A stretch of DNA of 64,000 nucleotides, from positions 2,364,501-2,428,500 of the forward strand of contig NZ_CP054394.1 of assembly GCF_022539405.1 (NCBI RefSeq), read 5' to 3'. Each line of letters opens with the position of its first letter. Position 1 is the first letter of the stretch. The translations under genes and the position numbers were made by a program. This document shows positions 1 to 64,000 of this stretch, piece after piece. Source of the DNA: Natranaerofaba carboxydovora. Lineage in GTDB: Bacteria; Bacillota; Natranaerobiia; Natranaerobiales; Natranaerofabaceae. The notes beneath the pieces are model-generated. The model was not told the DNA's origin, searched no databases, and saw nothing but the letters and a program-made list of their open reading frames with translations.

Positions 1-1178
1 CCAAGAGCTAAGCCGCCAAGAGTGATGAAATTCAGTGTATATTCTCTAAAATAAATCAGATTAAATGTTGCAATAACAGAAATAGGAATTGCCGCCCCAA
101 TGATTATTGTTGCTTTGACATTTCCTAAAAATAGCCACAGTACTATCATAGCAATAATAGCACCCGTAACACCCATATTGACAAGGGTACTAATACTTGC
201 TTCTATGAATTCACTTTGATCTGAGGTAACAACAAAGTGCAAATCACCTGGCAGTTCTTCTTCTATACGATCAAATTCTTCTGTCACGCTGTTTGCTACT
301 TCAACTGTATTAGCTTCACTTTCTTTTCTTACTGAGATTGATACTGAAGATTCCCCGTCAATCTTTGTTATAGGCCTTTGCCTTTCCATAGTATCTTCTA
401 CTTCAGCAATTTCACCCAACCTAACTGGGACACCACCAGATTCAGCTACAATTAGATTTTCTACTTCATCAACTGTTTCAAATTCTCCTTCGATTTCTAT
501 CAAATAATCACGCTGGCCTTCTGTCACTTGACCACCAGACATATCCACATTTGAAGCATACAAAAGCTCACCAAGTTCCTGTATAGAGATCCCATAAGCA
601 GACATTTTATATGGATCAACTTTTATCTGTACTTCTCTTTCTACCCCTCCTGCAACCTCCGCTAAAGCTACACCATCAAGTCTTTCAATGCGATTTACTA
701 TAACATTTTCGGCAGTATCTGTTATTTCATCTTTGCCTTGAGCTCCTTCAATTCCTGCAGTAATAACAGGCAGCATATCAGGGTCAAGCTGCATGACAGA
801 GGGACGCCCTATATCATCGGGCAATTCCTCCATAACCATGTCCACCATCTCACGAACCTCAAGGGCAGCACCGTCCATATCACTGCCCCAATCAAATCTC
901 AATATAATTTCACTCTCACCAGGCCTTGATGTTGACATGACGGTATCTATCCCGTCCACAGTAGACAAAGCATCCTCTAGATTAGAAGTAACCATGTTTT
1001 CTACTTCCTGTGGCCCTGCCCCCTCATAAGGAGTTGTAATCATAATAGCAGGTAGATCAATATCAGGAAACAAATCTACATTTGTTTCCGATACAGCTAT
1101 AACACCAATTAACAAAACACCTAGAATAACCATCAAAACTGCTACCGGCTGTTTAATACCTAGAGATGGAAGATTCAT
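1..1178 (-). CDS. RND-family efflux permease, N-terminal part (runs off the window)
   Basis: The frame stays open from an ATG at 1178 to the window edge, giving about 392 residues of an AcrB/MexB-like inner-membrane transporter. A first membrane segment lies at about residues 9-30. A long extracytoplasmic porter region follows, with typical AcrB-like motifs such as VDLFPDIDLP near residue 35. The next membrane helices begin near residue 335, where the window ends. RND permeases use the proton or sodium gradient to export drugs, lipids or metals. The ATG overlaps the TGA of the adaptor gene by four bases (ATGA), so the two genes are translationally coupled. The substrate cannot be told from this part. 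Confidence 0.93.
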   Translation of the reverse strand, partial: MNLPSLGIKQPVAVLMVILGVLLIGVIAVSETNVDLFPDIDLPAIMITTPYEGAGPQEVENMVTSNLEDALSTVDGIDTVMSTSRPGESEIILRFDWGSDMDGAALEVREMVDMVMEELPDDIGRPSVMQLDPDMLPVITAGIEGAQGKDEITDTAENVIVNRIERLDGVALAEVAGGVEREVQIKVDPYKMSAYGISIQELGELLYASNVDMSGGQVTEGQRDYLIEIEGEFETVDEVENLIVAESGGVPVRLGEIAEVEDTMERQRPITKIDGESSVSISVRKESEANTVEVANSVTEEFDRIEEELPGDLHFVVTSDQSEFIEASISTLVNMGVTGAIIAMIVLWLFLGNVKATIIIGAAIPISVIATFNLIYFREYTLNFITLGGLAL

Positions 1179-2503
1179 GAACTATCACCCATCTCATAGT
1201 CATTTGTTTTGTCAACTTCAACCAAAGCACCGGGCGAAATTTCGGCAAATCCTTCTACAACAACCTGTTCGTCTTCAGAAATACCGGATTTGATCTCTAC
1301 GTAACCGTCATCAATTATCCCTTCACTAACTTTGACAAAATCAACCACTTTATCCTGGTTTTCTTGAGACACTGTATAAACACCGGTTTCCCCATCCATT
1401 TCAACTACTGCATGACTGGGTATCGTTAGTGAGCTTTCTCTTTCATCTATCGTAACATTTATTTGGCTGTACATTCCTGCCCGTACTTTTTCTTCTATTT
1501 CCCGGTCAAGTTCAATCTCTAAAGGATAAGCCTGACTATCTTCTGGTGGAACTTGACCTACATTGGTTATAGTACCCTGGGTATATTCTTTTGAGACTGA
1601 GGGAATTTTCATTTCAACATTTTGTCCTTTTTCTACACTTCCTACATAAACTTCTGGCATTCCTCCAATTACCTGGTAACTATCAGTATCTAACATAACA
1701 ATAGCTGGTGCACTAGTTCCTACTAATTCATCTTCCTTTGCATCAACAAGAGCTATCTCTCCAGATACAGGAGCAGTAATCCTGGTTCGCTCAATCATTC
1801 TGTTGGCTAGATCAACCCCTACTCTGGCTCTATCTACCTGAGAGCGAAGTGCGTTAAGCTCTTCATCCCTTGCACCTTTCTTTACAGATTCTTTGTAACC
1901 TTCGGCAGCTTCTAATTGCTCTTTTGCATTAATATACTGAAGCTCCACCTGCTCAAGCTCCTGATCAGATGCAAAACCACTATCATGCAGTTCTTCTACA
2001 CGTTCAAGTTCTCTATTCATTTGTTCTTTTGCTTCTTTGGCTCTTTTGACACTGGTCTCTGCCTCTTTTTTCTCTCCTGTCCTAGCTCCTTGTTTGGCAT
2101 CTTCTAGCTTTGCCGTTGCACCACGCAGGCTTGCTTCTGCTTCTTCTCGTTTTAGATTATAGTCGTCTTTTTCTAATTCCATTAGCATATCCCCTTCTTC
2201 TACGTGATCCCCCTGTTCTACATGTACTGTTTCTACTTTTCCTGATACTTCTGGTATGATGATTCTTTTTTCTGTAGGATCAACTTCCCCAATTACAGTT
2301 ACCTGTCTTTTCATATCCCGCTCCTTTGGAGAAGCGGTTTCTACAATTGGGAGTTCTTCCTCAACAACCACCTCTTCTTTCTGATAATACTCTACAATAT
2401 ACCAACCCATACTAACCGCTATTATAATTACAAATACAGAAGCTATTATCTTCTTTTTTTTAATAAAGAAACTTCTAAAGTTAGATTCTTTTTTACCTTC
2501 CAT
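1175..2503 (-). CDS. RND efflux periplasmic adaptor (HlyD/MFP family)
   Basis: This 442-residue protein has a membrane anchor at about residues 19-38. A lipoyl-like half-motif follows (GKVETVHVEQGDHVEEGD, about 88-106), then a long charged coiled-coil hairpin (about 115-235). The second lipoyl half (RITAPVSGEIALVDA) starts near 240, and beta-barrel and membrane-proximal domains complete it. This is the standard membrane-fusion-protein layout, and it bridges the permease to the outside. The gene comes first in the operon and overlaps the permease start by four bases. A good GGGAGG-type ribosome site precedes the ATG at 2503. Two palindromes upstream suggest control by a TetR-type repressor, whose gene is not in the window. 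Confidence 0.93.
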   Translation of the reverse strand: MEGKKESNFRSFFIKKKKIIASVFVIIIAVSMGWYIVEYYQKEEVVVEEELPIVETASPKERDMKRQVTVIGEVDPTEKRIIIPEVSGKVETVHVEQGDHVEEGDMLMELEKDDYNLKREEAEASLRGATAKLEDAKQGARTGEKKEAETSVKRAKEAKEQMNRELERVEELHDSGFASDQELEQVELQYINAKEQLEAAEGYKESVKKGARDEELNALRSQVDRARVGVDLANRMIERTRITAPVSGEIALVDAKEDELVGTSAPAIVMLDTDSYQVIGGMPEVYVGSVEKGQNVEMKIPSVSKEYTQGTITNVGQVPPEDSQAYPLEIELDREIEEKVRAGMYSQINVTIDERESSLTIPSHAVVEMDGETGVYTVSQENQDKVVDFVKVSEGIIDDGYVEIKSGISEDEQVVVEGFAEISPGALVEVDKTNDYEMGDSS

Positions 2504-2563
2504 GGAAACTCCCTCCTAATAAAATCTCCACCTAATCAAAGTTTTTTAAACACCAACTATACG

Positions 2564-2581
2564 AATGACCACTCAGTCATT
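2564..2581. promoter_or_regulatory. TetR-type operator candidate 1
   Basis: AATGAC, six spacer bases and GTCATT form an exact inverted repeat 60-80 bases upstream of the adaptor start. Six-base arms with a short spacer are the usual form of AcrR/TetR-family operators. The assignment to efflux control is inferred from position. Confidence 0.5.
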
Positions 2582-2644
2582 AATGAGTATATGCTAACCC
2601 CACAAAATCTATTATAAATCGGGGATTATTATAACTTGATATTT

Positions 2645-2662
2645 ACTGACTTGCGAGTCAGT
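2645..2662. promoter_or_regulatory. TetR-type operator candidate 2
   Basis: ACTGACT and AGTCAGT form a perfect seven-base-arm palindrome around TGCG. It lies about 81 bases (centre to centre) from the first palindrome and shares the TGAC/GTCA core. It probably binds the same kind of regulator, on the side away from the efflux genes. Confidence 0.5.
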
Positions 2663-2804
2663 TGTGCTTTCATCATTATATCCTTTAAATTTTTTAATTG
2701 CAATAAAAAATTAAACAAAAAAAAATAAAGTAAAGTTTTTCTCATTATCACGCTGATATTTGGGAAATATTATTATTATTAATTTTTTCTAGTTATATGT
2801 TTAC

Positions 2805-2985
2805 AAAGTTGCAGTATTAGGGTGAAAAGCCCACGGTTTCAAATCGCGGGATGTAAGCCCATTTTTTAAAATAATGGCTGCAGTAAATTGCAAAAAAGTA
2901 TACAATAGAATTATAAACAAGAATATCGAAGAACTAAAAAACAGTATCATTAATCAATAACAGTACCAGACCCTAAACCTAAAGA
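2805..2985 (+). mobile_element. Decayed IS605/tnpB element, internally deleted
   Basis: From about 2812 the sequence follows the left end and 5' leader of the complete tnpB element at 29085-30460 (on the minus strand there). It shares CAGTATTAGGG, the hairpin with AGCCCACGGTTT, and the TACAATAGAATTAT region. At 2963-2985 it jumps to a 23-base match with the tnpB codons for VPDPKPKE. Everything between the start codon and that point is missing. This is a fossil with no open frame. Confidence 0.75.
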
Positions 2986-3036
2986 TGCCGTCAAAACAAA
3001 ATAATTTTTTTAAATATCTTTAAGGAGAGTTTATTT

Positions 3037-3225
3037 ATGACTGAATTTGTAGAGTTATATGGTGGGCCTTGTGATGGTGAGGTGAGGATGATAGAGTTTG
3101 ATATAGACACAATTCTAGTTCATCACACTTCTAACAAATATAAGCATATATCAAAAAAAGATGTCCTAATCTACAAACGAAAAGAAAAAGATAGCAGCGT
3201 TTTCGAATATGATGGGAAATTATAA
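3037..3225 (+). CDS. Small GGPxDG-motif hypothetical protein
   Basis: This is a 62-residue soluble protein with a good ribosome site (AAGGAGAG) before the ATG. The N-terminus VELYGGPCDGEV has the GGPxDG motif found in short uncharacterised proteins, often in phages. The rest is charged and Lys-rich, with no signal peptide or membrane helix. It stands alone between an IS fossil and a MITE, so it may have come in with mobile DNA. Function unknown. Confidence 0.65.
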   Translation: MTEFVELYGGPCDGEVRMIEFDIDTILVHHTSNKYKHISKKDVLIYKRKEKDSSVFEYDGKL

Positions 3226-3226
3226 G

Positions 3227-3450
3227 TTTGATTATGGTGCAAAAAGTCTATTCACATTATAGTGTTTTTAATTGATATATCTAAGATTCGATAACAGTCG
3301 AAATAAGGCTTCCTAATTCAAGAACTCCTCCTGAGTTCAATTAGCTAATGACCTCCTGTCATTAGACCTTATTTCTCCTGCTTTCTCATCAAGATATATG
3401 GCAATTAAAAACAAAACTTTGTTCATATGACTTTTTGCACCATAATCAAA
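3227..3450. mobile_element. MITE-like element with 21-bp perfect terminal inverted repeats
   Basis: The ends 3227-3247 and 3430-3450 are exact reverse complements (TTTGATTATGGTGCAAAAAG plus T). Weaker complementarity continues inward to about 55 bases. The 224-bp interior codes for nothing and has a hairpin (CTAATGAC/GTCATTAG, 3345-3365). Size and structure fit a miniature inverted-repeat element. I see no clear target duplication. Related pieces lie at 10172 and 18755. Confidence 0.75.
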
Positions 3451-3474
3451 ATTTAAACATAATCAAAATTTAAT

Positions 3475-3503
3475 TTGACAACACAACAAAAGTGATATAT
3501 AAT
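3475..3503 (+). promoter_or_regulatory. Consensus sigma-A promoter of the FmdB-type gene
   Basis: TTGACA at 3475-3480 and TATAAT at 3498-3503 are separated by 17 bases. Both boxes match the consensus exactly. The start point would fall on the palindrome at 3512-3528, so this very strong promoter is probably held by a repressor. Confidence 0.85.
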
Positions 3504-3511
3504 TAAACTAG

Positions 3512-3528
3512 ATACCCCACAGGGGTAT
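3512..3528. promoter_or_regulatory. CsoR/CstR-like operator
   Basis: ATACCCC-ACA-GGGGTAT is a perfect palindrome placed at the expected transcription start. G/C-tract operators of this form bind the CsoR family (copper CsoR, persulfide CstR). The family match comes from recall of known operators. The inducer is unknown, and no csoR gene is in the window. Confidence 0.55.
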
Positions 3529-3590
3529 ATCAGAGGGTTAAAGATTTAAGTATCAATCTCCATCCAATACGATGTAGGGGAGGAATATAT

Positions 3591-3764
3591 ATGCCTGTCT
3601 ACGAATTCAAATGTAAAAAGTGTAATACTGACTTCTCAAAAAAATCAAGTATGGCAGAAAAAAAGTATATTAAATGTCCAAAATGTGATTCTAAAGAACT
3701 TAAAGAAAACTTCACCACTAACACTTCCTGCAGTTTATTTGCAAAGCGCCTTTCAGGCGGATGA
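3591..3764 (+). CDS. FmdB-family small zinc-ribbon protein
   Basis: This is a 57-residue protein starting MPVYEFKCKKC. It has two CxxC knuckles (CKKC and CPKC), the standard putative zinc ribbon of the FmdB family. The ribosome site GGGGAGG precedes the ATG. The tail is short (SCSLFAKRLSGG). FmdB-type proteins are often called regulatory, but their role is poorly defined. Here the gene is alone between a consensus promoter with a CsoR/CstR-like operator and a strong terminator. This suggests a single-gene response to copper or sulfane sulfur (inference). Confidence 0.85.
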   Translation: MPVYEFKCKKCNTDFSKKSSMAEKKYIKCPKCDSKELKENFTTNTSCSLFAKRLSGG

Positions 3765-3817
3765 GGCTAAAACAAAAATAGGGCTGTAAGCCCTTGAAAG
3801 CTGACTCTTTTTCATAT

Positions 3818-3850
3818 AATAGCTGCTTTTTAATAAAGCAGCTATTTTTT
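3818..3850 (+). terminator. Rho-independent terminator
   Basis: A 12-bp perfect stem (AATAGCTGCTTT/AAAGCAGCTATT) with a five-base loop is followed by a T run. It ends the FmdB-type transcript. Confidence 0.9.
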
Positions 3851-3981
3851 ATCTAAATTTTTTTCATGTTCTTATTAAAATTATCTAAACATAGTATTAT
3901 AAGAACAAAGTCTTAAACAAAGTTTTTATCTGAACATTTGCAATCTAGGATGTCACAAATATTTCAGCCAGGGTGATATAG

Positions 3982-4923
3982 ATGACACAATTAAAAACAT
4001 TAATCCTAATCCCAATATTTATACTTTCAATTATTACAGGCTGGTTTTATCTACTTGGAATGTCTTTTGAGACGACTTTTTTGAGTACTTCATATTTTGA
4101 AGATTTAACAAAAGAAGTGGATATTATTCCCTATATCTATGATAATATCCCTTATGATACCATGTTAGAAGACATCCCAGAAAACATACCCGGAAGACTT
4201 CCCATATCAGATAATATAAATATTTTTGAAGACAAAAGATTTCAAGAGATGGTAGAAAGATCTTTTGTTGCAGCCTTCCCTAAGTCATGGACCAGGGAAC
4301 AATCTATTATAGTAATTAATGAATTCTTAGAGTTCACCAAAGAAGAAAAACAAGAATTTGATCCTATGATAAGCCTACATACTCCTAAAGAAAATATACA
4401 TAATAATCTTGTCTCTTACTTAAGAGAATATACCGATAGATACAATTTAGAGAGATATCTAAATAGATCTGTAGAAGACATAGTAGCACTTACAATAGAT
4501 GAAATGGATATCCCTGAAGAAGTGCACCTGGTCAAAATAAACCCTGAGCTTTCAAGTGATATAGAAACTGCCGCCACAAACCTTCAAAACTTACGTAGAT
4601 ACTATCTAACACTTCCATATATAATTTTTGGAGGTATCTTCCTATCATTTTTTATCTTCACAGGTTTAAAAGGGGCAATTAAAGGCCTTGGCGCTTCCCT
4701 TTTAATTTCAGGGTCAAGCTTTTTATTCTTTCTTTTTCTTAGTCGATTTGTCTTTCTTTATTCACTGATAGAATATATGGCTGCAGAAACCAAGATCGAC
4801 CAGGATATATTACTACAAACAGCAGAATTCACCCTGGATAACTGGTTTTCACTTCCTATTATCTTTAGCACAGTGGGAGCAGTATTATTTGTAGCCGGTG
4901 GGATATTACCTACAAAAAATTAG
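3982..4923 (+). CDS. Integral membrane protein with large extracytoplasmic domain
   Basis: This is a 313-residue protein of unknown family. One membrane helix lies at about residues 7-27. An acidic extracytoplasmic domain (about 28-205) includes a repeated Pro-rich stretch near residue 60. Three more helices follow at about 208-230, 236-262 and 287-308. The start is supported by a weak AGGGTG site. The gene is monocistronic, convergent with the stalk-domain gene at 5003. The layout resembles membrane sensors or assembly factors, but I do not recognise it. Confidence 0.75.
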   Translation: MTQLKTLILIPIFILSIITGWFYLLGMSFETTFLSTSYFEDLTKEVDIIPYIYDNIPYDTMLEDIPENIPGRLPISDNINIFEDKRFQEMVERSFVAAFPKSWTREQSIIVINEFLEFTKEEKQEFDPMISLHTPKENIHNNLVSYLREYTDRYNLERYLNRSVEDIVALTIDEMDIPEEVHLVKINPELSSDIETAATNLQNLRRYYLTLPYIIFGGIFLSFFIFTGLKGAIKGLGASLLISGSSFLFFLFLSRFVFLYSLIEYMAAETKIDQDILLQTAEFTLDNWFSLPIIFSTVGAVLFVAGGILPTKN

Positions 4924-5002
4924 AGCGCCTGAAATACTATAGCAGGCGCCCTAATCATCAAACAGCAAATTATTAATCACTTTATCATTTATTATTCATC
5001 AG

Positions 5003-5998
5003 TTATTTTAGACCTATATCTATCTCACCAGTTTCTTCGTACCATTTTACACTTTCTCCTAAGACCTCACTCACAAATCTTAGAGGTACCATCGTACGGT
5101 CATTCTTTATCTCTGCTGCAACGTCTAGCTCTTCAACTCTTTCTTCCCCATTTTCTATGATACTAACCTGTTTTTCACCAATAGGCAGTTCAATTGTGGT
5201 CATATGCCTTTCAATTGTAACTGTTCTGGTATCATGATCCCAGCTAACATCCGCTCCAAGAGCTTCGGCAATTGCCCTCACAGACAATATTGTACGGTCA
5301 TTTGTAATCACAGGATCAGTTGTATCTTCAAAGTTTAACCTTTCACCGTATACATAGATTTTTTCATTTAGCTCCATTTCCCTTCTTTCTGCAATAAGAT
5401 CAGGATTTTGAAGGATCTCTTCTACCTCACTAACTCTTTTTTCGATATTTTGTCTTCTTATAAGCCTGTCCATAACACTATCAAAAACTTCATTTACATC
5501 TTCACCAGTAATCTCAAATATTTCCTTTAAGTCTTCTACAACTTCATCATCTCTTAACCCTTCATAAAATTCCCTTGCCTCATCAACAATAAAGATAATA
5601 TAATCTGTTGATAGACCATAAGTAGTTTTTAACTGATCCAAAGTAGAAAGATCAAAATTATCGATACTATCTAAAACAACATCCATATTCAATCTTACAT
5701 TTAGTTCATCGAGCCTATCCCGCAAATCCTCGTAACTCTCAACACCTTCTAACTCATCAACCTCAGCTAAAGCTTCAGAGTGCTCATCGATCAAATCATC
5801 AATTACAGCTTCAAGATCGATTCCATCAGGTCCTTTTTCATAAAGTTCTTCAAAATACACAAGTTTTTGTTCCAGGTTAAGATCAAGATTTTCTAGCTCG
5901 TTTTCTAATTTTTCTTTAGAATCTTCAATCGCAACAACACTTCCTACCGCTGCCCCAATAAGTAATATAGAGATTAGTACTAAAACTGCTTTTTTCAA
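5003..5998 (-). CDS. Exported acidic protein with C-terminal copper-amine-oxidase-like (stalk) domain
   Basis: This 331-residue protein has a signal peptide or anchor (about residues 4-23). A strongly acidic, helical middle region (about 28-210) follows. The C-terminal domain (about 213-331) belongs to the Cu_amine_oxidN1 family. It shows the paired signatures NDRTILSVRAIAEALGADVSW and NDRTMVPLRFVSEVLGESVKW. Such domains are structural modules of surface proteins and imply no amine oxidase activity. It is one of eight stalk-domain proteins in the window. The ribosome site is GGGAGGGAGC. Confidence 0.85.
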   Translation of the reverse strand: MKKAVLVLISILLIGAAVGSVVAIEDSKEKLENELENLDLNLEQKLVYFEELYEKGPDGIDLEAVIDDLIDEHSEALAEVDELEGVESYEDLRDRLDELNVRLNMDVVLDSIDNFDLSTLDQLKTTYGLSTDYIIFIVDEAREFYEGLRDDEVVEDLKEIFEITGEDVNEVFDSVMDRLIRRQNIEKRVSEVEEILQNPDLIAERREMELNEKIYVYGERLNFEDTTDPVITNDRTILSVRAIAEALGADVSWDHDTRTVTIERHMTTIELPIGEKQVSIIENGEERVEELDVAAEIKNDRTMVPLRFVSEVLGESVKWYEETGEIDIGLK

Positions 5999-6149
5999 AA
6001 AAAGCTCCCTCCCTTGATTAGATTAATACTTCTACTACTCAGTTGGTTCTAAACTTCCTTCTACTATATTTTAAACTAAAACCCTTAGCATGGGAACCTT
6101 TATTTAAAATTACTAATAATTGGCATCCAGCTCGAGTTTAATTTAAAAT

Positions 6150-8015
6150 TTAATTTTCTGGAGTAACTTTCCACAGCACCCCAGTCCTTGGGATAGCATT
6201 AGGAGCCATATCAGAAAACTCAAACACACCAAAATCAAGAACATAAAGTGACTCACCCTCAGGATCAAATTTAACAGCTATCGGCCTGTTTAGACCCTGA
6301 CCAAACCGACCGGCTCTAGGCTTTTCACCTTTATTTTCAAGAAATACATAAAAATGTTCTGTCCCCGGATCAAGCCTTAAAATCATTGCCGGCACAGGGT
6401 CTTCTGTTTCACCTGTCATAGGCTCCCCGTCTCCAAATACCGCCACAAAAATATCCGATGGTCCGATATCTTTTGGCACCTCTTTTTTCTCCTGTGAGCC
6501 TACTTCGGCAAATTCCCCAGGAGCTATATCAAGCTTCATAGGTGAAAAATGAGGCGGGAAGGATGCATAAGGCTCTTCTACTTCAGGATGATCTTCTAAA
6601 AGAGGTTCTAGCTCTTCTCCTCTATCACTTTGAAAAATATCCGATTCTATAGGTTCAGTCCCTACATAATCAGGCCAGCCATAAAAGCCGCCCTCCTCTA
6701 CCCGATAGATAAAATCCGAAGCATCTTCTACAGCCCTTGGTCCCCTATCATCATAGCCAAGTACCGTAGTAAAAAGCTCGCCCTTATCACTAAAAGTAAG
6801 ACCATAGGGATTTCTTAGCCCCCATGCATAAAGCTCTAACTCATAATCCTCGTCAGGATCAGCCCTGTAGATAGCTGCATTACCGGGTGTTTCACCCTTA
6901 ATCTCCTGACCTTTTTCACTTCTGCTGCCAAAAGGCATAAAAGCTCCCGTCTCTACCTCTTCTGCAGATAGTATCTCTCCAAGGTCCTGGCTTTTGTAGT
7001 TCACTCCTCTTAGGCTAATATCTTCTGGTGGAATATCATGAAACTCTGGATAATCCTGAAGCCACCCGTAAATATAATTATCATCGCCAACTATACCTGC
7101 ATTAGTAGCAGACCCCTGGCCAAAATAAAGCTTACCATCAGGGTCAAATAAAAGATCATTATTTTGATGATCACCATGAGAGGGAAGTCCAGTTATCAGA
7201 TCTTCTACCTCTCCTCCTCCTTTATCAATTTTGGATATTTTCCCCCTGTGGGAAACATATATCATCCCATCTTTGTATGTAAGCCCGTTAATTGGACCGT
7301 TAAAGTCTGTGGATATCTCTTTTATATTGCCGCCTTTAGGATCTACCCTGAGAAGCCTTGGAGTAGTTTCTTTTGGGCCGTATGCATATCCGGCTTCTGC
7401 CACATAGACATATCCTTCCTCACAAAAAGTAAGACTTGTAGGATAGGTGAAGTTTTTGGCAACTACATCCACCTCATACCCATCATGTACCGCCAGATTT
7501 CCTGGACTTGTTGTAACAGCAGCCCGAAGCAAAAGAGGGGCAGAAATAATACCTATTAGAAGGACCACAGCCGGCACTATGTACTGCCACTTCTCCTTCT
7601 TTTTGCCAAGCCAAACACGATAAAGTAAGGTCATAGAGATCCCATACACCAAAAAAGCAAGTAAAGACAACCCATGATCAAGAGGATTAGCAAAAACAGG
7701 CGGAAAACCTAGAGCTAGAGGTATAAGTATCAATGTACCTAATCCCCAAACCAAAAAACCTATTCCAACCCCAATAAGTACACTAGCCGCAAAACTATCT
7801 ACCTTCTCCCTTATAGCAACACCATATATCACACCAACCAAAGTAGTCATTACAAGAACCACTACAAGCCCCTCTATTAGACTAACACTTGTAAGCAGCA
7901 AACCAAGAGCCGGAAGCATCCAACCACCCCATAAAAAAAGCGATACCATAATGCCTCCAACTATACCAGAAGCTGCTCCAACCAGTGCATAATATCCATA
8001 GCTTTTCAAAGCCAA
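6150..8015 (-). CDS. Membrane-anchored sugar/sorbosone-dehydrogenase-like beta-propeller protein
   Basis: This is a 621-residue fusion. The first 170 residues hold about five membrane helices. From about 175 on it is a soluble propeller like the PQQ-dependent glucose/sorbosone dehydrogenases. Typical elements are HGDHQNNDLLFDPDGKLYFG, LRNPYGLTF and GFYGWPDYVG. The propeller should lie outside the membrane. Family members oxidise sugars with PQQ, but many homologues have no proven activity, and a PQQ enzyme would be odd in an anaerobe. Its only near neighbour on the strand is the stalk protein downstream. Membrane plus propeller in one chain is unusual. Confidence 0.8.
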   Translation of the reverse strand: MALKSYGYYALVGAASGIVGGIMVSLFLWGGWMLPALGLLLTSVSLIEGLVVVLVMTTLVGVIYGVAIREKVDSFAASVLIGVGIGFLVWGLGTLILIPLALGFPPVFANPLDHGLSLLAFLVYGISMTLLYRVWLGKKKEKWQYIVPAVVLLIGIISAPLLLRAAVTTSPGNLAVHDGYEVDVVAKNFTYPTSLTFCEEGYVYVAEAGYAYGPKETTPRLLRVDPKGGNIKEISTDFNGPINGLTYKDGMIYVSHRGKISKIDKGGGEVEDLITGLPSHGDHQNNDLLFDPDGKLYFGQGSATNAGIVGDDNYIYGWLQDYPEFHDIPPEDISLRGVNYKSQDLGEILSAEEVETGAFMPFGSRSEKGQEIKGETPGNAAIYRADPDEDYELELYAWGLRNPYGLTFSDKGELFTTVLGYDDRGPRAVEDASDFIYRVEEGGFYGWPDYVGTEPIESDIFQSDRGEELEPLLEDHPEVEEPYASFPPHFSPMKLDIAPGEFAEVGSQEKKEVPKDIGPSDIFVAVFGDGEPMTGETEDPVPAMILRLDPGTEHFYVFLENKGEKPRAGRFGQGLNRPIAVKFDPEGESLYVLDFGVFEFSDMAPNAIPRTGVLWKVTPEN

Positions 8016-8314
8016 ATTTGACCCCCTTTTTTGTCACATTACTATAAGACTTAATTGTTAACCTTATTATTAGTTGAACCACTCCTATAATTTATAATTG
8101 CCAACTGTACAATAAAACTTGCATTTTAAAAGTATATATGCTAAATTTTGATTTGAATTATCTTTAAAATAGAACTATTGTACTAACTTTGTTTAGAAAA
8201 AAGGTGATTTTGACCTATATTCCGAAAAAGAAGTTAGTATGGCTGTAGTATTAAATATTGTCATCGGGTATATTTTAAAAATTGTTAAAAAATCTTAAGA
8301 AAGGGTGGAATAAA
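8016..8314. other. Intergenic region, divergent promoters expected
   Basis: An AT-rich spacer lies between the divergent propeller gene and spo0E-like gene. I see no convincing promoter pair, repeat or RNA structure in it. Confidence 0.4.
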
Positions 8315-8479
8315 ATGGAGCATAACGTCAAAGAAGTATTAAAAGAAATTGAGGAGTTAAGGGATGAGCTTGAGAGGTTATATGACAAAAAAGATATAGG
8401 TGACCCAGAAATTATTGAAAAAAGCCAAAAGCTAGATAAAAAGCTAAATATATATAATAGAATACATAATAATAAGTGA
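8315..8479 (+). CDS. Spo0E-like aspartyl phosphatase
   Basis: This is a 54-residue helical-hairpin protein. The core KSQKLDKKLNIYNRI carries the Spo0E-family SxxLD signature near the C-terminus. Spo0E proteins remove phosphate from Spo0A~P and delay sporulation. The ATG at 8315 is chosen because AAAGGGTGG sits just before it. The frame is open upstream to a TTG at 8282 but lacks a ribosome site there. The gene is monocistronic and supports a spore-forming host. Confidence 0.85.
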   Translation: MEHNVKEVLKEIEELRDELERLYDKKDIGDPEIIEKSQKLDKKLNIYNRIHNNK

Positions 8480-8514
8480 ATCGTTAAAATTTTTCTTTTT
8501 ACAATTCACTTATT
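8471..8514. terminator. Possible bidirectional terminator
   Basis: AATAAGTGAAT and ATTCACTTATT form an exact 11-bp stem with a 22-base loop between the converging spo0E-like and GGDEF genes. The loop is long and the stem AT-rich, so it is weak. Confidence 0.5.
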
Positions 8515-8520
8515 TATTTA

Positions 8521-10089
8521 CTATTTTTCACTTTCAGCTTTTCTCTTTTCCTTATAGTCAAATTTATCTTCATACATCCTATCGTCAGCTTTTTTGAAGA
8601 TATTTTCTAGTGAAACTCCTTTTTCGTTAGCAGTTGCAAATCCTATAGCTATACTCATAGGGATCTCCGGTTCTTTTTTGTTGTATTCTTTTACTTTGTT
8701 TAAAATTCTATTTACTACCTTTTTGGCGTTGTTGGCATCGGTATAGGGAAGGATAGCGCCGAATTCGTCACCTCCTAACCTAGCTACAATATCAGACTCC
8801 CTAAAACAATCTTTAAAGAGGGTTGAAACAGCAAGTATAACTTCGTCCCCTTTGTCATGTCCAAGGTTATCATTAACCCATTTCAGGTCATTTAGATCAA
8901 AAACTATTATAGTTATGGGGTATTCTCTACTTTTTTCTAATCTCAAAAGCTCAGTATCAAAAAACCCTCTATTATAAAGGCTGGTCAGAGGGTCATGTGT
9001 GCTCAGATACTCAAGTCTTTTTTGATAGTATTCCTGCTCAGCTATATCTCTAAAGTTACATACAGCCCCAAGAACATCTCCCCACTCATCTCTCATCAAA
9101 TAAGCAGAAAAAAGCACCGGCACTTTTTTCCCTATACTTGTCTGTAAATATCTTTTTTCATTTCTAACAAGCTTGTTATTTATACCGTACCCAAGGTTAT
9201 ACGGCAGAGGAGAATTGTTCTCTACAGCACTGCCCTCAAATATATAATCTATACTCTCACCAATCAACGTTCTTTGTTTAGACCCCAAGATATTTTTTGC
9301 TTCTCGGTTTACCATTTGAATTTGTTTGTCTGTATCAATTAAGATAACACCTTCACCAATTGTCTCTAAGATTTCTCTGGTAAAATTTTCGGGGGTAAGG
9401 GACATTAGCCTTAGCTTTGTTATGGAGTACCATATACTACCCACAGGAAGCAAAAGACCTATAATAGTCAAATTATACCCAAAGGTTTCCCCATTAAATA
9501 GGCGATTTCCCGTCAGTACAAGCAAAGCTAAAAAAACCGTAAAAATAATAATCTTTGCCTGTTTTCTTTCCCTTACAACAACGGAATCACATCCCCAACG
9601 CCAGATCACAAACAAAGAGATCATCGTAAATAATATATAATAACTATCATATAATAAAAACCAGGTATGTTCATAGGAATGTATAATATTCCATCCATAG
9701 GCAGTTTTAATCAAATTTTCACTTCCCCATTCATAAACAAAGAAGTAGCTATATGTAAGAATTACAGTCGGAAGGTATATAAGAGGATAGATCCACCATT
9801 TACTTAAAACCCATTTATTTTTTGTAAGCTCTAAGGAAAAATGAAGGAAGAAAGCAAAAGTAGCACACCAGCTCACAACAGAAATCTCCTGCCACAATAA
9901 AGCAGACTCCACATCAGGGGCATAGACAAAAAAAGCGCCAGAAAATGCCCTCACACTAAGGCTCAGGCTAAGAGCGAAAAAAAGCTGGTTTACTCTCGCT
10001 TTAGGGTTAAGATGAAGCACATACGCACCAAAAAATAAATAAAACGCAAAGCTAAGTACAATAGCCATCAAAAAGACGTTCATCCCCAA
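8521..10089 (-). CDS. Membrane sensor diguanylate cyclase (7TM-PAS-GGDEF)
   Basis: This is a 522-residue protein. Seven membrane helices (about residues 5-222) resemble the 7TM sensor module of some histidine kinases. A PAS domain (about 232-340) follows, then a GGDEF domain (about 355-515). The active-site loop is intact (RLGGDEF), and a complete RxxD inhibitory site (RESD) lies five residues before it. It should make c-di-GMP and be feedback-inhibited. Two further c-di-GMP genes lie downstream and at 22557. It lies next to the GGDEF/HD-GYP operon but is separated from it by a 178-bp gap. Confidence 0.92.
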   Translation of the reverse strand: MGMNVFLMAIVLSFAFYLFFGAYVLHLNPKARVNQLFFALSLSLSVRAFSGAFFVYAPDVESALLWQEISVVSWCATFAFFLHFSLELTKNKWVLSKWWIYPLIYLPTVILTYSYFFVYEWGSENLIKTAYGWNIIHSYEHTWFLLYDSYYILFTMISLFVIWRWGCDSVVVRERKQAKIIIFTVFLALLVLTGNRLFNGETFGYNLTIIGLLLPVGSIWYSITKLRLMSLTPENFTREILETIGEGVILIDTDKQIQMVNREAKNILGSKQRTLIGESIDYIFEGSAVENNSPLPYNLGYGINNKLVRNEKRYLQTSIGKKVPVLFSAYLMRDEWGDVLGAVCNFRDIAEQEYYQKRLEYLSTHDPLTSLYNRGFFDTELLRLEKSREYPITIIVFDLNDLKWVNDNLGHDKGDEVILAVSTLFKDCFRESDIVARLGGDEFGAILPYTDANNAKKVVNRILNKVKEYNKKEPEIPMSIAIGFATANEKGVSLENIFKKADDRMYEDKFDYKEKRKAESEK

Positions 10090-10171
10090 ATCTCCCCCAG
10101 GTTATTTTACTACCCCATACCCCATTAATATAATATTATTCATTAACCTAATTTTAGAATTAAGAAATTCA

Positions 10172-10195
10172 TCCTGAGTTCAATTAGCTAATGAC
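10172..10195 (+). repeat. 24-bp match to the MITE interior
   Basis: These 24 bases are identical to 3329-3352 inside the MITE, and similarity continues a little on both sides. It lies in the gap between two GGDEF genes and lacks the MITE ends. It is a fragment or a shared small element. Confidence 0.6.
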
Positions 10196-10267
10196 TCGTT
10201 ACACCAGAATAAATTGTCTAAAAATTAAAATATTTTTTAACTACTACCATAATAATATATTATAATG

Positions 10268-11695
10268 TTACAATGCAATCTCTTTTTTTAAAACAAATAC
10301 AAATGCATTGACAACAAGAGGGTCAAACTGGGTTCCCGAGGAAGCTTTTATTTCAGAGATGGCTTTTTCTTTTTCCATAGCATCTCTGTAGGGCCTGTCG
10401 CTTATCATAGCATCATAAGCATCAGCAACAGCAATTATCCTACATTCTATTGGTATTTCTTCACCTTTTAGGCCAAGAGGATATCCTTTGCCATCCCATC
10501 TCTCATGATGCTTTAGAATAAGACCTGCTACCCCGGCCATATCTAATGAAGATAGAGCGATACGATAACCTTTTTCTGAATGTGTTTTAATAATTTTCCA
10601 TTCTTCATCGTCCAAAGGCCCCTCTTTAAAAAGAATATGATCTGGTATACCAACTTTTCCTAGATCATGAACCTGGGCGAGAAGGGATAGATCATTTAAC
10701 TGTCGATGTGAAAGTCCTATTTCCTTGCCAACTTTTTCACACAAATCACCGAGCCTGTTGGCATGTCCTTCTGTTATATGATCTCTTTCTCTAAGGGCCG
10801 CCATTAAAGTATTAAGGATTTGCGATCTTGTACCAGCCTCTTTATGAAGTTTGCTTCTATACATACTATCAGCTGCTTCTTTTGTCGCATCCATAAGTTT
10901 ATCACTATTATGGGCCGTTGAGACACCGATGGAAATATTCAAAGGGAATTTCGGGTTATCTGTATTGTGTTCATCAACTTTTTTACAAATATCATTAACG
11001 ATATTCTCTCCCAATTCTTCAGGAGTTCTTGGCATAATTATACTAAACTCGTCCCCTCCAACCCTTGCCAAGATATTCATATCACCAGCTTTTTCTTCCA
11101 AAATATCTGCTGCTGACTTAATAAGCTGATCTCCCACATCATGCCCCATAGAATCATTAATCACCTTAAGACCATCAAGATCAACGGATATAATAGTAAC
11201 CGGATAATCCTTTTCAGATTCTTTAAGATGTTCCAAACACTTCTCAAAATACGCCCGGTTATAAAGGCCTGTCAAAGCATCGTGGTTGCTGTTGTAGATT
11301 AAATATGACCAGTACTGTTTTCTTTTAAGAATATCTTCTAATCTCTTCGAAAAAATATTAAAAAGTTTTTCCCTATTAGAGTTCATTTCATGGCAGTGCT
11401 CAAAGAAGATCGTACCCGTATCAAAATTATATTCAAAAGTATTATTCCCCTTCTCCAAAAACATTTCTTTTAACTGAATGAAGGTTAATTCATCTTCTTT
11501 TCTAGAGCCAAATCCCCAAATACAATAAGGGCTTAATTCTCCTTCATCATCTGTAATAAATATTGCGATCTTTTTGGCACCAAGGACCCTTGAGCCTTTT
11601 TCTATAATCTCCTGTTTTAACTCCTTATCATCAACGGAAAAACTTAAAGAAGAAATATCATATAATGCTAAAACTTCCACAGGATCTAAGCTCAT
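10268..11695 (-). CDS. GGDEF / HD-GYP bifunctional c-di-GMP protein
   Basis: This 475-residue soluble protein has an N-terminal sensor region (about 1-130, possibly GAF-like). A GGDEF domain (about 137-297) has an intact RVGGDEF loop but no RxxD inhibitory site. An HD-GYP phosphodiesterase domain (about 300-470) has HDLGK and HHERWDGKGYP intact. It could both make and break c-di-GMP. It starts seven bases after the stop of the FIST gene, so the pair is an operon. The FIST protein is probably its ligand-sensing partner (inference). Confidence 0.93.
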   Translation of the reverse strand: MSLDPVEVLALYDISSLSFSVDDKELKQEIIEKGSRVLGAKKIAIFITDDEGELSPYCIWGFGSRKEDELTFIQLKEMFLEKGNNTFEYNFDTGTIFFEHCHEMNSNREKLFNIFSKRLEDILKRKQYWSYLIYNSNHDALTGLYNRAYFEKCLEHLKESEKDYPVTIISVDLDGLKVINDSMGHDVGDQLIKSAADILEEKAGDMNILARVGGDEFSIIMPRTPEELGENIVNDICKKVDEHNTDNPKFPLNISIGVSTAHNSDKLMDATKEAADSMYRSKLHKEAGTRSQILNTLMAALRERDHITEGHANRLGDLCEKVGKEIGLSHRQLNDLSLLAQVHDLGKVGIPDHILFKEGPLDDEEWKIIKTHSEKGYRIALSSLDMAGVAGLILKHHERWDGKGYPLGLKGEEIPIECRIIAVADAYDAMISDRPYRDAMEKEKAISEIKASSGTQFDPLVVNAFVFVLKKEIAL

Positions 11696-11701
11696 TCATA
11701 A

Positions 11702-12889
11702 TCACCCCGTTAAAAAAACTATAGATTTATTAAAAAATAAGGGCAAACCAAAAGAACTTGATATCTCCCCAAAAGTTAATATCCCAAAAGTTTTTTTGTC
11801 AAAATGTTTGCCAATACAACTTAACTCCTTCTCAAAATCCTTTTTCATAAGTAGATACCTTGATACACAATCAAATACCAAAACAAATTTGTTTTCTTTG
11901 GCACAGGCATTATTAGCTGTCGCAAATGCATTTTCAACAAGCTCATCCACACCGGCTTCCATGATAACCCCTGCTGTATCCTGAGGAAGCTCAGAGACAA
12001 ACACCAAGCTATCATCCTCTCCTACCTCAATAGGATCTCTAATCAAAAATCTATCCCCAATGCAAGGAATACCGACAGGATGCTTCATTCCGTAATAAGA
12101 AAAATTCTTTTTCGTAATACCCCCTAATAGCTCTGAATACCTTTCAAAGGCGGGGATCCCATCTATTTCGTATACCACTTTTCCTTTTGCTTTTGTTATC
12201 ACAAAAGCTTCACTTCTAGGGCTCCATCCATGCCCTACTGTTTGCTCCGGTAAAAACCCTTTCACAAAAGCTGTTGCAACAGCTTTGTCTGATATACCGT
12301 TTTCAGTAAACTGACAGGGCTTATGAAATTTCAGGTTATCTCCAGAACCTCCACCGGCATATCTAACCCTAGAACCTAATTTGTTATAGATCCCCCTTAA
12401 CATCGAAGAAATATCATAGCTAAACCCATCGGGGAAAATAAACAGAGTTCCAGCTTCATCTTCAATTACAAAACCATTATCATCTTTTTCAGGTCCATTA
12501 TCTTTTGATCCATTATCCATATCATCTCTAAGATATTCTGAATAATATTCACCAATTATTTCTCCGCTTCTATAGGCATCTTCCTGCCTACCTTTTAGAA
12601 AGCTTGTCCTAACATCTAAGTTATCACCTCTAAGTCCAAAGGCACTTACGCATTTTTCGTATACCTCGCTACCAGAGATAACCCCAGGAACACAGGCTCC
12701 AACAAATCTCGATAGTTTATCTTTACAGACTTCATATACAGCTTGATGATCATAGGTATCGGTAAAAAAAATTAAAACAAGATCAAGTTCTATCTCACCA
12801 ATCTGATCTTTTATTTGTTTTAAAGCATCAGCGGCTGCTTCTTTGCTGTCATTTTTATCACTTAAACCTATGGCAGTTACAAAACTCAT
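11702..12889 (-). CDS. FIST-domain ligand sensor protein
   Basis: This 395-residue soluble protein has the FIST N domain (about residues 20-235) and the FIST C domain (about 240-380). Visible marks are VGACVPGVISG, YAGGGSGDN and the MEAGVDE...FDCVSR region near the C-terminus. FIST proteins are predicted small-molecule sensors, often tied to two-component or c-di-GMP enzymes. The gene lies directly ahead of a GGDEF/HD-GYP gene with a six-base gap. The ligand is unknown. An acidic linker near residue 130 is probably disordered. Confidence 0.88.
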   Translation of the reverse strand: MSFVTAIGLSDKNDSKEAAADALKQIKDQIGEIELDLVLIFFTDTYDHQAVYEVCKDKLSRFVGACVPGVISGSEVYEKCVSAFGLRGDNLDVRTSFLKGRQEDAYRSGEIIGEYYSEYLRDDMDNGSKDNGPEKDDNGFVIEDEAGTLFIFPDGFSYDISSMLRGIYNKLGSRVRYAGGGSGDNLKFHKPCQFTENGISDKAVATAFVKGFLPEQTVGHGWSPRSEAFVITKAKGKVVYEIDGIPAFERYSELLGGITKKNFSYYGMKHPVGIPCIGDRFLIRDPIEVGEDDSLVFVSELPQDTAGVIMEAGVDELVENAFATANNACAKENKFVLVFDCVSRYLLMKKDFEKELSCIGKHFDKKTFGILTFGEISSSFGLPLFFNKSIVFLTG

Positions 12890-12969
12890 TTTATAATCCT
12901 CCAGGTTAGTTTTTCCACTTTATCATAATATAAAAATTGTCAATTAATGTCGATAAGACCAAAATCTTA

Positions 12970-14427
12970 TTATTTTTTGTCAAAATATAGGCCGGCAGTC
13001 CCGTCATCGTCTATGTCCCCCGCTATACCAGGCTCTGTCATCTCCTTTGGGTGAAGAATCCTGTTTACTTTTTCTTCTGATAAGGCCCCTTCCTCTACTA
13101 CAACATCTCTTACCCCGCGGCCTGTCTTTAAAGCCTTAAGTGCTATTTCAGAAGCTTTTTCATAACCTATATGAGGATTAAGGGCAGTTATAATGCCGAT
13201 ATTTTTTTCCGCCTGCTCTTTGCAGTGCTCTTTATTTGCCATAATACCTTTGATACATTTTTCTGTAAGCACATAGGCACCATTCGTTAGGCTCTCTAAA
13301 GATTCAAAGAGATTATGAAATAGCACCGATGTCATCACATTCAAATCAAGCTGTCCTGCTTCAGCTGCCATTGTTATGGTCTTGTCATTGCCTATCACCT
13401 GAAAAGATATTTGATTAATAACTTCAGTAATTACAGGGTTTACCTTACCTGGCATGATAGATGAACCAGCTTGAACAACAGGAAGGCTTATCTCACCAAA
13501 ACCACATCTAGGCCCTGATGCCATGAGCCTTAAGTCATTACACATTTTCGATAGATTGACAGCACAGGTCTTAAGGGTTCCGGAAAGGTTTAGATAATCG
13601 TCCATGTTCTGGGTAGAATCTACCAAATGCTCACTTATCTCTAGCTCAAGGCCACTGATGTAATTTAGCTGATCCTTAGCCTGTTCAATATAAACCTGAT
13701 CTGCATTAAGCCCTGTACCAACTGCGGTAGCACCAAGATTAATATATTTAAGCTCCTTTAGAGCTTTGTTAATCCTTTTGATATCCCTAAAGACAAACCT
13801 GGTATATGCCCCAAACTCCTGACCAAGCCTTATAGGCACGGCATCCTGAAGATGGGTTCTTCCTGTCTTCAAGACATCGTCAAATTCTTTTTCCTTCTCA
13901 AAAAGAGCGTCATGGAGGTCATCAAGGTTTGCTATTAGCTTTTTGCTTAGATTAGTTATTGCTATTTTGAACGCTGTTGGAATCACATCATTAGTCGACT
14001 GGGACATATTCACATGGGTGTTTGGCGAAACAAAAGTGTAGTCGCCTTTTTTGCCTCCCAAAAGCTCTACGGCCCTATTAGCAATTATTTCATTAGCGTT
14101 CATATTAATCGGTGTACCTGCACCACCGTGAATCACGTCAATTATGAACTGGTCATCAAACTTACCGGATATCATCTCCTGGCTTGCTTGCTTTATGGCC
14201 TGGCCAATATCTTTAGATAACTTACCTAGCTCCATGTTGGCTTTAGCAGAAGCCCATTTCACCATTCCAAGGGACTTTATGAGTTCTGGGTGAATATTAT
14301 GACCCGTTATAGGAAAGTTCTCCCTTGCCCTTTCTGACTGGATACCGTAATAAGCATCAGCAGGAATCTTCTTTAGGCCAAAGACATCTTCTTCAACTCT
14401 AAGCTCTATCTTTCTTTCATCTTCCAT
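12970..14427 (-). CDS. aspA: Aspartate ammonia-lyase
   Basis: This 485-residue enzyme interconverts L-aspartate with fumarate and ammonia in the cytosol. It has the fumarase/aspartase signature GSSIMPGKVNP. The following EVINQISFQVIGNDKTITMA is aspartase-like (fumarases differ here), as is MAAEAGQLDLNVM. TGRTHLQDAVP and the STNDVIPTA substrate loop are intact. The length is normal for AspA, with a slightly long C-terminal tail. It is monocistronic. Fumarase is the main alternative, but the motifs favour aspartase. Confidence 0.93.
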   Translation of the reverse strand: MEDERKIELRVEEDVFGLKKIPADAYYGIQSERARENFPITGHNIHPELIKSLGMVKWASAKANMELGKLSKDIGQAIKQASQEMISGKFDDQFIIDVIHGGAGTPINMNANEIIANRAVELLGGKKGDYTFVSPNTHVNMSQSTNDVIPTAFKIAITNLSKKLIANLDDLHDALFEKEKEFDDVLKTGRTHLQDAVPIRLGQEFGAYTRFVFRDIKRINKALKELKYINLGATAVGTGLNADQVYIEQAKDQLNYISGLELEISEHLVDSTQNMDDYLNLSGTLKTCAVNLSKMCNDLRLMASGPRCGFGEISLPVVQAGSSIMPGKVNPVITEVINQISFQVIGNDKTITMAAEAGQLDLNVMTSVLFHNLFESLESLTNGAYVLTEKCIKGIMANKEHCKEQAEKNIGIITALNPHIGYEKASEIALKALKTGRGVRDVVVEEGALSEEKVNRILHPKEMTEPGIAGDIDDDGTAGLYFDKK

Positions 14428-14481
14428 AAAAAATTTAACACCCTTTCATAAAGTTAAACAAAATATATTATATAAAGTCTA

Positions 14482-15360
14482 TTATCTAATGTTTGTATAA
14501 AATATTCTCTCTTCAAGAGGCGCACCTGGCCCCTCGCCTATTAGCCTTACCGCCCTAGCTGCTGCTTCTAGCTGTTTGTCAGTAGGTTCTTTTGTCATAA
14601 TAAGATACTGAAATAAAGCACTAACCCATAATAAAGGCTTAAACACCACTTCAAAAAATCTAATTTTAACCAGGTTAAAAAGTTCCATCGCCAAAATAAG
14701 AGAGATAAGCACATTTATAAACATTACCGTTCCCGTAAGATAGTTAAGCAAAAACACCAACGGCAGATAAAACACCACCAAAGTTGTTCCACATCTAGAA
14801 CTTACCCTGCTTTGCTTTTTAATATTATTTACAGTTAAAGGTTCATCCATTAAAGCAGCATTAATAGCCTTATGCTCTGCACCGTGATACCTAAATAAAT
14901 CTATCAGCTTCCCCGTATATAATTTTAACTTACCAGTAACCAAAAGCCCTACAAGGACTATCAAAACCAGGTACATAAAGTACCAGGAAGATACAAAAGA
15001 AGGTGAAGATGAAGCCGCAATAAAATATCCAGGAAATATCAAAAAAAGTATATCGGAAAAAACAGATAATATCAGTACCAACAAAAGAAACAATTTAGGG
15101 ATTTTGCCAAGGGTCATAGACAAAAGCTTAACAAGCATCTTAAGCTTCATAAAAGACCTTACTATAGGAATCTTTGTCAATATTCCTTTATTTTGCTTCA
15201 AGTTACTTCTTTTCTTGGTAAGCTTAAATCCATCACTAAAATCATTGTATATTACTATACAATCGCTTGCGAAAAAATATATCCCGTTAAATTTTGCCCT
15301 GCCTCCAAGGATTTTATCCTTTATACTTATATTTTGTAGATTCATATCCTCTACATTCAT
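14482..15360 (-). CDS. DUF1385 (YqhQ-like) membrane protein
   Basis: This is a 292-residue protein. GGRAKFNGIYF near the start, RYHGAEHKAINA near residue 165 and SRVSSRCGTT near 190 are the DUF1385 signatures. About four membrane helices lie at 88-115, 125-148, 195-215 and 215-235. The conserved His and Cys residues suggest metal binding, but no activity is established. Its 5' end is slightly ambiguous, since a second ATG lies five codons in. Confidence 0.82.
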   Translation of the reverse strand: MNVEDMNLQNISIKDKILGGRAKFNGIYFFASDCIVIYNDFSDGFKLTKKRSNLKQNKGILTKIPIVRSFMKLKMLVKLLSMTLGKIPKLFLLLVLILSVFSDILFLIFPGYFIAASSSPSFVSSWYFMYLVLIVLVGLLVTGKLKLYTGKLIDLFRYHGAEHKAINAALMDEPLTVNNIKKQSRVSSRCGTTLVVFYLPLVFLLNYLTGTVMFINVLISLILAMELFNLVKIRFFEVVFKPLLWVSALFQYLIMTKEPTDKQLEAAARAVRLIGEGPGAPLEERIFYTNIR

Positions 15361-15497
15361 TCATAAACACCTCGTTAATATATTCTGTATCCTTTTGATC
15401 TAGCTGATATAAATTTATTATAACATAACCAGCAAAGATTACTTGATAAACTAAATAAGTTTTCGAAAATTTCTCTAAATTATTTTTAAAAATATTA

Positions 15498-15526
15498 TTG
15501 AAAATCTTGAGTATCTGTTATATAAT
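15498..15526 (+). promoter_or_regulatory. Sigma-A promoter
   Basis: TTGAAA at 15498-15503 and TATAAT at 15521-15526 with a 17-base spacer drive the gene at 15590. Confidence 0.75.
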
Positions 15527-15589
15527 AGAACCACCATAATAGATTAGTTGTTATATAATGCTAAGGTTTTAAGGAGAGGAGGGAAATCC

Positions 15590-16057
15590 TTGAATAGTGT
15601 TAAGGTAAAAAAGTATAAAAATAATCATGACAACAATAACAATAGATTGATTGACCAATACTTTGATCAATGGATTGAGTTTATGAAACAATATAATAAC
15701 ACCAAAACCCTTGAATGGTGTGGCAAAGAATGTAAGGAAGGATGGAAGTCTTGTCAAAAAATGCAAAAGGAATTATTCTCTTTCTGGTTAAATAACATAA
15801 GCAACTTAGAGCCTGATGACATAGCTATGAAATTTGGGGCAAAGACTTTTGCCAAATGGCAAAAAAATGTATGGAAACATTGGATGAAAATTCAAAAAGT
15901 CTTTTTGGACCAATGCCTAGATAAGATTAAAGAAGAGGAGGAGGAAAATAACCTAACCCCAGAGCAGGCCATGACCAAGTTGTATGACTGCTGGCTTGAT
16001 ATGTTGGATGAGTGCACGAAGACAATGACAGGCAACAAGACAGGCGACAACACCTAA
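15590..16057 (+). CDS. Helical Trp-rich hypothetical protein (phasin-like features)
   Basis: This is a 155-residue soluble protein of unknown family. I choose the TTG at 15590 because AAGGAGAGGAGG lies seven bases upstream. An in-frame TTG at 15548 has no such site. The sequence is one long run of amphipathic helices rich in Trp, Lys and Gln, with several Cys. A CGKECKEGWKSCQ patch lies near residue 45. The helical, Trp-rich pattern recalls granule-associated phasins or the PhaE subunit, but I cannot prove this. No PHA genes are nearby. A good promoter and terminator make it a single-gene unit. Confidence 0.7.
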   Translation: MNSVKVKKYKNNHDNNNNRLIDQYFDQWIEFMKQYNNTKTLEWCGKECKEGWKSCQKMQKELFSFWLNNISNLEPDDIAMKFGAKTFAKWQKNVWKHWMKIQKVFLDQCLDKIKEEEEENNLTPEQAMTKLYDCWLDMLDECTKTMTGNKTGDNT

Positions 16058-16096
16058 CAACTAGCACACCCCATACCCCCATATATAATATATATT

Positions 16097-16147
16097 CTAC
16101 CCCCTGTTAAGCATAGCATAAGTGCTTTACACAGGGGGTAGTTTATT
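16097..16147 (+). terminator. Rho-independent terminator
   Basis: CTACCCCCTGT and ACAGGGGGTAG form an 11-bp G/C-rich stem, followed by a short T-rich stretch. It ends the transcript of the gene at 15590. Confidence 0.8.
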
Positions 16148-16274
16148 TATTAAACCTTTAAATATTAAAAGGTTTGCTGCGTTGTTTGTTGAAATAAATT
16201 AGATAATACAAAATGATTCTACTGCAATCAATAATCAATTTTCAATTAATTTATTCAGATGGAGGCAGGGCAAA

Positions 16275-17096
16275 ATGGCCATCGTTCTAAAAGGCGAAAA
16301 ATCTCTAGAAGGTAAAATCAAACGAAAAGAACAGGCTAGAGATCAGCTAAAAGGCGACATAAAAGAGACTAAATCAAAGCTTTGGACCCTTAGAAAAGAA
16401 GGTGTTAAGGATATTTTTGAAAAACTCTTTGGCAAAGATAATAATTACGAAAACACAACCGAAGAGAAAAAAGAACTAAAAGAAAAGATAAAATCCAAAA
16501 AAGAGGAAATAGAAAAGCTAGATGAAGAAATTACAGCCCTTACAAAAGGCCACGCCGGAGAAGAAGTGGTAACAAGTATACTAAAACAAAATCTATCCGA
16601 TGAATATTATATACTAAGCGGCAAAAAAATAGGCGGCGAAAAAGAAAAAGCAGAAATAGATCATCTGGTTATAGGCCCAAAAGGAATAATTCTAATCGAG
16701 GTAAAAAATACAAGCGGTATATTCTATTACGACAGCGAGGGAGAAGGCTGGCTAAAGGCTCCTTTTTCCGGCAAAAACGCCCTTATAACACCCATGAAAA
16801 GTCCTCAAGATCAGGTGGAAAGGGCAAGTAGGATATTTAAAGGAAATTTAAATAACCACTCAAATATTAACATTAGTATTTCTAATGTTAATATTAATAC
16901 AGCAGTTGTCTTTGCAGACGATAAATGTGTTTTTAACGGTATCGAAAACAGATTTACTATGAAGACTCCTCTTCTATTAAAAGATGAAATAATCCCCTAT
17001 ATCAATTCCCTACCTCAGGACAAACTACTATACAATAATAATGAAGCCGCCAGAAAGTTATCAAATATAATACTAACACAAAAACCTAATAATTAG
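16275..17096 (+). CDS. NERD-domain (nuclease-related) protein
   Basis: This 273-residue protein has an N-terminal charged coiled coil (about 5-88). The NERD domain (about 92-205) has HAGEEVV, the AEIDHLVIGPKGIILIEVKN core and a later SPQDQVERA. Asp of EIDH and Glu-x-Lys of IEVKN match the nuclease-fold active site. NERD proteins are predicted DNA-processing enzymes with no firm role. The start follows GGAGGCAGGG. No partner gene is coupled to it. Confidence 0.88.
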   Translation: MAIVLKGEKSLEGKIKRKEQARDQLKGDIKETKSKLWTLRKEGVKDIFEKLFGKDNNYENTTEEKKELKEKIKSKKEEIEKLDEEITALTKGHAGEEVVTSILKQNLSDEYYILSGKKIGGEKEKAEIDHLVIGPKGIILIEVKNTSGIFYYDSEGEGWLKAPFSGKNALITPMKSPQDQVERASRIFKGNLNNHSNINISISNVNINTAVVFADDKCVFNGIENRFTMKTPLLLKDEIIPYINSLPQDKLLYNNNEAARKLSNIILTQKPNN

Positions 17097-17183
17097 TTCT
17101 TCGGAGGTAATCAGTTGTTTATTGCAACTTTTAAAATTACTTGATATAATAATTTGTTGATAATAACCTATGGAGGATGTCAA

Positions 17184-17756
17184 ATGAATACAACAATCAA
17201 AGGAATGGCAATAGCTGCTATTATCCTCTCCACAACAGCTTTATTTAGGGGAGGATTTGAACTGTTTCTTGATGGAATTTTAGTTGGAGCAGGTATGCTC
17301 ATTCGGATAATACCCCTTTTAGTAGTAGCTTTTGCGGTCGCTGGACTGATAGCAGTACTAATAAATGAAGAGAAAGTTTCTCGCTGGCTTGGGAAAGAAG
17401 CCGGATGGAAGGGCCCATTTTTCGGAGCACTTGCAGGAGCTTTGGTACCAGGAGGACCGTTCTTTTTTTATCCTATGATGGCTACGCTATTACTTTCCGG
17501 AGCAGAAATAGGTACCTTAATAAGCTTTGTAGCAGCCAAGACCATCTGGAGTGTAGGTCGTATCCCGATGGAGATAGCTTTTGTAGGAACTGAATTAACA
17601 ATCTTAAGACTTGCCGTAACTTTTATCTTTCCTATTCTTGTTGGCATGATTATAAATACCTTTTTCTCTGGAATGACCGAAAAAATAAAATCAGACGTAG
17701 AAAATACTCAACTAAAGAATACAAATAAAGAAGCCAGTAAAGCAGATTATAAATAG
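17184..17756 (+). CDS. Half-size permease, ArsP/YraQ (DUF318) type, first subunit
   Basis: This is a 190-residue membrane protein with about five helices. The start ATG follows TGGAGGATGT. Its central motif WLGKEAGWKG, then AGALVPGGPFFFYP, recurs in the next gene as WLGEEAGWKG and VGGLVQGGPFTFFP. Full-length ArsP_1 permeases (about 300-350 residues) contain two such halves, so this pair looks like a split transporter forming a heterodimer. ArsP exports organoarsenicals, but the substrate here is unknown. A MarR gene lies convergent just downstream. Confidence 0.78.
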   Translation: MNTTIKGMAIAAIILSTTALFRGGFELFLDGILVGAGMLIRIIPLLVVAFAVAGLIAVLINEEKVSRWLGKEAGWKGPFFGALAGALVPGGPFFFYPMMATLLLSGAEIGTLISFVAAKTIWSVGRIPMEIAFVGTELTILRLAVTFIFPILVGMIINTFFSGMTEKIKSDVENTQLKNTNKEASKADYK

Positions 17757-17793
17757 AACAAAGCATAAACTTAGAAAAAAGAGGTGACAGGAT

Positions 17794-18285
17794 TTGCTAG
17801 ATGCATTTATTATATTAACTCTCATGGGAGTAACCCTTTTAATTATAGCATACAGACGCGGAGATAACTCCCACATCAAAGGCTTTATCGAAGGCAAAAA
17901 TATGTTCAAAAACGTCCTTCCCTTGCTACTGCTTGCTTTTACGATAGCAGGATTTATAGAAACCTTAATCCCTGCAGAAACAATTAGCACCTGGCTTGGC
18001 GAAGAAGCAGGTTGGAAAGGATTTTTCATTGGTCCAGCAGTTGGCGGCTTAGTTCAGGGAGGACCATTTACTTTCTTTCCCCTTTTTGATGCTATCTTTA
18101 GGGACAGCATTGGCACTGGCACAGCTATAGCCATGATAACAGGGTGGGGCATGTTAAATGTGGGACATATCCCTTATGAGTTAGCTTTTCTTGGACCTAG
18201 ATTTGTAACATTAAAAATTGCATCTTGTATAGCTATACCGCCTCTATCCGGGGTATTATCACACTTTTTGATAAATATTCTCTGA
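17794..18285 (+). CDS. Half-size permease, ArsP/YraQ (DUF318) type, second subunit
   Basis: This is a 163-residue membrane protein with about four helices, starting at a TTG with GAGGTGAC just upstream. It matches the preceding gene in the helix-loop motif WLGEEAGWKG...GGPF and is 37 bases behind it. The two probably form one transporter. Its last 27 bases overlap the 3' end of the convergent MarR gene. The two Gly-rich loops may line the pore (inference). Confidence 0.78.
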   Translation: MLDAFIILTLMGVTLLIIAYRRGDNSHIKGFIEGKNMFKNVLPLLLLAFTIAGFIETLIPAETISTWLGEEAGWKGFFIGPAVGGLVQGGPFTFFPLFDAIFRDSIGTGTAIAMITGWGMLNVGHIPYELAFLGPRFVTLKIASCIAIPPLSGVLSHFLINIL

Positions 18286-18702
18286 CATTCTCTTAAGAAG
18301 ATCTATTATTATCTTGTTTTCCTCTTCTGAAAAATCCCCAGACAATATTTCTGTAACATTTTTCAATATCTCTTTTATATCTTCTTTTATTTCGTTACCT
18401 TTATCAGTAACATACACTTCCTTTATCCTATTGTCAGCTTCGTTAACCTTTCTGATAACATACCCTTCATTACTTAGTACATTTAACTGTTTGGTTACTG
18501 TTATTTTGTCAAGATGAAGTTTGTCTCCTAATTCGTTCTGAGATATCCCTTCAATATTATGATATTCCTTAAGGTCATATAACTCTTTTAATATTTCGAC
18601 CTGGGTAATGTTAAGGTTAAATTTCTTCACCCTTTGGTTAATATAATATGTTATAAATTTGGACAATGCGTTAACATGCTTTCCTATAGACTCCCTTGAC
18701 AT
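18259..18702 (-). CDS. MarR-family transcriptional regulator
   Basis: This 147-residue winged-helix protein starts at the ATG at 18702, which has GGAGGG seven bases ahead. A longer start at 18720 has no site. The recognition region NELGDKLHLDKITVTKQLNVLSN and the wing VRKVNEADNRIKEVYVTDKG are typical. MarR proteins bind palindromes near their own promoter and respond to small ligands. TTCATATGAA and ACAAAGCTTTGT, 65-85 bases upstream, are candidates. The adjacent permease pair is the likely target. Confidence 0.88.
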   Translation of the reverse strand: MSRESIGKHVNALSKFITYYINQRVKKFNLNITQVEILKELYDLKEYHNIEGISQNELGDKLHLDKITVTKQLNVLSNEGYVIRKVNEADNRIKEVYVTDKGNEIKEDIKEILKNVTEILSGDFSEEENKIIIDLLKRMSENIYQKV

Positions 18703-18754
18703 ATTAATCCCTCCATCCATCCTTTATATTGCTATCCCTATACCACTAACTATA

Positions 18755-18797
18755 GTACAAAAATTCATATGAACAAAGCTTTGTTTTAATTCTAATA
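18755..18797. repeat. MITE-end-like sequence with two palindromes upstream of marR
   Basis: The stretch around TTCATATGAACAAAGC matches the right end of the MITE at 3227-3450 at roughly four of five positions over about 38 bases. It also holds two exact palindromes, TTCATATGAA and ACAAAGCTTTGT, so it may serve as the MarR operator. Confidence 0.5.
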
Positions 18798-19127
18798 AAC
18801 ACTGCTACTGTTTATTTTATCACACAAGTTTAAACTTTCACAAGCAAGTTTTCATATCTACTTTAAATTGTATCATTTTATAATATATTTACCTACAGCA
18901 ATTTCCCTTAGGGGAGCAAAAAATATGATTTTTAATTTTAATTCTGTCACTTCACCAAAATAACTAACTCACTCATGCTTAAAATTCTATCTCTCCTGGG
19001 TTACTTTTCTTATATCCTCATCAATCAGAAAAAAACCCCTCTAACTTTTATTTTAAACCGTGTTTTTGCTTTATCACAGCCTCATATATAATTAGATCAT
19101 CCCACACAGACAGGAGGTGAAAAAAAC
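18798..19127. other. Intergenic AT-rich spacer
   Basis: There is no open frame here. TTTCCCTTAGGGGA near 18902 is a small hairpin. CATATATAATTAG near 19083 may hold a -10 box for the cassette at 19128. I see nothing else. Confidence 0.4.
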
Positions 19128-19355
19128 ATGGTGATGATAGGAACAGAAATATCTAGTCTTCAGTTCAGGCTGATGACAGGCGAAGACGATGAAGGCCAGC
19201 CTAAGTTAAGCACAAGAACCATCGGAAGAGTAAAGGCAGAACTAACAGATGAAGAAGCATTCGAGCTTGGAACAGAGATCATGGGTCTTCAAAAAAACCC
19301 GGTATCCACTTTGTACAGAGTAGACAGGAAAGAATTGATAGGCTCTGAAGAGTAG
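19128..19355 (+). CDS. DUF1659 small protein
   Basis: This is a 75-residue soluble acidic protein with a strong CAGGAGGTG site. The pattern of a central LSTRTIGRVK followed by an acidic helix (TDEEAFELGTEIMGLQ) and a terminal LYRVDRKELI fits DUF1659. It opens a three-gene cassette with DUF2922 and YvrJ proteins, which occur together in spore-forming Firmicutes. The function is unknown. Confidence 0.82.
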   Translation: MVMIGTEISSLQFRLMTGEDDEGQPKLSTRTIGRVKAELTDEEAFELGTEIMGLQKNPVSTLYRVDRKELIGSEE

Positions 19356-19395
19356 ACAAAACTTAAAAGAAGCCTTACAAAGGAGGTGAACCCTA

Positions 19396-19617
19396 GTGAT
19401 AAGAGAATATCTTCAGATGAGCTTTAGGAACTTAGAAGGTGGTAACTTCACCCTTTCAGTATACGATCCAAAGGAAGATTTGACCTCAGAAGAAGTGGAA
19501 GCAGTCATGAATAATATCCTCGAGAAAAACTCATTCAAATCCCCCGGAGGAGACTTAAAAAGTAAGAGTGCTGCAAGAATAGTAACCCGCCAGGTTAATA
19601 CTTTGGCAGAATTCTAA
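19396..19617 (+). CDS. DUF2922 small protein
   Basis: This is a 73-residue protein starting at GTG behind AAGGAGGTG. It has the DUF2922 outline: a short beta pair (LQMSFRNLEGGNFTLSV), DPKEDLT, then a helix with EAVMNNIL and a GDLKSKSAARIVTRQV end. It is second in the cassette, 40 bases after DUF1659. The function is unknown. Confidence 0.82.
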   Translation: MIREYLQMSFRNLEGGNFTLSVYDPKEDLTSEEVEAVMNNILEKNSFKSPGGDLKSKSAARIVTRQVNTLAEF

Positions 19618-19627
19618 AAAACCCACC

Positions 19628-19678
19628 AAAACAGCAGGGAGCCCTGGAAGTAATACCTCTCCAAGACCCTGCTGTTTT
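19628..19678 (+). terminator. Hairpin between the DUF2922 and yvrJ-type genes
   Basis: AAAACAGCAGGG pairs exactly with CCCTGCTGTTTT over a 27-base loop that holds its own GGAG/CTCC pairing. The T run is short, so it may be a partial terminator or an mRNA stabiliser that lowers yvrJ expression. Confidence 0.6.
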
Positions 19679-19701
19679 CAATTAGAAAGGAGGCAAGCAA
19701 A

Positions 19702-19863
19702 GTGGAAGAATTAACCTATGCAATTGCAAACCTTGGCTTTCCCATAGCGGTAAGTATCTACCTTCTAATCCGAATAGAAGGTAAGCTCGAATCGCTAACG
19801 GCAAGCATCAACGAGCTAAGCAGGGTTTTAATAACCGCTCCTGAAATCAAAAAAATCAAATAA
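19702..19863 (+). CDS. YvrJ-family small membrane protein
   Basis: This is a 53-residue protein starting at GTG with AAAGGAGGCAA ahead. The single helix ANLGFPIAVSIYLLIRIEGK and the following charged helix are the YvrJ family pattern. YvrJ proteins are short membrane peptides of unknown role, usually found with DUF1659 and DUF2922 genes, as here. A strong terminator closes the cassette. Confidence 0.85.
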   Translation: MEELTYAIANLGFPIAVSIYLLIRIEGKLESLTASINELSRVLITAPEIKKIK

Positions 19864-19874
19864 ACCAAGCTCTT

Positions 19875-19907
19875 AACCTGGGCATAATTCTTCCCAGGTT
19901 ATTTTTT
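19875..19907 (+). terminator. Rho-independent terminator
   Basis: AACCTGGG and CCCAGGTT form the stem, with a T run after it. It closes the YvrJ cassette. Confidence 0.88.
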
Positions 19908-19947
19908 TACTTACGTAACAACTGTATATTTGTTAAAATATATTTAT

Positions 19948-20003
19948 ATTGTCTCTTTTAAATTGTCTCTTTTAAATTGTCTCTTTTAAATTGCCTCTTC
20001 TAA
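19948..20003. repeat. Tandem repeat, four 14-bp units
   Basis: The unit ATTGTCTCTTTTAA occurs three times exactly and a fourth time with three changes. It lies just upstream of the gene at 20052, where it could alter promoter spacing. Confidence 0.85.
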
Positions 20004-20051
20004 ATGTTCTAGGGAATATGTTTTTGACTAGATTGACTGGAGGATTATGAA

Positions 20052-20465
20052 ATGGTAGCTACCCTTAAACGCGGTCTAAATAACAGCTTTGAAGTTATAA
20101 AAGAACTAGGAAAAGTACTTGTACCTGTTATTTTTCTAGTAACATTTTTGGAACATTCGGGGGTACTATACATATTAGCTGATTATGCTTCTCCTTTGAT
20201 GAGGCTCTTTGGCCTTCCCGGGGAAGCTGCCCTTGTGCTTGTGATAGGTAACTTAACTAATGTATACGGGGCTATAGGGGCAATACTTAACTTAGAATTA
20301 ACTGCAAGACAGATCACAATAGTTAGTGTTATGGTAACAATAAGCCACAGTTTACCCAGTGAAACAGCTATAGTTACTAAAGCCGGGGCTCATGGAAGAT
20401 GGGTACTTATCTATAGAGTAGTGGCAAGTATTATCTTTGGTTTGTTTTTGAACCTTGTATTGTAG
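20052..20465 (+). CDS. Nucleoside-recognition (Gate) domain membrane protein, first subunit
   Basis: This is a 137-residue protein with about four helices of the Gate/nucleoside-recognition family, the family of SpmA/SpmB and part of FeoB. Helix-breaking motifs such as VIGNLTNVYGAIGAIL and the TISHSLPSETAIV segment are typical. It pairs with the next gene, 22 bases downstream, like spmA/spmB. SpmA and SpmB act in spore-core dehydration, but this pair is smaller and may be a distinct transporter. The start ATG follows TGGAGGATTATG. Confidence 0.78.
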   Translation: MVATLKRGLNNSFEVIKELGKVLVPVIFLVTFLEHSGVLYILADYASPLMRLFGLPGEAALVLVIGNLTNVYGAIGAILNLELTARQITIVSVMVTISHSLPSETAIVTKAGAHGRWVLIYRVVASIIFGLFLNLVL

Positions 20466-20487
20466 GTTATAGGAGGAGACTTTTGGA

Positions 20488-20940
20488 ATGAACTGGTTAG
20501 AAATGCTTCAGGATGCTGTAAGCTCAAGCTTCTTTTCTATGCTTCAGATAACATTAATAGTAATACCTTTGCTTGTTGTTACTGAATTTTTAAAAGAAGG
20601 CGGCCTATTAAACAAAATATCAAGGTTATTTGAACCTTTTACAAATAAATTAAACCTATCTAAAGAAGCTGCCTTTCCTATAGTTATAGCCTGGACAGTT
20701 GGACTGCAGTACGGGGCTGGAATTGTTATGCAGGTAGGAAAAGAAGGTAATCTAACAACCAAAGAGCTTACCATTACCGGAATTTTCATAGGAATAGCCC
20801 ACTCTTTAATAGAAGAAACCATTTTATTCTCAGGTATTGGAGGCAATCCTTTTATATTATTTTTCTCCAGATTCTTTGCAGGTTTAATATTTACATATAT
20901 ATTTCTACTGCAGTTAAAATTAGTCAAACACTATCTCTAA
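20488..20940 (+). CDS. Nucleoside-recognition (Gate) domain membrane protein, second subunit
   Basis: This is a 150-residue membrane protein with about four helices. It shares the IAHSLIEETILF loop with the TISHSLPSETAIV loop of its partner. The two together would give the eight-helix unit of a full Gate transporter. The ribosome site is AGGAGGAG. Its 3' end overlaps the convergent small gene at 20924 by 17 bases. The substrate is unknown. Confidence 0.78.
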   Translation: MNWLEMLQDAVSSSFFSMLQITLIVIPLLVVTEFLKEGGLLNKISRLFEPFTNKLNLSKEAAFPIVIAWTVGLQYGAGIVMQVGKEGNLTTKELTITGIFIGIAHSLIEETILFSGIGGNPFILFFSRFFAGLIFTYIFLLQLKLVKHYL

Positions 20941-21124
20941 CATTTATATTTTCTCTATTTTTTGTTTCTACTTTTAACTCTAATTCTGCATCTAAACTTG
21001 GTTCTGCATCATTTCTTCTATCTAACTCTGGCTCACACGAGGTAAAAACATAATTAGAAAGCACAACTACTGTAAGGATAATTATCCCGCCAACTAACAA
21101 GCTTATTACACCTTTATTATTCAT
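20924..21124 (-). CDS. Small single-helix membrane protein
   Basis: This is a 66-residue protein with one helix (about residues 5-25, ISLLVGGIIILTVVVLSNYV) and a charged, acidic tail outside the membrane. A Cys follows the helix, but the residues before it do not make a good lipobox. GGGAGG nine bases ahead supports the start. I do not recognise the family. It overlaps the neighbouring gene by 17 bases at the 3' end. Confidence 0.55.
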   Translation of the reverse strand: MNNKGVISLLVGGIIILTVVVLSNYVFTSCEPELDRRNDAEPSLDAELELKVETKNRENINVRDSV

Positions 21125-21251
21125 TATTATAGCCTCCCACTTAGTGTCTAAGATTTAGATTAGAATTAAAAATACTGGTCTTTTGTTAGGCCAAACTAGT
21201 TTTAGTATAATCAGAAAAAGTTTATTAAATTCACAAATATTCGACAAATGT

Positions 21252-21280
21252 TTGAAGTGCTTGGCAAGAATCGATATAAT
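21252..21280 (+). promoter_or_regulatory. Sigma-A promoter
   Basis: TTGAAG at 21252-21257 and TATAAT at 21275-21280 with a 17-base spacer. It gives a 5' leader of about 150 bases for the ABM gene. Confidence 0.7.
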
Positions 21281-21434
21281 GAGTACAGAGTAAATTAAAA
21301 ATATTATTTCTTTTTGTGATACACAGGAGGAAAAGAATTAGGAAAAACTTTAAAAAGAATCCGTGGAAGACTGGCAGAGTATTATCATAATAAAACTGGA
21401 ATACAAATTTAAAATAATCTTGGAGGTGGATATA

Positions 21435-21755
21435 GTGAAAGCTATAGTAGCAAAGCTTAAGGCAAAAGCAGGAAAAGAAGAAGAGTTAAAAAATGAGGTA
21501 CTAAAACTCACCCGGGAGGTCAATGACAAAGAAGATGATTGTCTTATGTATGAGCCTTTTGTTTCAGAAGATGACCCTACCACAATCTTTATAGTTGAAA
21601 AATACAAAAATGAAGAAGCTATCGAATACCACAGAAAAACCTCCCACTATATATCAGCAAAGGAAAAATTTGAAGAGCTTCTAGACGGGCCGCCAGAAGT
21701 TAATGTATTAGATGAACTTTTTGGGGATTCGAAAAAAGGCTTGTTTGAAATGTAA
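21435..21755 (+). CDS. ABM-domain monooxygenase-like protein (YgiN type)
   Basis: This is a 106-residue protein that begins at GTG, with TTGGAGGTGG just upstream. The frame runs open further 5' but without a ribosome site. The pattern AIVAKLKAKAGKEEELKNEV, then CLMYEPFVSEDDPTTIFIVEKY, and YHRKTSHY is the dimeric ABM fold. Members include quinol monooxygenases and heme-degrading enzymes that act on small aromatics without a cofactor. The substrate cannot be read from sequence. It is the only gene on its transcript. Confidence 0.85.
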   Translation: MKAIVAKLKAKAGKEEELKNEVLKLTREVNDKEDDCLMYEPFVSEDDPTTIFIVEKYKNEEAIEYHRKTSHYISAKEKFEELLDGPPEVNVLDELFGDSKKGLFEM

Positions 21756-21775
21756 AGCCAAGTCTTTAATATTTT

Positions 21776-22252
21776 TTATTTTTTCTTATTAGCTATCTTG
21801 TATGAAACAAAAGGCATAAGTACAGAGATGGCGAAAAATACTGTCCCGCCAACAGCCGTTTTCATAACATCATTAACTGTACTTATGCTCCAAACTCCAA
21901 GTAAAACCATAAACAAAATAAATCCAATAGTACTTATAAAACCCTTTAGGGCGGCTTTCTTAAAATTATACCCGTCTTTTTTTTCATGTTCTTTTTCATG
22001 AAGTTTTCCAAGAAAAGTAAACCTCAGGGTTATATACAAACTTGCAGCAAGAAACAAAACTACAATGTCCCAGGTACTCTCAACCGGATGATTAAGTATC
22101 AATACCCTAACGATTAATAAAGCTAATAGCCCAAAAAATAACAAATAAAAACTTTCGACAAAAACATTATCACTATAACTTGTAGATTTCGTATTCTTTG
22201 GTTTAAAATACCTAGGCTTTTCTTGCCGAATCACATACCTTTTTTTCAACAC
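21776..22252 (-). CDS. Four-helix membrane protein, unknown
   Basis: This is a 158-residue protein. A basic cytosolic N-terminus (about 1-30) is followed by helices at about 31-51, 60-78, 104-124 and 132-150. A charged loop (KLHEKEHEKKDG) lies between helices two and three. No enzyme motif is visible, and the family was not recognised. The start is an ATG preceded by AGGAAAGG. A short acidic membrane peptide gene lies upstream on the same strand. Confidence 0.7.
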   Translation of the reverse strand: MLKKRYVIRQEKPRYFKPKNTKSTSYSDNVFVESFYLLFFGLLALLIVRVLILNHPVESTWDIVVLFLAASLYITLRFTFLGKLHEKEHEKKDGYNFKKAALKGFISTIGFILFMVLLGVWSISTVNDVMKTAVGGTVFFAISVLMPFVSYKIANKKK

Positions 22253-22331
22253 TTATAACCCTTCCTTTCCAGGTAATCATCCTCATCATATCAGAGGCCT
22301 TTTTACTGACGGCTCATCCTGTTCTTTCTCA

Positions 22332-22475
22332 TTATTTACGATGCTCTACATGATCCTCTTTAACTTCTGTTTGGTTATCAGTTATGTCAAAAAAAACAGT
22401 AGAAAAGCAGCCAAGAGAACCAATAAAAATTAGAATGAATATACTGGCTAAAGCTAACTTTCTCTTACCAGTCAT
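22332..22475 (-). CDS. Short membrane peptide
   Basis: This is a 47-residue protein with a basic start (MTGKRK), one hydrophobic stretch (about residues 7-29) and an acidic tail. GGGGGAG lies just before the ATG. A Cys follows GSL, but the lipobox is poor. It has no relatives that I recognise. The clear ribosome site and the sequence pattern support real translation. Confidence 0.55.
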   Translation of the reverse strand: MTGKRKLALASIFILIFIGSLGCFSTVFFDITDNQTEVKEDHVEHRK

Positions 22476-22556
22476 AATAACTCCCCCAGGCATAAATTCT
22501 TAGTAACAAGTATTATTTCGACAATAATCGAGGAAATACCTTCCATGTTCACTACT

Positions 22557-25076
22557 TTAGTCTAGTATATTGAGAAATACTTCTACTAGTTCTGGATCAA
22601 ATTGAGTGCCAGCACACCTTTTGAATTCTGCAATTATTTCCTGATGTAACATAGGTTTTTTGTAAGGTCTTCCATTGGTCATTACTTCATAAGCATCAAC
22701 AATTGCTGTGATCCTTGCAAGCAGTGGTATCTCTTTGGCTTTTAGGCCTCGAGGGTAACCTTTTCCATCAAAGCGTTCATGGTGCGACAGGATATCTTCA
22801 GCTACATGAGAAAATTCTTGAGTGGCGCATGCAATTCTATAGCCTATCTCCGGGTGTTCTTTCATTGTTTCCCATTCTTCTTCCGTCAAAGGGCCTTCTT
22901 TAGTCAATATACTCTCCGATATATTTATTTTCCCGATATCGTGAAGGATTATGGCTAGTTTTAATCGCCTCAATTCAGAATCAGAGAGTCCTAATTTTTC
23001 ACCGATTTTCAAAGCTGCTTTTTGCATGCGAAGTGCATGTGCTTCAGTTTCATAACTTTTTTCCTCTAAGGTTTTAAGTAAAGTATTTAGTATAGCACTC
23101 CTGGTACTTCGGCTCTCAGCTAGCTTTTGCTTGTACATATCATTTTCAGCTTCTTTTAATACCTCTAACAGGCTTTTAGTTGTGTTATTCCTGGTAGCAG
23201 CACCCAAAGTTACAGAAATCGGTATGTCTTTAATATAAACTTCTTTGCAGTTATCATTTATCTTTTTACAAATATCTCTTGCTTCTTCTTCCTGGGTTTG
23301 TGGTAGAAGGATAACAAATTCGTCCCCTCCCCAGCGAGCAATAATATTACCTTCATGGCATGACTCGATTAAAATATTAGCTATTTTTTTAAGCATCTCA
23401 TCTCCTACAAGGTGACCGAAAGTGTCATTTACGAGTTTTAACCCATTTAGATCAGCCATAACTATACTTATGGACTGAATTTCATCATTGTTATTATAAT
23501 TAAGCTCCTGCATCTTCTCTTCCATGTAAGATCGGTTATAGAGCCCTGTGAGTTTGTCATGAAAGCTCAAATAGCGAATTCTTTCTTCTGCCCACTTTCG
23601 CTCTAGAGCTTTCCATATATTATCAATGAACAGTGAAAGCTGAAGGGCATCAGTTTGAGTATAATCAGTTTTTTTATTAGCAACTCCCATTACGGCAACA
23701 ATCTTATTACTTTTAAAAATAGGAACACCTAGGTATCTGTGTATTTTTGCATGACCCTTTGGTTGTCCTTTCTTTAAAGGTGTGTACTTCTCGTAATCAT
23801 TAATAATAATCGGTTTTCTCTGGCGAACAGCCTCAGCCCAGATCCCCGCATTGTCAAGCTTTCTAACCTCTCCGTATTTTTCTACAGTGCACTCATCTTT
23901 GACCCCTTCTGAATAACTAAATAAGCTAAATTCCTTTTTGTCTTCATCATATTGATAAAAGTGTCCAAGTTTACTACCAGTTAGTTTTATCGCTTCGTGA
24001 AAAGCATAGCTGCGCAGCTCTTCGACAGATCCGGCATCATATTGAAACAAATTAACCAGGCTCTGCAGGCGAGCTTCGTTTCTTATTAGTTCTTCTTTGG
24101 CCAAATACTGCTCTGTAACATCTGAAAAAACCATTACAGCACCTCTGACATTTTCCCCCTGATCGGTTATGGGTGCAGCACTATCTGCAATCTGCAGCTT
24201 TGTTCCATTACAAGTTATGAGGGTAGTATCATTTGAAAGTCCTCTTTTATGTCCTGTTTTTAGAACGTTAAATATTGGATTAGATATAGGAGTGTTTGTG
24301 GTGCTATCAACTAATTGAAATATTTCAGATACCTTTTTGCCATAGGCTTCTTGGGCGCTGTATTCGGTTAGTTTTTCTGCCTGGGGATTCATGCGAGTAA
24401 CACGACAAGAAGTATCGGTAGTTATTACACCATCACCAATTGAATGTAGTGTTATATAAAGATCCTTTTCACTTTCTCTTAGCCTTTCTTCTTTTTCTTG
24501 TAAACTTTTCACAAGCTGTTCACGTTCTTGTAAGATCCGCGAATATCTAAGATTACTGTAGCCAAGCTCTGAAATCATATGAGCAAGCTTAATATAATAA
24601 TTCATAACTCTATCAACGTTTTCTTTTTTAAAGCGAGGAATCTTTTTAAGAGAAGCGATATATTCTTCCTCATCGAAACCGTATTTTCTCGCCTGAGAAC
24701 GAAAGAATTCATAATCTATATTGTCATCTTCAAACATAAATTGTCCCATGAAAATATTTCCCATTTGTATGTCATTTACCACGATTGGTGTAACAATATC
24801 CCACAGGTTATTTTTGCACTTGTATGTCTTATATGTTCCTTTTGGAACTCCCCTGCTAAGGTATATATCACTTTCTATACAGTGTTTTCTAGTCTCGGGG
24901 TGGATTCTATGAAATTTTGTGCATATTTCCTGCCAGCCTACGCCAACCAGGACTTTCCCATTCATGTCGATAATCGAACCAGGAAGCCCTGTAAAACTAT
25001 AAAAATCATCCATCATAGATTGGAGCTGCTTGCTATCGATAATGTCCTCAAGCTGAAGGTTTTTTAGGAAAACCAC
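22557..25076 (-). CDS. PocR-PAS-GAF-GGDEF-HD-GYP c-di-GMP protein
   Basis: This is an 839-residue soluble protein. The domains are PocR ligand-binding (about 10-175, with conserved Cys residues in TKFHRIHPETRKHCIESD), a coiled coil, PAS (about 205-330), GAF (about 335-495), GGDEF (about 500-665) and HD-GYP (about 670-838). The GGDEF loop is intact (RWGGDEF) without the RxxD site. HDIGK and HHERFDGKGYP are intact. PocR domains often bind small hydrocarbon-type ligands. The gene is monocistronic. Confidence 0.92.
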   Translation of the reverse strand: MVFLKNLQLEDIIDSKQLQSMMDDFYSFTGLPGSIIDMNGKVLVGVGWQEICTKFHRIHPETRKHCIESDIYLSRGVPKGTYKTYKCKNNLWDIVTPIVVNDIQMGNIFMGQFMFEDDNIDYEFFRSQARKYGFDEEEYIASLKKIPRFKKENVDRVMNYYIKLAHMISELGYSNLRYSRILQEREQLVKSLQEKEERLRESEKDLYITLHSIGDGVITTDTSCRVTRMNPQAEKLTEYSAQEAYGKKVSEIFQLVDSTTNTPISNPIFNVLKTGHKRGLSNDTTLITCNGTKLQIADSAAPITDQGENVRGAVMVFSDVTEQYLAKEELIRNEARLQSLVNLFQYDAGSVEELRSYAFHEAIKLTGSKLGHFYQYDEDKKEFSLFSYSEGVKDECTVEKYGEVRKLDNAGIWAEAVRQRKPIIINDYEKYTPLKKGQPKGHAKIHRYLGVPIFKSNKIVAVMGVANKKTDYTQTDALQLSLFIDNIWKALERKWAEERIRYLSFHDKLTGLYNRSYMEEKMQELNYNNNDEIQSISIVMADLNGLKLVNDTFGHLVGDEMLKKIANILIESCHEGNIIARWGGDEFVILLPQTQEEEARDICKKINDNCKEVYIKDIPISVTLGAATRNNTTKSLLEVLKEAENDMYKQKLAESRSTRSAILNTLLKTLEEKSYETEAHALRMQKAALKIGEKLGLSDSELRRLKLAIILHDIGKINISESILTKEGPLTEEEWETMKEHPEIGYRIACATQEFSHVAEDILSHHERFDGKGYPRGLKAKEIPLLARITAIVDAYEVMTNGRPYKKPMLHQEIIAEFKRCAGTQFDPELVEVFLNILD

Positions 25077-25211
25077 CTATACCACCCCATTTTTTTAAAA
25101 ACATTCCCTCTAATGAGTTTTGTTTTATAATAGTCTTGTGAACTGTATTATAGCACATTTTGCTTAATTGTTCCATTAACTAGCGCAAGCAGCGTGAGGT
25201 GATATGTGTAG

Positions 25212-25823
25212 CTAGACTTCTCCCAGATAAATATCATCTATATCAAGGCGCGGCCTTTGCTTTGGTTCCTGTGCCGGATAGCCAAAAGGAACTAAAGCAG
25301 TTACCTGTAGATTATCTGGCAGGTCAAGTAGTTCTTTTACTTTTTCCTGATCAAATAGCATCACCCAACAGCTACCTAGCCCAAGATCAACACCCCGCAA
25401 AATCATATGTTCCACCGCTATTGCAACATTTAAATGAAGATAGCTAAGGGCTTCTTTTTCATCTCTTTTTGTTTTCTTAGAATAATCTTTAAGAGAACCC
25501 TTGCCAAGGTCCGTTCCTGAGAAGGCTCCTACCTCTTTTAGCTCTTTAACTCTTTTCCCTTGTGTCTTGAACGAGGAAATATCTGCACAGCATACCATTG
25601 TTAGCGGTGCTTTTGCGATAAAATTAACATTAAAAGTACAATCTGCAAGTTTCTTTCTCATATCTTCGCTTGTCACAGCCAAAAAGCGCCACGGTTGAAT
25701 GTTTGTCCCCGAAGGTGCAAGGCGAGCTGCTTCTAGTAGTTCTTTTATGGTCTCCTTCGTTATGGGATCTTCCTTAAAGATTCGAATGCTTTTTCTTTCT
25801 TCTATTATTTGTTTTAATTCCAT
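25212..25823 (-). CDS. Nitroreductase-family flavoprotein
   Basis: This 203-residue protein begins with the family motif ERKSIRIFKEDPI. RLAPSGTNIQPWRFLAV for FMN contact follows, and later GVDLGLGSCWV and ALVPFGYPAQEPKQRPR. Members reduce nitro groups, quinones or flavins with NAD(P)H. The length is normal. Its promoter region faces the amidase gene. A broken copy with a large deletion lies at 53621-53828. Confidence 0.93.
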   Translation of the reverse strand: MELKQIIEERKSIRIFKEDPITKETIKELLEAARLAPSGTNIQPWRFLAVTSEDMRKKLADCTFNVNFIAKAPLTMVCCADISSFKTQGKRVKELKEVGAFSGTDLGKGSLKDYSKKTKRDEKEALSYLHLNVAIAVEHMILRGVDLGLGSCWVMLFDQEKVKELLDLPDNLQVTALVPFGYPAQEPKQRPRLDIDDIYLGEV

Positions 25824-26179
25824 ACAATCTTCACTCCTTCTTTCTTAGTAATCTTAGTAATCATGGAACATGCTATCTATCTCCTGCGTTATTTCTACGT
25901 CATACTATCTTTTCCTTTTAAAAATGACGTAATTTTCCTTGGAACATTATCGGCACAAATTACTTCAAAATAGTAAAGGGAATTATGACAATTTTAGACA
26001 AGCTTCTCTTTTTTTTGTGGAACAAGCAAGAATCTTAGATTATAATGTAATTAGTAAGTTTTTAAGGGAAATTGACGACAATATGCGTAAGCGACGGGGA
26101 GTGATTACTGATCAGCACAACAAAAAAGTCTTACGACTTTAGTAAGAATTTATTTAGTAACAATATATATTGCAAAAGT
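25824..26179. other. Divergent intergenic region before the amidase
   Basis: This 356-base spacer separates the nitroreductase and amidase genes. A 67-codon frame at 25939-26142 has no ribosome site and no recognisable domain, so I do not call it. I see no clear promoter boxes. Confidence 0.45.
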
Positions 26180-28276
26180 ATGTATATTGGCAACATACAT
26201 TTTAGGTATCTGATATCTTTTATGATGTTTTTGTTTGTCCTTTTCTTTTCTCTAGGGAGTATGTTTTCTTTCGGTAATGAAAGTGGGAATAAAGTTTTTG
26301 GCAGTGAAAATATAAGCATCTATGTGGATGATGAGATCATTCAACTGCCAGAGGAAGAACAACAGCCATATATTGATGAAGAAGACAGAACCCAGGTTCC
26401 AGTACGATTTGTAAGTGAAGCTCTTGGCGGAGATGTCAGCTGGGACGGGGAAAAGCAAAAAATAGAAATAGAAAGAGACGATGACCTATTAGTTCTCCAC
26501 ATAGGAGACAATAATTACACCCTAAACGGCACTGAGATGGAAATGGACACTGCACCAACTATAACTGATAATGATAGAACTATGGTGCCCCTAAGGTTTG
26601 TTAGTGAAGGGCTTGGAGAAGACGTAGACTGGAACAGCGAAGAACGCTCTGTCTACATAGAGACCACAGAAGATAATCCTGGAGAAGAGCCCGATACAGA
26701 TAACCCAGATGAGGATGAGTCAAACGACACAGACGAAAGCGATATAGATCCTGAAGAAATCTCCAAGGAAAAAGCCCTTGTCACCGCAGGAACCTTGAAT
26801 GTAAGAGACGGTCCTGGCACAGATAACGAAAACTTTGACCAGGTCCATGAAGGTGATGTATTCGAGATATTAGAGCGACACACCATCGAAGAAGATGTAG
26901 ACTACAAGGAATGGATAATGATAAATATCACTGGGGACATTGATGCTGGCGAGGACGGCGGTGGCGATGAAGTTGTTGAAGGCTGGATAAGTACTGATTT
27001 CGTCAAAATAATCGAACCAAAATCACCTGAAGAAGATGAATCAGGTGAACCAGATGAAACAGATGAAGAAGAAGATAGTAGACCTTTTAGGCCCGTTGAT
27101 CCAGAGCCGGATGATGAGCCTGATGACGATGTAGCAGGCTCCCCTGATGACTACAGCGGCGCTATTGGAGAGTTAACCATTGGAGCAAACAGCCTTAATG
27201 TCAGAAAGGGACCAGGTCTTGAGTACCCTAGTATCACCCAGGTAGACGAAGGTGAAAGCTACGAAATCTTTGCAAAATCAAAAGCAGGCAATCATCCAGA
27301 ATATGATGAATGGATTAAATTCAAACTTGATGATGGCAGTATAGGTTGGAGCGCAGCAGAATATATAAAGGAGACAAACTATAACAACAACTTGGATGAA
27401 GTAAACTTCATTGAATACAGTGAAAACAGCCGCAACACCGAGATAAGGCTTGGCCCTATCAAAAGAACACCGATAAATGACTTTTCAATGGACAACCCTG
27501 ATAGATTTGTATTTGATCTAAAAGACATTTCCCTTGCAGATAATATTGAAGAAGAAATAGCAGTAAACTCTAATACCGTTAACAAAATTAGAACCGGTGA
27601 AAGAAGCGAAGATAACTCTTCAAGAATAACCCTTGACCTAAACAAAAAAGAACACTATACAATAAGATGGGAGAACTCCCACCTTGTGATAAGGACATTT
27701 GAAGATGGACCTCTAATAGACACTAAAATCATCATTGATCCGGGTCATGGTGGAAGTGATACTGGTGCAAGAGGCAGCGGAGGTCTAGCCGAAAAAGAAG
27801 TAGTCCTAGATGTGTCTTTAATGGTAAGAGACATGCTAGAAGAACTTGGAGCAGATGTAAGAATGACCAGAGAAACAGATAAGGAAGTATCCTTAGATAG
27901 CAGAGTTGATTTTGCTACAGAGAATGACGGGGATGTATTCGTAAGCGTTCATGCTAACGCTCATCCAAGTAGCAGCATCAAGGGAACAGAAACTTTTTAT
28001 TCATCAAACAGAAACCCAATGGACTTCGAACTAGCACAAAATCTACAAGACAGCCTATTAAATAATCTTGGCACAATTAACAGAGGTGTAAAAGATAGAA
28101 ACTTCCGGGTAATAAGATACGCAACAATGCCAGCAGCTCTTGTAGAGATAGCCTTCTTATCAAACGCTGATGAAGAAGAACTTCTAAAAGACGACGGTTT
28201 TAGAAAAAAATCTGCTGAAGGAATAGTACAAGGACTGCTTAATTATCACAGAAATAACGATATGACTTCTCGGTGA
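26180..28276 (+). CDS. N-acetylmuramoyl-L-alanine amidase with stalk, SH3 and AMIN domains
   Basis: This 698-residue exported cell-wall hydrolase has a signal peptide (about 8-32) and a copper-amine-oxidase-like stalk domain (about 47-160). Two SH3b domains (about 195-275 and 330-395), each after an acidic linker, an AMIN domain (about 405-505) and an Amidase_3 catalytic domain (about 523-692) follow. The zinc ligands and catalytic Glu are present: DPGHGG, AEKEV, VSVHANAH and ALVEIAFLSN. It cleaves the bond between muramic acid and L-alanine. The start is uncertain, as no clear ribosome site precedes 26180. A terminator follows. A fossil copy lies at 56461-56655. Confidence 0.92.
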   Translation: MYIGNIHFRYLISFMMFLFVLFFSLGSMFSFGNESGNKVFGSENISIYVDDEIIQLPEEEQQPYIDEEDRTQVPVRFVSEALGGDVSWDGEKQKIEIERDDDLLVLHIGDNNYTLNGTEMEMDTAPTITDNDRTMVPLRFVSEGLGEDVDWNSEERSVYIETTEDNPGEEPDTDNPDEDESNDTDESDIDPEEISKEKALVTAGTLNVRDGPGTDNENFDQVHEGDVFEILERHTIEEDVDYKEWIMINITGDIDAGEDGGGDEVVEGWISTDFVKIIEPKSPEEDESGEPDETDEEEDSRPFRPVDPEPDDEPDDDVAGSPDDYSGAIGELTIGANSLNVRKGPGLEYPSITQVDEGESYEIFAKSKAGNHPEYDEWIKFKLDDGSIGWSAAEYIKETNYNNNLDEVNFIEYSENSRNTEIRLGPIKRTPINDFSMDNPDRFVFDLKDISLADNIEEEIAVNSNTVNKIRTGERSEDNSSRITLDLNKKEHYTIRWENSHLVIRTFEDGPLIDTKIIIDPGHGGSDTGARGSGGLAEKEVVLDVSLMVRDMLEELGADVRMTRETDKEVSLDSRVDFATENDGDVFVSVHANAHPSSSIKGTETFYSSNRNPMDFELAQNLQDSLLNNLGTINRGVKDRNFRVIRYATMPAALVEIAFLSNADEEELLKDDGFRKKSAEGIVQGLLNYHRNNDMTSR

Positions 28277-28317
28277 AAATGTTTAAAAATTAATATCACC
28301 ACACCACATACAAATTT

Positions 28318-28361
28318 GAGCCATCTAGTAACCAATTCAGGTTTACAGATGGCTCTTTTTT
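28318..28361 (+). terminator. Rho-independent terminator (amidase)
   Basis: GAGCCATCT and AGATGGCTC form a nine-bp stem with a six-base T run. Confidence 0.88.
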
Positions 28362-28363
28362 AC

Positions 28364-29104
28364 TTAAAGCATTAAAGTTATAATCCTGTCATCCTCATAC
28401 CACTCCACTTCTGCCCCGAAGGCTTCTGCAAAAAATCTTAAAGGTACCATTATCCTATCATAATCTTGATCAATATATGGTTTTGCGTCAAGTCCTTGTG
28501 GCTTACCATCTACATAGGCAGTTACCTCATCGACAAAAAATAAAACTTCAATACCTTCATACTCCGCTTCCACAGCTTTAAGTCTATCATTCCAATCTAC
28601 CTCAACATCAAGGATTTCACCTATTATCCTAAATGGAAGAAAAGTCCTGCTATCTTCTTCTCTAATTGTAGGCGCTACTTCTATCTTTTTTTCTTCACCG
28701 TGGATTAGCGCATCATAAGAATCAATAATCATCATAATATCTACATCTTTAAATATATCGTGAACTAGTTCTTCTTTTTCCTTACTTTCAATTTCCTTAC
28801 CTTCAACATCCTTATCTTCGTCACCATTGTCTTCGTCTATTAGCCCTTCCTTTTTTAATTCTTTTTCTATGTCAGCATCCCTCTGATCTTTTTCTTCTCC
28901 TTCTGCTTGTAGTTCTCCTTTTCCTTCATAATTATTTTTATCTTCATCATTTGATCCGCTATCTTTTTCTTCTAGAGTATCGCCTTCCTCTTTAATACCA
29001 TCTAGTTGTGGAGCTAATTCAATGTTCTCATAAACATAGTACTCATAATAGCTATCAGCGGGTGAGGTATCACTTCTTACTACTACCTGTTGACACTCCA
29101 ACAC
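28364..29104 (-). pseudogene. Stalk-domain protein gene, 5' end lost at an IS605 element
   Basis: The C-terminal part (about residues 140-246) is a copper-amine-oxidase-like domain with EEDSRTFLPFRIIGEILD and RIMVPLRFFAEAFGAEVEW. Before it comes a long Asp/Glu/Lys region. No signal peptide is left. The open frame begins at MLECQQ, where the sequence runs into the right end of the IS605-type element (about 29085), with no ribosome site. The real N-terminus and promoter seem to have been removed. All other complete stalk proteins here are exported, so this one is probably non-functional. Confidence 0.72.
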
Positions 29105-29240
29105 GCATAAATGCGTGGGATTCTTGGGTAGCTTACCGTCCTCAATCCATTTCTGCTTTGGACAGCTCCCAAGCTAAGGGTATGCCAGTACCCTTCCCAT
29201 ACCAGTGCATATAGCAGTATGGGCTGATAGACTGCAGCTT
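29090..29240 (-). ncRNA. Probable omega RNA of the TnpB element
   Basis: The region from the tnpB stop to the right end is G/C-richer than its surroundings. It folds into hairpins such as CATACTGCTATATGCACTGG/CCAT and ends at ACGCAT/ATGCGT. In IS605 elements this region gives the omega RNA, with the guide taken from sequence just past the right end. This is prediction by position and fold only. Confidence 0.5.
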
Positions 29241-30288
29241 AAGCTGCTCCATCTATCACAGGTGCATGAATGATATTCATCCCTGCTACCCGGTCTCTGT
29301 GCGAACTAAAACCGCAGGTGCATTGATATTTTCTATCTTTAGCTTGATTTAGTACTTCACATACAGGACATGTTTGACTGGTGTATTTAGGGTTTACATA
29401 TTCTACTAATATGCCTGCTAATTTCGCTTTGTACTCAATGTATGATGCTAGACGATAGAAGGACCATGCATGAAGGTTCTTTTCGTTTTTACGGCTTGTT
29501 CTTGCCGTGGTTCTGATATTAGATAGTTTTTCTAATCTAATGATGGAAACTTTATTATCTATTGCAAAGTCAACCACTTTACGGCTGATTTTATGGTCTT
29601 GGTCTTTCATCCAGCGTTGTTCTTTGTCGTTGAGGTTTTTGATGGCATTTAATTTTTTTGCTTTTCCTAGTTCACGTCGTTTTGTTTTGAATTTTCTGCG
29701 GATATATTTGTTTTGTCTGCCGTTACCGGTGAATTTTGTTTTTCCGGTACTTGTTACTACGACTGCTGGAGATTTTAGGCCTAAGTCTACGCCCATTATT
29801 ATATCTGTTTCTTTAGGTTTAGGGTCTGGTACTTTTACACAAATTTGAGCGATCCATTTGTTTGATTTCTTTGTGATGCGCATTGTACCCAGTTTGTTTT
29901 TAAGTAGCTCGTTTTGATATTCGGTTAATACGGCTTTTATGGCTATACGCTTTGATTTAGTGTTGATAAATACTGGAAATTCTATGGTATTTTCTTTGAT
30001 TTTGTAGTTTTGATTGTTCCATATACAGAGAGGCTTTTTTAGAATAGGGACTCTTTTTAATTTTTTGGATCTACGATAAACACTTTTTGCATCACGGATT
30101 GCTTGATTTTTGACAGCACTTGGCATTGAAACTTGTACATCTTTTGATGATAGTTTTAATGATTTTTTAGCTTGTACCATTTTAGATACCAGGGTGTTGA
30201 CGGTTTTTATGTATTCTTTTGATATATCAATTAGGTGTTCTTCTTGTTCTTTTGTTGGTAGTAGTTTGATCTTCGCTGTTTTTTCCAT
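29239..30288 (-). CDS. tnpB: TnpB (OrfB), IS605-group RNA-guided nuclease
   Basis: This 349-residue protein has an N-terminal helical region and a RuvC-like fold. The catalytic acids are visible: Asp in GVDLGLK (near residue 165), Glu in RLEKLSN (near 255) and Asp in SHRDRVAGMNI (near 330). The zinc finger is CPVC...CTCGF. TnpB proteins cut DNA using an omega RNA from the element's right end and help retain the element. The last motif reads HRDRVAGMNI instead of the usual DRDxNAAxNI. The start ATG follows AAGAGGGTG. tnpA is absent here. Confidence 0.93.
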   Translation of the reverse strand: MEKTAKIKLLPTKEQEEHLIDISKEYIKTVNTLVSKMVQAKKSLKLSSKDVQVSMPSAVKNQAIRDAKSVYRRSKKLKRVPILKKPLCIWNNQNYKIKENTIEFPVFINTKSKRIAIKAVLTEYQNELLKNKLGTMRITKKSNKWIAQICVKVPDPKPKETDIIMGVDLGLKSPAVVVTSTGKTKFTGNGRQNKYIRRKFKTKRRELGKAKKLNAIKNLNDKEQRWMKDQDHKISRKVVDFAIDNKVSIIRLEKLSNIRTTARTSRKNEKNLHAWSFYRLASYIEYKAKLAGILVEYVNPKYTSQTCPVCEVLNQAKDRKYQCTCGFSSHRDRVAGMNIIHAPVIDGAA

Positions 30289-30359
30289 AAGTTCACCCTC
30301 TTGTTTAGTTGATTAATGATACGGTAGTTTTAGTTGTTCTATATTCTTGTTTCATAATT

Positions 30360-30587
30360 CTATTGTATATGTTTTTTCTTTGCACTGCACGATAATTTAT
30401 AAAAAAATGGGCTTTCATCCCACGATTGAAAACCGTGGGCTTTTCGCCCTAATACTGTAATTTGACATAGTATGATATCTTCTCCTTGAAGTTCTGTTAA
30501 AACAAGTGCAGGACGACGTTTAGAGTTTTTTAAATCAGAAAAAGGAAAAGGAATAACTACAACATCACCTCTTATAAGTCGCTCCAC
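30360..30587 (-). pseudogene. MazF/PemK-like toxin gene cut by the IS605 element
   Basis: The first 43 codons read IRGDVVVIPFPFSDL...KRRPALVL...DIILCQI, the N-terminal half of the PemK/MazF ribonuclease family. At 30459 the frame enters the left end of the IS605 element, so the remaining 32 codons are transposon sequence and the catalytic C-terminal half is gone. It starts at GTG and overlaps the antitoxin stop by 16 bases, so the pair was once a coupled operon. Confidence 0.82.
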
Positions 30588-30769
30588 ACATCTTCCTCCT
30601 CATGTTTTAGCCAATCTTTTTTGAGAGATGATTCACTAACTAATACTAAATCTAAACTTTCTTTGCTCTTATCAACTTTTTTTAAATATTTAATATAGTT
30701 AAGCACTTTTTTTGTTAAATCCTCTGGTAACTCTTCAATCTCTTTAATAATTTGATCTTTGTCTACCAT
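30572..30769 (-). CDS. Antitoxin-like protein, now without toxin
   Basis: This is a 65-residue helical, acidic protein (EIEELPEDLTKKVLNYIKYLKK; C-terminal EEEDVWSDL). It fits the DUF2281/VapB-like antitoxins that precede MazF/PemK toxins. A GAGGAG site precedes the ATG. Its toxin partner is truncated by the IS605 element, so it survives as an orphan. Antitoxins of this group repress their own promoter. Confidence 0.72.
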   Translation of the reverse strand: MVDKDQIIKEIEELPEDLTKKVLNYIKYLKKVDKSKESLDLVLVSESSLKKDWLKHEEEDVWSDL

Positions 30770-30867
30770 TACTAATCACTCCTCTTTTGATAACTTTATT
30801 CTTTGTATTAGTGTGTCATTACATTTTCCATTTCTATTATATTTTATCACAGAGCCTCCAAGTATGC

Positions 30868-31218
30868 ATTTGAACCCCACCACTTAATACCTTTCAGAGT
30901 GTTTGAAGTGGGTGTTCTAATGCTCATTGGCTCGGCCGACTCCAGTCACAAGGGATGAATCACCCGAACTCTTTGACCGCAATTAAATCATTTTGAGCTA
31001 ATGTATTATTTAAATCAACCATTATATTACCCCTTGACTTTTAACTCGTCTTAAAAAAATTCTGAAAAGCATTATCAAGGTTGTAAATAGAGTTAGTCAA
31101 GGCAAACTTGTATATTGCAATCTATCTTAGACAGAGATTGTTGCTTGTCCTCATACAGTTTTATCTTTTTGTCTAAGTAGTAGTTATAGACAAATCTACC
31201 ACATTTCCGGCAAATATT
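30868..31218 (-). pseudogene. Second, strongly decayed tnpB element
   Basis: Read on the minus strand, 31218-31085 encodes CRKCGRFVYNYYLDKKIKLY, a TnpB N-terminal helix-turn-helix sequence. ALTNSIYNLDNAFSEFF follows after a frameshift and then a stop. The middle is missing. Near 30990-30917 a C-terminal-like tail ends TGVGRANEH before a stop. 30868-30910 holds a GTGGTGGGGTTCAAATGC right-end-like hairpin. This is a different tnpB family from the intact one at 29239. Confidence 0.65.
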
Positions 31219-31354
31219 TTTAATTAGTAATACCGCCTAATAAAATTGGTTTATGATAAAATTAATAAGATACAGTAAAATTTTTGTACCAAAGTCACCT
31301 CTTCTTTGATCATTAACCTTGGAACAGAAATTATTAAAAAAGGAGTAAAAATCT

Positions 31355-32416
31355 ATGTACAAAATTCTTGATAAACTTGTCACCGATTTTTCAAAAAAAA
31401 TCAAGCCTGGTACTAAAAAAACAAAATTAGATATATATGAATTAGAAAATGGATTAGTTAAAAAACTAGGAAAAAAAGATTTCAATATTTTGGGTGGATA
31501 TGCCAAATTTGCAGAATCTGTAGAGGTATTGATTGAACAGAATAAATTACAGCCAGTTAAAAAAAGTGGTTCTAACGGCAAAAACCCAGCTTTATATAAT
31601 AAATATTGGCTACTAATCAATCAGGAACTAAGAAAGCAAGTTAAAAAAGAGCTTTTGTTATTTCAGCACTTAGACAACGCTTCTTTTTTCTATGAAACAT
31701 ACCCGGAAAAATTTCAGGAAGATAAGGAATATCTAGTATTGCTAAACGATTTTCTTAAAAACGATCAAGCTTCTAATAAGAGAATTACTTTAAACCAGCG
31801 TTCATATCAAATTTTTAAAGACGAGAAATTTTTGCAAGACAAGGATAGGGGTAAGCCGTATTTACTCAAATTAATCAAAAATCCAAGAGAAAAACTTAAT
31901 TACTACGAAGAAAACGACCCTGTTTATCTTTTTCCGCTAACAAGCAAGCTGAATAAACTTTCTTCTGTATTAATAGTTGAAAATAAAAATGTTTTTAGAA
32001 GCTTACATGAAGACACTGATTTTAGAAAAACTTTAATTAAAGATTTTTCTATATACGGTCTAGGGTGTGGATACGGCAGAAAGATAACAGGCAATTTTGA
32101 TTTTATTAAAGAGATCCCCTTTATAGATAAAGCTACTACAAGAATTTATTATATCGGCGACCTTGATCCCGAAGGTATCTCAATTGCAGTATACATAATA
32201 AAAGAATATCCCGAATACGATATTAAACCTATGACGTCCTTATATGAACGGATGATAAAAAAAGAGCCTGATCCACCTTATCTTAAAGAAGATCAAAGTT
32301 GTAGTAAAGAACAGCTAGCTTATTTTCTAGGTTTTTTTGACGTAGATTTAAGAAAAAAAATAAGACAAGTTATAGAAGAGGGTAAATATATCCCGGAAGA
32401 AGTTTTGTGTCTCTAA
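31355..32416 (+). CDS. jetD: Wadjet subunit JetD (Toprim-type nuclease)
   Basis: This 353-residue protein has an N-terminal winged-helix and helical half and a C-terminal Toprim domain, as in topoisomerase VI/Spo11-like nucleases. The acid of LIVENKNVF (about residue 209) and the DxD in IGDLDPEG (about 269-271) fit the Toprim metal site. In Wadjet systems JetD cuts plasmid DNA that has been extruded by the SMC-like complex. It is first in the operon, with an AAAAGGAG site and 28 bases before jetA. Order D-A-B-C differs from the jetA-B-C-D order I recall for type I. Confidence 0.85.
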   Translation: MYKILDKLVTDFSKKIKPGTKKTKLDIYELENGLVKKLGKKDFNILGGYAKFAESVEVLIEQNKLQPVKKSGSNGKNPALYNKYWLLINQELRKQVKKELLLFQHLDNASFFYETYPEKFQEDKEYLVLLNDFLKNDQASNKRITLNQRSYQIFKDEKFLQDKDRGKPYLLKLIKNPREKLNYYEENDPVYLFPLTSKLNKLSSVLIVENKNVFRSLHEDTDFRKTLIKDFSIYGLGCGYGRKITGNFDFIKEIPFIDKATTRIYYIGDLDPEGISIAVYIIKEYPEYDIKPMTSLYERMIKKEPDPPYLKEDQSCSKEQLAYFLGFFDVDLRKKIRQVIEEGKYIPEEVLCL

Positions 32417-32444
32417 TAGATTTTTTCCGTTGTAGAAAGGATGA

Positions 32445-34031
32445 ATGTTAATGAGGACAGATGAGTTTAATGATGTCTTTTTCGATTCGGGTAAAAGAAT
32501 TAAAGAGTTAGCTATTTTTGAGCCAATACTTGGTTTTTTAAGGATAACGAAATATAGCCAATACGATTTAGTTTCTATAGCCTTTAATGTTCTTGGTCTT
32601 GTTTTGAACAAGATGTTTTACGGTAAAGGTTGTCCTAAATCTACAATCGAAGACTTTTTAAAGGAATTTGTTTATGAAGTCTACGGGGATAGTTTAACAG
32701 AAGAAGAACTAGAAGACTTCTTTTATACAATCTATGAGGGCTTAACCAATAACGGGCGAAAACATAAATTTAAATATTTAAACCCTGCAACGATGGAAAA
32801 TGAAATATATAAGTTTGATCTAATAGAAAAAAGCGACTATGGAATAGATGAAAGTTTTACTTTAAAGCTTACAGAAGAAGGTTTAAATCTTATGTTTAAG
32901 ACCAGAGAAATAATGCAGGAGCTAAAAATATCTATTAGTCAGCTCAAGCTCCGTTTACAGATAAACAAGGGGGTTTTTGATGATGCTTTAAGAACTGTCC
33001 GGGAAGATCTGTATGGGGATATACGATCACTATACGAAAGTTTGGAAAGGATGATTAGAGAGATCGAAAAAGACCCTCTGGCCAAATCAATGGAAGACTT
33101 TAATGAGCTTAAAAACCGGATAAACAACCAGTTAAAAAAAGACCGAGAACAGTTTGATGAACTTATTAAATTAGTAGAGGATGCTAAAAAAGACTATGAT
33201 ATAAAGCGAGATGAAAGACAAAAGGAGTTTGATACTTTATTAAAATTGTACGATGAAATTAAGAAAGCAAAAAACCATCATTATAAATTATTTTCAGGTA
33301 AAATAAACCTTGGAAATATAAAGGACGAGGCTTTAAACAAAAAAATGCTAACCTCTTTAGGAACCAATATAGACATAGAAACAGAACTGATAGATAGAAT
33401 TATCGAAAACGATTCCGCTTTAGGTCAGTTAAGTAAGGTTTTGGCTCCGTTTTTACCAGTTAATCCGCCAAAATTTTTGTCTGTAGATAAGTTCTTTGCC
33501 CCGCAAAACTTAAGAAAGAATGATGCGGATATGGGCTTAACCGATATAGGTGGTGAAGAAGGTGATTTATTTACCCAAAGGTTTAAAGAAAAACAAAAGG
33601 AAATGGAAAGTGAGTGGGAAGATACTATAGACAAGTACTTAGAATACATTCTTCTACCTTTATTTAACAAAAAAGACTATACTTTACAGCAACTTTTCGA
33701 ATGGATAAAAGAGGAAGAAGGGTGGCAAAGAGTAGAGGAAATAGCAATGGATCACCGTTTTTTCGAGGTACTTCACTGGCTGCGTTCACACCAAAAGAAT
33801 GCTTTATTTACTGAAAATATGCTAAGAGAGGAAGTTGTTAGGCAAGAATTTGACAAGCTTTATATCCTTAAAGTGTTTCTAAAAAAACTTCGAGAAAGCG
33901 GTAGGGATATATACAAGATTCAGTATATAAAAATTACACCGCCTTATGTTACATCCGAAAAGGTTTCAATTGGTGAAGATGTCTGGTGGCACAATTTTAT
34001 TATTAAAAGAGGTGAAAGAATTGGAAACTGA
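32445..34031 (+). CDS. jetA: Wadjet subunit JetA (kleisin-type)
   Basis: This 528-residue protein has a winged-helix N-terminal region and a long charged helical middle (about 165-290). A C-terminal winged-helix-like part follows. It fits the JetA/DUF5716 family, a MukF-like kleisin that binds the JetC heads. I infer it chiefly from its position between jetD and jetB and from this outline. The gene overlaps the true jetB start by 11 bases. A second ATG two codons in is also possible. Confidence 0.78.
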   Translation: MLMRTDEFNDVFFDSGKRIKELAIFEPILGFLRITKYSQYDLVSIAFNVLGLVLNKMFYGKGCPKSTIEDFLKEFVYEVYGDSLTEEELEDFFYTIYEGLTNNGRKHKFKYLNPATMENEIYKFDLIEKSDYGIDESFTLKLTEEGLNLMFKTREIMQELKISISQLKLRLQINKGVFDDALRTVREDLYGDIRSLYESLERMIREIEKDPLAKSMEDFNELKNRINNQLKKDREQFDELIKLVEDAKKDYDIKRDERQKEFDTLLKLYDEIKKAKNHHYKLFSGKINLGNIKDEALNKKMLTSLGTNIDIETELIDRIIENDSALGQLSKVLAPFLPVNPPKFLSVDKFFAPQNLRKNDADMGLTDIGGEEGDLFTQRFKEKQKEMESEWEDTIDKYLEYILLPLFNKKDYTLQQLFEWIKEEEGWQRVEEIAMDHRFFEVLHWLRSHQKNALFTENMLREEVVRQEFDKLYILKVFLKKLRESGRDIYKIQYIKITPPYVTSEKVSIGEDVWWHNFIIKRGERIGN

Positions 34032-34764
34032 AAATATCCATTTAAACAGAGAAAATCTAGCAGACGCTATGGAAGTTGTTAGGGTTCTTATTGAAAAAGG
34101 TGAGATAAGTAGCAACAATAGTTTGTATGAAAAATACATGGATAGGTATGTTAAAGAAATAGTAGATACAATGGGAGAGCAGTGGGGTTTTGAAGTCGTA
34201 AAAAGTGAGAACCGTAAAAAAATCTACTTTTCTGCAGCTTATGACAATATTTTATGGGGATATACTAACGAAAGGCTTCGTTCTAAACTTAAAGTTAAAA
34301 ACAATGAAGAGCTATATTGTCATCTGTTTGCTCTACTATGCATGATTGCTCAGTTTTTCACCGAATCTTTGGATTATGATCTTACTTATTTAAAGGTGGA
34401 AGAATGGGAGCAGTATGTAACCGATAAAGCAAAGGCTATAGAGGAAACCTCAAGTGCAGAAGAAGACTCTGACGATTTAGAAATTAGATTTAGTGAAGCG
34501 GCAAAATACTGGTTGGAACTTCCAGATATAAAGGAAAGGGCTGTGGCACATCAACAAACTGATGCTAGGGTCGGTATATTAATCAGGTTGGCAAGAGTGC
34601 TTCAAGAAGAGCAATTGTTAAAACTAGAGGATAACAGACACATCTATTTAACCGACAAATTCGAGTCTTTACTTAAAAATCATTTTGGTATGGCAGGTAG
34701 AAAAGAAGAGATCATCGGTTATATTAGGAATATTGATGATATGGAGGGAATAAACAGTGCCTAA
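34021..34764 (+). CDS. jetB: Wadjet subunit JetB (MukE-like)
   Basis: This 247-residue acidic protein is predicted to be mostly helical with winged-helix folds, as in MukE/JetB. The frame stays open upstream to 33946. The TTG at 34021, with AGAGGTG six bases upstream, is the better start. It overlaps jetA by 11 bases and jetC by eight, so A-B-C are translationally coupled. In Wadjet, JetB dimerises and binds JetA within the JetABC motor. Confidence 0.8.
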   Translation: METENIHLNRENLADAMEVVRVLIEKGEISSNNSLYEKYMDRYVKEIVDTMGEQWGFEVVKSENRKKIYFSAAYDNILWGYTNERLRSKLKVKNNEELYCHLFALLCMIAQFFTESLDYDLTYLKVEEWEQYVTDKAKAIEETSSAEEDSDDLEIRFSEAAKYWLELPDIKERAVAHQQTDARVGILIRLARVLQEEQLLKLEDNRHIYLTDKFESLLKNHFGMAGRKEEIIGYIRNIDDMEGINSA

Positions 34765-37700
34765 AATTAATAGATACAGGTTTATAGCAATCCCGTATGG
34801 TGTTAAAGGAGAAAAAAATTGGATTTCGGATTTAATTATAGAGCCAGAGGAGCAACATCTATTGTATAACCTGCAAAACCGAGGCGGTAAAGGTGTAGCT
34901 TTATTGCTGCTGCTTCAATCCGTTTTGCCAAAAGAGAAAATGTCGGCTAAAGGGGGAGACCCCGAGAGGGAAAATAGTTTAACTAGAATTGTAAATCACA
35001 GTGATTTTACTACAGGTCACGTTTTGGTAGAGTGGGCTTTGGATACTGATGACGAAAAGTATTTATTAACAGGGGTTTGTTTTACTGGTAAAAAAGATGA
35101 AAATAGAGGAATAAAATATCCAGTTGTCTTTTGTTATACTAACGAATACTCTTCTATGGACGATCCTATGGGGCTTGAGAATATTCCGATAGTAGAAAAT
35201 GGTAAGTCTAAATCATATAGTAGATGGCGTAACAAGCTAAAGGATCTAGAGAAACAGTACCCAAGACTGGAATACTACAATTACGAAGATTCAGATAAGA
35301 AAAAGAGCTACCAAAACAAACTTATAAGTTATAACATCTTTCCGGAAGAATGGCTAAACATAAAAAAGATAAACAGTGCAGAAGGTGCTATGGATGGGTA
35401 TTTCACTAATGCAGATACTGACGGAAAATTGGTTAAAGAAATAATCTTTTCGGCTGTTATTAGTGTGCATGGAGGAAGAGAGGATAGTATTAAAGATCAC
35501 TGGGTTGAAATGTTCAAAGGCTGTAGAGAAAAAGTTAGAAACGTTTCCTATATAGAAAAAAGCTTGTCAGATTTTCGTAAGCTATATGATCAAATTGCAG
35601 ATTTGGTAACGCTTTTTGAGGATCTATGTAATATAAATGATAAACTAGAGGCAGAGGAAGCTCATTTATATAGCTATTATTTAAAGGTTTTCGCAGAAAA
35701 AGAAAATATGGAAGAATATATCAAAATGCTTCAAGACGAGTTGGAAAAGCTAAATAACCAGTTAAACGATATGATATGGGAAGAGCAAAGTGTCGGTTGG
35801 TATGAAGTATCTTTAGAGATACAGAGTCTAAAAGAAAAACTTTATCAAAAACAAACCGAAGTTAATGATGCGGCTAAAGCACTAAGATTAGAAAAAGAAA
35901 CGTTAAACAAGCAAAAAGTTTTGTATCAAATGCCTAAGATAGAAGAATACGAAAATCAGATTTACAAACTTGAAACCCAGATAAACAACAGATATAAAAC
36001 TAAAGAAGAGCTTTATAACAAATTCAAGGTTGCAGCCACAAAGTATTATCATAAACTTTTAGAAAAAATCGAGGCGTATCAAAAAAGATATGAAGCTACA
36101 GAGCTAGAAAAGAAAGAGTGTGAAGATAATTACAACCATTTATCGCAAAAGATCAAAGAATTGAGAGACAAGCGCGATGATTATATCCAGGTAAAATCAA
36201 AAAAAGAACAGGATATAGAGCGGTACAATGAAAAAAAAGAGGAGTTAAGAAAGAAAGAGTATGCATTGGAACAGCTAAAATGCCCAGAGGGTTCGATTGT
36301 TAAATTAAACGATCTTTTAGCAAAAACCAATCATCAAATCGAAAACATTTCCGAAAGTATTAGTGATTTGGAAAAAGAAAAGGAGAATTACAATACTAAA
36401 TTAAATAGCCTAGAAAGAATTAAAGGTTCACTTGAGCCAATTATAGACAATTTAGATAAAGAATTATCTAAAATATATAAAGAAAAAGATGCTTTAGAAG
36501 ATCAGTTTGCTTCTATGCTAGATCTTGAAAAGGTCAATATACTTGAAAATCATCAAGAGATCTTAGGAGAAGTGCAAAATCAGTATGAAAAAATCAAGCA
36601 TAATAAAGATAAAATAATCACTGAAATAGCCAACGATCAAGAGATACAAAAGCTATATGACCGCAGCGGAATCTATATTCCTAACGAAGGTGTCAGCGAA
36701 ATTGCAGAGTTTTTACGAAAAAAAGATATAAGTTTTTGGTTTGGATCGGAATGGTTGATAAACCAGGACGAAAAAACAAAGAAAAGAATACTAGAAAAGA
36801 ATCCATTAGTCGGTTATGGGTTAATTGTTGATGAAAAAGATATGAAATATATCAAGAATCTTCGGCTAGAAAAGATTATCAACTCTCCGGTGCCTATATT
36901 TAAAAAAAGTGATGTAAATATAGAAGGTGTAAGCATTGTTTCTCATTACGGTATAGAGCTTTTTTCTGATCCGGATAAACTATTGAATTACATTAATAAT
37001 ATAAACAATAAGATCAGCCAAAACAAAGAAAAACGCCAGAAGTTTGAGGAAACAGAAAAAGAATTAAACAGGCTGCAGTTTTCTATAGATAGCTTTGTAA
37101 ACGAAAACACGCCTGAGACAATTAAAAAGAAGGAAAAAGAGCTAAAAGAGAAAAAAGAAGAGCTAAACAATACAGAAAAAGAGATTGCTAATGTTTTTAA
37201 CAGTATTGAAAATACCAAAAATAATATCGATAAAAACAAATCAGAGCTGGATGTATTAAAAGAAAGTAAAGAAAAGTACAAGACTTCTATCAAGGATCTA
37301 GAAGATTTCAGTAAACTTCACAAAATCTACATAAAAAGCATCAAAGAAAAAGATGAAATAATCAAGGAGATTGAGGCTATTAAAAAGCAAATTGAAGAGA
37401 CCGAAACTAAGAAAGAAGAGGTTAACGATAAAAAGTATGAGCTTGAAACATCGCTAACTCATATTCAAAACGAAAAAAAAGAATTGGAAAAAGAGCTAGA
37501 CGAAGTAAGCACTAACAAAAATGATGAAGTATATGATGTCAGTTCAGAAGAGTTTAGTCAATTAAAACAGGAATACCGCTCCCTAGAGGAAAGTTTTAAT
37601 AAAGGGGTCGCCGATATTGAACAACTAAAAAAGTCTTTGAACTATTGTAGAGATAGTCTGAATGGACAGATAGGAAGAGTTAAAGAGCTAAACTATTCTT

Positions 37701-39190
37701 TAGAAGAGGCTAAAAGATTATGGGAAGAACATAGTTACAAAAAAGTAAGCGATTATGAAGTAGAACAACAAAGTCAAAAAGTAGCTGAGGCAATAAATAA
37801 GCATAATGAGCTCAAAGAAGCTAAAGAGCAAATTGAGAATAGTATAAACGAAAAAAATGGTGTTCAAAATGAGAAAGAAAACCAAATTTTCAACACTTTT
37901 GGTAAAAAGCCAAAGGAATTTACCGATACTGATATTGAGAATATAGTAGCAGAAATAAAAGAAAAAAAATCTAAAATCCGTAGCAAAATAAATGAATATA
38001 AGACTGAAACCGAAAAGCATCAGGTTTTTTGTGGTAAACTCGATACTGAGATAAATAAAATTGAAAATTATGACGACATAGAAAAAGATGAGATAGGCTT
38101 ACAGATGTTAAGTGAAGAAGAGTGGAAAAAGTATAAAGAGGAGTTGGACAGCGGCACAAAAATAGCCAGACGATTGATTAATGAACTGAATTCTGCTAAA
38201 GAAAACCGAAACGAAGCAAAGCAAAACTTGGATAAAGAAATAAGCAAAACTAGACAGCTTAGAAAAGACGATGCTCAGCTTTTCAGTGATTTTGTAGATA
38301 AAATCTGTGGTTTGCTAAATCAAGAACAGGAAAGCGATGAATACAAAAAAGATAAGCTAAGAGAATATTTAATGATGATAGACAGAAAGATAGAGAATTT
38401 TTACGCGGATAAAAATGAGATAGACCAGGAAATAAATGAGGTTAAAGATGAGATAGTCGAAGAGTTAAGTACTATAAATAAATTAATCGGTGAGATTGAG
38501 GATTATAGTAAGCTTGGGCAAAAAAAACAAAAGACTATATTTATAACCTATCCAGAATGGGATAAGGAGATTGGCGGCAAAAAGATATATGAAAAAATAA
38601 AAGAATATATTAAGCTGTTAAATGAAGAAGAAAGTAGTGGCAAATTAACTAAAAGCGAAGTGCATAAAAAGATAGAAAACATGTTGGATCCAGCTGAGCT
38701 GTTTAATATAGTTTGTCCTTTTGGTAAGTTTGAAGTTAAGATTAAAACTCCGGTAATGAATAAAGACTTGGATTCAGAAGATAGTTATAAGTTGGGTGAT
38801 AAAATTCCTTGGAACCATGTTGTCGGTTTCTCTGGAGCACAAAAATATACCAGTTACTTCTTCATGTATGTTTCTATGCTTATATTCATCAGGCGTCAGT
38901 TAACCAATAAAACTTTCCCAGGCACTACATTACTTGCCGACAATCCGTTTGGAACAACTTCTGCCGATGATAATTTAAGCGCTATATTTGATTTAGCAAA
39001 CGAAAACAACATTCAATTACTGTGTTTTTCAGGATTAAAAGATAGTAATATATTTAAACATTTTCCTGTAAGCTATAGTATGAAATTAGAGCCTGAGTTT
39101 AGTCAAAATCGGTTGGTAATTGATGAAGCAAGAAGGATTGATCTAAGTGACGCTAATGTATTAAGTGGTGGCGGATATAGAAAGGGATAA
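34757..39190 (+). CDS. jetC: Wadjet subunit JetC (SMC/MukB-like ATPase)
   Basis: This 1477-residue protein has an N-terminal ATPase half-head (1-260), a long coiled coil (about 285-1290, with a hinge-like interruption around 610-740) and a C-terminal half-head. The P-loop reads QNRGGKG at about residues 39-45. The residue after the Lys is Gly where Ser or Thr is usual. The signature motif is FSGAQ (about 1357). Walker B is LLADNPFG (about 1393). The start GTG follows ATGGAGGGAA. JetC drives loop extrusion on plasmid DNA. Its base composition is AT-rich, fitting a transferred island. Confidence 0.9.
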   Translation: MPKINRYRFIAIPYGVKGEKNWISDLIIEPEEQHLLYNLQNRGGKGVALLLLLQSVLPKEKMSAKGGDPERENSLTRIVNHSDFTTGHVLVEWALDTDDEKYLLTGVCFTGKKDENRGIKYPVVFCYTNEYSSMDDPMGLENIPIVENGKSKSYSRWRNKLKDLEKQYPRLEYYNYEDSDKKKSYQNKLISYNIFPEEWLNIKKINSAEGAMDGYFTNADTDGKLVKEIIFSAVISVHGGREDSIKDHWVEMFKGCREKVRNVSYIEKSLSDFRKLYDQIADLVTLFEDLCNINDKLEAEEAHLYSYYLKVFAEKENMEEYIKMLQDELEKLNNQLNDMIWEEQSVGWYEVSLEIQSLKEKLYQKQTEVNDAAKALRLEKETLNKQKVLYQMPKIEEYENQIYKLETQINNRYKTKEELYNKFKVAATKYYHKLLEKIEAYQKRYEATELEKKECEDNYNHLSQKIKELRDKRDDYIQVKSKKEQDIERYNEKKEELRKKEYALEQLKCPEGSIVKLNDLLAKTNHQIENISESISDLEKEKENYNTKLNSLERIKGSLEPIIDNLDKELSKIYKEKDALEDQFASMLDLEKVNILENHQEILGEVQNQYEKIKHNKDKIITEIANDQEIQKLYDRSGIYIPNEGVSEIAEFLRKKDISFWFGSEWLINQDEKTKKRILEKNPLVGYGLIVDEKDMKYIKNLRLEKIINSPVPIFKKSDVNIEGVSIVSHYGIELFSDPDKLLNYINNINNKISQNKEKRQKFEETEKELNRLQFSIDSFVNENTPETIKKKEKELKEKKEELNNTEKEIANVFNSIENTKNNIDKNKSELDVLKESKEKYKTSIKDLEDFSKLHKIYIKSIKEKDEIIKEIEAIKKQIEETETKKEEVNDKKYELETSLTHIQNEKKELEKELDEVSTNKNDEVYDVSSEEFSQLKQEYRSLEESFNKGVADIEQLKKSLNYCRDSLNGQIGRVKELNYSLEEAKRLWEEHSYKKVSDYEVEQQSQKVAEAINKHNELKEAKEQIENSINEKNGVQNEKENQIFNTFGKKPKEFTDTDIENIVAEIKEKKSKIRSKINEYKTETEKHQVFCGKLDTEINKIENYDDIEKDEIGLQMLSEEEWKKYKEELDSGTKIARRLINELNSAKENRNEAKQNLDKEISKTRQLRKDDAQLFSDFVDKICGLLNQEQESDEYKKDKLREYLMMIDRKIENFYADKNEIDQEINEVKDEIVEELSTINKLIGEIEDYSKLGQKKQKTIFITYPEWDKEIGGKKIYEKIKEYIKLLNEEESSGKLTKSEVHKKIENMLDPAELFNIVCPFGKFEVKIKTPVMNKDLDSEDSYKLGDKIPWNHVVGFSGAQKYTSYFFMYVSMLIFIRRQLTNKTFPGTTLLADNPFGTTSADDNLSAIFDLANENNIQLLCFSGLKDSNIFKHFPVSYSMKLEPEFSQNRLVIDEARRIDLSDANVLSGGGYRKG

Positions 39191-39414
39191 GAATTAGATA
39201 ATTTTCTAAAGGAAGAGGATAATAACTTTGTGCTTTTTAGTTGTGGATATCCTCTCGCTGTAATAAAAAAACGAGGACGACTAACAAAAGGATTTTGTCA
39301 CCTAATAAAGAATATATTAATAAAGTAACAAAATATATGGCTGCTAAATATAATACTCATAAAAAGTACCATCGAAAAAGTAACTATGTAAACTAAAACC
39401 AGGAGGACCTCTTT
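39191..39414. other. Spacer after jetC with a short basic frame
   Basis: A 51-codon frame at about 39239-39396 is rich in Lys and Asn and ends HRKSNYVN. It has a doubtful TTG start and no ribosome site. It may be a relic or chance. No repeat or terminator was seen here. Confidence 0.3.
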
Positions 39415-39477
39415 ATGAAAGGAAAATTATTCGATATTATGTATAGAATACTTATATCTTTGGGTTTATTTAATTAG
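39415..39477 (+). CDS. Possible 20-residue peptide
   Basis: An ATG with a strong AGGAGG seven bases ahead opens a 20-codon frame: basic start, then IMYRILISLGLFN, and a TAG. The sequence is amphipathic and partly hydrophobic, like small membrane or signal peptides. It lies between the Wadjet operon and the terminator at 39500. The evidence is limited to the ribosome site and composition. Confidence 0.35.
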   Translation: MKGKLFDIMYRILISLGLFN

Positions 39478-39499
39478 ATGTCAATAGATTAGAGCCCAT

Positions 39500-39540
39500 A
39501 AAAGAACTCCCCACAGAAAATTGCTAAGGGGAGTTCTTTT
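39500..39540. terminator. Strong bidirectional terminator
   Basis: AAAAGAACTCCCC pairs with GGGGAGTTCTTTT around a 15-base loop. It now serves the Wadjet side. Before the IS66 insertion it would have lain just after the stop of the acidic gene at 41980, on the minus strand. Confidence 0.88.
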
Positions 39541-39559
39541 ATCATCATCATCTCTATTC
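39536..39559 (+). repeat. 24-bp direct repeat, left flank of IS66
   Basis: It starts CTTTTATCATCATCAT and ends TCTATTC right against the IS66 left end. It is identical to 41962-41985. It is three times the eight-base target duplication normal for IS66. Confidence 0.9.
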
Positions 39560-39645
39560 GTAAGCGTCAAACAGTACCCACCTAGATTTTCTTCATACAA
39601 TATGCCATAATCTTCCCCAAATAACCACGAAGGGGATGATTTTTT

Positions 39646-39954
39646 ATGGCAAAAACAAATGAACAGTTAAGAGCTGAGTGGAAAGAGAGAGTCTCAGCAT
39701 TTCGGGCCAGCGGCCAAACAGCAAAAGATTGGGCCAAGGCTAATGGTGTTAAACTCAATCGATTACGCTACTGGTGTAGAAAATACAAAGAAGATGCTCC
39801 TTCCAAAGAAACTAAATGGTCACCAGTAGAAGTAGACTATTCAGATGAAAGTAATATTACAGTAAAAGTAGGTAAAGCCTCAATAGAAGTAAAACCTGGC
39901 TATGATAAAAGTCTTTTAAAAGACTTAGTTAATACATTGTCTGGACTATGTTAA
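39646..39954 (+). CDS. tnpA: IS66 TnpA accessory protein
   Basis: This 102-residue DNA-binding protein has the usual helix-turn-helix EWKERVSAFRASGQTAKDWA and NRLRYWCRKYKE. It is needed with TnpB and TnpC for IS66 transposition. GAAGGGGATG lies before the ATG. It overlaps tnpB by seven bases (ATGTTAA). Confidence 0.9.
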   Translation: MAKTNEQLRAEWKERVSAFRASGQTAKDWAKANGVKLNRLRYWCRKYKEDAPSKETKWSPVEVDYSDESNITVKVGKASIEVKPGYDKSLLKDLVNTLSGLC

Positions 39955-40304
39955 ATGAAGCTACCATAGAACGAGTTTACCTGGCAAGGGGCAAAACGGA
40001 TCTTAGAAAATCAATTGATGGCTTAGCAGTAATTGTAAAAGAATCCTTTGATTTAGATCCCTTCTCTCCCTGCCTTTTTGTCTTTTGCAACAGGAAAAAA
40101 GATAAATTAAAAATACTCCACTGGTCAAACAACGGTTTTTGGCTATATTATAAGCGTTTAGAAGAAGGCAAGTTTAAATGGCCAGATGAAGGTTCTCCTG
40201 TTCCTATGAAAATAACCTACCGCCAGCTACGCTGGCTGTTGGATGGCCTCTCCCTTGATCAGGGTGATGCCCATAAAGAAGTAAAGGCAAGAACAATATT
40301 ATAA
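39948..40304 (+). CDS. tnpB: IS66 TnpB accessory protein
   Basis: This 118-residue protein shows the IS66 Orf2 pattern: VYLARGKTDLRKSIDGLA, LFVFCNRKKDKLKILHW and GFWLYYKRLEEGKF. It is unrelated to the RNA-guided TnpB of IS605. It is translationally coupled to tnpA and lies 65 bases before the transposase. Confidence 0.92.
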   Translation: MLNEATIERVYLARGKTDLRKSIDGLAVIVKESFDLDPFSPCLFVFCNRKKDKLKILHWSNNGFWLYYKRLEEGKFKWPDEGSPVPMKITYRQLRWLLDGLSLDQGDAHKEVKARTIL

Positions 40305-40369
40305 ATTTTTTTCTCCAAAAAGCCCTGATATTAAAGGGCTTTTTACCATTTAAGTAGAATTAATTAAAT

Positions 40370-41926
40370 ATGGAAAATAAATCAGAAACCATTAACCAAT
40401 TAAAAAATAGATGTGACCAACTGGAACGCCAAAATGCTGATTTAAAAGAACAAAACGACTGGCTAAAGGAACAGTTTCGTCTTAAGCAAAAAAAGCAGTT
40501 TGGAAGTTCTAGTGAAGCCACCCCTCCAGATCAGCTGCAGTTCTTTAACGAAGCTGAAAAAGAATCTGATTCTAATTCTAAAGAACCCGAACTGGAGGAA
40601 ATTACATACAAGCGCCGTAAAAGTAAAGGGCACCGTGAAGACCAGCTTGACGGTTTGCCTGAAGAGACTATCGAGCACCGCCTTTCCCCCGAGGAGCAGG
40701 TGTGTTCCTGCTGTGGTGACGAGCTTCATGAAATGAGTACAGAAGAGAGAAAAGAACTAAAGATCATTCCTGCTAAGGCAAGCGTAGTTAAACATGTACG
40801 CTATGTTTATGCTTGTCGCCGCTGTGATAAGGAAGGCACTGAGAACTCCATAATTACAGCTTCCATGCCTAACCCGGTTTTACCCGGCAGTGTAGCATCC
40901 TCTTCTGCCGTAGCTCATATCATGAACCAAAAATACGTAGATGCTCTGCCCCTTTATCGTCAGGAACAACAGTTATCTCGTTTGGGTATAAAACTGTCAA
41001 GACAGACTATGGCTAACTGGATGATAGAATGCTCAAATCGCTGGCTCACTCCTTTATACAATAGATTACATGAACTATTAGTTGAAAAAGACATTTTGCA
41101 TGCTGATGAGAGCAATCTTCAGGTACTTCGTGAAGATGGTAGGTCTGCAAAGAATAAATCATTTCTTTGGCTTTACCGTACCGGACGAGAAGATGAACCA
41201 ATAATACTTTATGACTACAGAACCACCAGGGCAAGTAAGCACCCCCGAAAGTTCTTGGCTGATTTTGAAGGATTCTTACAGGTTGATGGCTACTCAGGGT
41301 ACAATGATTTATCTGATATCAGCCTTGTTGGGTGTTTAGCTCACGCTAGGCGTAAATTTGATGAAGCATTAAAAGCGCTCCCAAAAGACCAACAAAATGC
41401 TCAAGTAAGTGCTAAGAAAGGACTGGAGTTTTGCAACCAACTCTTTGCCATAGAACATGACCTTCGGGATAAAACGCCCGAAGAGCGTCACAAAATTCGG
41501 CACGAGCGTAGTTTGCCGGTATTAGAAGAGTTCTACGCATGGCTTAAAGAACAAAAACCTAAAGTTCTTCCTAAAAGTGCCTTTGGTAAGGCTATCAACT
41601 ACTGTTTAAATCAGTGGCCTAAACTTGTGAAGTTTTTAGAAGATGGTCGCTTAGAGTTAGATAACAACAGAGCTGAGCGTTCCATCAAGCCTTTTGTAGT
41701 GGGTCGAAAAAACTGGTTGTTTGCCAATACTCCTAAGGGTGCTAAGGCCAGTGCTACAATTTACAGTATTGTAGAAACAGCCAAAGAAAACGGTTTGAAA
41801 CCATTTGAATACCTCAAATTCCTGTTTGAAAACCTTCCTAATATTGATCTTCAAGACCAAGAAGCTATTGATGAGTTACTACCATGGTCTGATGCTATCC
41901 CTTCAGAGTGTAAAATCCAAAAGTAA
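40370..41926 (+). CDS. tnpC: IS66 transposase TnpC
   Basis: This 518-residue DDE transposase has an N-terminal coiled coil (LKNRCDQLERQNADLKEQND). A zinc-finger region (CSCCG...CRRC) follows. The catalytic domain has HADES (first Asp near residue 244), QVDGYSGYN (second Asp) and LDNNRAERSIKPF with the final Glu near residue 430. The length is normal and no break was seen, so the element is probably active. Confidence 0.94.
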   Translation: MENKSETINQLKNRCDQLERQNADLKEQNDWLKEQFRLKQKKQFGSSSEATPPDQLQFFNEAEKESDSNSKEPELEEITYKRRKSKGHREDQLDGLPEETIEHRLSPEEQVCSCCGDELHEMSTEERKELKIIPAKASVVKHVRYVYACRRCDKEGTENSIITASMPNPVLPGSVASSSAVAHIMNQKYVDALPLYRQEQQLSRLGIKLSRQTMANWMIECSNRWLTPLYNRLHELLVEKDILHADESNLQVLREDGRSAKNKSFLWLYRTGREDEPIILYDYRTTRASKHPRKFLADFEGFLQVDGYSGYNDLSDISLVGCLAHARRKFDEALKALPKDQQNAQVSAKKGLEFCNQLFAIEHDLRDKTPEERHKIRHERSLPVLEEFYAWLKEQKPKVLPKSAFGKAINYCLNQWPKLVKFLEDGRLELDNNRAERSIKPFVVGRKNWLFANTPKGAKASATIYSIVETAKENGLKPFEYLKFLFENLPNIDLQDQEAIDELLPWSDAIPSECKIQK

Positions 41927-41961
41927 TCTTTATTTCAAGGTGGGCGCTATTTGACGCTCAC

Positions 41962-41985
41962 CTTTTATCATCATCATCTCTATTC
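41962..41985 (+). repeat. 24-bp direct repeat, right flank of IS66
   Basis: This is the second copy of 39536-39559. It includes the stop codon (41980-41982, minus strand) of the acidic protein gene, so the repeat is original gene-end sequence that was copied on insertion. Confidence 0.9.
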
Positions 41986-42861
41986 TACATTTGCATCTAT
42001 ACTGCTTTTATCATTTTCACTTTCTACCATTATTTCAGCATCTTCATCTACTTCAAAGCTAAATTCAACTTCGTCCGTTTCCTCAGCGTCTAAGCTAATA
42101 GTTTCGCTTTTTGTAACTTCTTCATCTCCAAGATCCAATACTGCAGTTATATCCTGTTCACCTTCTACTTCACCTGTATTTTTAATTTCTGCAATTATTT
42201 CTACATCATCATTATAAGTAATACTCAATCTACTTATTTCAAAATATGCTGACTCTTTTAGCTCAAATTCAACAGTCTTATCTTCACCATCTACTACAAA
42301 GTCCCCTTCATAAACTTTGTAGTCCTCCAGGTTCGCTTCAAATGAATATTCACCATTTTCAAGTTCTTTTTCTGCGATACCATCTTCATCTGTAGCAAAT
42401 TCTTCTCCTATCTTTTCTTCATCATCATCTAAAACAGCTATCTCTACATCTTCTAATTCATTCTCTTCTGCAAATTCCACTGCATAAACTTCATCAGATA
42501 CTTTTTCCTCTTCTTCATCTTCTAAAAGACTGTCTCTTAAGAAACGAGGGATTCCTGCAAATGCAGGTGGTCCACTTTCTTTTTCACCGCTAACTCTTGC
42601 CTGAACCATTTCTCTTACTGCATCCGGAGCATTAGAATGCTCAGGTGGGCCAGGCTCTCCTGCACGCTCTGGTGGGCCGACTCTTTCTTCTTTTTCTTCT
42701 TCTTCATCTTTTTCTTCATCATATTCCTCATCGGAAACTTTTTCCTCTTCTTCGTCCACTGCTTCTCTAGATGGTCCTGCATGGTCTGGTGGACCTTGCG
42801 CGAGTACTGAACCGAAACTTAGTAATGAAATTGCTAATACTATTGCTAGTATCTTCTTCAT
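41980..42861 (-). CDS. Exported acidic protein with GPP-repeat and CARDB-like end, copy 1
   Basis: This 293-residue protein has a clear signal peptide (MKKILAIVLAISLLSFGSVLAQ). A very acidic Pro/Gly region follows with GPPDHAG, GPPERAG and GPPEHSN units. A conserved segment (about 80-120: PDAVREMVQARVSGEKESGP) leads to a beta-rich C-terminus with NTGEVEGEQDIT, which fits a CARDB-like fold. It is probably a surface or cell-wall protein. It lies directly downstream of a stalk-protein gene and has a paralogue at 54062. TTGGAGGTG precedes the ATG. Its terminator is separated from it by IS66. Confidence 0.82.
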   Translation of the reverse strand: MKKILAIVLAISLLSFGSVLAQGPPDHAGPSREAVDEEEEKVSDEEYDEEKDEEEEKEERVGPPERAGEPGPPEHSNAPDAVREMVQARVSGEKESGPPAFAGIPRFLRDSLLEDEEEEKVSDEVYAVEFAEENELEDVEIAVLDDDEEKIGEEFATDEDGIAEKELENGEYSFEANLEDYKVYEGDFVVDGEDKTVEFELKESAYFEISRLSITYNDDVEIIAEIKNTGEVEGEQDITAVLDLGDEEVTKSETISLDAEETDEVEFSFEVDEDAEIMVESENDKSSIDANVE

Positions 42862-42916
42862 AAATTTACACCTCCAAATTATTTTTAAAATTAAGGATTA
42901 AATTAATTTACCAAGT

Positions 42917-43975
42917 TTACTGAGCTTCTTCTAAATCTTCTTCTGCTTCACTCCATCTTTCTTGGAAATTTTCAAATATAAATTCATAAATCTTCCACTC
43001 TCCATCAACTTTGTGCAGTTCTATTTTTTCATCATAACTGATTAAATCTACATCCTCGAGGATCTCTGTTAATAGTTCATCTGCTCTTCCTTCAATTTCA
43101 GCATCATTTGCACCCTCTTCATACATTTCCCACAGTTCCAGAGTAGCTTCGTCATAATATCTTTCTACGGCTTCTTTTAGGTCTGGTTTAGTAAGTAGGA
43201 TATCTACTATAGCGGTATCATTTTGAATCTCATAGCCAGTAGCTTCGATTTTAAGCCTTTCGTCTATAGCTTCTTCTGTTTCTTCCATACCATCCATATC
43301 CACATCCATGCCGATTATCTCACTAACTCTATCATCAACTACTTTCTTTTTTGCATCATCTAGTTCACCATCTTTATATAGTTCCCAAAAATCATTCACA
43401 ACATCTGCCGGGCTATCTGGCATATTTAAGGCTATATCTATTTCACCGGTTTCTTCATGATAATCTACACTGTCTCCAAGGATTTCACTTACAAACCTAA
43501 GGGGGACCATTGTTCTTTCTTCTACAATCTTAGATGGCACTTCAATCTCATAAATATCTCCATCCACCTCTACTTCTTCTTCGCCTGCTATCATCTCAAT
43601 AAGTTTGTCGTCTCTTTCAATAACAACTTTTCTCTCTTCATCGATCCATTCTACATCTGCGTCTAATGCTTCGCTTACAGCCCTGAGAGGTATAAGGGTT
43701 CTATCTTCTTCTATCATTGGCGGCACGTCAAAGCTTACCTGTTGCCCTCTGACAAAGATTTTGTCTTCTAAAGGCAGGCCATCTCTTTGTTGTGCAATTT
43801 CTTGGTTTTGTCTAAATTCTTCAATTTGTGCTAGTCTCTCATCCCTCCTTTCCTGCATCTCTTCTGTCATGTTTTCCTGATTAGCAAGGCCTTCTGCAAA
43901 AGCTATACTGGTAAATGCAAATAATACTAGAACTGAAATTAATATAATGCTTTTGTTTTTCAACTTCTCTCCCAC
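42917..43975 (-). CDS. Stalk-domain exported protein, copy 1
   Basis: This 352-residue protein has a signal peptide (about 8-28) and a charged helix. The copper-amine-oxidase-like domain (about 62-185) has EEDRTLIPLRAVSEALDADVEW and EERTMVPLRFVSEILGDSV. The C-terminal half (about 186-352) looks like an acidic NTF2-like fold. The GTG at 43975 opens the frame, but the TTG four codons later has the better GGGAGAGAAG site. The copy at 55105 is nearly identical, including about 165 bases upstream. It forms an operon with the acidic gene at 41980. Confidence 0.85.
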   Translation of the reverse strand: MGEKLKNKSIILISVLVLFAFTSIAFAEGLANQENMTEEMQERRDERLAQIEEFRQNQEIAQQRDGLPLEDKIFVRGQQVSFDVPPMIEEDRTLIPLRAVSEALDADVEWIDEERKVVIERDDKLIEMIAGEEEVEVDGDIYEIEVPSKIVEERTMVPLRFVSEILGDSVDYHEETGEIDIALNMPDSPADVVNDFWELYKDGELDDAKKKVVDDRVSEIIGMDVDMDGMEETEEAIDERLKIEATGYEIQNDTAIVDILLTKPDLKEAVERYYDEATLELWEMYEEGANDAEIEGRADELLTEILEDVDLISYDEKIELHKVDGEWKIYEFIFENFQERWSEAEEDLEEAQ

Positions 43976-44014
43976 CTTCTTTAATGTTTTTTAGATTGTA
44001 AAATCTATACATGA

Positions 44015-44033
44015 AAAGGGTTAATTACCCTTT
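44015..44033. promoter_or_regulatory. Palindrome upstream of the stalk gene (also at copy 2)
   Basis: AAAGGGT, five bases and ACCCTTT form an exact inverted repeat 40-58 bases before the start codon. It is conserved in copy 2. It could be an operator or a leader hairpin. Confidence 0.4.
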
Positions 44034-44141
44034 ATATTAACAATGCGTTTCTTGTTTAAAATTTTGGGGGCTCGTAATCAATTTTTTTATTAAAAAATTG
44101 ATGGAGAATAACTCTTCAATAATATTATTAAACTTCTTGTC

Positions 44142-44339
44142 TAATCGGATACTTAAGCCTATCTGTTAACCACAGGTTAATTTGTTTTGTTAAATGAGGT
44201 TACAGAAGGCTCTATGTTTTAGGGTTTTTATACTACTCCATCTCCAAAGTCTTTTTTGCAAAAAGTCTTAGCGTTATCATCACCCTTTGATGATCATCAC
44301 GTTAAGTAAACGGAAACTAAAGAACTGTTTCAGGTTTTG
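44142..44339. other. Intergenic region upstream of the duplicated segment
   Basis: An AT-rich spacer between the end of the duplication and the subtilisin stop codon. TTTGATGATCATCA near 44287 is a small hairpin. I see nothing else. Confidence 0.4.
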
Positions 44340-46211
44340 TTAATAAAAAATCAAAACCTTTTCTTCTACAGGGTCCCAGTTCACTTCTGCTCCAAGAAGG
44401 TTCTGGCTGAAATATCTCACAGGTAGATAGGTTCTTTCTGATTTTTCATCAAGATATGGGGCTACGTCCATTTCCCGTAAACCCCCGTTTACGGTGTATG
44501 TTTTTTCACCTAGCCTGAAGATCACCTGATTATCTTCACTTTCTACTGTAATAGATCTTTCTTCACTATCGAAGATTACATCAGCATCGAATAGCTCCAT
44601 AATAGCTCTAACGGGAAGATATGTCCTGTCATTTCTGATAAAAGGTATTACATCTTCGAATTCATATTCTTTTTCATCTATGGTATATATTTTACTTCCT
44701 ATAGAGATGACCATTGCTGTACTCTTGCTCTCAGCTTCTATCGGTTCCTCTAGTTCTATTTCAATTAAGTCCTGGATCTTCTCTTCCTCTTTAAGTTCTT
44801 CATATTCCTTATCTTCATCAACAATACGCTCTAGGCTCTCTACATACAAAACCAAAGGAACCTGAGCTTTAATTTCGCCGGCTTTACTAAAAGTTAAAAA
44901 ACCGCAGTATTCACCGATAAATTCAGTATCTGCATCAATATCCAAGCTCACTTCAAAGTTTTTCGTATTTCCTTCTTGAATTAGGATCTTTTCATCAAAC
45001 TTTAGATCTAGTTTAGCGATTCTTCCGACTACCCCAACCTCTAATTCCATATCTCCTAATTTTTGACCACTTAAATCTCTTAAATCAATTATTTCAAAGC
45101 TTGCCTTACCCTGCCCGCCTATATCCGATTCAAAAAATCCAAAGCTATGACTTCCATCCAAAACTACAAAGGAAGCTTCCATAGCTCTCTCTAAATCTAC
45201 CCTTCCTGCACCCTGGACCATTACAGGATATTTATTACCCTCTCGGTCAACAAGTACCTCTGAAGTATTCATCAAAATACTTTTTATTATTTCAGGGGTT
45301 ACGTTATCCCCGTGCTTTTCTATAAGTAAAGCCGCTGCCCCGGCCACATGTGGGGCAGAAAGGCTTGTCCCGGAGTTAGCCGCATAACCTCCACCTGGTT
45401 TTGGTGAAACAATATTACCTCCGGGTGCTACAACATGAGGGCTAATCTCCAAGTCAAAGGGTGATGGTCCACTAGAGCTAAAGCTTGAGATCAAATCAAA
45501 ATCTCTCTCCCTATGTCTTCCTCCAGTAGAACCAACAGATATGCCTTTGCTTGTGTTTCCTGGATATCTGATTGAACCTCGTCCTTTATCACCTTCATTC
45601 CCTACTGGTACTACCACCACTACTCCATGCTCTACTGCTAAGTCTATAGCTCTCATTACAGGATAATCTATCAAAGCCTCATCTATATCTGTTGCAACAG
45701 ACATGTTTATAATATCCGCACCGTCATTGACGGCCCGTTCAATCGCTTTTACCAGACTTGTCCCATATATTACACCGTCTCTACCTGCCACATTATAAGC
45801 AAGTATATTTGCATCCGGAGCAACTCCCTGGTATCTTATGCCATTATAAACACTCTCCCCAGCAGCAACCCCAGCCACATGGGTGCCATGCCCGTGAAAG
45901 TCCATAGGGTTATTCCTGGGGTGCATGTTATCACCTATATTATATCCTCCAACATAATTATCCCTTAGATGAGGATGGCGAAAATCCACTCCCGTATCTA
46001 TAATCGCAATCGTTACACCCTCTCCCCTGTAGCCAAATTCATCATCTGCATAATAGGCTCTAATGTGTTCTACGCTTTCATTAATACTTGTCTCGTACAC
46101 TCGATTATTTTCTGTTAATTCTAATGCAACAGCTGCTCCGTCAAAGCTAAATAGATTAAGAGCAATGACAAAAACAGTGATAAAACTTAGTATTCTTTTC
46201 AATCTTTTCAT
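44340..46211 (-). CDS. Subtilisin-like S8 serine protease with stalk domain
   Basis: This 623-residue exported protease starts at the ATG at 46211, which has AAGGGTGG eight bases ahead. The GTG at 46223 is less likely. It has a signal peptide (about 8-30). The S8 domain (about 50-345) has all three catalytic motifs: AIIDTGVDF, HGHGTHVAG and NSGTSLSAPHVAG. A beta-rich linker follows, then an acidic coil (about 460-495) and a C-terminal copper-amine-oxidase-like domain (about 500-623). There is little prodomain, so maturation may differ from subtilisin. A structured leader lies upstream (46279-46390). Confidence 0.92.
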   Translation of the reverse strand: MKRLKRILSFITVFVIALNLFSFDGAAVALELTENNRVYETSINESVEHIRAYYADDEFGYRGEGVTIAIIDTGVDFRHPHLRDNYVGGYNIGDNMHPRNNPMDFHGHGTHVAGVAAGESVYNGIRYQGVAPDANILAYNVAGRDGVIYGTSLVKAIERAVNDGADIINMSVATDIDEALIDYPVMRAIDLAVEHGVVVVVPVGNEGDKGRGSIRYPGNTSKGISVGSTGGRHRERDFDLISSFSSSGPSPFDLEISPHVVAPGGNIVSPKPGGGYAANSGTSLSAPHVAGAAALLIEKHGDNVTPEIIKSILMNTSEVLVDREGNKYPVMVQGAGRVDLERAMEASFVVLDGSHSFGFFESDIGGQGKASFEIIDLRDLSGQKLGDMELEVGVVGRIAKLDLKFDEKILIQEGNTKNFEVSLDIDADTEFIGEYCGFLTFSKAGEIKAQVPLVLYVESLERIVDEDKEYEELKEEEKIQDLIEIELEEPIEAESKSTAMVISIGSKIYTIDEKEYEFEDVIPFIRNDRTYLPVRAIMELFDADVIFDSEERSITVESEDNQVIFRLGEKTYTVNGGLREMDVAPYLDEKSERTYLPVRYFSQNLLGAEVNWDPVEEKVLIFY

Positions 46212-46278
46212 TTTTTTCGCCACCCTTTTAAAGAAATAAAATTTAATAAAACATTAAAATTTAATAAAACATTAAAAT

Positions 46279-46390
46279 AAAAAAAGCCTCCCCGAGTAGG
46301 GTGGCTCCATGACACTATCAAACAACACTCAAGATTTTACACTTCATACTAATTAGAGTGGAGTCAGCTTTCCCCGGTATTTTGTTTTAT
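46279..46390 (-). ncRNA. Structured 5' leader with terminator, copy A
   Basis: On the minus strand this region shares an ordered set of blocks with 62645-62740: ACAAAATA, CCGGGG+AAGC, a TGAC/GTCA stem, GGAGCC and CCCTACTCGGGG. The block CCGGG can pair with CTCGG. The 3' end is a terminator stem (GCC.CCC/GGGG.GGC) with a T run that uses the same CTCGGGG bases, so the two folds exclude each other. It ends about 68 bases before the protease start, like a transcription attenuator. No known class recognised. Confidence 0.62.
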
Positions 46391-46406
46391 AAGTAGATAT
46401 ATTATA

Positions 46407-46712
46407 TCACATATTATACCACAATAAGGAATGAATTAGGGATATAAATATACAAAATTTCCTCTGAAATCATAGAACCATTTAACATAGAATGAAAGCA
46501 AAAAAGCTAAAGAAAAATATATACAATTTTATGCTGAAGGATATAAAGACATTGATGTAAAAAAAGCGCTAAACAGCTTCTGGTGTAGTTATTCGTTAGT
46601 TGTTTACTTAAATCAATATTTTCTTGAAAGATTAGAACCATTTAATATAAAATGTATACAAAGAAGCCCTATATGCTTTAGTTTAAAAGGGAGTAAGAAG
46701 GAGTGACTAAAA
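46407..46712. other. Intergenic region before the lipoprotein gene
   Basis: Candidate -10 boxes (TATAAT, minus strand) lie at 46401-46406 and 46413-46418. An imperfect direct repeat of about 22 bases (TAGAACCATTTAA...) occurs near 46482 and 46631. A frame of about 71 codons without a start (FYAEGYKDIDVKKALNSFW) crosses 46500-46700. It looks like a relic. No family was recognised. Confidence 0.35.
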
Positions 46713-46715
46713 TTG

Positions 46716-46976
46716 ATGAAATTTAAGTTAATCTCTATTTCCCTGGTTTTACTACTTATACCTATTATTTTTGTAGCAGGTTGTAATAACGGAAAAGATG
46801 ATGACCTTCAAGATAAAGAACAAGAAGAAATCCAGCAAAAAGAAGATGATATCAAAGAAAATAACGAAGATAAAGAAAGCATGGAAGAGCAAGAAGAAAA
46901 AGAAACAATCCCAGAAAAGTCCGATGAAAAAGAAGCTGACGAAGAAAATGATGACATAGACCTAAGAAGAGGATGA
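46716..46976 (+). CDS. Small acidic lipoprotein
   Basis: This is an 86-residue protein with a lipoprotein signal (IPIIFVAGC, Cys near residue 23). A nearly pure Glu/Asp/Lys tail follows. It has no domain and is probably disordered. It may bind cations or act as a spacer at the membrane surface (inference). GAAGGAG lies ahead, and a TTG at 46713 is an equal alternative start. It is convergent with the FMN-binding-type lipoprotein. Confidence 0.7.
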   Translation: MKFKLISISLVLLLIPIIFVAGCNNGKDDDLQDKEQEEIQQKEDDIKENNEDKESMEEQEEKETIPEKSDEKEADEENDDIDLRRG

Positions 46977-47015
46977 CAATAAACTTTGGTTCTTTGGCAA
47001 AGAACCAGACAAACT

Positions 47016-47046
47016 AAAAAGCTGGCCCTTTGACCAGCTTTTTTTA
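47016..47046. terminator. Bidirectional terminator
   Basis: AAAAAGCTGG and CCAGCTTTTTTT form a stem that serves both converging lipoprotein genes. A second perfect hairpin (GGTTCTTTGGCAAAGAACC) lies at 46988. Confidence 0.85.
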
Positions 47047-47775
47047 TTCTCTTCCTGCTTTTGTTAGAGCATCTTTCACAGCAGCTTTCCATTTTTCTGA
47101 ACTTTTTGTAGCTCCCGAGTATATATCCACCTCGTAAGAATCATTCTCGACAAAACGGCTTCTTAACTCTTCTCTTGCTTTTTGCCATTCATCATAAGGA
47201 TAATCTTCCTCTTCCTTAAAGTTTTTCTCTTCATCAATCTCTTCTAAAATCACCTGGGTAATCTGTTCATCTTCAAGTCTCACCAGGGCAATACCCCAAC
47301 CATCTTCACTTATTTCGGCAACTCCCATATAAATGCCATCAAATGGTTTTTCTTCTCCTTTAGATAATTGTAAGGCCCTGTCAACAGCCTGCATAGCCCT
47401 ATTAGAAGTTCTAGTAGCAGAAGAAACAATCTCTACCTCCGACGAGTTAGCTTCTACAAATCGTTCAGGAAGTACATCCATTGCTTCTTTCCATTCAGGG
47501 TATTCATAGTCCTCTGTTTTTAATCGCCCTTTATTATCAAATTCAGTTAGATCAACCTCTACTATCTCCTGGTCTTCAATGGTCACTTCCGCTTTAAGAT
47601 AGCCGCAGCTTTCTACATCTGATACCGCTTGATATGTTTCATCTCCTAGCCCGGTCTCATCAGCCTTAGTCCCTTCATCTTCACATCCAACAACTAAAAT
47701 AGCCAGCAAAAAAATAATTAATCCAGCCAAAATTAACTTCTTTCTAGTCAAAATATTTTTAGAAGTTATAATCAA
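47044..47775 (-). CDS. Lipoprotein with two tandem FMN-binding-type domains
   Basis: This 243-residue lipoprotein (AILVVGC, Cys near residue 31) has two repeats, about 45-140 and 145-240. Each ends with the motif of covalent FMN attachment: SSATRTSNRAMQAV and SGATKSSEKWKAAV. In FMN_bind proteins the Thr of S[GA]AT carries FMN through a phosphoester bond. Both Thr are present here. Such proteins carry electrons outside the membrane, as in extracellular flavin transfer. The flavinylating enzyme ApbE is not in the window. It begins with a TTG after AGGAAGGTG. Confidence 0.82.
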   Translation of the reverse strand: MIITSKNILTRKKLILAGLIIFLLAILVVGCEDEGTKADETGLGDETYQAVSDVESCGYLKAEVTIEDQEIVEVDLTEFDNKGRLKTEDYEYPEWKEAMDVLPERFVEANSSEVEIVSSATRTSNRAMQAVDRALQLSKGEEKPFDGIYMGVAEISEDGWGIALVRLEDEQITQVILEEIDEEKNFKEEEDYPYDEWQKAREELRSRFVENDSYEVDIYSGATKSSEKWKAAVKDALTKAGRE

Positions 47776-47843
47776 AAATGCATCACCTTCCTAACAAGGC
47801 AGAATCTTCTTAATGTATTTTAACATTAACTCCGGCAACAATC

Positions 47844-47880
47844 AAAAGGAAGCAGGGACCGATCCCCTGCTTCCTCCTTT
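47844..47880. repeat. Dispersed GGAAGCAGG palindrome, copy 1
   Basis: GGAAGCAGGG and CCCTGCTTCC form a long hairpin. Related hairpins occur at 58832 and 59852. It lies downstream of no obvious gene end and may be a REP-like element. Confidence 0.7.
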
Positions 47881-47954
47881 TACAGTTATGTTTTTATGTC
47901 TACAATGCAAGGGGTGATGGAGAAATTAAAAAATATGACTTTGATATATAAAAA

Positions 47955-47984
47955 AAGGGGGATCAAGCGCATCCAATCCCCCTT
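47955..47984 (-). terminator. Rho-independent terminator of the TctA-type operon
   Basis: AAGGGGGAT and ATCCCCCTT pair over a 12-base loop, with a T run on the minus strand side. Confidence 0.85.
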
Positions 47985-48016
47985 CTCTTTCAACTTAACT
48001 TTTAGACCCGTATTTG

Positions 48017-49375
48017 TTAAATAGAAAATATCCCAATCAACCACGGTGCACAGTAAAGAATCATGAATTGAACTCCGAAATTAACGCCTTTCTTATTAAA
48101 ATAACCAGCCACAAGTGCAAATAACAATGTTCCAAAGATACCAATTACACCCGCATCCATATATGCAAGGGTTATAACCAGGCCAAAAAATAGTGCAAGT
48201 AAGCTCTCATGAGGAATCTTTTTAAAAACAAGCTCACATATTTTTGTAGAATAACGAACAGTTATAGGATAAACAATTATCATGGCTATAACAACAGCTA
48301 ATATTGTAGCTAATGCAATCTCTCCAAAACTAAGTAGATGATGGATGTTTTCTTCTGGCGAAAAGCGAGGTGGTGCGTTAAACAATGGATTTGCAGGGCC
48401 AATAGCCATTGGACTTACCGGAAGCCCTACTGCAATTAAAGGAACCAAAAGTCCTGCAACATAAGTTGCATTAGTTAGAGCATCCATTGACGAAATTGCC
48501 CTTCCAGCTCTTTCCACTTTATCTTTAACATTAGAGCTTACCGCCTCTCCAACGAAACTAGTCATACCAACTGGAGTCATAAAGAAAAACACTGTACCAA
48601 CTACTGCCGAAATAGCTGAAAACAATCCTTCTTTTGCGTTTAATACTTTATAAGGAAGGGGAAACTTCATTTTTTCTTCTAGTTTGTCTTTAATGAGTGA
48701 AATTTTCTTTCTTGTTCCCTTCATTGCTTCTCTATCATTAGAGTTGGCAAGTTCCAAAAGATTAACAATCATAGGTCCGATGGTAATCCCTAAGAAGAAA
48801 GAAGTAAAAATTACTACATCTTCGTCAATCGCTCCTAATCCTACGTAAAATGACCTTAAAGCCTGTATAGTCACTGCAAGGGGTATTATCGAAAGTAGAC
48901 ACATCAACTTTTCTTTAGCCATTAAAGATAGAAAAATAGCTCCAACAAAAAATACTATATCAGCGTACTGTTCAATGAAAGGTGCTAATGGTTCTAATAG
49001 ACTTGCTAAAACCAAGCTTAAAGGTACAGACACTAATGTTCCTATGATAGAACCAGAAGCCATCTTTCTAATACTGTGATTTGCACGCCCTGCTTCTTTC
49101 AGGGTGACCCCGTGTTCTACCATCGGAGCAGACATTACTCCACCGGGTATTCCAGCCACTGCTACGGGTACAGAGTCGGTAATCTTTTTTGCTACTATAG
49201 AAGCCATGAAAAAAGTCAAAAGAAGCATAGGCTCTATACCCGCAAGGGCCAGGGCAAGACCTACTGGAGCAATAACAGCTGTTTCATCTGTACCGGGAGC
49301 TATCCCAATCGCTAGATAAAGCGCAGAAGCAATAATTGCAACCAAAACCATCTGAATAATCAGCATAGGCTCCAT
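48017..49375 (-). CDS. TctA-type tricarboxylate/carboxylate permease
   Basis: This 452-residue membrane protein has about ten to twelve helices. The N-terminal motif APGTDETAVIAPVGLALALAGIEP with a later GIPGGVMSAP resembles TctA. A second Gly-Pro loop (VGLPVSPMAIGPANPLF) lies near residue 325. The ATG at 49375 is chosen because GTGGAGGG precedes it, and it lies one base after the upstream stop. TctA usually works with TctB and a binding protein TctC. TctC is absent, and the small protein upstream may replace TctB. Last in the mva operon, so it probably imports the mevalonate-like substrate (inference). Confidence 0.85.
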   Translation of the reverse strand: MEPMLIIQMVLVAIIASALYLAIGIAPGTDETAVIAPVGLALALAGIEPMLLLTFFMASIVAKKITDSVPVAVAGIPGGVMSAPMVEHGVTLKEAGRANHSIRKMASGSIIGTLVSVPLSLVLASLLEPLAPFIEQYADIVFFVGAIFLSLMAKEKLMCLLSIIPLAVTIQALRSFYVGLGAIDEDVVIFTSFFLGITIGPMIVNLLELANSNDREAMKGTRKKISLIKDKLEEKMKFPLPYKVLNAKEGLFSAISAVVGTVFFFMTPVGMTSFVGEAVSSNVKDKVERAGRAISSMDALTNATYVAGLLVPLIAVGLPVSPMAIGPANPLFNAPPRFSPEENIHHLLSFGEIALATILAVVIAMIIVYPITVRYSTKICELVFKKIPHESLLALFFGLVITLAYMDAGVIGIFGTLLFALVAGYFNKKGVNFGVQFMILYCAPWLIGIFSI

Positions 49376-49376
49376 A

Positions 49377-49631
49377 TTACGATCCCTCCACTTCTTCTGC
49401 TTCTTCTTCAAAAACTATCTCTCTTTTAACCTTAAATAAAAAGATATTACATATAAACCCTGCTATAGCCCCTATTAGTGCGACCACAAGTGGTTCAGTA
49501 TTAATTATTTCTCCAAGAATATAACCACCTAAAGTCAAAATTGCACTTATCACCATGGAAATTAACAGATCAATAATCTTAACATTATCCTGCCAGACTT
49601 CAACCAAATTATCATTGTTTTTGCTTTCCAA
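49377..49631 (-). CDS. Small two-helix membrane protein of the mva operon
   Basis: This is an 84-residue protein with helices at about 20-42 and 48-68 and charged ends. It starts at TTG after AGGGGGG and ends one base before the TctA-type start. Such tight coupling suggests a transporter subunit, perhaps a short TctB-like partner. No family was recognised. Confidence 0.65.
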   Translation of the reverse strand: MESKNNDNLVEVWQDNVKIIDLLISMVISAILTLGGYILGEIINTEPLVVALIGAIAGFICNIFLFKVKREIVFEEEAEEVEGS

Positions 49632-49643
49632 GGCTTTTCCCCC

Positions 49644-50567
49644 CTAATAATAATCTTTGCTTTTTTCCCAAGTTTTAGCAAGCTTGCCAGGTAACACTCG
49701 GCCAAGTTTATTTTCTAAATCCTTTGCTAGATCAACTAATATATCCAAAGATATGTCTGTTTTTACTTCCATCTTTTCAAACATGTTTACCATGTCTTCC
49801 ATTGCCACATTTCCTCCTGCACCAGGAGTTACAGGACTGCCACCAACTCCACCTACAGAACCATCAAAAATTCTAGCTCCTTCTTGGTAAGCCGAAAAAA
49901 TATTTGCAAGACCCATACCCTGAGAATCATGGAAATGAAGCGCCAAATCAGATCTATTCTCCCCTTTTTCTTTAATGGTATTTACAACTTCTTTCACATA
50001 CAGTGGGTCAGCCGAACCTGTGGTATCACCAAGGGAAACTTCTTCTATTCCGCATTCTTCTAATTCTTTGTAAATCTCTAATATATCTTTAAAGGAAACT
50101 CTTCCTTCATAAGGACAATCAAAAGCAACCACAATATAACCTCTAAGTTTAATATTGTTATTTACAGCTAAACTGCTTATTTTTTCTATATTTCTTAAAC
50201 TTTCTATCTTACTCATATTAACGTTTTTTTGGTTGTGAGTTTCTGTAGCCGAAATAAAAACTCCTATTTGGTCCACGCAAGCTTCAACAGCTTTCGCTGC
50301 ACCTTTTTCATTGGGAGCTAGAGCTGAAAAAGTAACACCAGGATGTTTATTATAAAGTTTTGATGCTATTTCCCAAGCATCGTGCATCTGTGGTACAAAT
50401 TTTGGGTTAACAAAAGAAGTTACTTCAATTTCTTTAAACCCTGCTTCAACTAAAGATTCAACTAAACTTAGTTTATCATGTGTAGAAAGAATTTCTTTCT
50501 CATTTTGTAATCCATCTCTTGGGGTAACTTCCACAAGTTTAAGTTCACTATTCATGTTAGCAGCCAA
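49644..50567 (-). CDS. mvaB: Hydroxymethylglutaryl-CoA lyase
   Basis: This 307-residue TIM-barrel enzyme splits HMG-CoA into acetoacetate and acetyl-CoA. EVTPRDGLQNE gives the catalytic Arg and metal-binding Asp, and LHFHDSQGMG the metal His. The signature loop reads GGVGGSPVTPGAGGNVAMED. In well-studied lyases the residue before that Pro is the catalytic Cys (GGCP), and here it is Ser (AGT). Activity may be altered, or the specificity may differ. It is second in the operon, 16 bases after HMG-CoA reductase. It starts at TTG 50567 with GAGGGGATAA (an ATG at 50555 is also possible). Confidence 0.88.
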   Translation of the reverse strand: MAANMNSELKLVEVTPRDGLQNEKEILSTHDKLSLVESLVEAGFKEIEVTSFVNPKFVPQMHDAWEIASKLYNKHPGVTFSALAPNEKGAAKAVEACVDQIGVFISATETHNQKNVNMSKIESLRNIEKISSLAVNNNIKLRGYIVVAFDCPYEGRVSFKDILEIYKELEECGIEEVSLGDTTGSADPLYVKEVVNTIKEKGENRSDLALHFHDSQGMGLANIFSAYQEGARIFDGSVGGVGGSPVTPGAGGNVAMEDMVNMFEKMEVKTDISLDILVDLAKDLENKLGRVLPGKLAKTWEKSKDYY

Positions 50568-50583
50568 AATTATCCCCTCACTT

Positions 50584-51843
50584 TTAACGTCTTATTTCTT
50601 CTAATATCTGTTTTGCTTTTTCCATATTTACCTGGTTACCTTCAACCATCTTATCAGCTACTTCATCTACCTCTGTTTCGCTAGCGCCTGCCATCACAGC
50701 AATATTTTTTGCATGAAGAGACATATGACCTTTTTGAATTCCCTCTGTAGCAAGAGCTCTAACAGCTGCTAAATTTTGGGCTAACCCAACTGCTCCAATA
50801 ACTTCTGCTAGCTTAGGGCCAGTTTCTGCTCCTAATATTTTTAGCGCTATTTTTGCAACCGGATGAACAGCTGTTGCACCTCCTATTATCCCAACAGCAA
50901 TAGGTAATTCCAAAAACCCTACTAGATAACCTTCTGTATCTTTTTCCCAGCGTGTCAAAGAAGTATATTGTCCGTATGTTGAAGCATAAGCATGAGCTCC
51001 TGCTTCAAGTGCCCTAAAATCATTTCCTGTTGCAATTGCTACTGCACTAATTCCATTCATTATTCCTTTATTGTGGGTAGCAGCTCTGTATGGATCACAG
51101 GAAGCAAAAGTATAGGCATTTAATATCCCTTCTATTACTTCTTCTCCTCCAATTGCTGAAGGGGCTATCCTGGTATATGCCCTTACAAGCCGTTTGTCTG
51201 CTAGATTCGACAATATTCTTAAATAAACTCGTCCGCCTGTAATTTTCTCTATTTCTGGAGCTAAGACTTCTGCCATAGTATTTACAGAATTAGCCCCCAT
51301 AGCATCACGGGTATCTACAATTAGATGCGTTACAACCATGTAACCAAGTGGAGTTTCTAAGACTCTTACTTCTAAGTCTTCAGCCCCTCCACCAAATTTT
51401 TTAAGAATTGGGTCTTGATCATTTGCTTTTTTAAGTAAATATTCTTTTTCATTAAGAATTTTAAATTTTACCTGAGATGGCGATTTAACATTTACCAGCT
51501 GGATTTGGGCTATCATTTTTGGACCAAGACTATTTACATAAAAACCTCCACAATCCCTTGCTATTTTGGCAGCGTTGCTAGCTGCAGCTACGACTGAGGA
51601 TTCTTCTGTCGCCATAGGAATAAAAAACTCTTCATCGTTAATTGTAAAATTTGTAGCAATACCTAAGGGAATATCAAATGTTGAAATGACATTTTCAATC
51701 ATAGTGTCAGCAGTTTTTTCATCTAAAGATCCGTATTTTTTCAAAATTTTTATTTCATCTTTTGTCAGATCTGTTTTTTCGGCAATTATTTCGAGCCTAT
51801 CCTGAACACTTTTTTTGTGAAAACCTGATATTCTTGAGCTCAA
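50584..51843 (-). CDS. mvaA: Hydroxymethylglutaryl-CoA reductase, class II (degradative)
   Basis: This 419-residue enzyme interconverts mevalonate and HMG-CoA. It has the class II length and motifs: ENV near residue 50, MATEESSVVAAASN near 77, MGANSVNTMAE near 180, THNKG near 258, ATGNDFRA near 270 and the catalytic His in MSLHAKN near 376. Class II enzymes include the NADH-linked one of Pseudomonas mevalonii that oxidises mevalonate. The lyase, permease and sigma-54 control beside it point to catabolism over isoprenoid synthesis. It starts at TTG after GGAGGG. Confidence 0.92.
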   Translation of the reverse strand: MSSRISGFHKKSVQDRLEIIAEKTDLTKDEIKILKKYGSLDEKTADTMIENVISTFDIPLGIATNFTINDEEFFIPMATEESSVVAAASNAAKIARDCGGFYVNSLGPKMIAQIQLVNVKSPSQVKFKILNEKEYLLKKANDQDPILKKFGGGAEDLEVRVLETPLGYMVVTHLIVDTRDAMGANSVNTMAEVLAPEIEKITGGRVYLRILSNLADKRLVRAYTRIAPSAIGGEEVIEGILNAYTFASCDPYRAATHNKGIMNGISAVAIATGNDFRALEAGAHAYASTYGQYTSLTRWEKDTEGYLVGFLELPIAVGIIGGATAVHPVAKIALKILGAETGPKLAEVIGAVGLAQNLAAVRALATEGIQKGHMSLHAKNIAVMAGASETEVDEVADKMVEGNQVNMEKAKQILEEIRR

Positions 51844-51904
51844 TATTATCCCTCCTTATTCTTAGTTTAAGATTTTATATAGCAAATCTTATTTTTCTTA
51901 ATAT

Positions 51905-51920
51905 TGCAAAAATCATGCCA
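51905..51920 (-). promoter_or_regulatory. Sigma-54 (-24/-12) promoter of the mva operon
   Basis: TGGCATGATTTTTGCA on the minus strand matches the consensus TGGCAYR-N4-TTGCA, with the GG and GC pairs ten bases apart. It lies 62 bases before the mvaA start. Confidence 0.88.
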
Positions 51921-51996
51921 CTTTTAAGTAAGGATGAATAGTTAAAGTCGTAAAGGCAAAGGTGCATTTCCTACTCTACAATTACACTTTTAACCT

Positions 51997-52012
51997 TTGT
52001 ATATTTTGTATA
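51997..52012. promoter_or_regulatory. Pair of UAS-like half sites
   Basis: TTGTATA occurs twice in direct orientation (51997-52003 and 52006-52012). This is the same half-site as in the palindrome at 52065, 53-68 bases nearer the promoter. It may be a weaker activator site. Confidence 0.4.
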
Positions 52013-52064
52013 TAAATGAATTTCAAATGATTATAAAAGTTAATAACAGCCAGAAATAAATTAA

Positions 52065-52085
52065 GTTGTATACAAGGTATACAAC
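52065..52085. promoter_or_regulatory. Enhancer (UAS) for the sigma-54 activator
   Basis: GTTGTATAC-AAG-GTATACAAC is a perfect 21-bp palindrome about 155 bases upstream of the -24 element. It lies just past the stop codon of the activator gene. Position and symmetry fit binding by the activator's Fis-type domain. Confidence 0.72.
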
Positions 52086-52119
52086 TGTATAAAAAATATA
52101 TAGATTTTGTCGTTCAATA

Positions 52120-53490
52120 TTATTTTATATAAAGATCATACTTTTTTAATTTTTGATAAAATGCTCTCCTACTTATACCTAATATTTTGATTGCTTGAGA
52201 TTTATTATCTGTCTCTTCCAAAGCTTTAGTGATTAATTCTTTTTCATATTTTTCAAGCATATCTTTTAAATTGATGTGCTGATTTGGCAAAAAGGTTTTG
52301 CTTGAAGATGAATGGTGGAGTTTTTGGGGTAAGTGTGAAGGCTTGATTGTTTTAGATTCACACATAGTCAAAGCATATTTTATCACATTTTCTAACTCCC
52401 TAACATTTCCAGGCCAACTGTAATTAAGCAGCGCTTCTTGTGCTTTAGTACTAAATTCATAATTTTTCCCATCGGGAGCAAATTTATCAAGAAAGTGCTT
52501 CAATAAAACAAGGATGTCACTTTTTCTTTCTTTTAGGGAAGGTATATGAAGTGGAATTACATTTAAGCGAAAATACAAGTCTTCTCTAAATTTACCCTCT
52601 CTAATCAACTCTTCAAGGTTACTATTTGTTGCACTGAGTATTCTTATATCGATTCTTTTAACTTTAGTACCACCCACAGGGATAAATTCCTGTTCTTCGA
52701 TAACTTTAAGAAGTTTAGCCTGAGTAGTTAAATCCATGTCACCTATCTCATCTAAGAATATACTACCTTTGTTGGCAAGTTCTAATTTGCCCTTCTTACC
52801 TCCTGTTTTTGCTCCAGAAAAAGCTCCTTCTTCATAACCTAGCAGTTCGCTTTCTAGAAGGTTTGTAGGTATGGCAGCACAATTTATAGGGATAAAAGGA
52901 TGATTACTTCTATTACTTGCAAGATGAATTGCCTTTGCTAATATTCCCTTTCCTGTACCACTCTCTCCTCTAATATTCACCGGCATATCCGTTTCTGCAG
53001 CCTTAGATGCTTGGCGAAGAACTTTTAAAAACTCTGGATTATTTCCAATTAAATCCTCAAAAGAAGAAGGCAGTTTTTTAGAAGAAGGCTCTAGTTGACT
53101 TTTTAAGTATTCATTTAGTGATGATACCCTTTCAAGTTCATTTGTAAGCTCTACTAATTTTGTTATATCTCTAAAAACAGAAACACAATATTCAATCTCT
53201 TTATTATTGTATAATGGAAAAATATTCACCAGGACTTCTTTACCAAGTGTTTGAATCCTTGTTACTCTATCTTTAACAACCCCACCATCTTTTAGAACAT
53301 CAAGCATTTTTGCGTTTGGTTCAATATTAGTCAGTTTTTTATTTAAAACTTTACTTTTCTCTACACCTAGTATCTCACTATATGCCTTGTTGATAAATAT
53401 TATTTTTGATTCTTTGTCCACAATAACTACACCGTCAGCCATATTATTTAAAATTTTATTGAAGTACTCTTTGGTTAAAAAATTCTGCAA
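52120..53490 (-). CDS. Sigma-54-dependent transcriptional activator (PAS-AAA+-Fis)
   Basis: This 456-residue protein has a PAS sensor domain (about 10-115) and an AAA+ domain (about 145-370). The C-terminal Fis-type helix-turn-helix (about 412-455) contains LGISRRAFYQKLKKY. Walker A is GESGTGKG and Walker B is GSIFLDEIGDM. The sigma-54 contact loop reads GAFSGA where GAFTGA is usual, a conservative change. It probably senses mevalonate or a product by its PAS domain and turns on the mva operon. The start TTG follows AAAGGAGTG. It is on the same strand as the operon but has its own promoter. Confidence 0.93.
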   Translation of the reverse strand: MQNFLTKEYFNKILNNMADGVVIVDKESKIIFINKAYSEILGVEKSKVLNKKLTNIEPNAKMLDVLKDGGVVKDRVTRIQTLGKEVLVNIFPLYNNKEIEYCVSVFRDITKLVELTNELERVSSLNEYLKSQLEPSSKKLPSSFEDLIGNNPEFLKVLRQASKAAETDMPVNIRGESGTGKGILAKAIHLASNRSNHPFIPINCAAIPTNLLESELLGYEEGAFSGAKTGGKKGKLELANKGSIFLDEIGDMDLTTQAKLLKVIEEQEFIPVGGTKVKRIDIRILSATNSNLEELIREGKFREDLYFRLNVIPLHIPSLKERKSDILVLLKHFLDKFAPDGKNYEFSTKAQEALLNYSWPGNVRELENVIKYALTMCESKTIKPSHLPQKLHHSSSSKTFLPNQHINLKDMLEKYEKELITKALEETDNKSQAIKILGISRRAFYQKLKKYDLYIK

Positions 53491-53620
53491 GAAAACACTC
53501 CTTTACTGCCTATATACAAACATGATAATTAATGCAGCAACTTACCTCAATATAATAGAATATCCCATTATCAAAAAGCTAACCATTAATTCTTAAAAGC
53601 ACTTCTTATTTCGTTAAATT

Positions 53621-53828
53621 TTAAACCTCGCCTAAATAAATATTACCTAGCTTTAGACGAGGCCCTGGCTTTGGGTCTTGAGCCGGATAGCAAAAAGGAA
53701 CCAGAGCAGTCACCTGAAGGTGCAAGGCGACCTGCTTCTAATAGCTCTGTTATAGTATCTTTAGTTATGGGGTCTTCTTTAAATATACGAATACTTTTTC
53801 TTTCTTTTATGACTTGCTTTAGTTACAT
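53621..53828 (-). pseudogene. Nitroreductase fossil (copy of the gene at 25212)
   Basis: The minus strand reads ATG TAA, then KERKSIRIFKEDPITKDTI and EAGRLAPSG. It jumps directly to TALVPFCYPAQDPK and ends NIYLGEV with a stop. About 130 internal codons are gone, and codon 2 is a nonsense change. Both ends match the intact gene closely. Confidence 0.92.
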
Positions 53829-53970
53829 TTCACAGCTTCACTCCTTCTTCATAATAAATTATAAAACAATTATGAAATAAAATATAAAGATTTATCTCTA
53901 TCAAAATAAATCAAGATATACCTAATTCGTTAATTTCTATGTAAGATTATATTTCCCTTTTTCAAATCTA

Positions 53971-54027
53971 AAAAAAGCCCGCCTGCAGGTATAGCTAGAA
54001 GTACAGCAATACACCTGTAGACGGACC
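53971..54027 (-). terminator. Terminator of the acidic gene, copy 2
   Basis: GTCCGTCTACAGGTGT pairs with ATACCTGCAGGCGGGC, followed by a T run on the minus strand. Confidence 0.8.
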
Positions 54028-54061
54028 CTTTATAAGTAAGTCAGCTTTATCTTGAATCTAT

Positions 54062-55048
54062 TTAATCTACATTAACTTCTCTTGTAGTACTATCGTCTTC
54101 AGTTTCTAATGTAATTTCAGCTGATTCAGCATCTTCAACAACTTCGAAGATAAATTCTACTTCTTCTTTTTCCTGACCGTCTAAGCTAATAGTTTTACTT
54201 TCATTTAATTCTCCCTCAACTTCTTCATCTTCCCAAACTAATACTGCCGTTACTTCTTGTTCACCTTCTAAGTCACCAGTGTTTTCAATATCTGCTGTAA
54301 CGTCTATTTCGTTGTCCTCTCCATATCCTATACTAGAACCACTTATTTCAAAGTAAGCAGATTCAAGCTCTTCCATCTCAAACTCAACTATTTTATCTTC
54401 ACCATCTACTTCAAATTCCCCTTCATATACTTTGTAGTCCTCCAGATTCGCTTCAAATGAATATTCACCATTTTCAAGTTCTTTTCCTGCGATACCATCT
54501 TCATCTGTAGTGAATTCTTCTCCTATCTCTTCTTCATCATCATCAAAAACAGCTATCTCTACATCTTCTAACTCATTCTCTTCTTCAAATTCCACAGCAT
54601 AAACTTCATCAGCTACTTTTTCCTCTTCTTCCTCTTCATCTTTTTCATCTTCTAAAAGACTGTCTCTCAAGAAACGAGGGATTCCTGCAAATGCAGGTGG
54701 TCCACTTTCTTTTTCACCGCTAACTCTTGCTTGAACCATTTCTCTTACTGCATCCGGAGCATTAGAATGCTCAGGTGGTCCCTGCTCTCCCGCATGTTCT
54801 GGTGGGCCAGGCTCTCCTGCGTGCTCTGGTGGGCCGACTCTTTTTTCTTCTTCATAAACTTCGTCAGTAACTTTTTCCTCTTCTTCATCATAAACCTCGT
54901 CAGTAACTTTTTCCTTTTCTTCGTCCACTGTTTCTCTAGATGGTCCTGCATGATCCGGTGGACCAGCATCCTCAGGTGGTCCTTGTGCAAGTACTGAACC
55001 GAAACTCAATAATGAAATTGCTAATACTATTGCTAGTATCTTCTTCAT
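54062..55048 (-). CDS. Exported acidic protein with GPP-repeat and CARDB-like end, copy 2
   Basis: This is a 328-residue paralogue of the protein at 41980. It has the same signal peptide, more GPPEHAG units and more TDEVYDEEEEKV acidic units. The middle PDAVREMVQARVSGEKESGP is identical, and the C-terminus is diverged. It ends with a CARDB-like NTGDLEGEQEVT segment. The extra repeats and the C-terminal changes contrast with the nearly unchanged stalk gene beside it. TTGGAGGTG precedes the ATG. It is probably a cell-surface protein of unknown role. Confidence 0.82.
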   Translation of the reverse strand: MKKILAIVLAISLLSFGSVLAQGPPEDAGPPDHAGPSRETVDEEKEKVTDEVYDEEEEKVTDEVYEEEKRVGPPEHAGEPGPPEHAGEQGPPEHSNAPDAVREMVQARVSGEKESGPPAFAGIPRFLRDSLLEDEKDEEEEEEKVADEVYAVEFEEENELEDVEIAVFDDDEEEIGEEFTTDEDGIAGKELENGEYSFEANLEDYKVYEGEFEVDGEDKIVEFEMEELESAYFEISGSSIGYGEDNEIDVTADIENTGDLEGEQEVTAVLVWEDEEVEGELNESKTISLDGQEKEEVEFIFEVVEDAESAEITLETEDDSTTREVNVD

Positions 55049-55104
55049 AAAGTTACACCTCCAAGTTATGTTTTAAAATTAATGATTTAATTAATTTACC
55101 GAGT

Positions 55105-56163
55105 TTACTGTACTTCTTCCAAATCTTCTTCTGCTTCACTCCATCTTTCCTGGAAATTTTCAAATATCAATTCATAAATCTTCCATTCTTCATCAACTTT
55201 GTGTAGCTCTACCTTTTCATCATAACTGATTACATCTACATCCTCGAGGATCTCTGTTAATAGCTCATCTGCTCTTTCTTCAATTTCAGCATCATTTGCA
55301 CCCTCTTCATACATTTCCCACAGTTCCAGAGTAGCTTCGTCATAATATCTTTCTACGGCTTCTTTTAGGTCTGGCTTAGTAAGTAGGATATCTACTATAG
55401 CGGTATCATTTTGAATCTCATAGCCAGCAGCTTCAATTTTAAGCCTTTCGTCTATAGCCTCTTCTGTTTCTTCCATGCCATCCATATCCACATCCATGCC
55501 GATTATCTCACTAACTCTATCATCAACTACTTTCTTTTTTGCATCATCTAGTTCACCATCTTTATATAGTTCCCAAAAATCATTCACAACATCTGCCGGG
55601 CTATCTGGCATATTTAAGGCTATATCTATTTCACCGGTTTCTTCATGATAATCTACACTGTCTCCAAGGATTTCACTTACAAATCTAAGGGGGACCATTG
55701 TTCTTTCTTCTATAATCTTAGATGGCACTTCAATCTCATAAATATCTCCATCCACCTCTACTTCTTCTTCGCCTGCTATCATCTCAATAAGTTTGTCGTC
55801 TCTTTCAATAACAACTTTTCTCTCTTCATCGATCCATTCTACATCTGCGTCTAATGCTTCGCTTACAGCCCTGAGAGGTATAAGGGTTCTATCTTCTTCT
55901 ATCATTGGCGGCACGTCAAAGCTTACCTGTTGCCCTCTGACAAAGATTTTGTCTTCTAAAGGAAGGCCATCTCTTTGTTGTGCAATTTCTTGGTTTTGTC
56001 TAAATTCTTCAATTTGTGCTAGTCTCTCATCCCTCCTTTCCTGCATCTCTTCTGTCATGTTTTCCTGATTAGCAAGGCCTTCTGTAAAAGCTATACTGGT
56101 AAATGCAAATAATACTAGAACTGAAATTAATATAATGCTTTTGTTTTTCAACTTCTCTCCCAC
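55105..56163 (-). CDS. Stalk-domain exported protein, copy 2
   Basis: This 352-residue protein differs from the one at 42917 at only about ten residues, mostly near the C-terminus (for example Gly to Glu, Leu to Val). The domain layout is the same: signal peptide, copper-amine-oxidase-like domain and acidic NTF2-like half. The leader and palindrome are conserved too. The near-identity implies a recent duplication or gene conversion between sites 12 kb apart. Confidence 0.85.
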   Translation of the reverse strand: MGEKLKNKSIILISVLVLFAFTSIAFTEGLANQENMTEEMQERRDERLAQIEEFRQNQEIAQQRDGLPLEDKIFVRGQQVSFDVPPMIEEDRTLIPLRAVSEALDADVEWIDEERKVVIERDDKLIEMIAGEEEVEVDGDIYEIEVPSKIIEERTMVPLRFVSEILGDSVDYHEETGEIDIALNMPDSPADVVNDFWELYKDGELDDAKKKVVDDRVSEIIGMDVDMDGMEETEEAIDERLKIEAAGYEIQNDTAIVDILLTKPDLKEAVERYYDEATLELWEMYEEGANDAEIEERADELLTEILEDVDVISYDEKVELHKVDEEWKIYELIFENFQERWSEAEEDLEEVQ

Positions 56164-56329
56164 CTTCTTTAATGTTTTTTAGATTGTAAAATCTATACAT
56201 GAAAAGGGTTAATTACCCTTTATATTAACAATGCGTTTCTTGTTTAAAATTTTGGGGGCTCGAAATCAATTTTTTATTAAAAAATTGATGGAGAATAACT
56301 CTTCTTATAATATTATTAAACTTCTTGTC
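55105..56329 (-). repeat. Duplicated segment, copy 2 (pair with 42917-44141)
   Basis: This is the partner of the repeat at 42917. It lies between fossils of the nitroreductase and the amidase, so it was inserted into, or carried with, a duplicated copy of the 25212-28276 block. Confidence 0.9.
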
Positions 56330-56460
56330 AAAATGAAAGTATCTATGTGCCTAAGTTCTGGTAAGATGGTCTGCTACAATAGTCTGTAATTACCGGGTCA
56401 AATTTCTTAATTATCGTCAAGAATTTAGATTATTATATATTCTCTATTGAAAATTCATTT

Positions 56461-56655
56461 GGGAACGAAAGCGGGTATAGAGTTTTTGGCAGTGATAATA
56501 TAAGTATTTTGATGACTTCACCATGGACAACCCTGATAGATTTGTCTTTGATCTAAAAGATATCTCCTTAAGCAATGAGATAGAAGAAGAGATAGCAGTA
56601 AACTCTAATACCGCTAAAAGAATTAGGACTGGCGAGAGAAGTGAAGATAACACTT
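56461..56655 (+). pseudogene. Amidase fossil (copy of the gene at 26180)
   Basis: 56461-56508 matches the start of the mature amidase (GNESG.RVFGSDNISI). 56509-56655 then matches its AMIN domain (FTMDNPDRFVFDLKDIS and EEEIAVNSNTAKRIRTGERS). About 385 codons between the two parts are missing, and no start or catalytic domain remains. Confidence 0.9.
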
Positions 56656-56737
56656 TGATAATTTGGATTTGATTATGATATTGACTTCCTTATTTATTTA
56701 CAGTGATAATATAAAATACCCATCTAAAAAAAAAGAA

Positions 56738-56779
56738 ATACCCCGACGCAAAATAAACATAAAACATACGCCGGGGTAT
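56738..56779 (-). terminator. Rho-independent terminator
   Basis: ATACCCCGGCG and CGTCGGGGTAT form a G/C-rich stem, followed on the minus strand by a T-rich run. It ends the gene at 56811. Confidence 0.85.
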
Positions 56780-56810
56780 AAATTCATTTAATCTTCCATT
56801 TTCCTTTCTT

Positions 56811-57545
56811 CTATTCTTGTACAAATTCAGGCTCTAAAAGTCCAATGTCTCCATTATTTCTAGTTCTGTTAGCCTCTACTTCAAATCTTAAAACACCTTC
56901 AAGGTCAAGTTCTACTTCTACAGGTTCAGTTATATCAGATGCAATAGGACCTGTATCATGTATTTCTTCACCATCAGCGTAAAATCTGAATGAACCAATG
57001 TTATCATCTGCTTCTCTATTATTCCAATCTTTATGTGGTGCAATCACAGCAGTAAAGTTATCATATTGGCCATCTAGGTTATATTCTTTAACAATTTCTT
57101 TACCTTGGATACCTTCGGTTGACCAATAGTAACCATTTCGATAAGTTTCTCCGATATTAGTTTCAAATATTTCTCTAGAACCGTTGTCTATCTGGTACCA
57201 CCAACTATCACCTTCATATGTATGAGTTGTCATATCCTTCATACGTGTAACTTCTCCACCTGGAACATCGCCTATATAAATACTTTGATCTGAACCATCC
57301 CAACTTACATTTTCGTCAAGTGCTTCTGATACAAAGCGTAATGGTACATAAGTTGTTCCTTCATAAATAAATGGATCTTCTTCTGGCTGTTGTTCAACAC
57401 CATCTACATAAATTTTAATGTTGTTGTAAATTACCTCAAGACTTTCTTTTGCATTTCCTGCAAAAACTGTTGAAACAAATACCATACTTATTAAAACAAA
57501 TAAAACTCCCATAAGAAAACCTTTACCTTTTTCTTTTGAAAACAA
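56811..57545 (-). CDS. Exported protein with stalk domain and NPCBM-like module
   Basis: This 244-residue protein has a signal peptide (about 8-30). A half-size copper-amine-oxidase-like domain (about 38-90) has YEGTTYVPLRFVSEALDENVSW. The C-terminal domain (about 95-240) is like NPCBM, a module found with glycosyl hydrolases that binds carbohydrate: YNLDGQYDNFTAVIAPHKDW, then FYADGEEIHDTGPI. It should attach to surface glycans. The TTG start follows AAGGAGGG. No catalytic domain is present. Confidence 0.82.
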   Translation of the reverse strand: MFSKEKGKGFLMGVLFVLISMVFVSTVFAGNAKESLEVIYNNIKIYVDGVEQQPEEDPFIYEGTTYVPLRFVSEALDENVSWDGSDQSIYIGDVPGGEVTRMKDMTTHTYEGDSWWYQIDNGSREIFETNIGETYRNGYYWSTEGIQGKEIVKEYNLDGQYDNFTAVIAPHKDWNNREADDNIGSFRFYADGEEIHDTGPIASDITEPVEVELDLEGVLRFEVEANRTRNNGDIGLLEPEFVQE

Positions 57546-57754
57546 AAAAATCCCTCCTTATAAATTTGGATTAGTTTATTATAAATTTATTATTTATTAA
57601 AATGCTTGAGACCCAACTCTGGTTCTATTTTTAGATTATTCATCCAAAAATGAGTCTCCCATCTAACGACAGCCTCATTTTATATTAATAAATTCTATAC
57701 CCTAGTATAATTTTCCTTTCAACTATTATAAAAATCATAAATATCTGTATCATA

Positions 57755-58549
57755 TTACGTATTTTCCTCTACAACTTCTCTATCAATTATTACCCAATTA
57801 TCATCTTGTCTTTCTAGTCTTGTCTCCATGACTAAATCAGCTTCCTTTGCACCATGGCCAGAATAAGTACGGTAAGTCACAACTGCTTCGCTAGAACCTT
57901 TTTCCAAAACTTCTACATCATGTACGCCAACAAAAATATTGCCTCTTGGTACTATCCCTCCCATTTCCTCACTCCATATATCCTCTGTCAAAAACTCTGC
58001 ATAATCCTCATCCCAACCGGTCCTAAAAATTTCATACACTTCTTCTCCAGACTCAGGCGATTTTTCTGCAACCTTGCTTTCTAAGTCGTAAGCGTATTCA
58101 AGAGCCTCCACCAGTTCTTCATCATCCGCCACTTCTTCACCAAAATATAATTCTACTACTAAGTCCTCACTGACGGTCACTTCTATATCTTTATCTAAGT
58201 ACTCTTCATTATTTATAATCCACTTATCAAAACTCCAGCCTTCTTTTGGCTCTGCTTCTAAAGCAATTGTTTCCCCTTTATCCTTTTCAAAAATTTCATC
58301 ATCTGGATAAAAGGTTCCCTCGCCAGATTCTATAGATATCTCTATTTCTTTTTGGGCTATTTCATCTTTTTCATCAGTTTTATCTTGTTCTTCAGTCTCT
58401 TCAACTTCCTTTTTGGCTTCTTTTGTCTTTTCACCATCTCCTTCTTCCCCACATCCAACCAAGAAAACAGTTCCTACAATTAAAACTAAAAAAAGTGACA
58501 AAATATGTAATATACCAATATAAGGTTTAATTAAGCTTAAGCTTTTCAT
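57755..58549 (-). CDS. Lipoprotein with a bacterial repeat (InlB-like) domain
   Basis: This 264-residue lipoprotein has the lipobox FLVGC (Cys near residue 33) and an acidic linker. A small beta-rich repeat (about 85-140) has the family motif AEPKEGWSFDKWIINNEEY. The C-terminal domain (about 150-260) looks like an NTF2/DUF4440-type fold. Its function is unknown, possibly binding at the surface. AAGGGGGAAC precedes the ATG. Confidence 0.75.
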   Translation of the reverse strand: MKSLSLIKPYIGILHILSLFLVLIVGTVFLVGCGEEGDGEKTKEAKKEVEETEEQDKTDEKDEIAQKEIEISIESGEGTFYPDDEIFEKDKGETIALEAEPKEGWSFDKWIINNEEYLDKDIEVTVSEDLVVELYFGEEVADDEELVEALEYAYDLESKVAEKSPESGEEVYEIFRTGWDEDYAEFLTEDIWSEEMGGIVPRGNIFVGVHDVEVLEKGSSEAVVTYRTYSGHGAKEADLVMETRLERQDDNWVIIDREVVEENT

Positions 58550-58831
58550 GCTTAGTTCCCCCTTCTTTTTTTCATAATATCTATTATTACTTTTTTGTCT
58601 TACTTTTCTTTATTTCTTCAATTATCTAGCAACTCCTTCCAAATATTTATTCTTAAAACACAAAAGTAAGTCCTTTACTATCGCTTAGATGTTTTCGCAC
58701 GTTTGTTCGTCTATATTAATGATACCACATCATGCACTTAATTGGAAGTGTTTAATTACACAATTTGAATTCACAATTTATCCTAAAAAAAGCCCCGTCA
58801 ACAAGTCAAACGAACTTTCATACAAAGTTAT
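58550..58831. other. Intergenic region before the lipoprotein gene
   Basis: An AT-rich spacer with no frame that I can support and no clear RNA fold. The lipoprotein promoter probably lies near 58570-58620, but no consensus box was seen. Confidence 0.35.
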
Positions 58832-58892
58832 AGGAAGCAGGGGACCGGTTCTCACGGTTCTCAGAAGCAGGGTACCGGTTCTCCTGCTTCCT
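58832..58892. repeat. Dispersed GGAAGCAGG palindrome, copy 2 (double)
   Basis: AGGAAGCAGG pairs with CCTGCTTCCT around an inner direct repeat of GGTTCTC units and GAAGCAGGGTACCGG. It is a longer, duplicated form of the hairpins at 47844 and 59852. Confidence 0.7.
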
Positions 58893-58935
58893 AGAGTTAT
58901 GGTTAATTTCTTCTATATTTTCTACTATCTTTACT

Positions 58936-59673
58936 TTATATCCCAAAAGTATAAAAATTAATAAACTTCAAGTACTCCATCAACACATTCCTAGCCTGTC
59001 TTCTATCCTGCCACCATCTATCAGGTTCAAAAGGATCATAAGGACTTGGAGTAGATATTACCTCAACCCTGTCATAAATGCCAGCATTAGAAAATCCCTC
59101 TTCAAAGATAAGTCTTGCCCTGTTGGAATGAAACTCTGAAGTGACAAGTAAAATTTTCTGTGTCAAGTCATCCTCAGATAATTCATTATCAAGGGATTCA
59201 TCTGTATACTCATCCAAGGTCGCATCTTCCAAATACTTAGCTATCTCTCTTGCCTCCTCTTCGGTACTATCAACTTTTCCCGGAAGAATCTTCACATCAT
59301 CTTCTTCTACACCTAACTGAAGAGCTGCTTCCTTATTAATATATACACTAGATGGTAGATCAAGGTCTAGTTCTTCTATTAATTCATAGTTTGTAAAGCT
59401 TTTACTCTCTACCATTAAGATTGTATCGGCATAGCCATCCATGTATAGATCGGCTCCGTGTACTATCCTATCAGGTATCCCGCCTTGAAGAACTACTATG
59501 TACGAGGCATCTACAGGTTCTTCTTGTTTAAGCAATACACTTCCAATAGAGATCAATATATTTTCTAGAAATATAAGGGTAAGCAAGATTATAATTAGTA
59601 TAAAAGCAGTAATCCCTGCCAAAACAGGACGTTTTCTAGGAAAATTTTTGATATTTTGAATTAGATTTTTCAT
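58936..59673 (-). CDS. YdcF/SanA-like (DUF218) membrane protein
   Basis: This 245-residue protein has one N-terminal helix (about 17-45). The DUF218 fold follows, with VVLQGGIPDRIVHGADLY, IYINKEAALQLGVEEDDVKI-like and VTSEFHSNRARLIFE. DUF218 proteins act at the cell envelope; for example, ElyC and SanA affect wall precursor use. An acidic insert lies near residue 160. The ATG overlaps the stop of a short upstream frame (ATGA), but that frame lacks a supported start. Confidence 0.85.
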   Translation of the reverse strand: MKNLIQNIKNFPRKRPVLAGITAFILIIILLTLIFLENILISIGSVLLKQEEPVDASYIVVLQGGIPDRIVHGADLYMDGYADTILMVESKSFTNYELIEELDLDLPSSVYINKEAALQLGVEEDDVKILPGKVDSTEEEAREIAKYLEDATLDEYTDESLDNELSEDDLTQKILLVTSEFHSNRARLIFEEGFSNAGIYDRVEVISTPSPYDPFEPDRWWQDRRQARNVLMEYLKFINFYTFGI

Positions 59674-59851
59674 AGTACAAACCCACTTTCTAGCTTTAAT
59701 CTGCCTTTTTCATCAACATATAGTGGAGTTTTCATTCCTTTGGGTTTATCTCCTTGCCAGTTGGCATGCCGTTTTTTTGTAATTCTACAATTTCTTTTGA
59801 AACCCTTCTCAAGATAAATCTTATTTCAACCGTGGCATACAACAGAAAAAA
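59674..59851. other. Spacer with a relic frame upstream of the ydcF-like gene
   Basis: A frame of about 50 codons (…KRHANWQGDKPKGMKTPLY) ends at 59670. It has stops upstream and no firm start or ribosome site. It may be the tail of a lost gene. Confidence 0.3.
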
Positions 59852-59880
59852 GGGAAGCAGGAGAACCGTCCCCCTGCTTT
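59852..59880. repeat. Dispersed GGAAGCAGG palindrome, copy 3
   Basis: GGGAAGCAGG and CCCTGCTTT(C) pair around AGAACCGTCC. It is just downstream of the S-layer-like gene and may also act as its terminator. Confidence 0.7.
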
Positions 59881-59905
59881 CTTTCTTCTTTTCTGCTCCT
59901 TCCTA

Positions 59906-62533
59906 CTAATATACAATTGTGACTTGTTCTTCTACTGGATCCCAGGTTACCTCTGCGCCAAATACGTCCTGGCTGAAGTATCTTACGGGTAGATAAGTTC
60001 TTTCTGCTTCTTCGTCAAGGTATGGGGTTACATCCATTTCTTTTTCTTCACCGTTTACGGTGTAGGTTGTTTCGTCTAATTTGAAGATAACAACATGCTC
60101 ATCTTCACCCTCACCAGTAGTAATGGTAATGGATCTGTCTGCTCCATCGTATTTTACTTGAGCTTCAAAGGCCTCCATTATAGCTCTAATGGGAAGATAG
60201 GTTCTGTCATTTCTGATGAAAGGTTCTACATCACTGAATTCAAATTCTTCTCCATCAATTGTATAGGTTTTACTTCCTATGGTAATCACCATGGTTTTTG
60301 TAGTTGATTTCACTTCTTCTTGAAAAACTACTTCAAACTCCACAGCGTTACCTTCTTCAGTTACTACTTCTATTCTGTAAGTTCCAAAATCTCTTACCTT
60401 AACTTCAAAGCTTGCTTTACCATCTTTAAAGTCTTTCTTGTTTAAAATATCAATTTTGTCTTCTTCCTGGGTAAACACATCATATTCTTCATCTTCTCTA
60501 CCTTCATCTATGGTTCTATAACCATCTCTATCTCTCATTATTAGGGTTACAAAAGCATTTTTTTCTCCGTCTATTACATCAATTACTGCTTCGATATGAT
60601 CTAATTCTCTACCCACATAGAAGGTAGCGCTGTCTCTAAAACCATCGTCGTGCACTGCTGTAATGATTGTTTCACCCTGGCTTCTAGGGTTAATATGACC
60701 TTCATCTCTATTAACAGTAGCAACAGAGTTTCTGCTAGAGCTAAATCTAATCTCTCCACCGTATTTGTAGTCTTTTTCCATGCCTTTGTCATCAACCAAA
60801 GTTACTTCTGCTGCGTTTTCAAACTCGCTTTCACTTCTAAGAGCTACCTCAGGGTTTAGCTCTAATCTGATCTCGACAAGCTCACCGAATTCTGCTGCCA
60901 TGATTGTGGTGTATGCTCTCTGAGTGGTTCCGGCGATATTTCCTCTTACTTCATATTTACCTTCTGCATCGCTTCCTAACTCGTCTTCAATCTTTGAGTA
61001 GTCAACTTCTACATAGAACATCTCTTCATCATCGCACCAAAAGTCCCTGTAATTATTTTGTCTACCAACTATCTCATCACCGATGTCACCTGCGCCGTAT
61101 ATATTACCCTTTGGGTCTACTACTCTAAAGCCAAATATATCATCCCAGTCATAACCAGCACTTAGACCTCTTGTGGCAGATATTAGGCTGCCATAGTCGG
61201 TGTTGCCATACTCATCTGCTATCTCGAAGTATACTCTAAAAGTATCATCCTCTATATTGTGAAATCCACTTGCTTTCTCAGCCTTAATGCTATCTGCATC
61301 ACCAGGGAATACAGAGACAGTTATCACATCATAAAACAGATGTTTTTGATTTATTTTATCACTATCTACACTATTATCGTGATAGTCGTTAGCTCTTCTC
61401 CAGGTACCAGCCACTGCGCGAAGTTCGTATTTTCCTTCTTTCTCAATATCAAATCTTACCTTAGCTTCGCCGTCTCTGTTGGTTTTTACTGTGTCGATTT
61501 TTTTCCAGCCTTTGTCCCAGTCTTTGCTGCTACTTTTTTCTCTAATTTCGAAAACTACGTTTTCTCCTTCTACTTCCCAGCCAGTACCTCTATAGCCTGA
61601 AGATACAACTCTTCTATCATCATATGCTGTTGCTTTAAGCTCGATGTCTTTACCGGCTTTGATCCAGCCATCGTCAACACCGCTGTTTACTTTGTCTACT
61701 TCTAGCTCGATATAGGCTATATCTTCCTTTGAACCAACATTAATTGTGGCACTGTCGATTCTGCGTCTTTCGCCCTGATCTTTGTAAAAACCCACATCAA
61801 CTTCATCTGGTACAGTTGTTACTATCTCTAGTTCTACATCCCCTCTATTGTTCTCGACAACCACGAAGTACTCGTTAGCCTTAGCATCATTAACATTGAA
61901 GCCCTCACCGTGATAGTCATTATTATATTTATTTACGTCATTTCGATCTTCTAGGTGAAGTATCGCTACTATATCGCCTGCATCTTCATCAATGTATGAT
62001 GCATCTCCACTTAAGATTACATAAAACATAATATGCCCATTCTCATCACCTTCAAATCTATTGCCATCAGTAACGCGAAATCTTAACTCAAATTCTGAAA
62101 CCTCGTCAACTTTTACGTTTTCGTCATAGTTTCTGATTCCACTTGCAGCAATACTGTAGCCAAATGGGCTTACAGGCTCTTCTTCAACAGCTACAACAGC
62201 CTCTACATCGCGAGGAGAACCACTCCAACCATCAGGTAATTCCAGTACGCCTACTGCATTGTAATCCCCCGCCTGATTAGCATTGTAGTCTGTTATGCTC
62301 CAGGTGATGGTCGCTTCTCCTTCTTCTCCCCCTGCTCCTGTAACATCAACTGTACCTGCCAACTCTTCTATTGCGTCAGCTTCTTCAGTGCCGAATGGAA
62401 CTGAAATGTCAAAGTCTACCTCTTCTGTTGATTCATATTGGATACCTTCTGCTAACACAACCCCGCTAAACAATGTGAACACCATTACTACTGATAACAA
62501 CATAGATAGTATTTTTTTGTTTTTCATTTTCAT
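59906..62533 (-). CDS. Large S-layer-like surface protein with stalk domain
   Basis: This 875-residue protein has a signal peptide (about 6-30). Several Ig-like domains follow, including one with the Big-type motif NPRSQGETIITAVHDDG (about 600-650). A C-terminal copper-amine-oxidase-like domain (about 745-875) has NDRTYLPIRAIMEAFEAQV and RTYLPVRYFSQDVFGAEVTW. It is acidic throughout and probably a surface-layer or adhesive protein. The same C-terminal module ends the S8 protease at 44340. The ATG at 62533 is about 13 bases after AAAGGAG. A structured leader and short upstream frame precede it. Confidence 0.87.
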   Translation of the reverse strand: MKMKNKKILSMLLSVVMVFTLFSGVVLAEGIQYESTEEVDFDISVPFGTEEADAIEELAGTVDVTGAGGEEGEATITWSITDYNANQAGDYNAVGVLELPDGWSGSPRDVEAVVAVEEEPVSPFGYSIAASGIRNYDENVKVDEVSEFELRFRVTDGNRFEGDENGHIMFYVILSGDASYIDEDAGDIVAILHLEDRNDVNKYNNDYHGEGFNVNDAKANEYFVVVENNRGDVELEIVTTVPDEVDVGFYKDQGERRRIDSATINVGSKEDIAYIELEVDKVNSGVDDGWIKAGKDIELKATAYDDRRVVSSGYRGTGWEVEGENVVFEIREKSSSKDWDKGWKKIDTVKTNRDGEAKVRFDIEKEGKYELRAVAGTWRRANDYHDNSVDSDKINQKHLFYDVITVSVFPGDADSIKAEKASGFHNIEDDTFRVYFEIADEYGNTDYGSLISATRGLSAGYDWDDIFGFRVVDPKGNIYGAGDIGDEIVGRQNNYRDFWCDDEEMFYVEVDYSKIEDELGSDAEGKYEVRGNIAGTTQRAYTTIMAAEFGELVEIRLELNPEVALRSESEFENAAEVTLVDDKGMEKDYKYGGEIRFSSSRNSVATVNRDEGHINPRSQGETIITAVHDDGFRDSATFYVGRELDHIEAVIDVIDGEKNAFVTLIMRDRDGYRTIDEGREDEEYDVFTQEEDKIDILNKKDFKDGKASFEVKVRDFGTYRIEVVTEEGNAVEFEVVFQEEVKSTTKTMVITIGSKTYTIDGEEFEFSDVEPFIRNDRTYLPIRAIMEAFEAQVKYDGADRSITITTGEGEDEHVVIFKLDETTYTVNGEEKEMDVTPYLDEEAERTYLPVRYFSQDVFGAEVTWDPVEEQVTIVY

Positions 62534-62577
62534 TTTTCATCTAGCTCCTTTAAGTATTTTGTCCTTGCTTTTACCGC

Positions 62578-62610
62578 CTAGAAAGCCCTATACTTTCGCC
62601 GTAGATTCAT
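62578..62610 (-). CDS. Possible leader peptide (10 residues)
   Basis: ATG with a very strong AAAGGGGGTG site opens a ten-codon frame, MNLRRKYRAF, ending in TAG 44 bases before the S-layer-like gene. It is highly basic. It lies between the leader's terminator and the gene, so it is present only in read-through mRNA. It may control ribosome loading. Evidence is limited to the ribosome site. Confidence 0.45.
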   Translation of the reverse strand: MNLRRKYRAF

Positions 62611-62644
62611 AACTTCACCCCCTTTCAGAGTTATAATACTGCAT

Positions 62645-62740
62645 AAAAAAAGAGCAACCCCGAGTTGGGCGCTCCTTCTTTTTCACAGTAATACCACACT
62701 TTGTATGGAAACTGCTTGCCTCGGTTATTTTGTTTTTGGT
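62645..62740 (-). ncRNA. Structured 5' leader with terminator, copy B
   Basis: On the minus strand the blocks are ACAAAATA, CCGAGG+AAGC, CAGT/ACTG stem, a CCATAC-AAA-GTGTGG hairpin, GGAGC and CCCAACTCGGGG. The terminator GAGC.CCC/GGG..GCTC has a T run. CCGAG can pair with CTCGG, competing with the terminator. Compared with copy A, the paired bases change together (TGAC/GTCA to CAGT/ACTG; G-U to A-U in the long stem). A -10 box lies at 62770-62775 (minus). Confidence 0.62.
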
Positions 62741-62813
62741 TTCTAAAGATATTTTCAATCTCTAAAGATATTATAGCATGTTTTCATTAAAAAAGGTATA
62801 TATTTTTTCAAAA

Positions 62814-63662
62814 TTATTCAATATTTTGCTTTTTTAGGCTAGTTTTTATCAACTCCTCCCTCAAGTCCTCCTTTTCCATAGCAAAGTCAACAATCGCCTT
62901 CAAATAACCCATAAGGTTTCCCGTATCATATCTTGTCCCTTCAATCGTATGTGCAAAGACTTTTTTGTTTTTTGACAATACATCTATAGCATCAGTAAGT
63001 TGTATCTCCCCATCTACTCCTGTGCCAATACCTTCAAGACATGAAAATATATCAGGGCTAAATACATACCTTCCCATTGTCCCAAGGTTTGACAGAGCTT
63101 TATCAGCCGGGGGCTTTTCAATAATTGATTCTATCTTTACTTGTTTAACTTGTTTTTTGGCACAACTTTTTTCTATTTCTTCACTCTTTATAACTGCATA
63201 TTTATGAGATTCTTCTAGTAAGATCTCTCTAACACCAATTACTCCACCTAATTCTCCCTTATATTCCTCACATCCCTCATATTCCTCATATATATCAATC
63301 AACTGCTTAAGACAAGGCTTTTCTTCACTCTTTACCACTGCATCACCTAATATCACTCCAAAAGGCTCATCACCAACAAAACTTTTGGCATGCAAAATTG
63401 CATCTCCAAGACCGATAGCCTCTTTTTGTCTAATGTAATGCAGATTAACATCTGTCCTGTCAAAATGATCTATAATCGATTCTTTACCCCTACTGATAAC
63501 AACAAGTATATCTTCTACTCCCGAGAAAATAGCTTCTTCAACCAGATACTGAATAACTGGCTTATCAAGGATTGGCATCATCTCTTTGGGTATCACTTTG
63601 GTAGCAGGAAGCAGCCTGGTCCCAAAGCCACCTGCGGGGATTACTGCTTTTTTTACTGTCAT
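62814..63662 (-). CDS. gtaB: UTP-glucose-1-phosphate uridylyltransferase
   Basis: This 282-residue enzyme makes UDP-glucose from UTP and glucose-1-phosphate for wall polymers and polysaccharides. The nucleotide-binding motif AVIPAGGFGTRLLPATKVIPKEMMP is at the N-terminus. VEEAIFSGVEDILVV and SHKYAVIK follow, with EKP and GTGVDGEIQLTDA in the C-terminal half. The length fits GalU/GtaB. It is divergent from the CapD/EpsC-type gene, which fits a polysaccharide locus continuing past the window. Confidence 0.93.
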   Translation of the reverse strand: MTVKKAVIPAGGFGTRLLPATKVIPKEMMPILDKPVIQYLVEEAIFSGVEDILVVISRGKESIIDHFDRTDVNLHYIRQKEAIGLGDAILHAKSFVGDEPFGVILGDAVVKSEEKPCLKQLIDIYEEYEGCEEYKGELGGVIGVREILLEESHKYAVIKSEEIEKSCAKKQVKQVKIESIIEKPPADKALSNLGTMGRYVFSPDIFSCLEGIGTGVDGEIQLTDAIDVLSKNKKVFAHTIEGTRYDTGNLMGYLKAIVDFAMEKEDLREELIKTSLKKQNIE

Positions 63663-63804
63663 TTGTTAAAACCCCCAGTTTTAATTTGTTATCTAATTTA
63701 ATATTGATATTCAATTTTCTTGTATCTCATTTGTCAGGTATTGCTCTTATTTTTTAATCTTATAATCATTTTAAAGGACTTAGATAATATTTTCTAGAAC
63801 TATA

Positions 63805-63833
63805 TTTCAATGCACACCATTTTTTAGTATAAT
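63805..63833 (+). promoter_or_regulatory. Promoter of the CapD/EpsC-type gene
   Basis: A -10 box TATAAT at 63828-63833 with a weaker TTTCAA -35 box 17 bases upstream at 63805-63810. Confidence 0.55.
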
Positions 63834-63874
63834 TAATAACAAATGATTTAGGGTAAGTAGGGAGAGGATTAACC

Positions 63875-64000
63875 TTGACCAAAGGATACATAAAAAAAGG
63901 GCTACAGGTCCTTGTAGACATCTACCTCTTTAACATGGCCTTTATTTTGGCGCTACTTATACGCTTTGAAGGCTATGTACCAAGGAGTTGGATAGATCTA
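63875..64000 (+). CDS. Nucleotide-sugar epimerase/dehydratase (CapD/EpsC-like), N-terminal part
   Basis: The frame is open for 42 codons to the window edge. It starts at TTG with AGGGAGAGG ahead. The sequence LQVLVDIYLFNMAFILALLIRF is the first membrane helix typical of CapD/EpsC/WbpM-type UDP-GlcNAc dehydratases, which start capsule or S-layer glycan synthesis. Placement next to gtaB agrees. The catalytic domain lies outside the window, so this is a family guess. Confidence 0.7.
   Translation, partial: MTKGYIKKGLQVLVDIYLFNMAFILALLIRFEGYVPRSWIDL

Follow-up and report, generated by a model that had tools for sequence, protein, structure and literature searches.

Protein-dependent antiterminators, those of the RAT/LicT type among them, rely on a less stable antiterminator that overlaps a terminator and is stabilised by a bound factor. 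The two leaders described here, from Natranaerofaba carboxydovora, likewise have a weaker, predicted antiterminator overlapping a terminator; the sequence that we take to be RAT is missing from both. By analogy of architecture, their closest known plan is that of guanidine-IV (GGAM-1) and its variant Gd4v. These riboswitches are transcriptional and default off, their 3' hairpin is the terminator, a pseudoknot runs from the terminator hairpin to an upstream hairpin, and the ligand prevents formation of the full terminator (PMC7736828, PMC9788692, PMC11611296). In our leaders, too, the 3' hairpin is an intrinsic terminator whose loop region is predicted to pair with an upstream element. This element is a 5' CCGRGG block, whereas guanidine-IV has its pairing partner in an upstream hairpin; a further difference is that the genes after our leaders encode surface proteins.

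Among the genomes that we searched, three leaders of SMR transporter genes (L134, L140 and L142) have GCCG, a TAGGCC loop and a terminator in common, from which we infer that they are guanidine-IV RNAs. The loop of our leaders is instead ACTC, and no T.AGG occurs in either of them. We have not filed them as guanidine-IV members because this TAGGCC-type loop is missing. That they are nonetheless diverged members of guanidine-IV/Gd4v, as might be supposed from the common plan, in which pseudoknot-like pairing links the terminator hairpin at the 3' end with an element upstream, is extremely improbable, since neither downstream gene is related to guanidine. One encodes a subtilase and the other an exported protein of 875 aa; neither is a guanidine exporter, N-acetyltransferase, MATE or transaminase gene, and this genome has no PF00893 gene.

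The first-pass annotation had found no fit to the c-di-GMP, c-di-AMP, T-box or TPP consensus and had proposed searching Rfam with both leaders. Rfam 15, which includes those four families, gave no match at curated thresholds anywhere in the window (the whole stretch of DNA analysed, 64,000 nucleotides of contig NZ_CP054394.1), and when relaxed to E values up to 10 it gave only chance-level matches on either leader. Because Rfam 15 also recognised none of the guanidine-IV-like SMR leaders, this silence is no proof of novelty; the wider lesson is that a leader silent in an Rfam scan is not necessarily unknown.

Layout of the leaders and their genes

Leader 1 (46385-46279) and leader 2 (62733-62645) are both on the minus strand of the window, at the positions given at first pass. 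In each case an extended -10 promoter-like site stands before the leader and the gene of an exported protein after it (Table 1). As the first-pass annotation had noted, the leaders share ordered blocks. In full, the order is ACAAAATA, an optional A, CCGRGG, any one base, AAGC, then a stretch of variable sequence, 58 or 38 nt long, followed by GGAGC, a CCC arm, ACTCGGGG, and lastly GC with seven T. The CTC of ACTCGGGG sits within the terminator hairpin loop in both leaders. By direct reading, the distance from a TGnTATAAT extended -10-like site down to ACAAAATA is ~27 nt in leader 1 and ~36 nt in leader 2; a simple promoter consensus scan requires a -35 hexamer and therefore does not list these sites.

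Table 1. Features of the two leaders and the genes that follow them (window coordinates).
Feature	Position	Strand	Remark
Putative -10 of leader 1 (TATAAT, TG upstream)	46413..46418	-	Putative, by direct reading
Leader 1 conserved block ACAAAATA	46378..46385	-	
Leader 1 CCGGGG-A-AAGC	46367..46377	-	CCGGG (46377-46373) is the proposed 5' strand of antiterminator P1
Leader 1 intrinsic terminator GGAGCCACCCTACTCGGGGAGGC + T7	46279..46308	-	CTCGG (46296-46292) is the proposed 3' strand of P1
Gene after leader 1	44340..46223	-	Exported 627-aa S8 subtilase-like protein, C-terminal PF07833
Putative -10 of leader 2 (TATAAT, TG upstream)	62770..62775	-	Putative, by direct reading
Leader 2 conserved block ACAAAATA	62726..62733	-	
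Leader 2 CCGAGG-C-AAGC	62714..62724	-	CCGAG (62724-62720) is the proposed 5' strand of P1
Leader 2 variable-region hairpin (GCAGT..CCATAC/GTGTGG..ACTG)	62686..62715	-	Leader 1 counterpart not demonstrated; 4-bp base stem at chance level
Leader 2 intrinsic terminator GGAGCGCCCAACTCGGGGTTGCTC + T run	62645..62675	-	CTCGG (62664-62660) is the proposed 3' strand of P1
Gene after leader 2	59906..62533	-	Exported 875-aa protein, C-terminal PF07833

Two further features were seen around leader 2. A direct repeat, ATATCTTTAGA, occupies window positions 62741-62770 (minus strand), just downstream of the putative -10, and a short frame, MNLRRKYRAF (62578-62610, minus strand), with a strong Shine-Dalgarno sequence (AAAGGGGGTGA), lies between the terminator and the 875-aa gene.

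Both downstream proteins have an export signal and, as the first-pass annotation had recognised, the same C-terminal module, which we identified as PF07833 (Cu_amine_oxidN1). The genome holds 42 PF07833 matches, many clustered at ~2.37-2.49 Mb and mostly in proteins with an export signal. Given these 42 occurrences, a common PF07833 module is by itself weak evidence of a relationship; it becomes informative because the modules of the two leader-bearing genes are each other's closest relatives, being 68% identical and reciprocal best matches among 40, with at most 50% identity to any other module. That the leader occurs on the closest module pair therefore speaks for true homology, which may have arisen by partial duplication. 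The next-closest module (~50%) belongs to an 819-aa exported paralogue (minus strand, in the gene containing 2483820-2484170), which has an N-terminus like that of the 875-aa protein; the region upstream of this paralogue is long and does not contain the leader. A scan upstream of the genome's PF07833 genes found no third such leader.

Similarity of the two leaders

To the exact block pattern, these two loci are the only matches in the 3.26 Mb genome, and a reversed-pattern control matched nowhere. Because this pattern was derived after the fact from the two leaders, we also compared all terminator-bearing stretches with one another (84 stretches from 355 kb of the genome, giving 3486 pairs). 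The leader pair scored 107 before the terminator, a score reached by 6 of the 3486 pairs, the leader pair included. The other five at or above it were one tRNA pair and coding-end-like pairs, mostly of PF07833 genes. We consider it very unlikely that two unrelated terminator leaders have come to look alike by coincidence, since the ordered blocks are unique in the genome and belong to the two genes whose modules are most alike, and since the pre-terminator score was otherwise reached only by those tRNA and coding-like pairs. What speaks for coincidence is that a permissive gapped shuffle test gave only p ~8e-4 before the terminator (~9e-5 for the whole leader), and that a blastn search of the 355 kb with one leader matched only the terminator part of the other, with an E value of 0.4-0.5.

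Shared ancestry could also account for the resemblance by itself. A partial gene duplication may have carried both the leader and the C-terminal module, leaving a plain constitutive terminator or attenuator that senses nothing. The 68% identity of the reciprocal best modules fits such an event, and the fourfold-degenerate sites of the common module are still 52% identical (16/31), against a third-position identity of ~29% expected from composition, so that the leader similarity could be partly residual. We regard this explanation as somewhat doubtful, however, because conservation of the 5' block greatly exceeds that of those sites, with identity at 17 of 18 defined positions apart from one inserted base, whereas between the blocks the leaders differ in length and largely in content. 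The excess of identity in the 5' block over the fourfold-degenerate sites suggests that the leader blocks are constrained, although estimates of this constraint are optimistic because the blocks were picked by eye.

Terminator and proposed antiterminator mechanism

The first-pass annotation had proposed that CCGRG pairs with CTCGG and thereby blocks the terminator. The complementarity is real, and we refer to the pairing as P1. In both leaders P1 and the terminator are predicted to be mutually exclusive, which is the arrangement of an attenuator. When transcripts were cut just after CUCGG, predicted pair probabilities for P1 were 0.83-0.90 in leader 1 and 0.87-1.00 in leader 2; in longer truncated transcripts P1 survived in part for 2-6 further nt and was gone once the terminator arm was complete. 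Shuffles of the 5' block reached the observed P1 pairing in 36 of 1000 cases for leader 1 and 8 of 1000 for leader 2, a moderate excess over chance in two tests that are not independent, because the leaders share blocks. As a modelled structure, the CCGRG/CTCGG pairing is thus plausible. For the complete transcripts, even the best fold that contains P1 is 8-10 kcal/mol less stable than the terminator fold, and P1 would therefore require a strong stabiliser. Taken whole, leader 2 folds better than its shuffled versions (z -2.86) and leader 1 does not (z -0.29).

It had also been claimed that paired bases change together between the copies, and this part of the earlier reading fails. The P1 difference is one-sided (G-U versus A-U). 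The second proposed stem (TGAC/GTCA versus CAGT/ACTG) arises equally in 40% and 33% of shuffles, begins at a different distance from AAGC in each leader, and is missing from the minimum free energy fold of leader 1. With one change one-sided and the other stem at chance level, the leaders show no true two-sided covariation.

We consider it probable, with some reserve, that the leaders are homologous and act in cis as default-off transcription attenuators, with P1 as the antiterminator. Judging from the -10-like sites, RNA polymerase would start ~20-30 nt upstream of ACAAAATA and transcribe first the CCGRGG-N-AAGC 5' element, then the variable region and finally the terminator. The emerging CUCGG would pair with CCGRG to form the P1 antiterminator; completion of the terminator 3' arm would normally displace P1, and transcription would stop. 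A signal that held P1 would allow read-through into the surface-protein gene. Such a signal, which may be a protein or else a small molecule or ion, would most likely bind the sequences conserved around P1, namely ACAAAATA, AAGC and GGAGC. Computation supplies the block homology, the terminators, the exclusive pairings and the order in which truncated transcripts form them; we infer that the balance between P1 and the terminator is regulated, with a signal acting on P1 to turn the genes on. Of the first-pass proposal of a riboswitch or other attenuator, what stands as the best reading is an attenuator with CCGRG and the terminator as rivals for CTCGG.

Two versions of this attenuator reading differ in the nature of the signal, and the likelihood we give to each overlaps with that of the main reading for that reason. 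In the first, P1 and its conserved flanks form the aptamer of a riboswitch proper, and a metabolite or ion blocks the terminator as in guanidine-IV. The loop-capture plan resembles that of guanidine-IV, and rare, narrowly distributed riboswitch classes do exist (PMC6478431). Weighing on the other side, no ligand-linked gene was found near the leaders, whose downstream genes encode surface proteins, and there are two members only, with no covariation; we hold this version tentatively, as possible. In the second, which seems to us somewhat doubtful, an RNA-binding antiterminator protein reads the single-stranded ACAAAATA and CCGRGG/AAGC and stabilises P1. A strictly conserved, A-rich, single-stranded block does stand directly 5' of P1, and having only two targets in the genome would suit a dedicated regulator, but no candidate protein was identified and no leader family in Rfam matched.

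Attenuation by a ribosome translating a leader peptide was rejected as extremely unlikely. By direct reading, leader 1 has a short ATG frame, MKCKILSVV, before its terminator, but no Shine-Dalgarno sequence is evident for this frame. In leader 2 no ATG precedes the terminator, so a short frame is not found in both leaders, and they have no codon run in common.

The leader is a real candidate for a switch, though a narrowly distributed one. We regard it as a sound new orphan candidate rather than a demonstrated riboswitch class: the basis is two sequences from one genome, and a conserved aptamer with covariation across genomes was not found. That it represents a new lineage-restricted riboswitch class, with the 5' CCGRGG capturing the loop of the terminator so that cell-surface proteins are switched on by some signal of conditions, for example an ion or a second messenger, is in our view rather unlikely. 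If confirmed, the leaders would amount to an orphan switch over surface proteins from a lineage that has been poorly sampled, and to a further natural case of terminator-loop capture by an upstream element, the plan known from guanidine-IV.

Search for further members

A covariance model, R1, was built from the leader pair, with one base of leader 1 omitted to align the arms. In this genome R1 matched these two leaders only, and it found no convincing member in 32 selected relatives or, under stricter filters, in 398 genomes of the phylum. A second model, R2, structured around P1, revealed no further member in 38 genomes; two of its weak matches lie just after purine riboswitches and are probably their terminators, and the rest were unremarkable. 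The 5'-block pattern was also run over the 398 phylum genomes, where the matches inspected (a set that leaves out L106, L111, L114 and L115, on the other strand) had no terminator. Two scans of viral contigs established no further member and gave one pattern match (L105), and plasmid searches returned no relative of the leader.

Several individual matches were set aside. Eleven pattern matches on GTDB contigs, mostly GC-rich and apparently coding, look like chance, as do two extra pattern matches in relatives (L003 and L004), which lie in GC-rich sequence. Another match (L075, E 0.037) lies after a regulator gene, a position that is not that of the leader.

The first-pass annotation had named a lack of further instances, and of covariation in related genomes, as what would count against its proposal. 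Our searches essentially found both to be lacking; as a refutation this is weak, because the genomes searched include no congener and only two of the same order, and the same sparse sampling of the order makes lineage restriction and undersampling inseparable.

One weak match to both R1 and R2 (L041) has a CCTAG/CTAGG pairing that resembles P1. It was rejected because its orthologues carry GTAG/TAG repeats and lack the blocks of our leaders; Rfam did not match L041. We read L041 and its orthologues as TRAP-type trp leaders, which likewise place a terminator leader before an exported protein and are distinguished from our leaders by those repeats. Six leaders of genes for TrpX-like ABC binding proteins (L041, L053, L055, L057, L058 and L059) have many GTAG/TAG repeats before a terminator, and these repeats suggest TRAP-type attenuation in their genomes.
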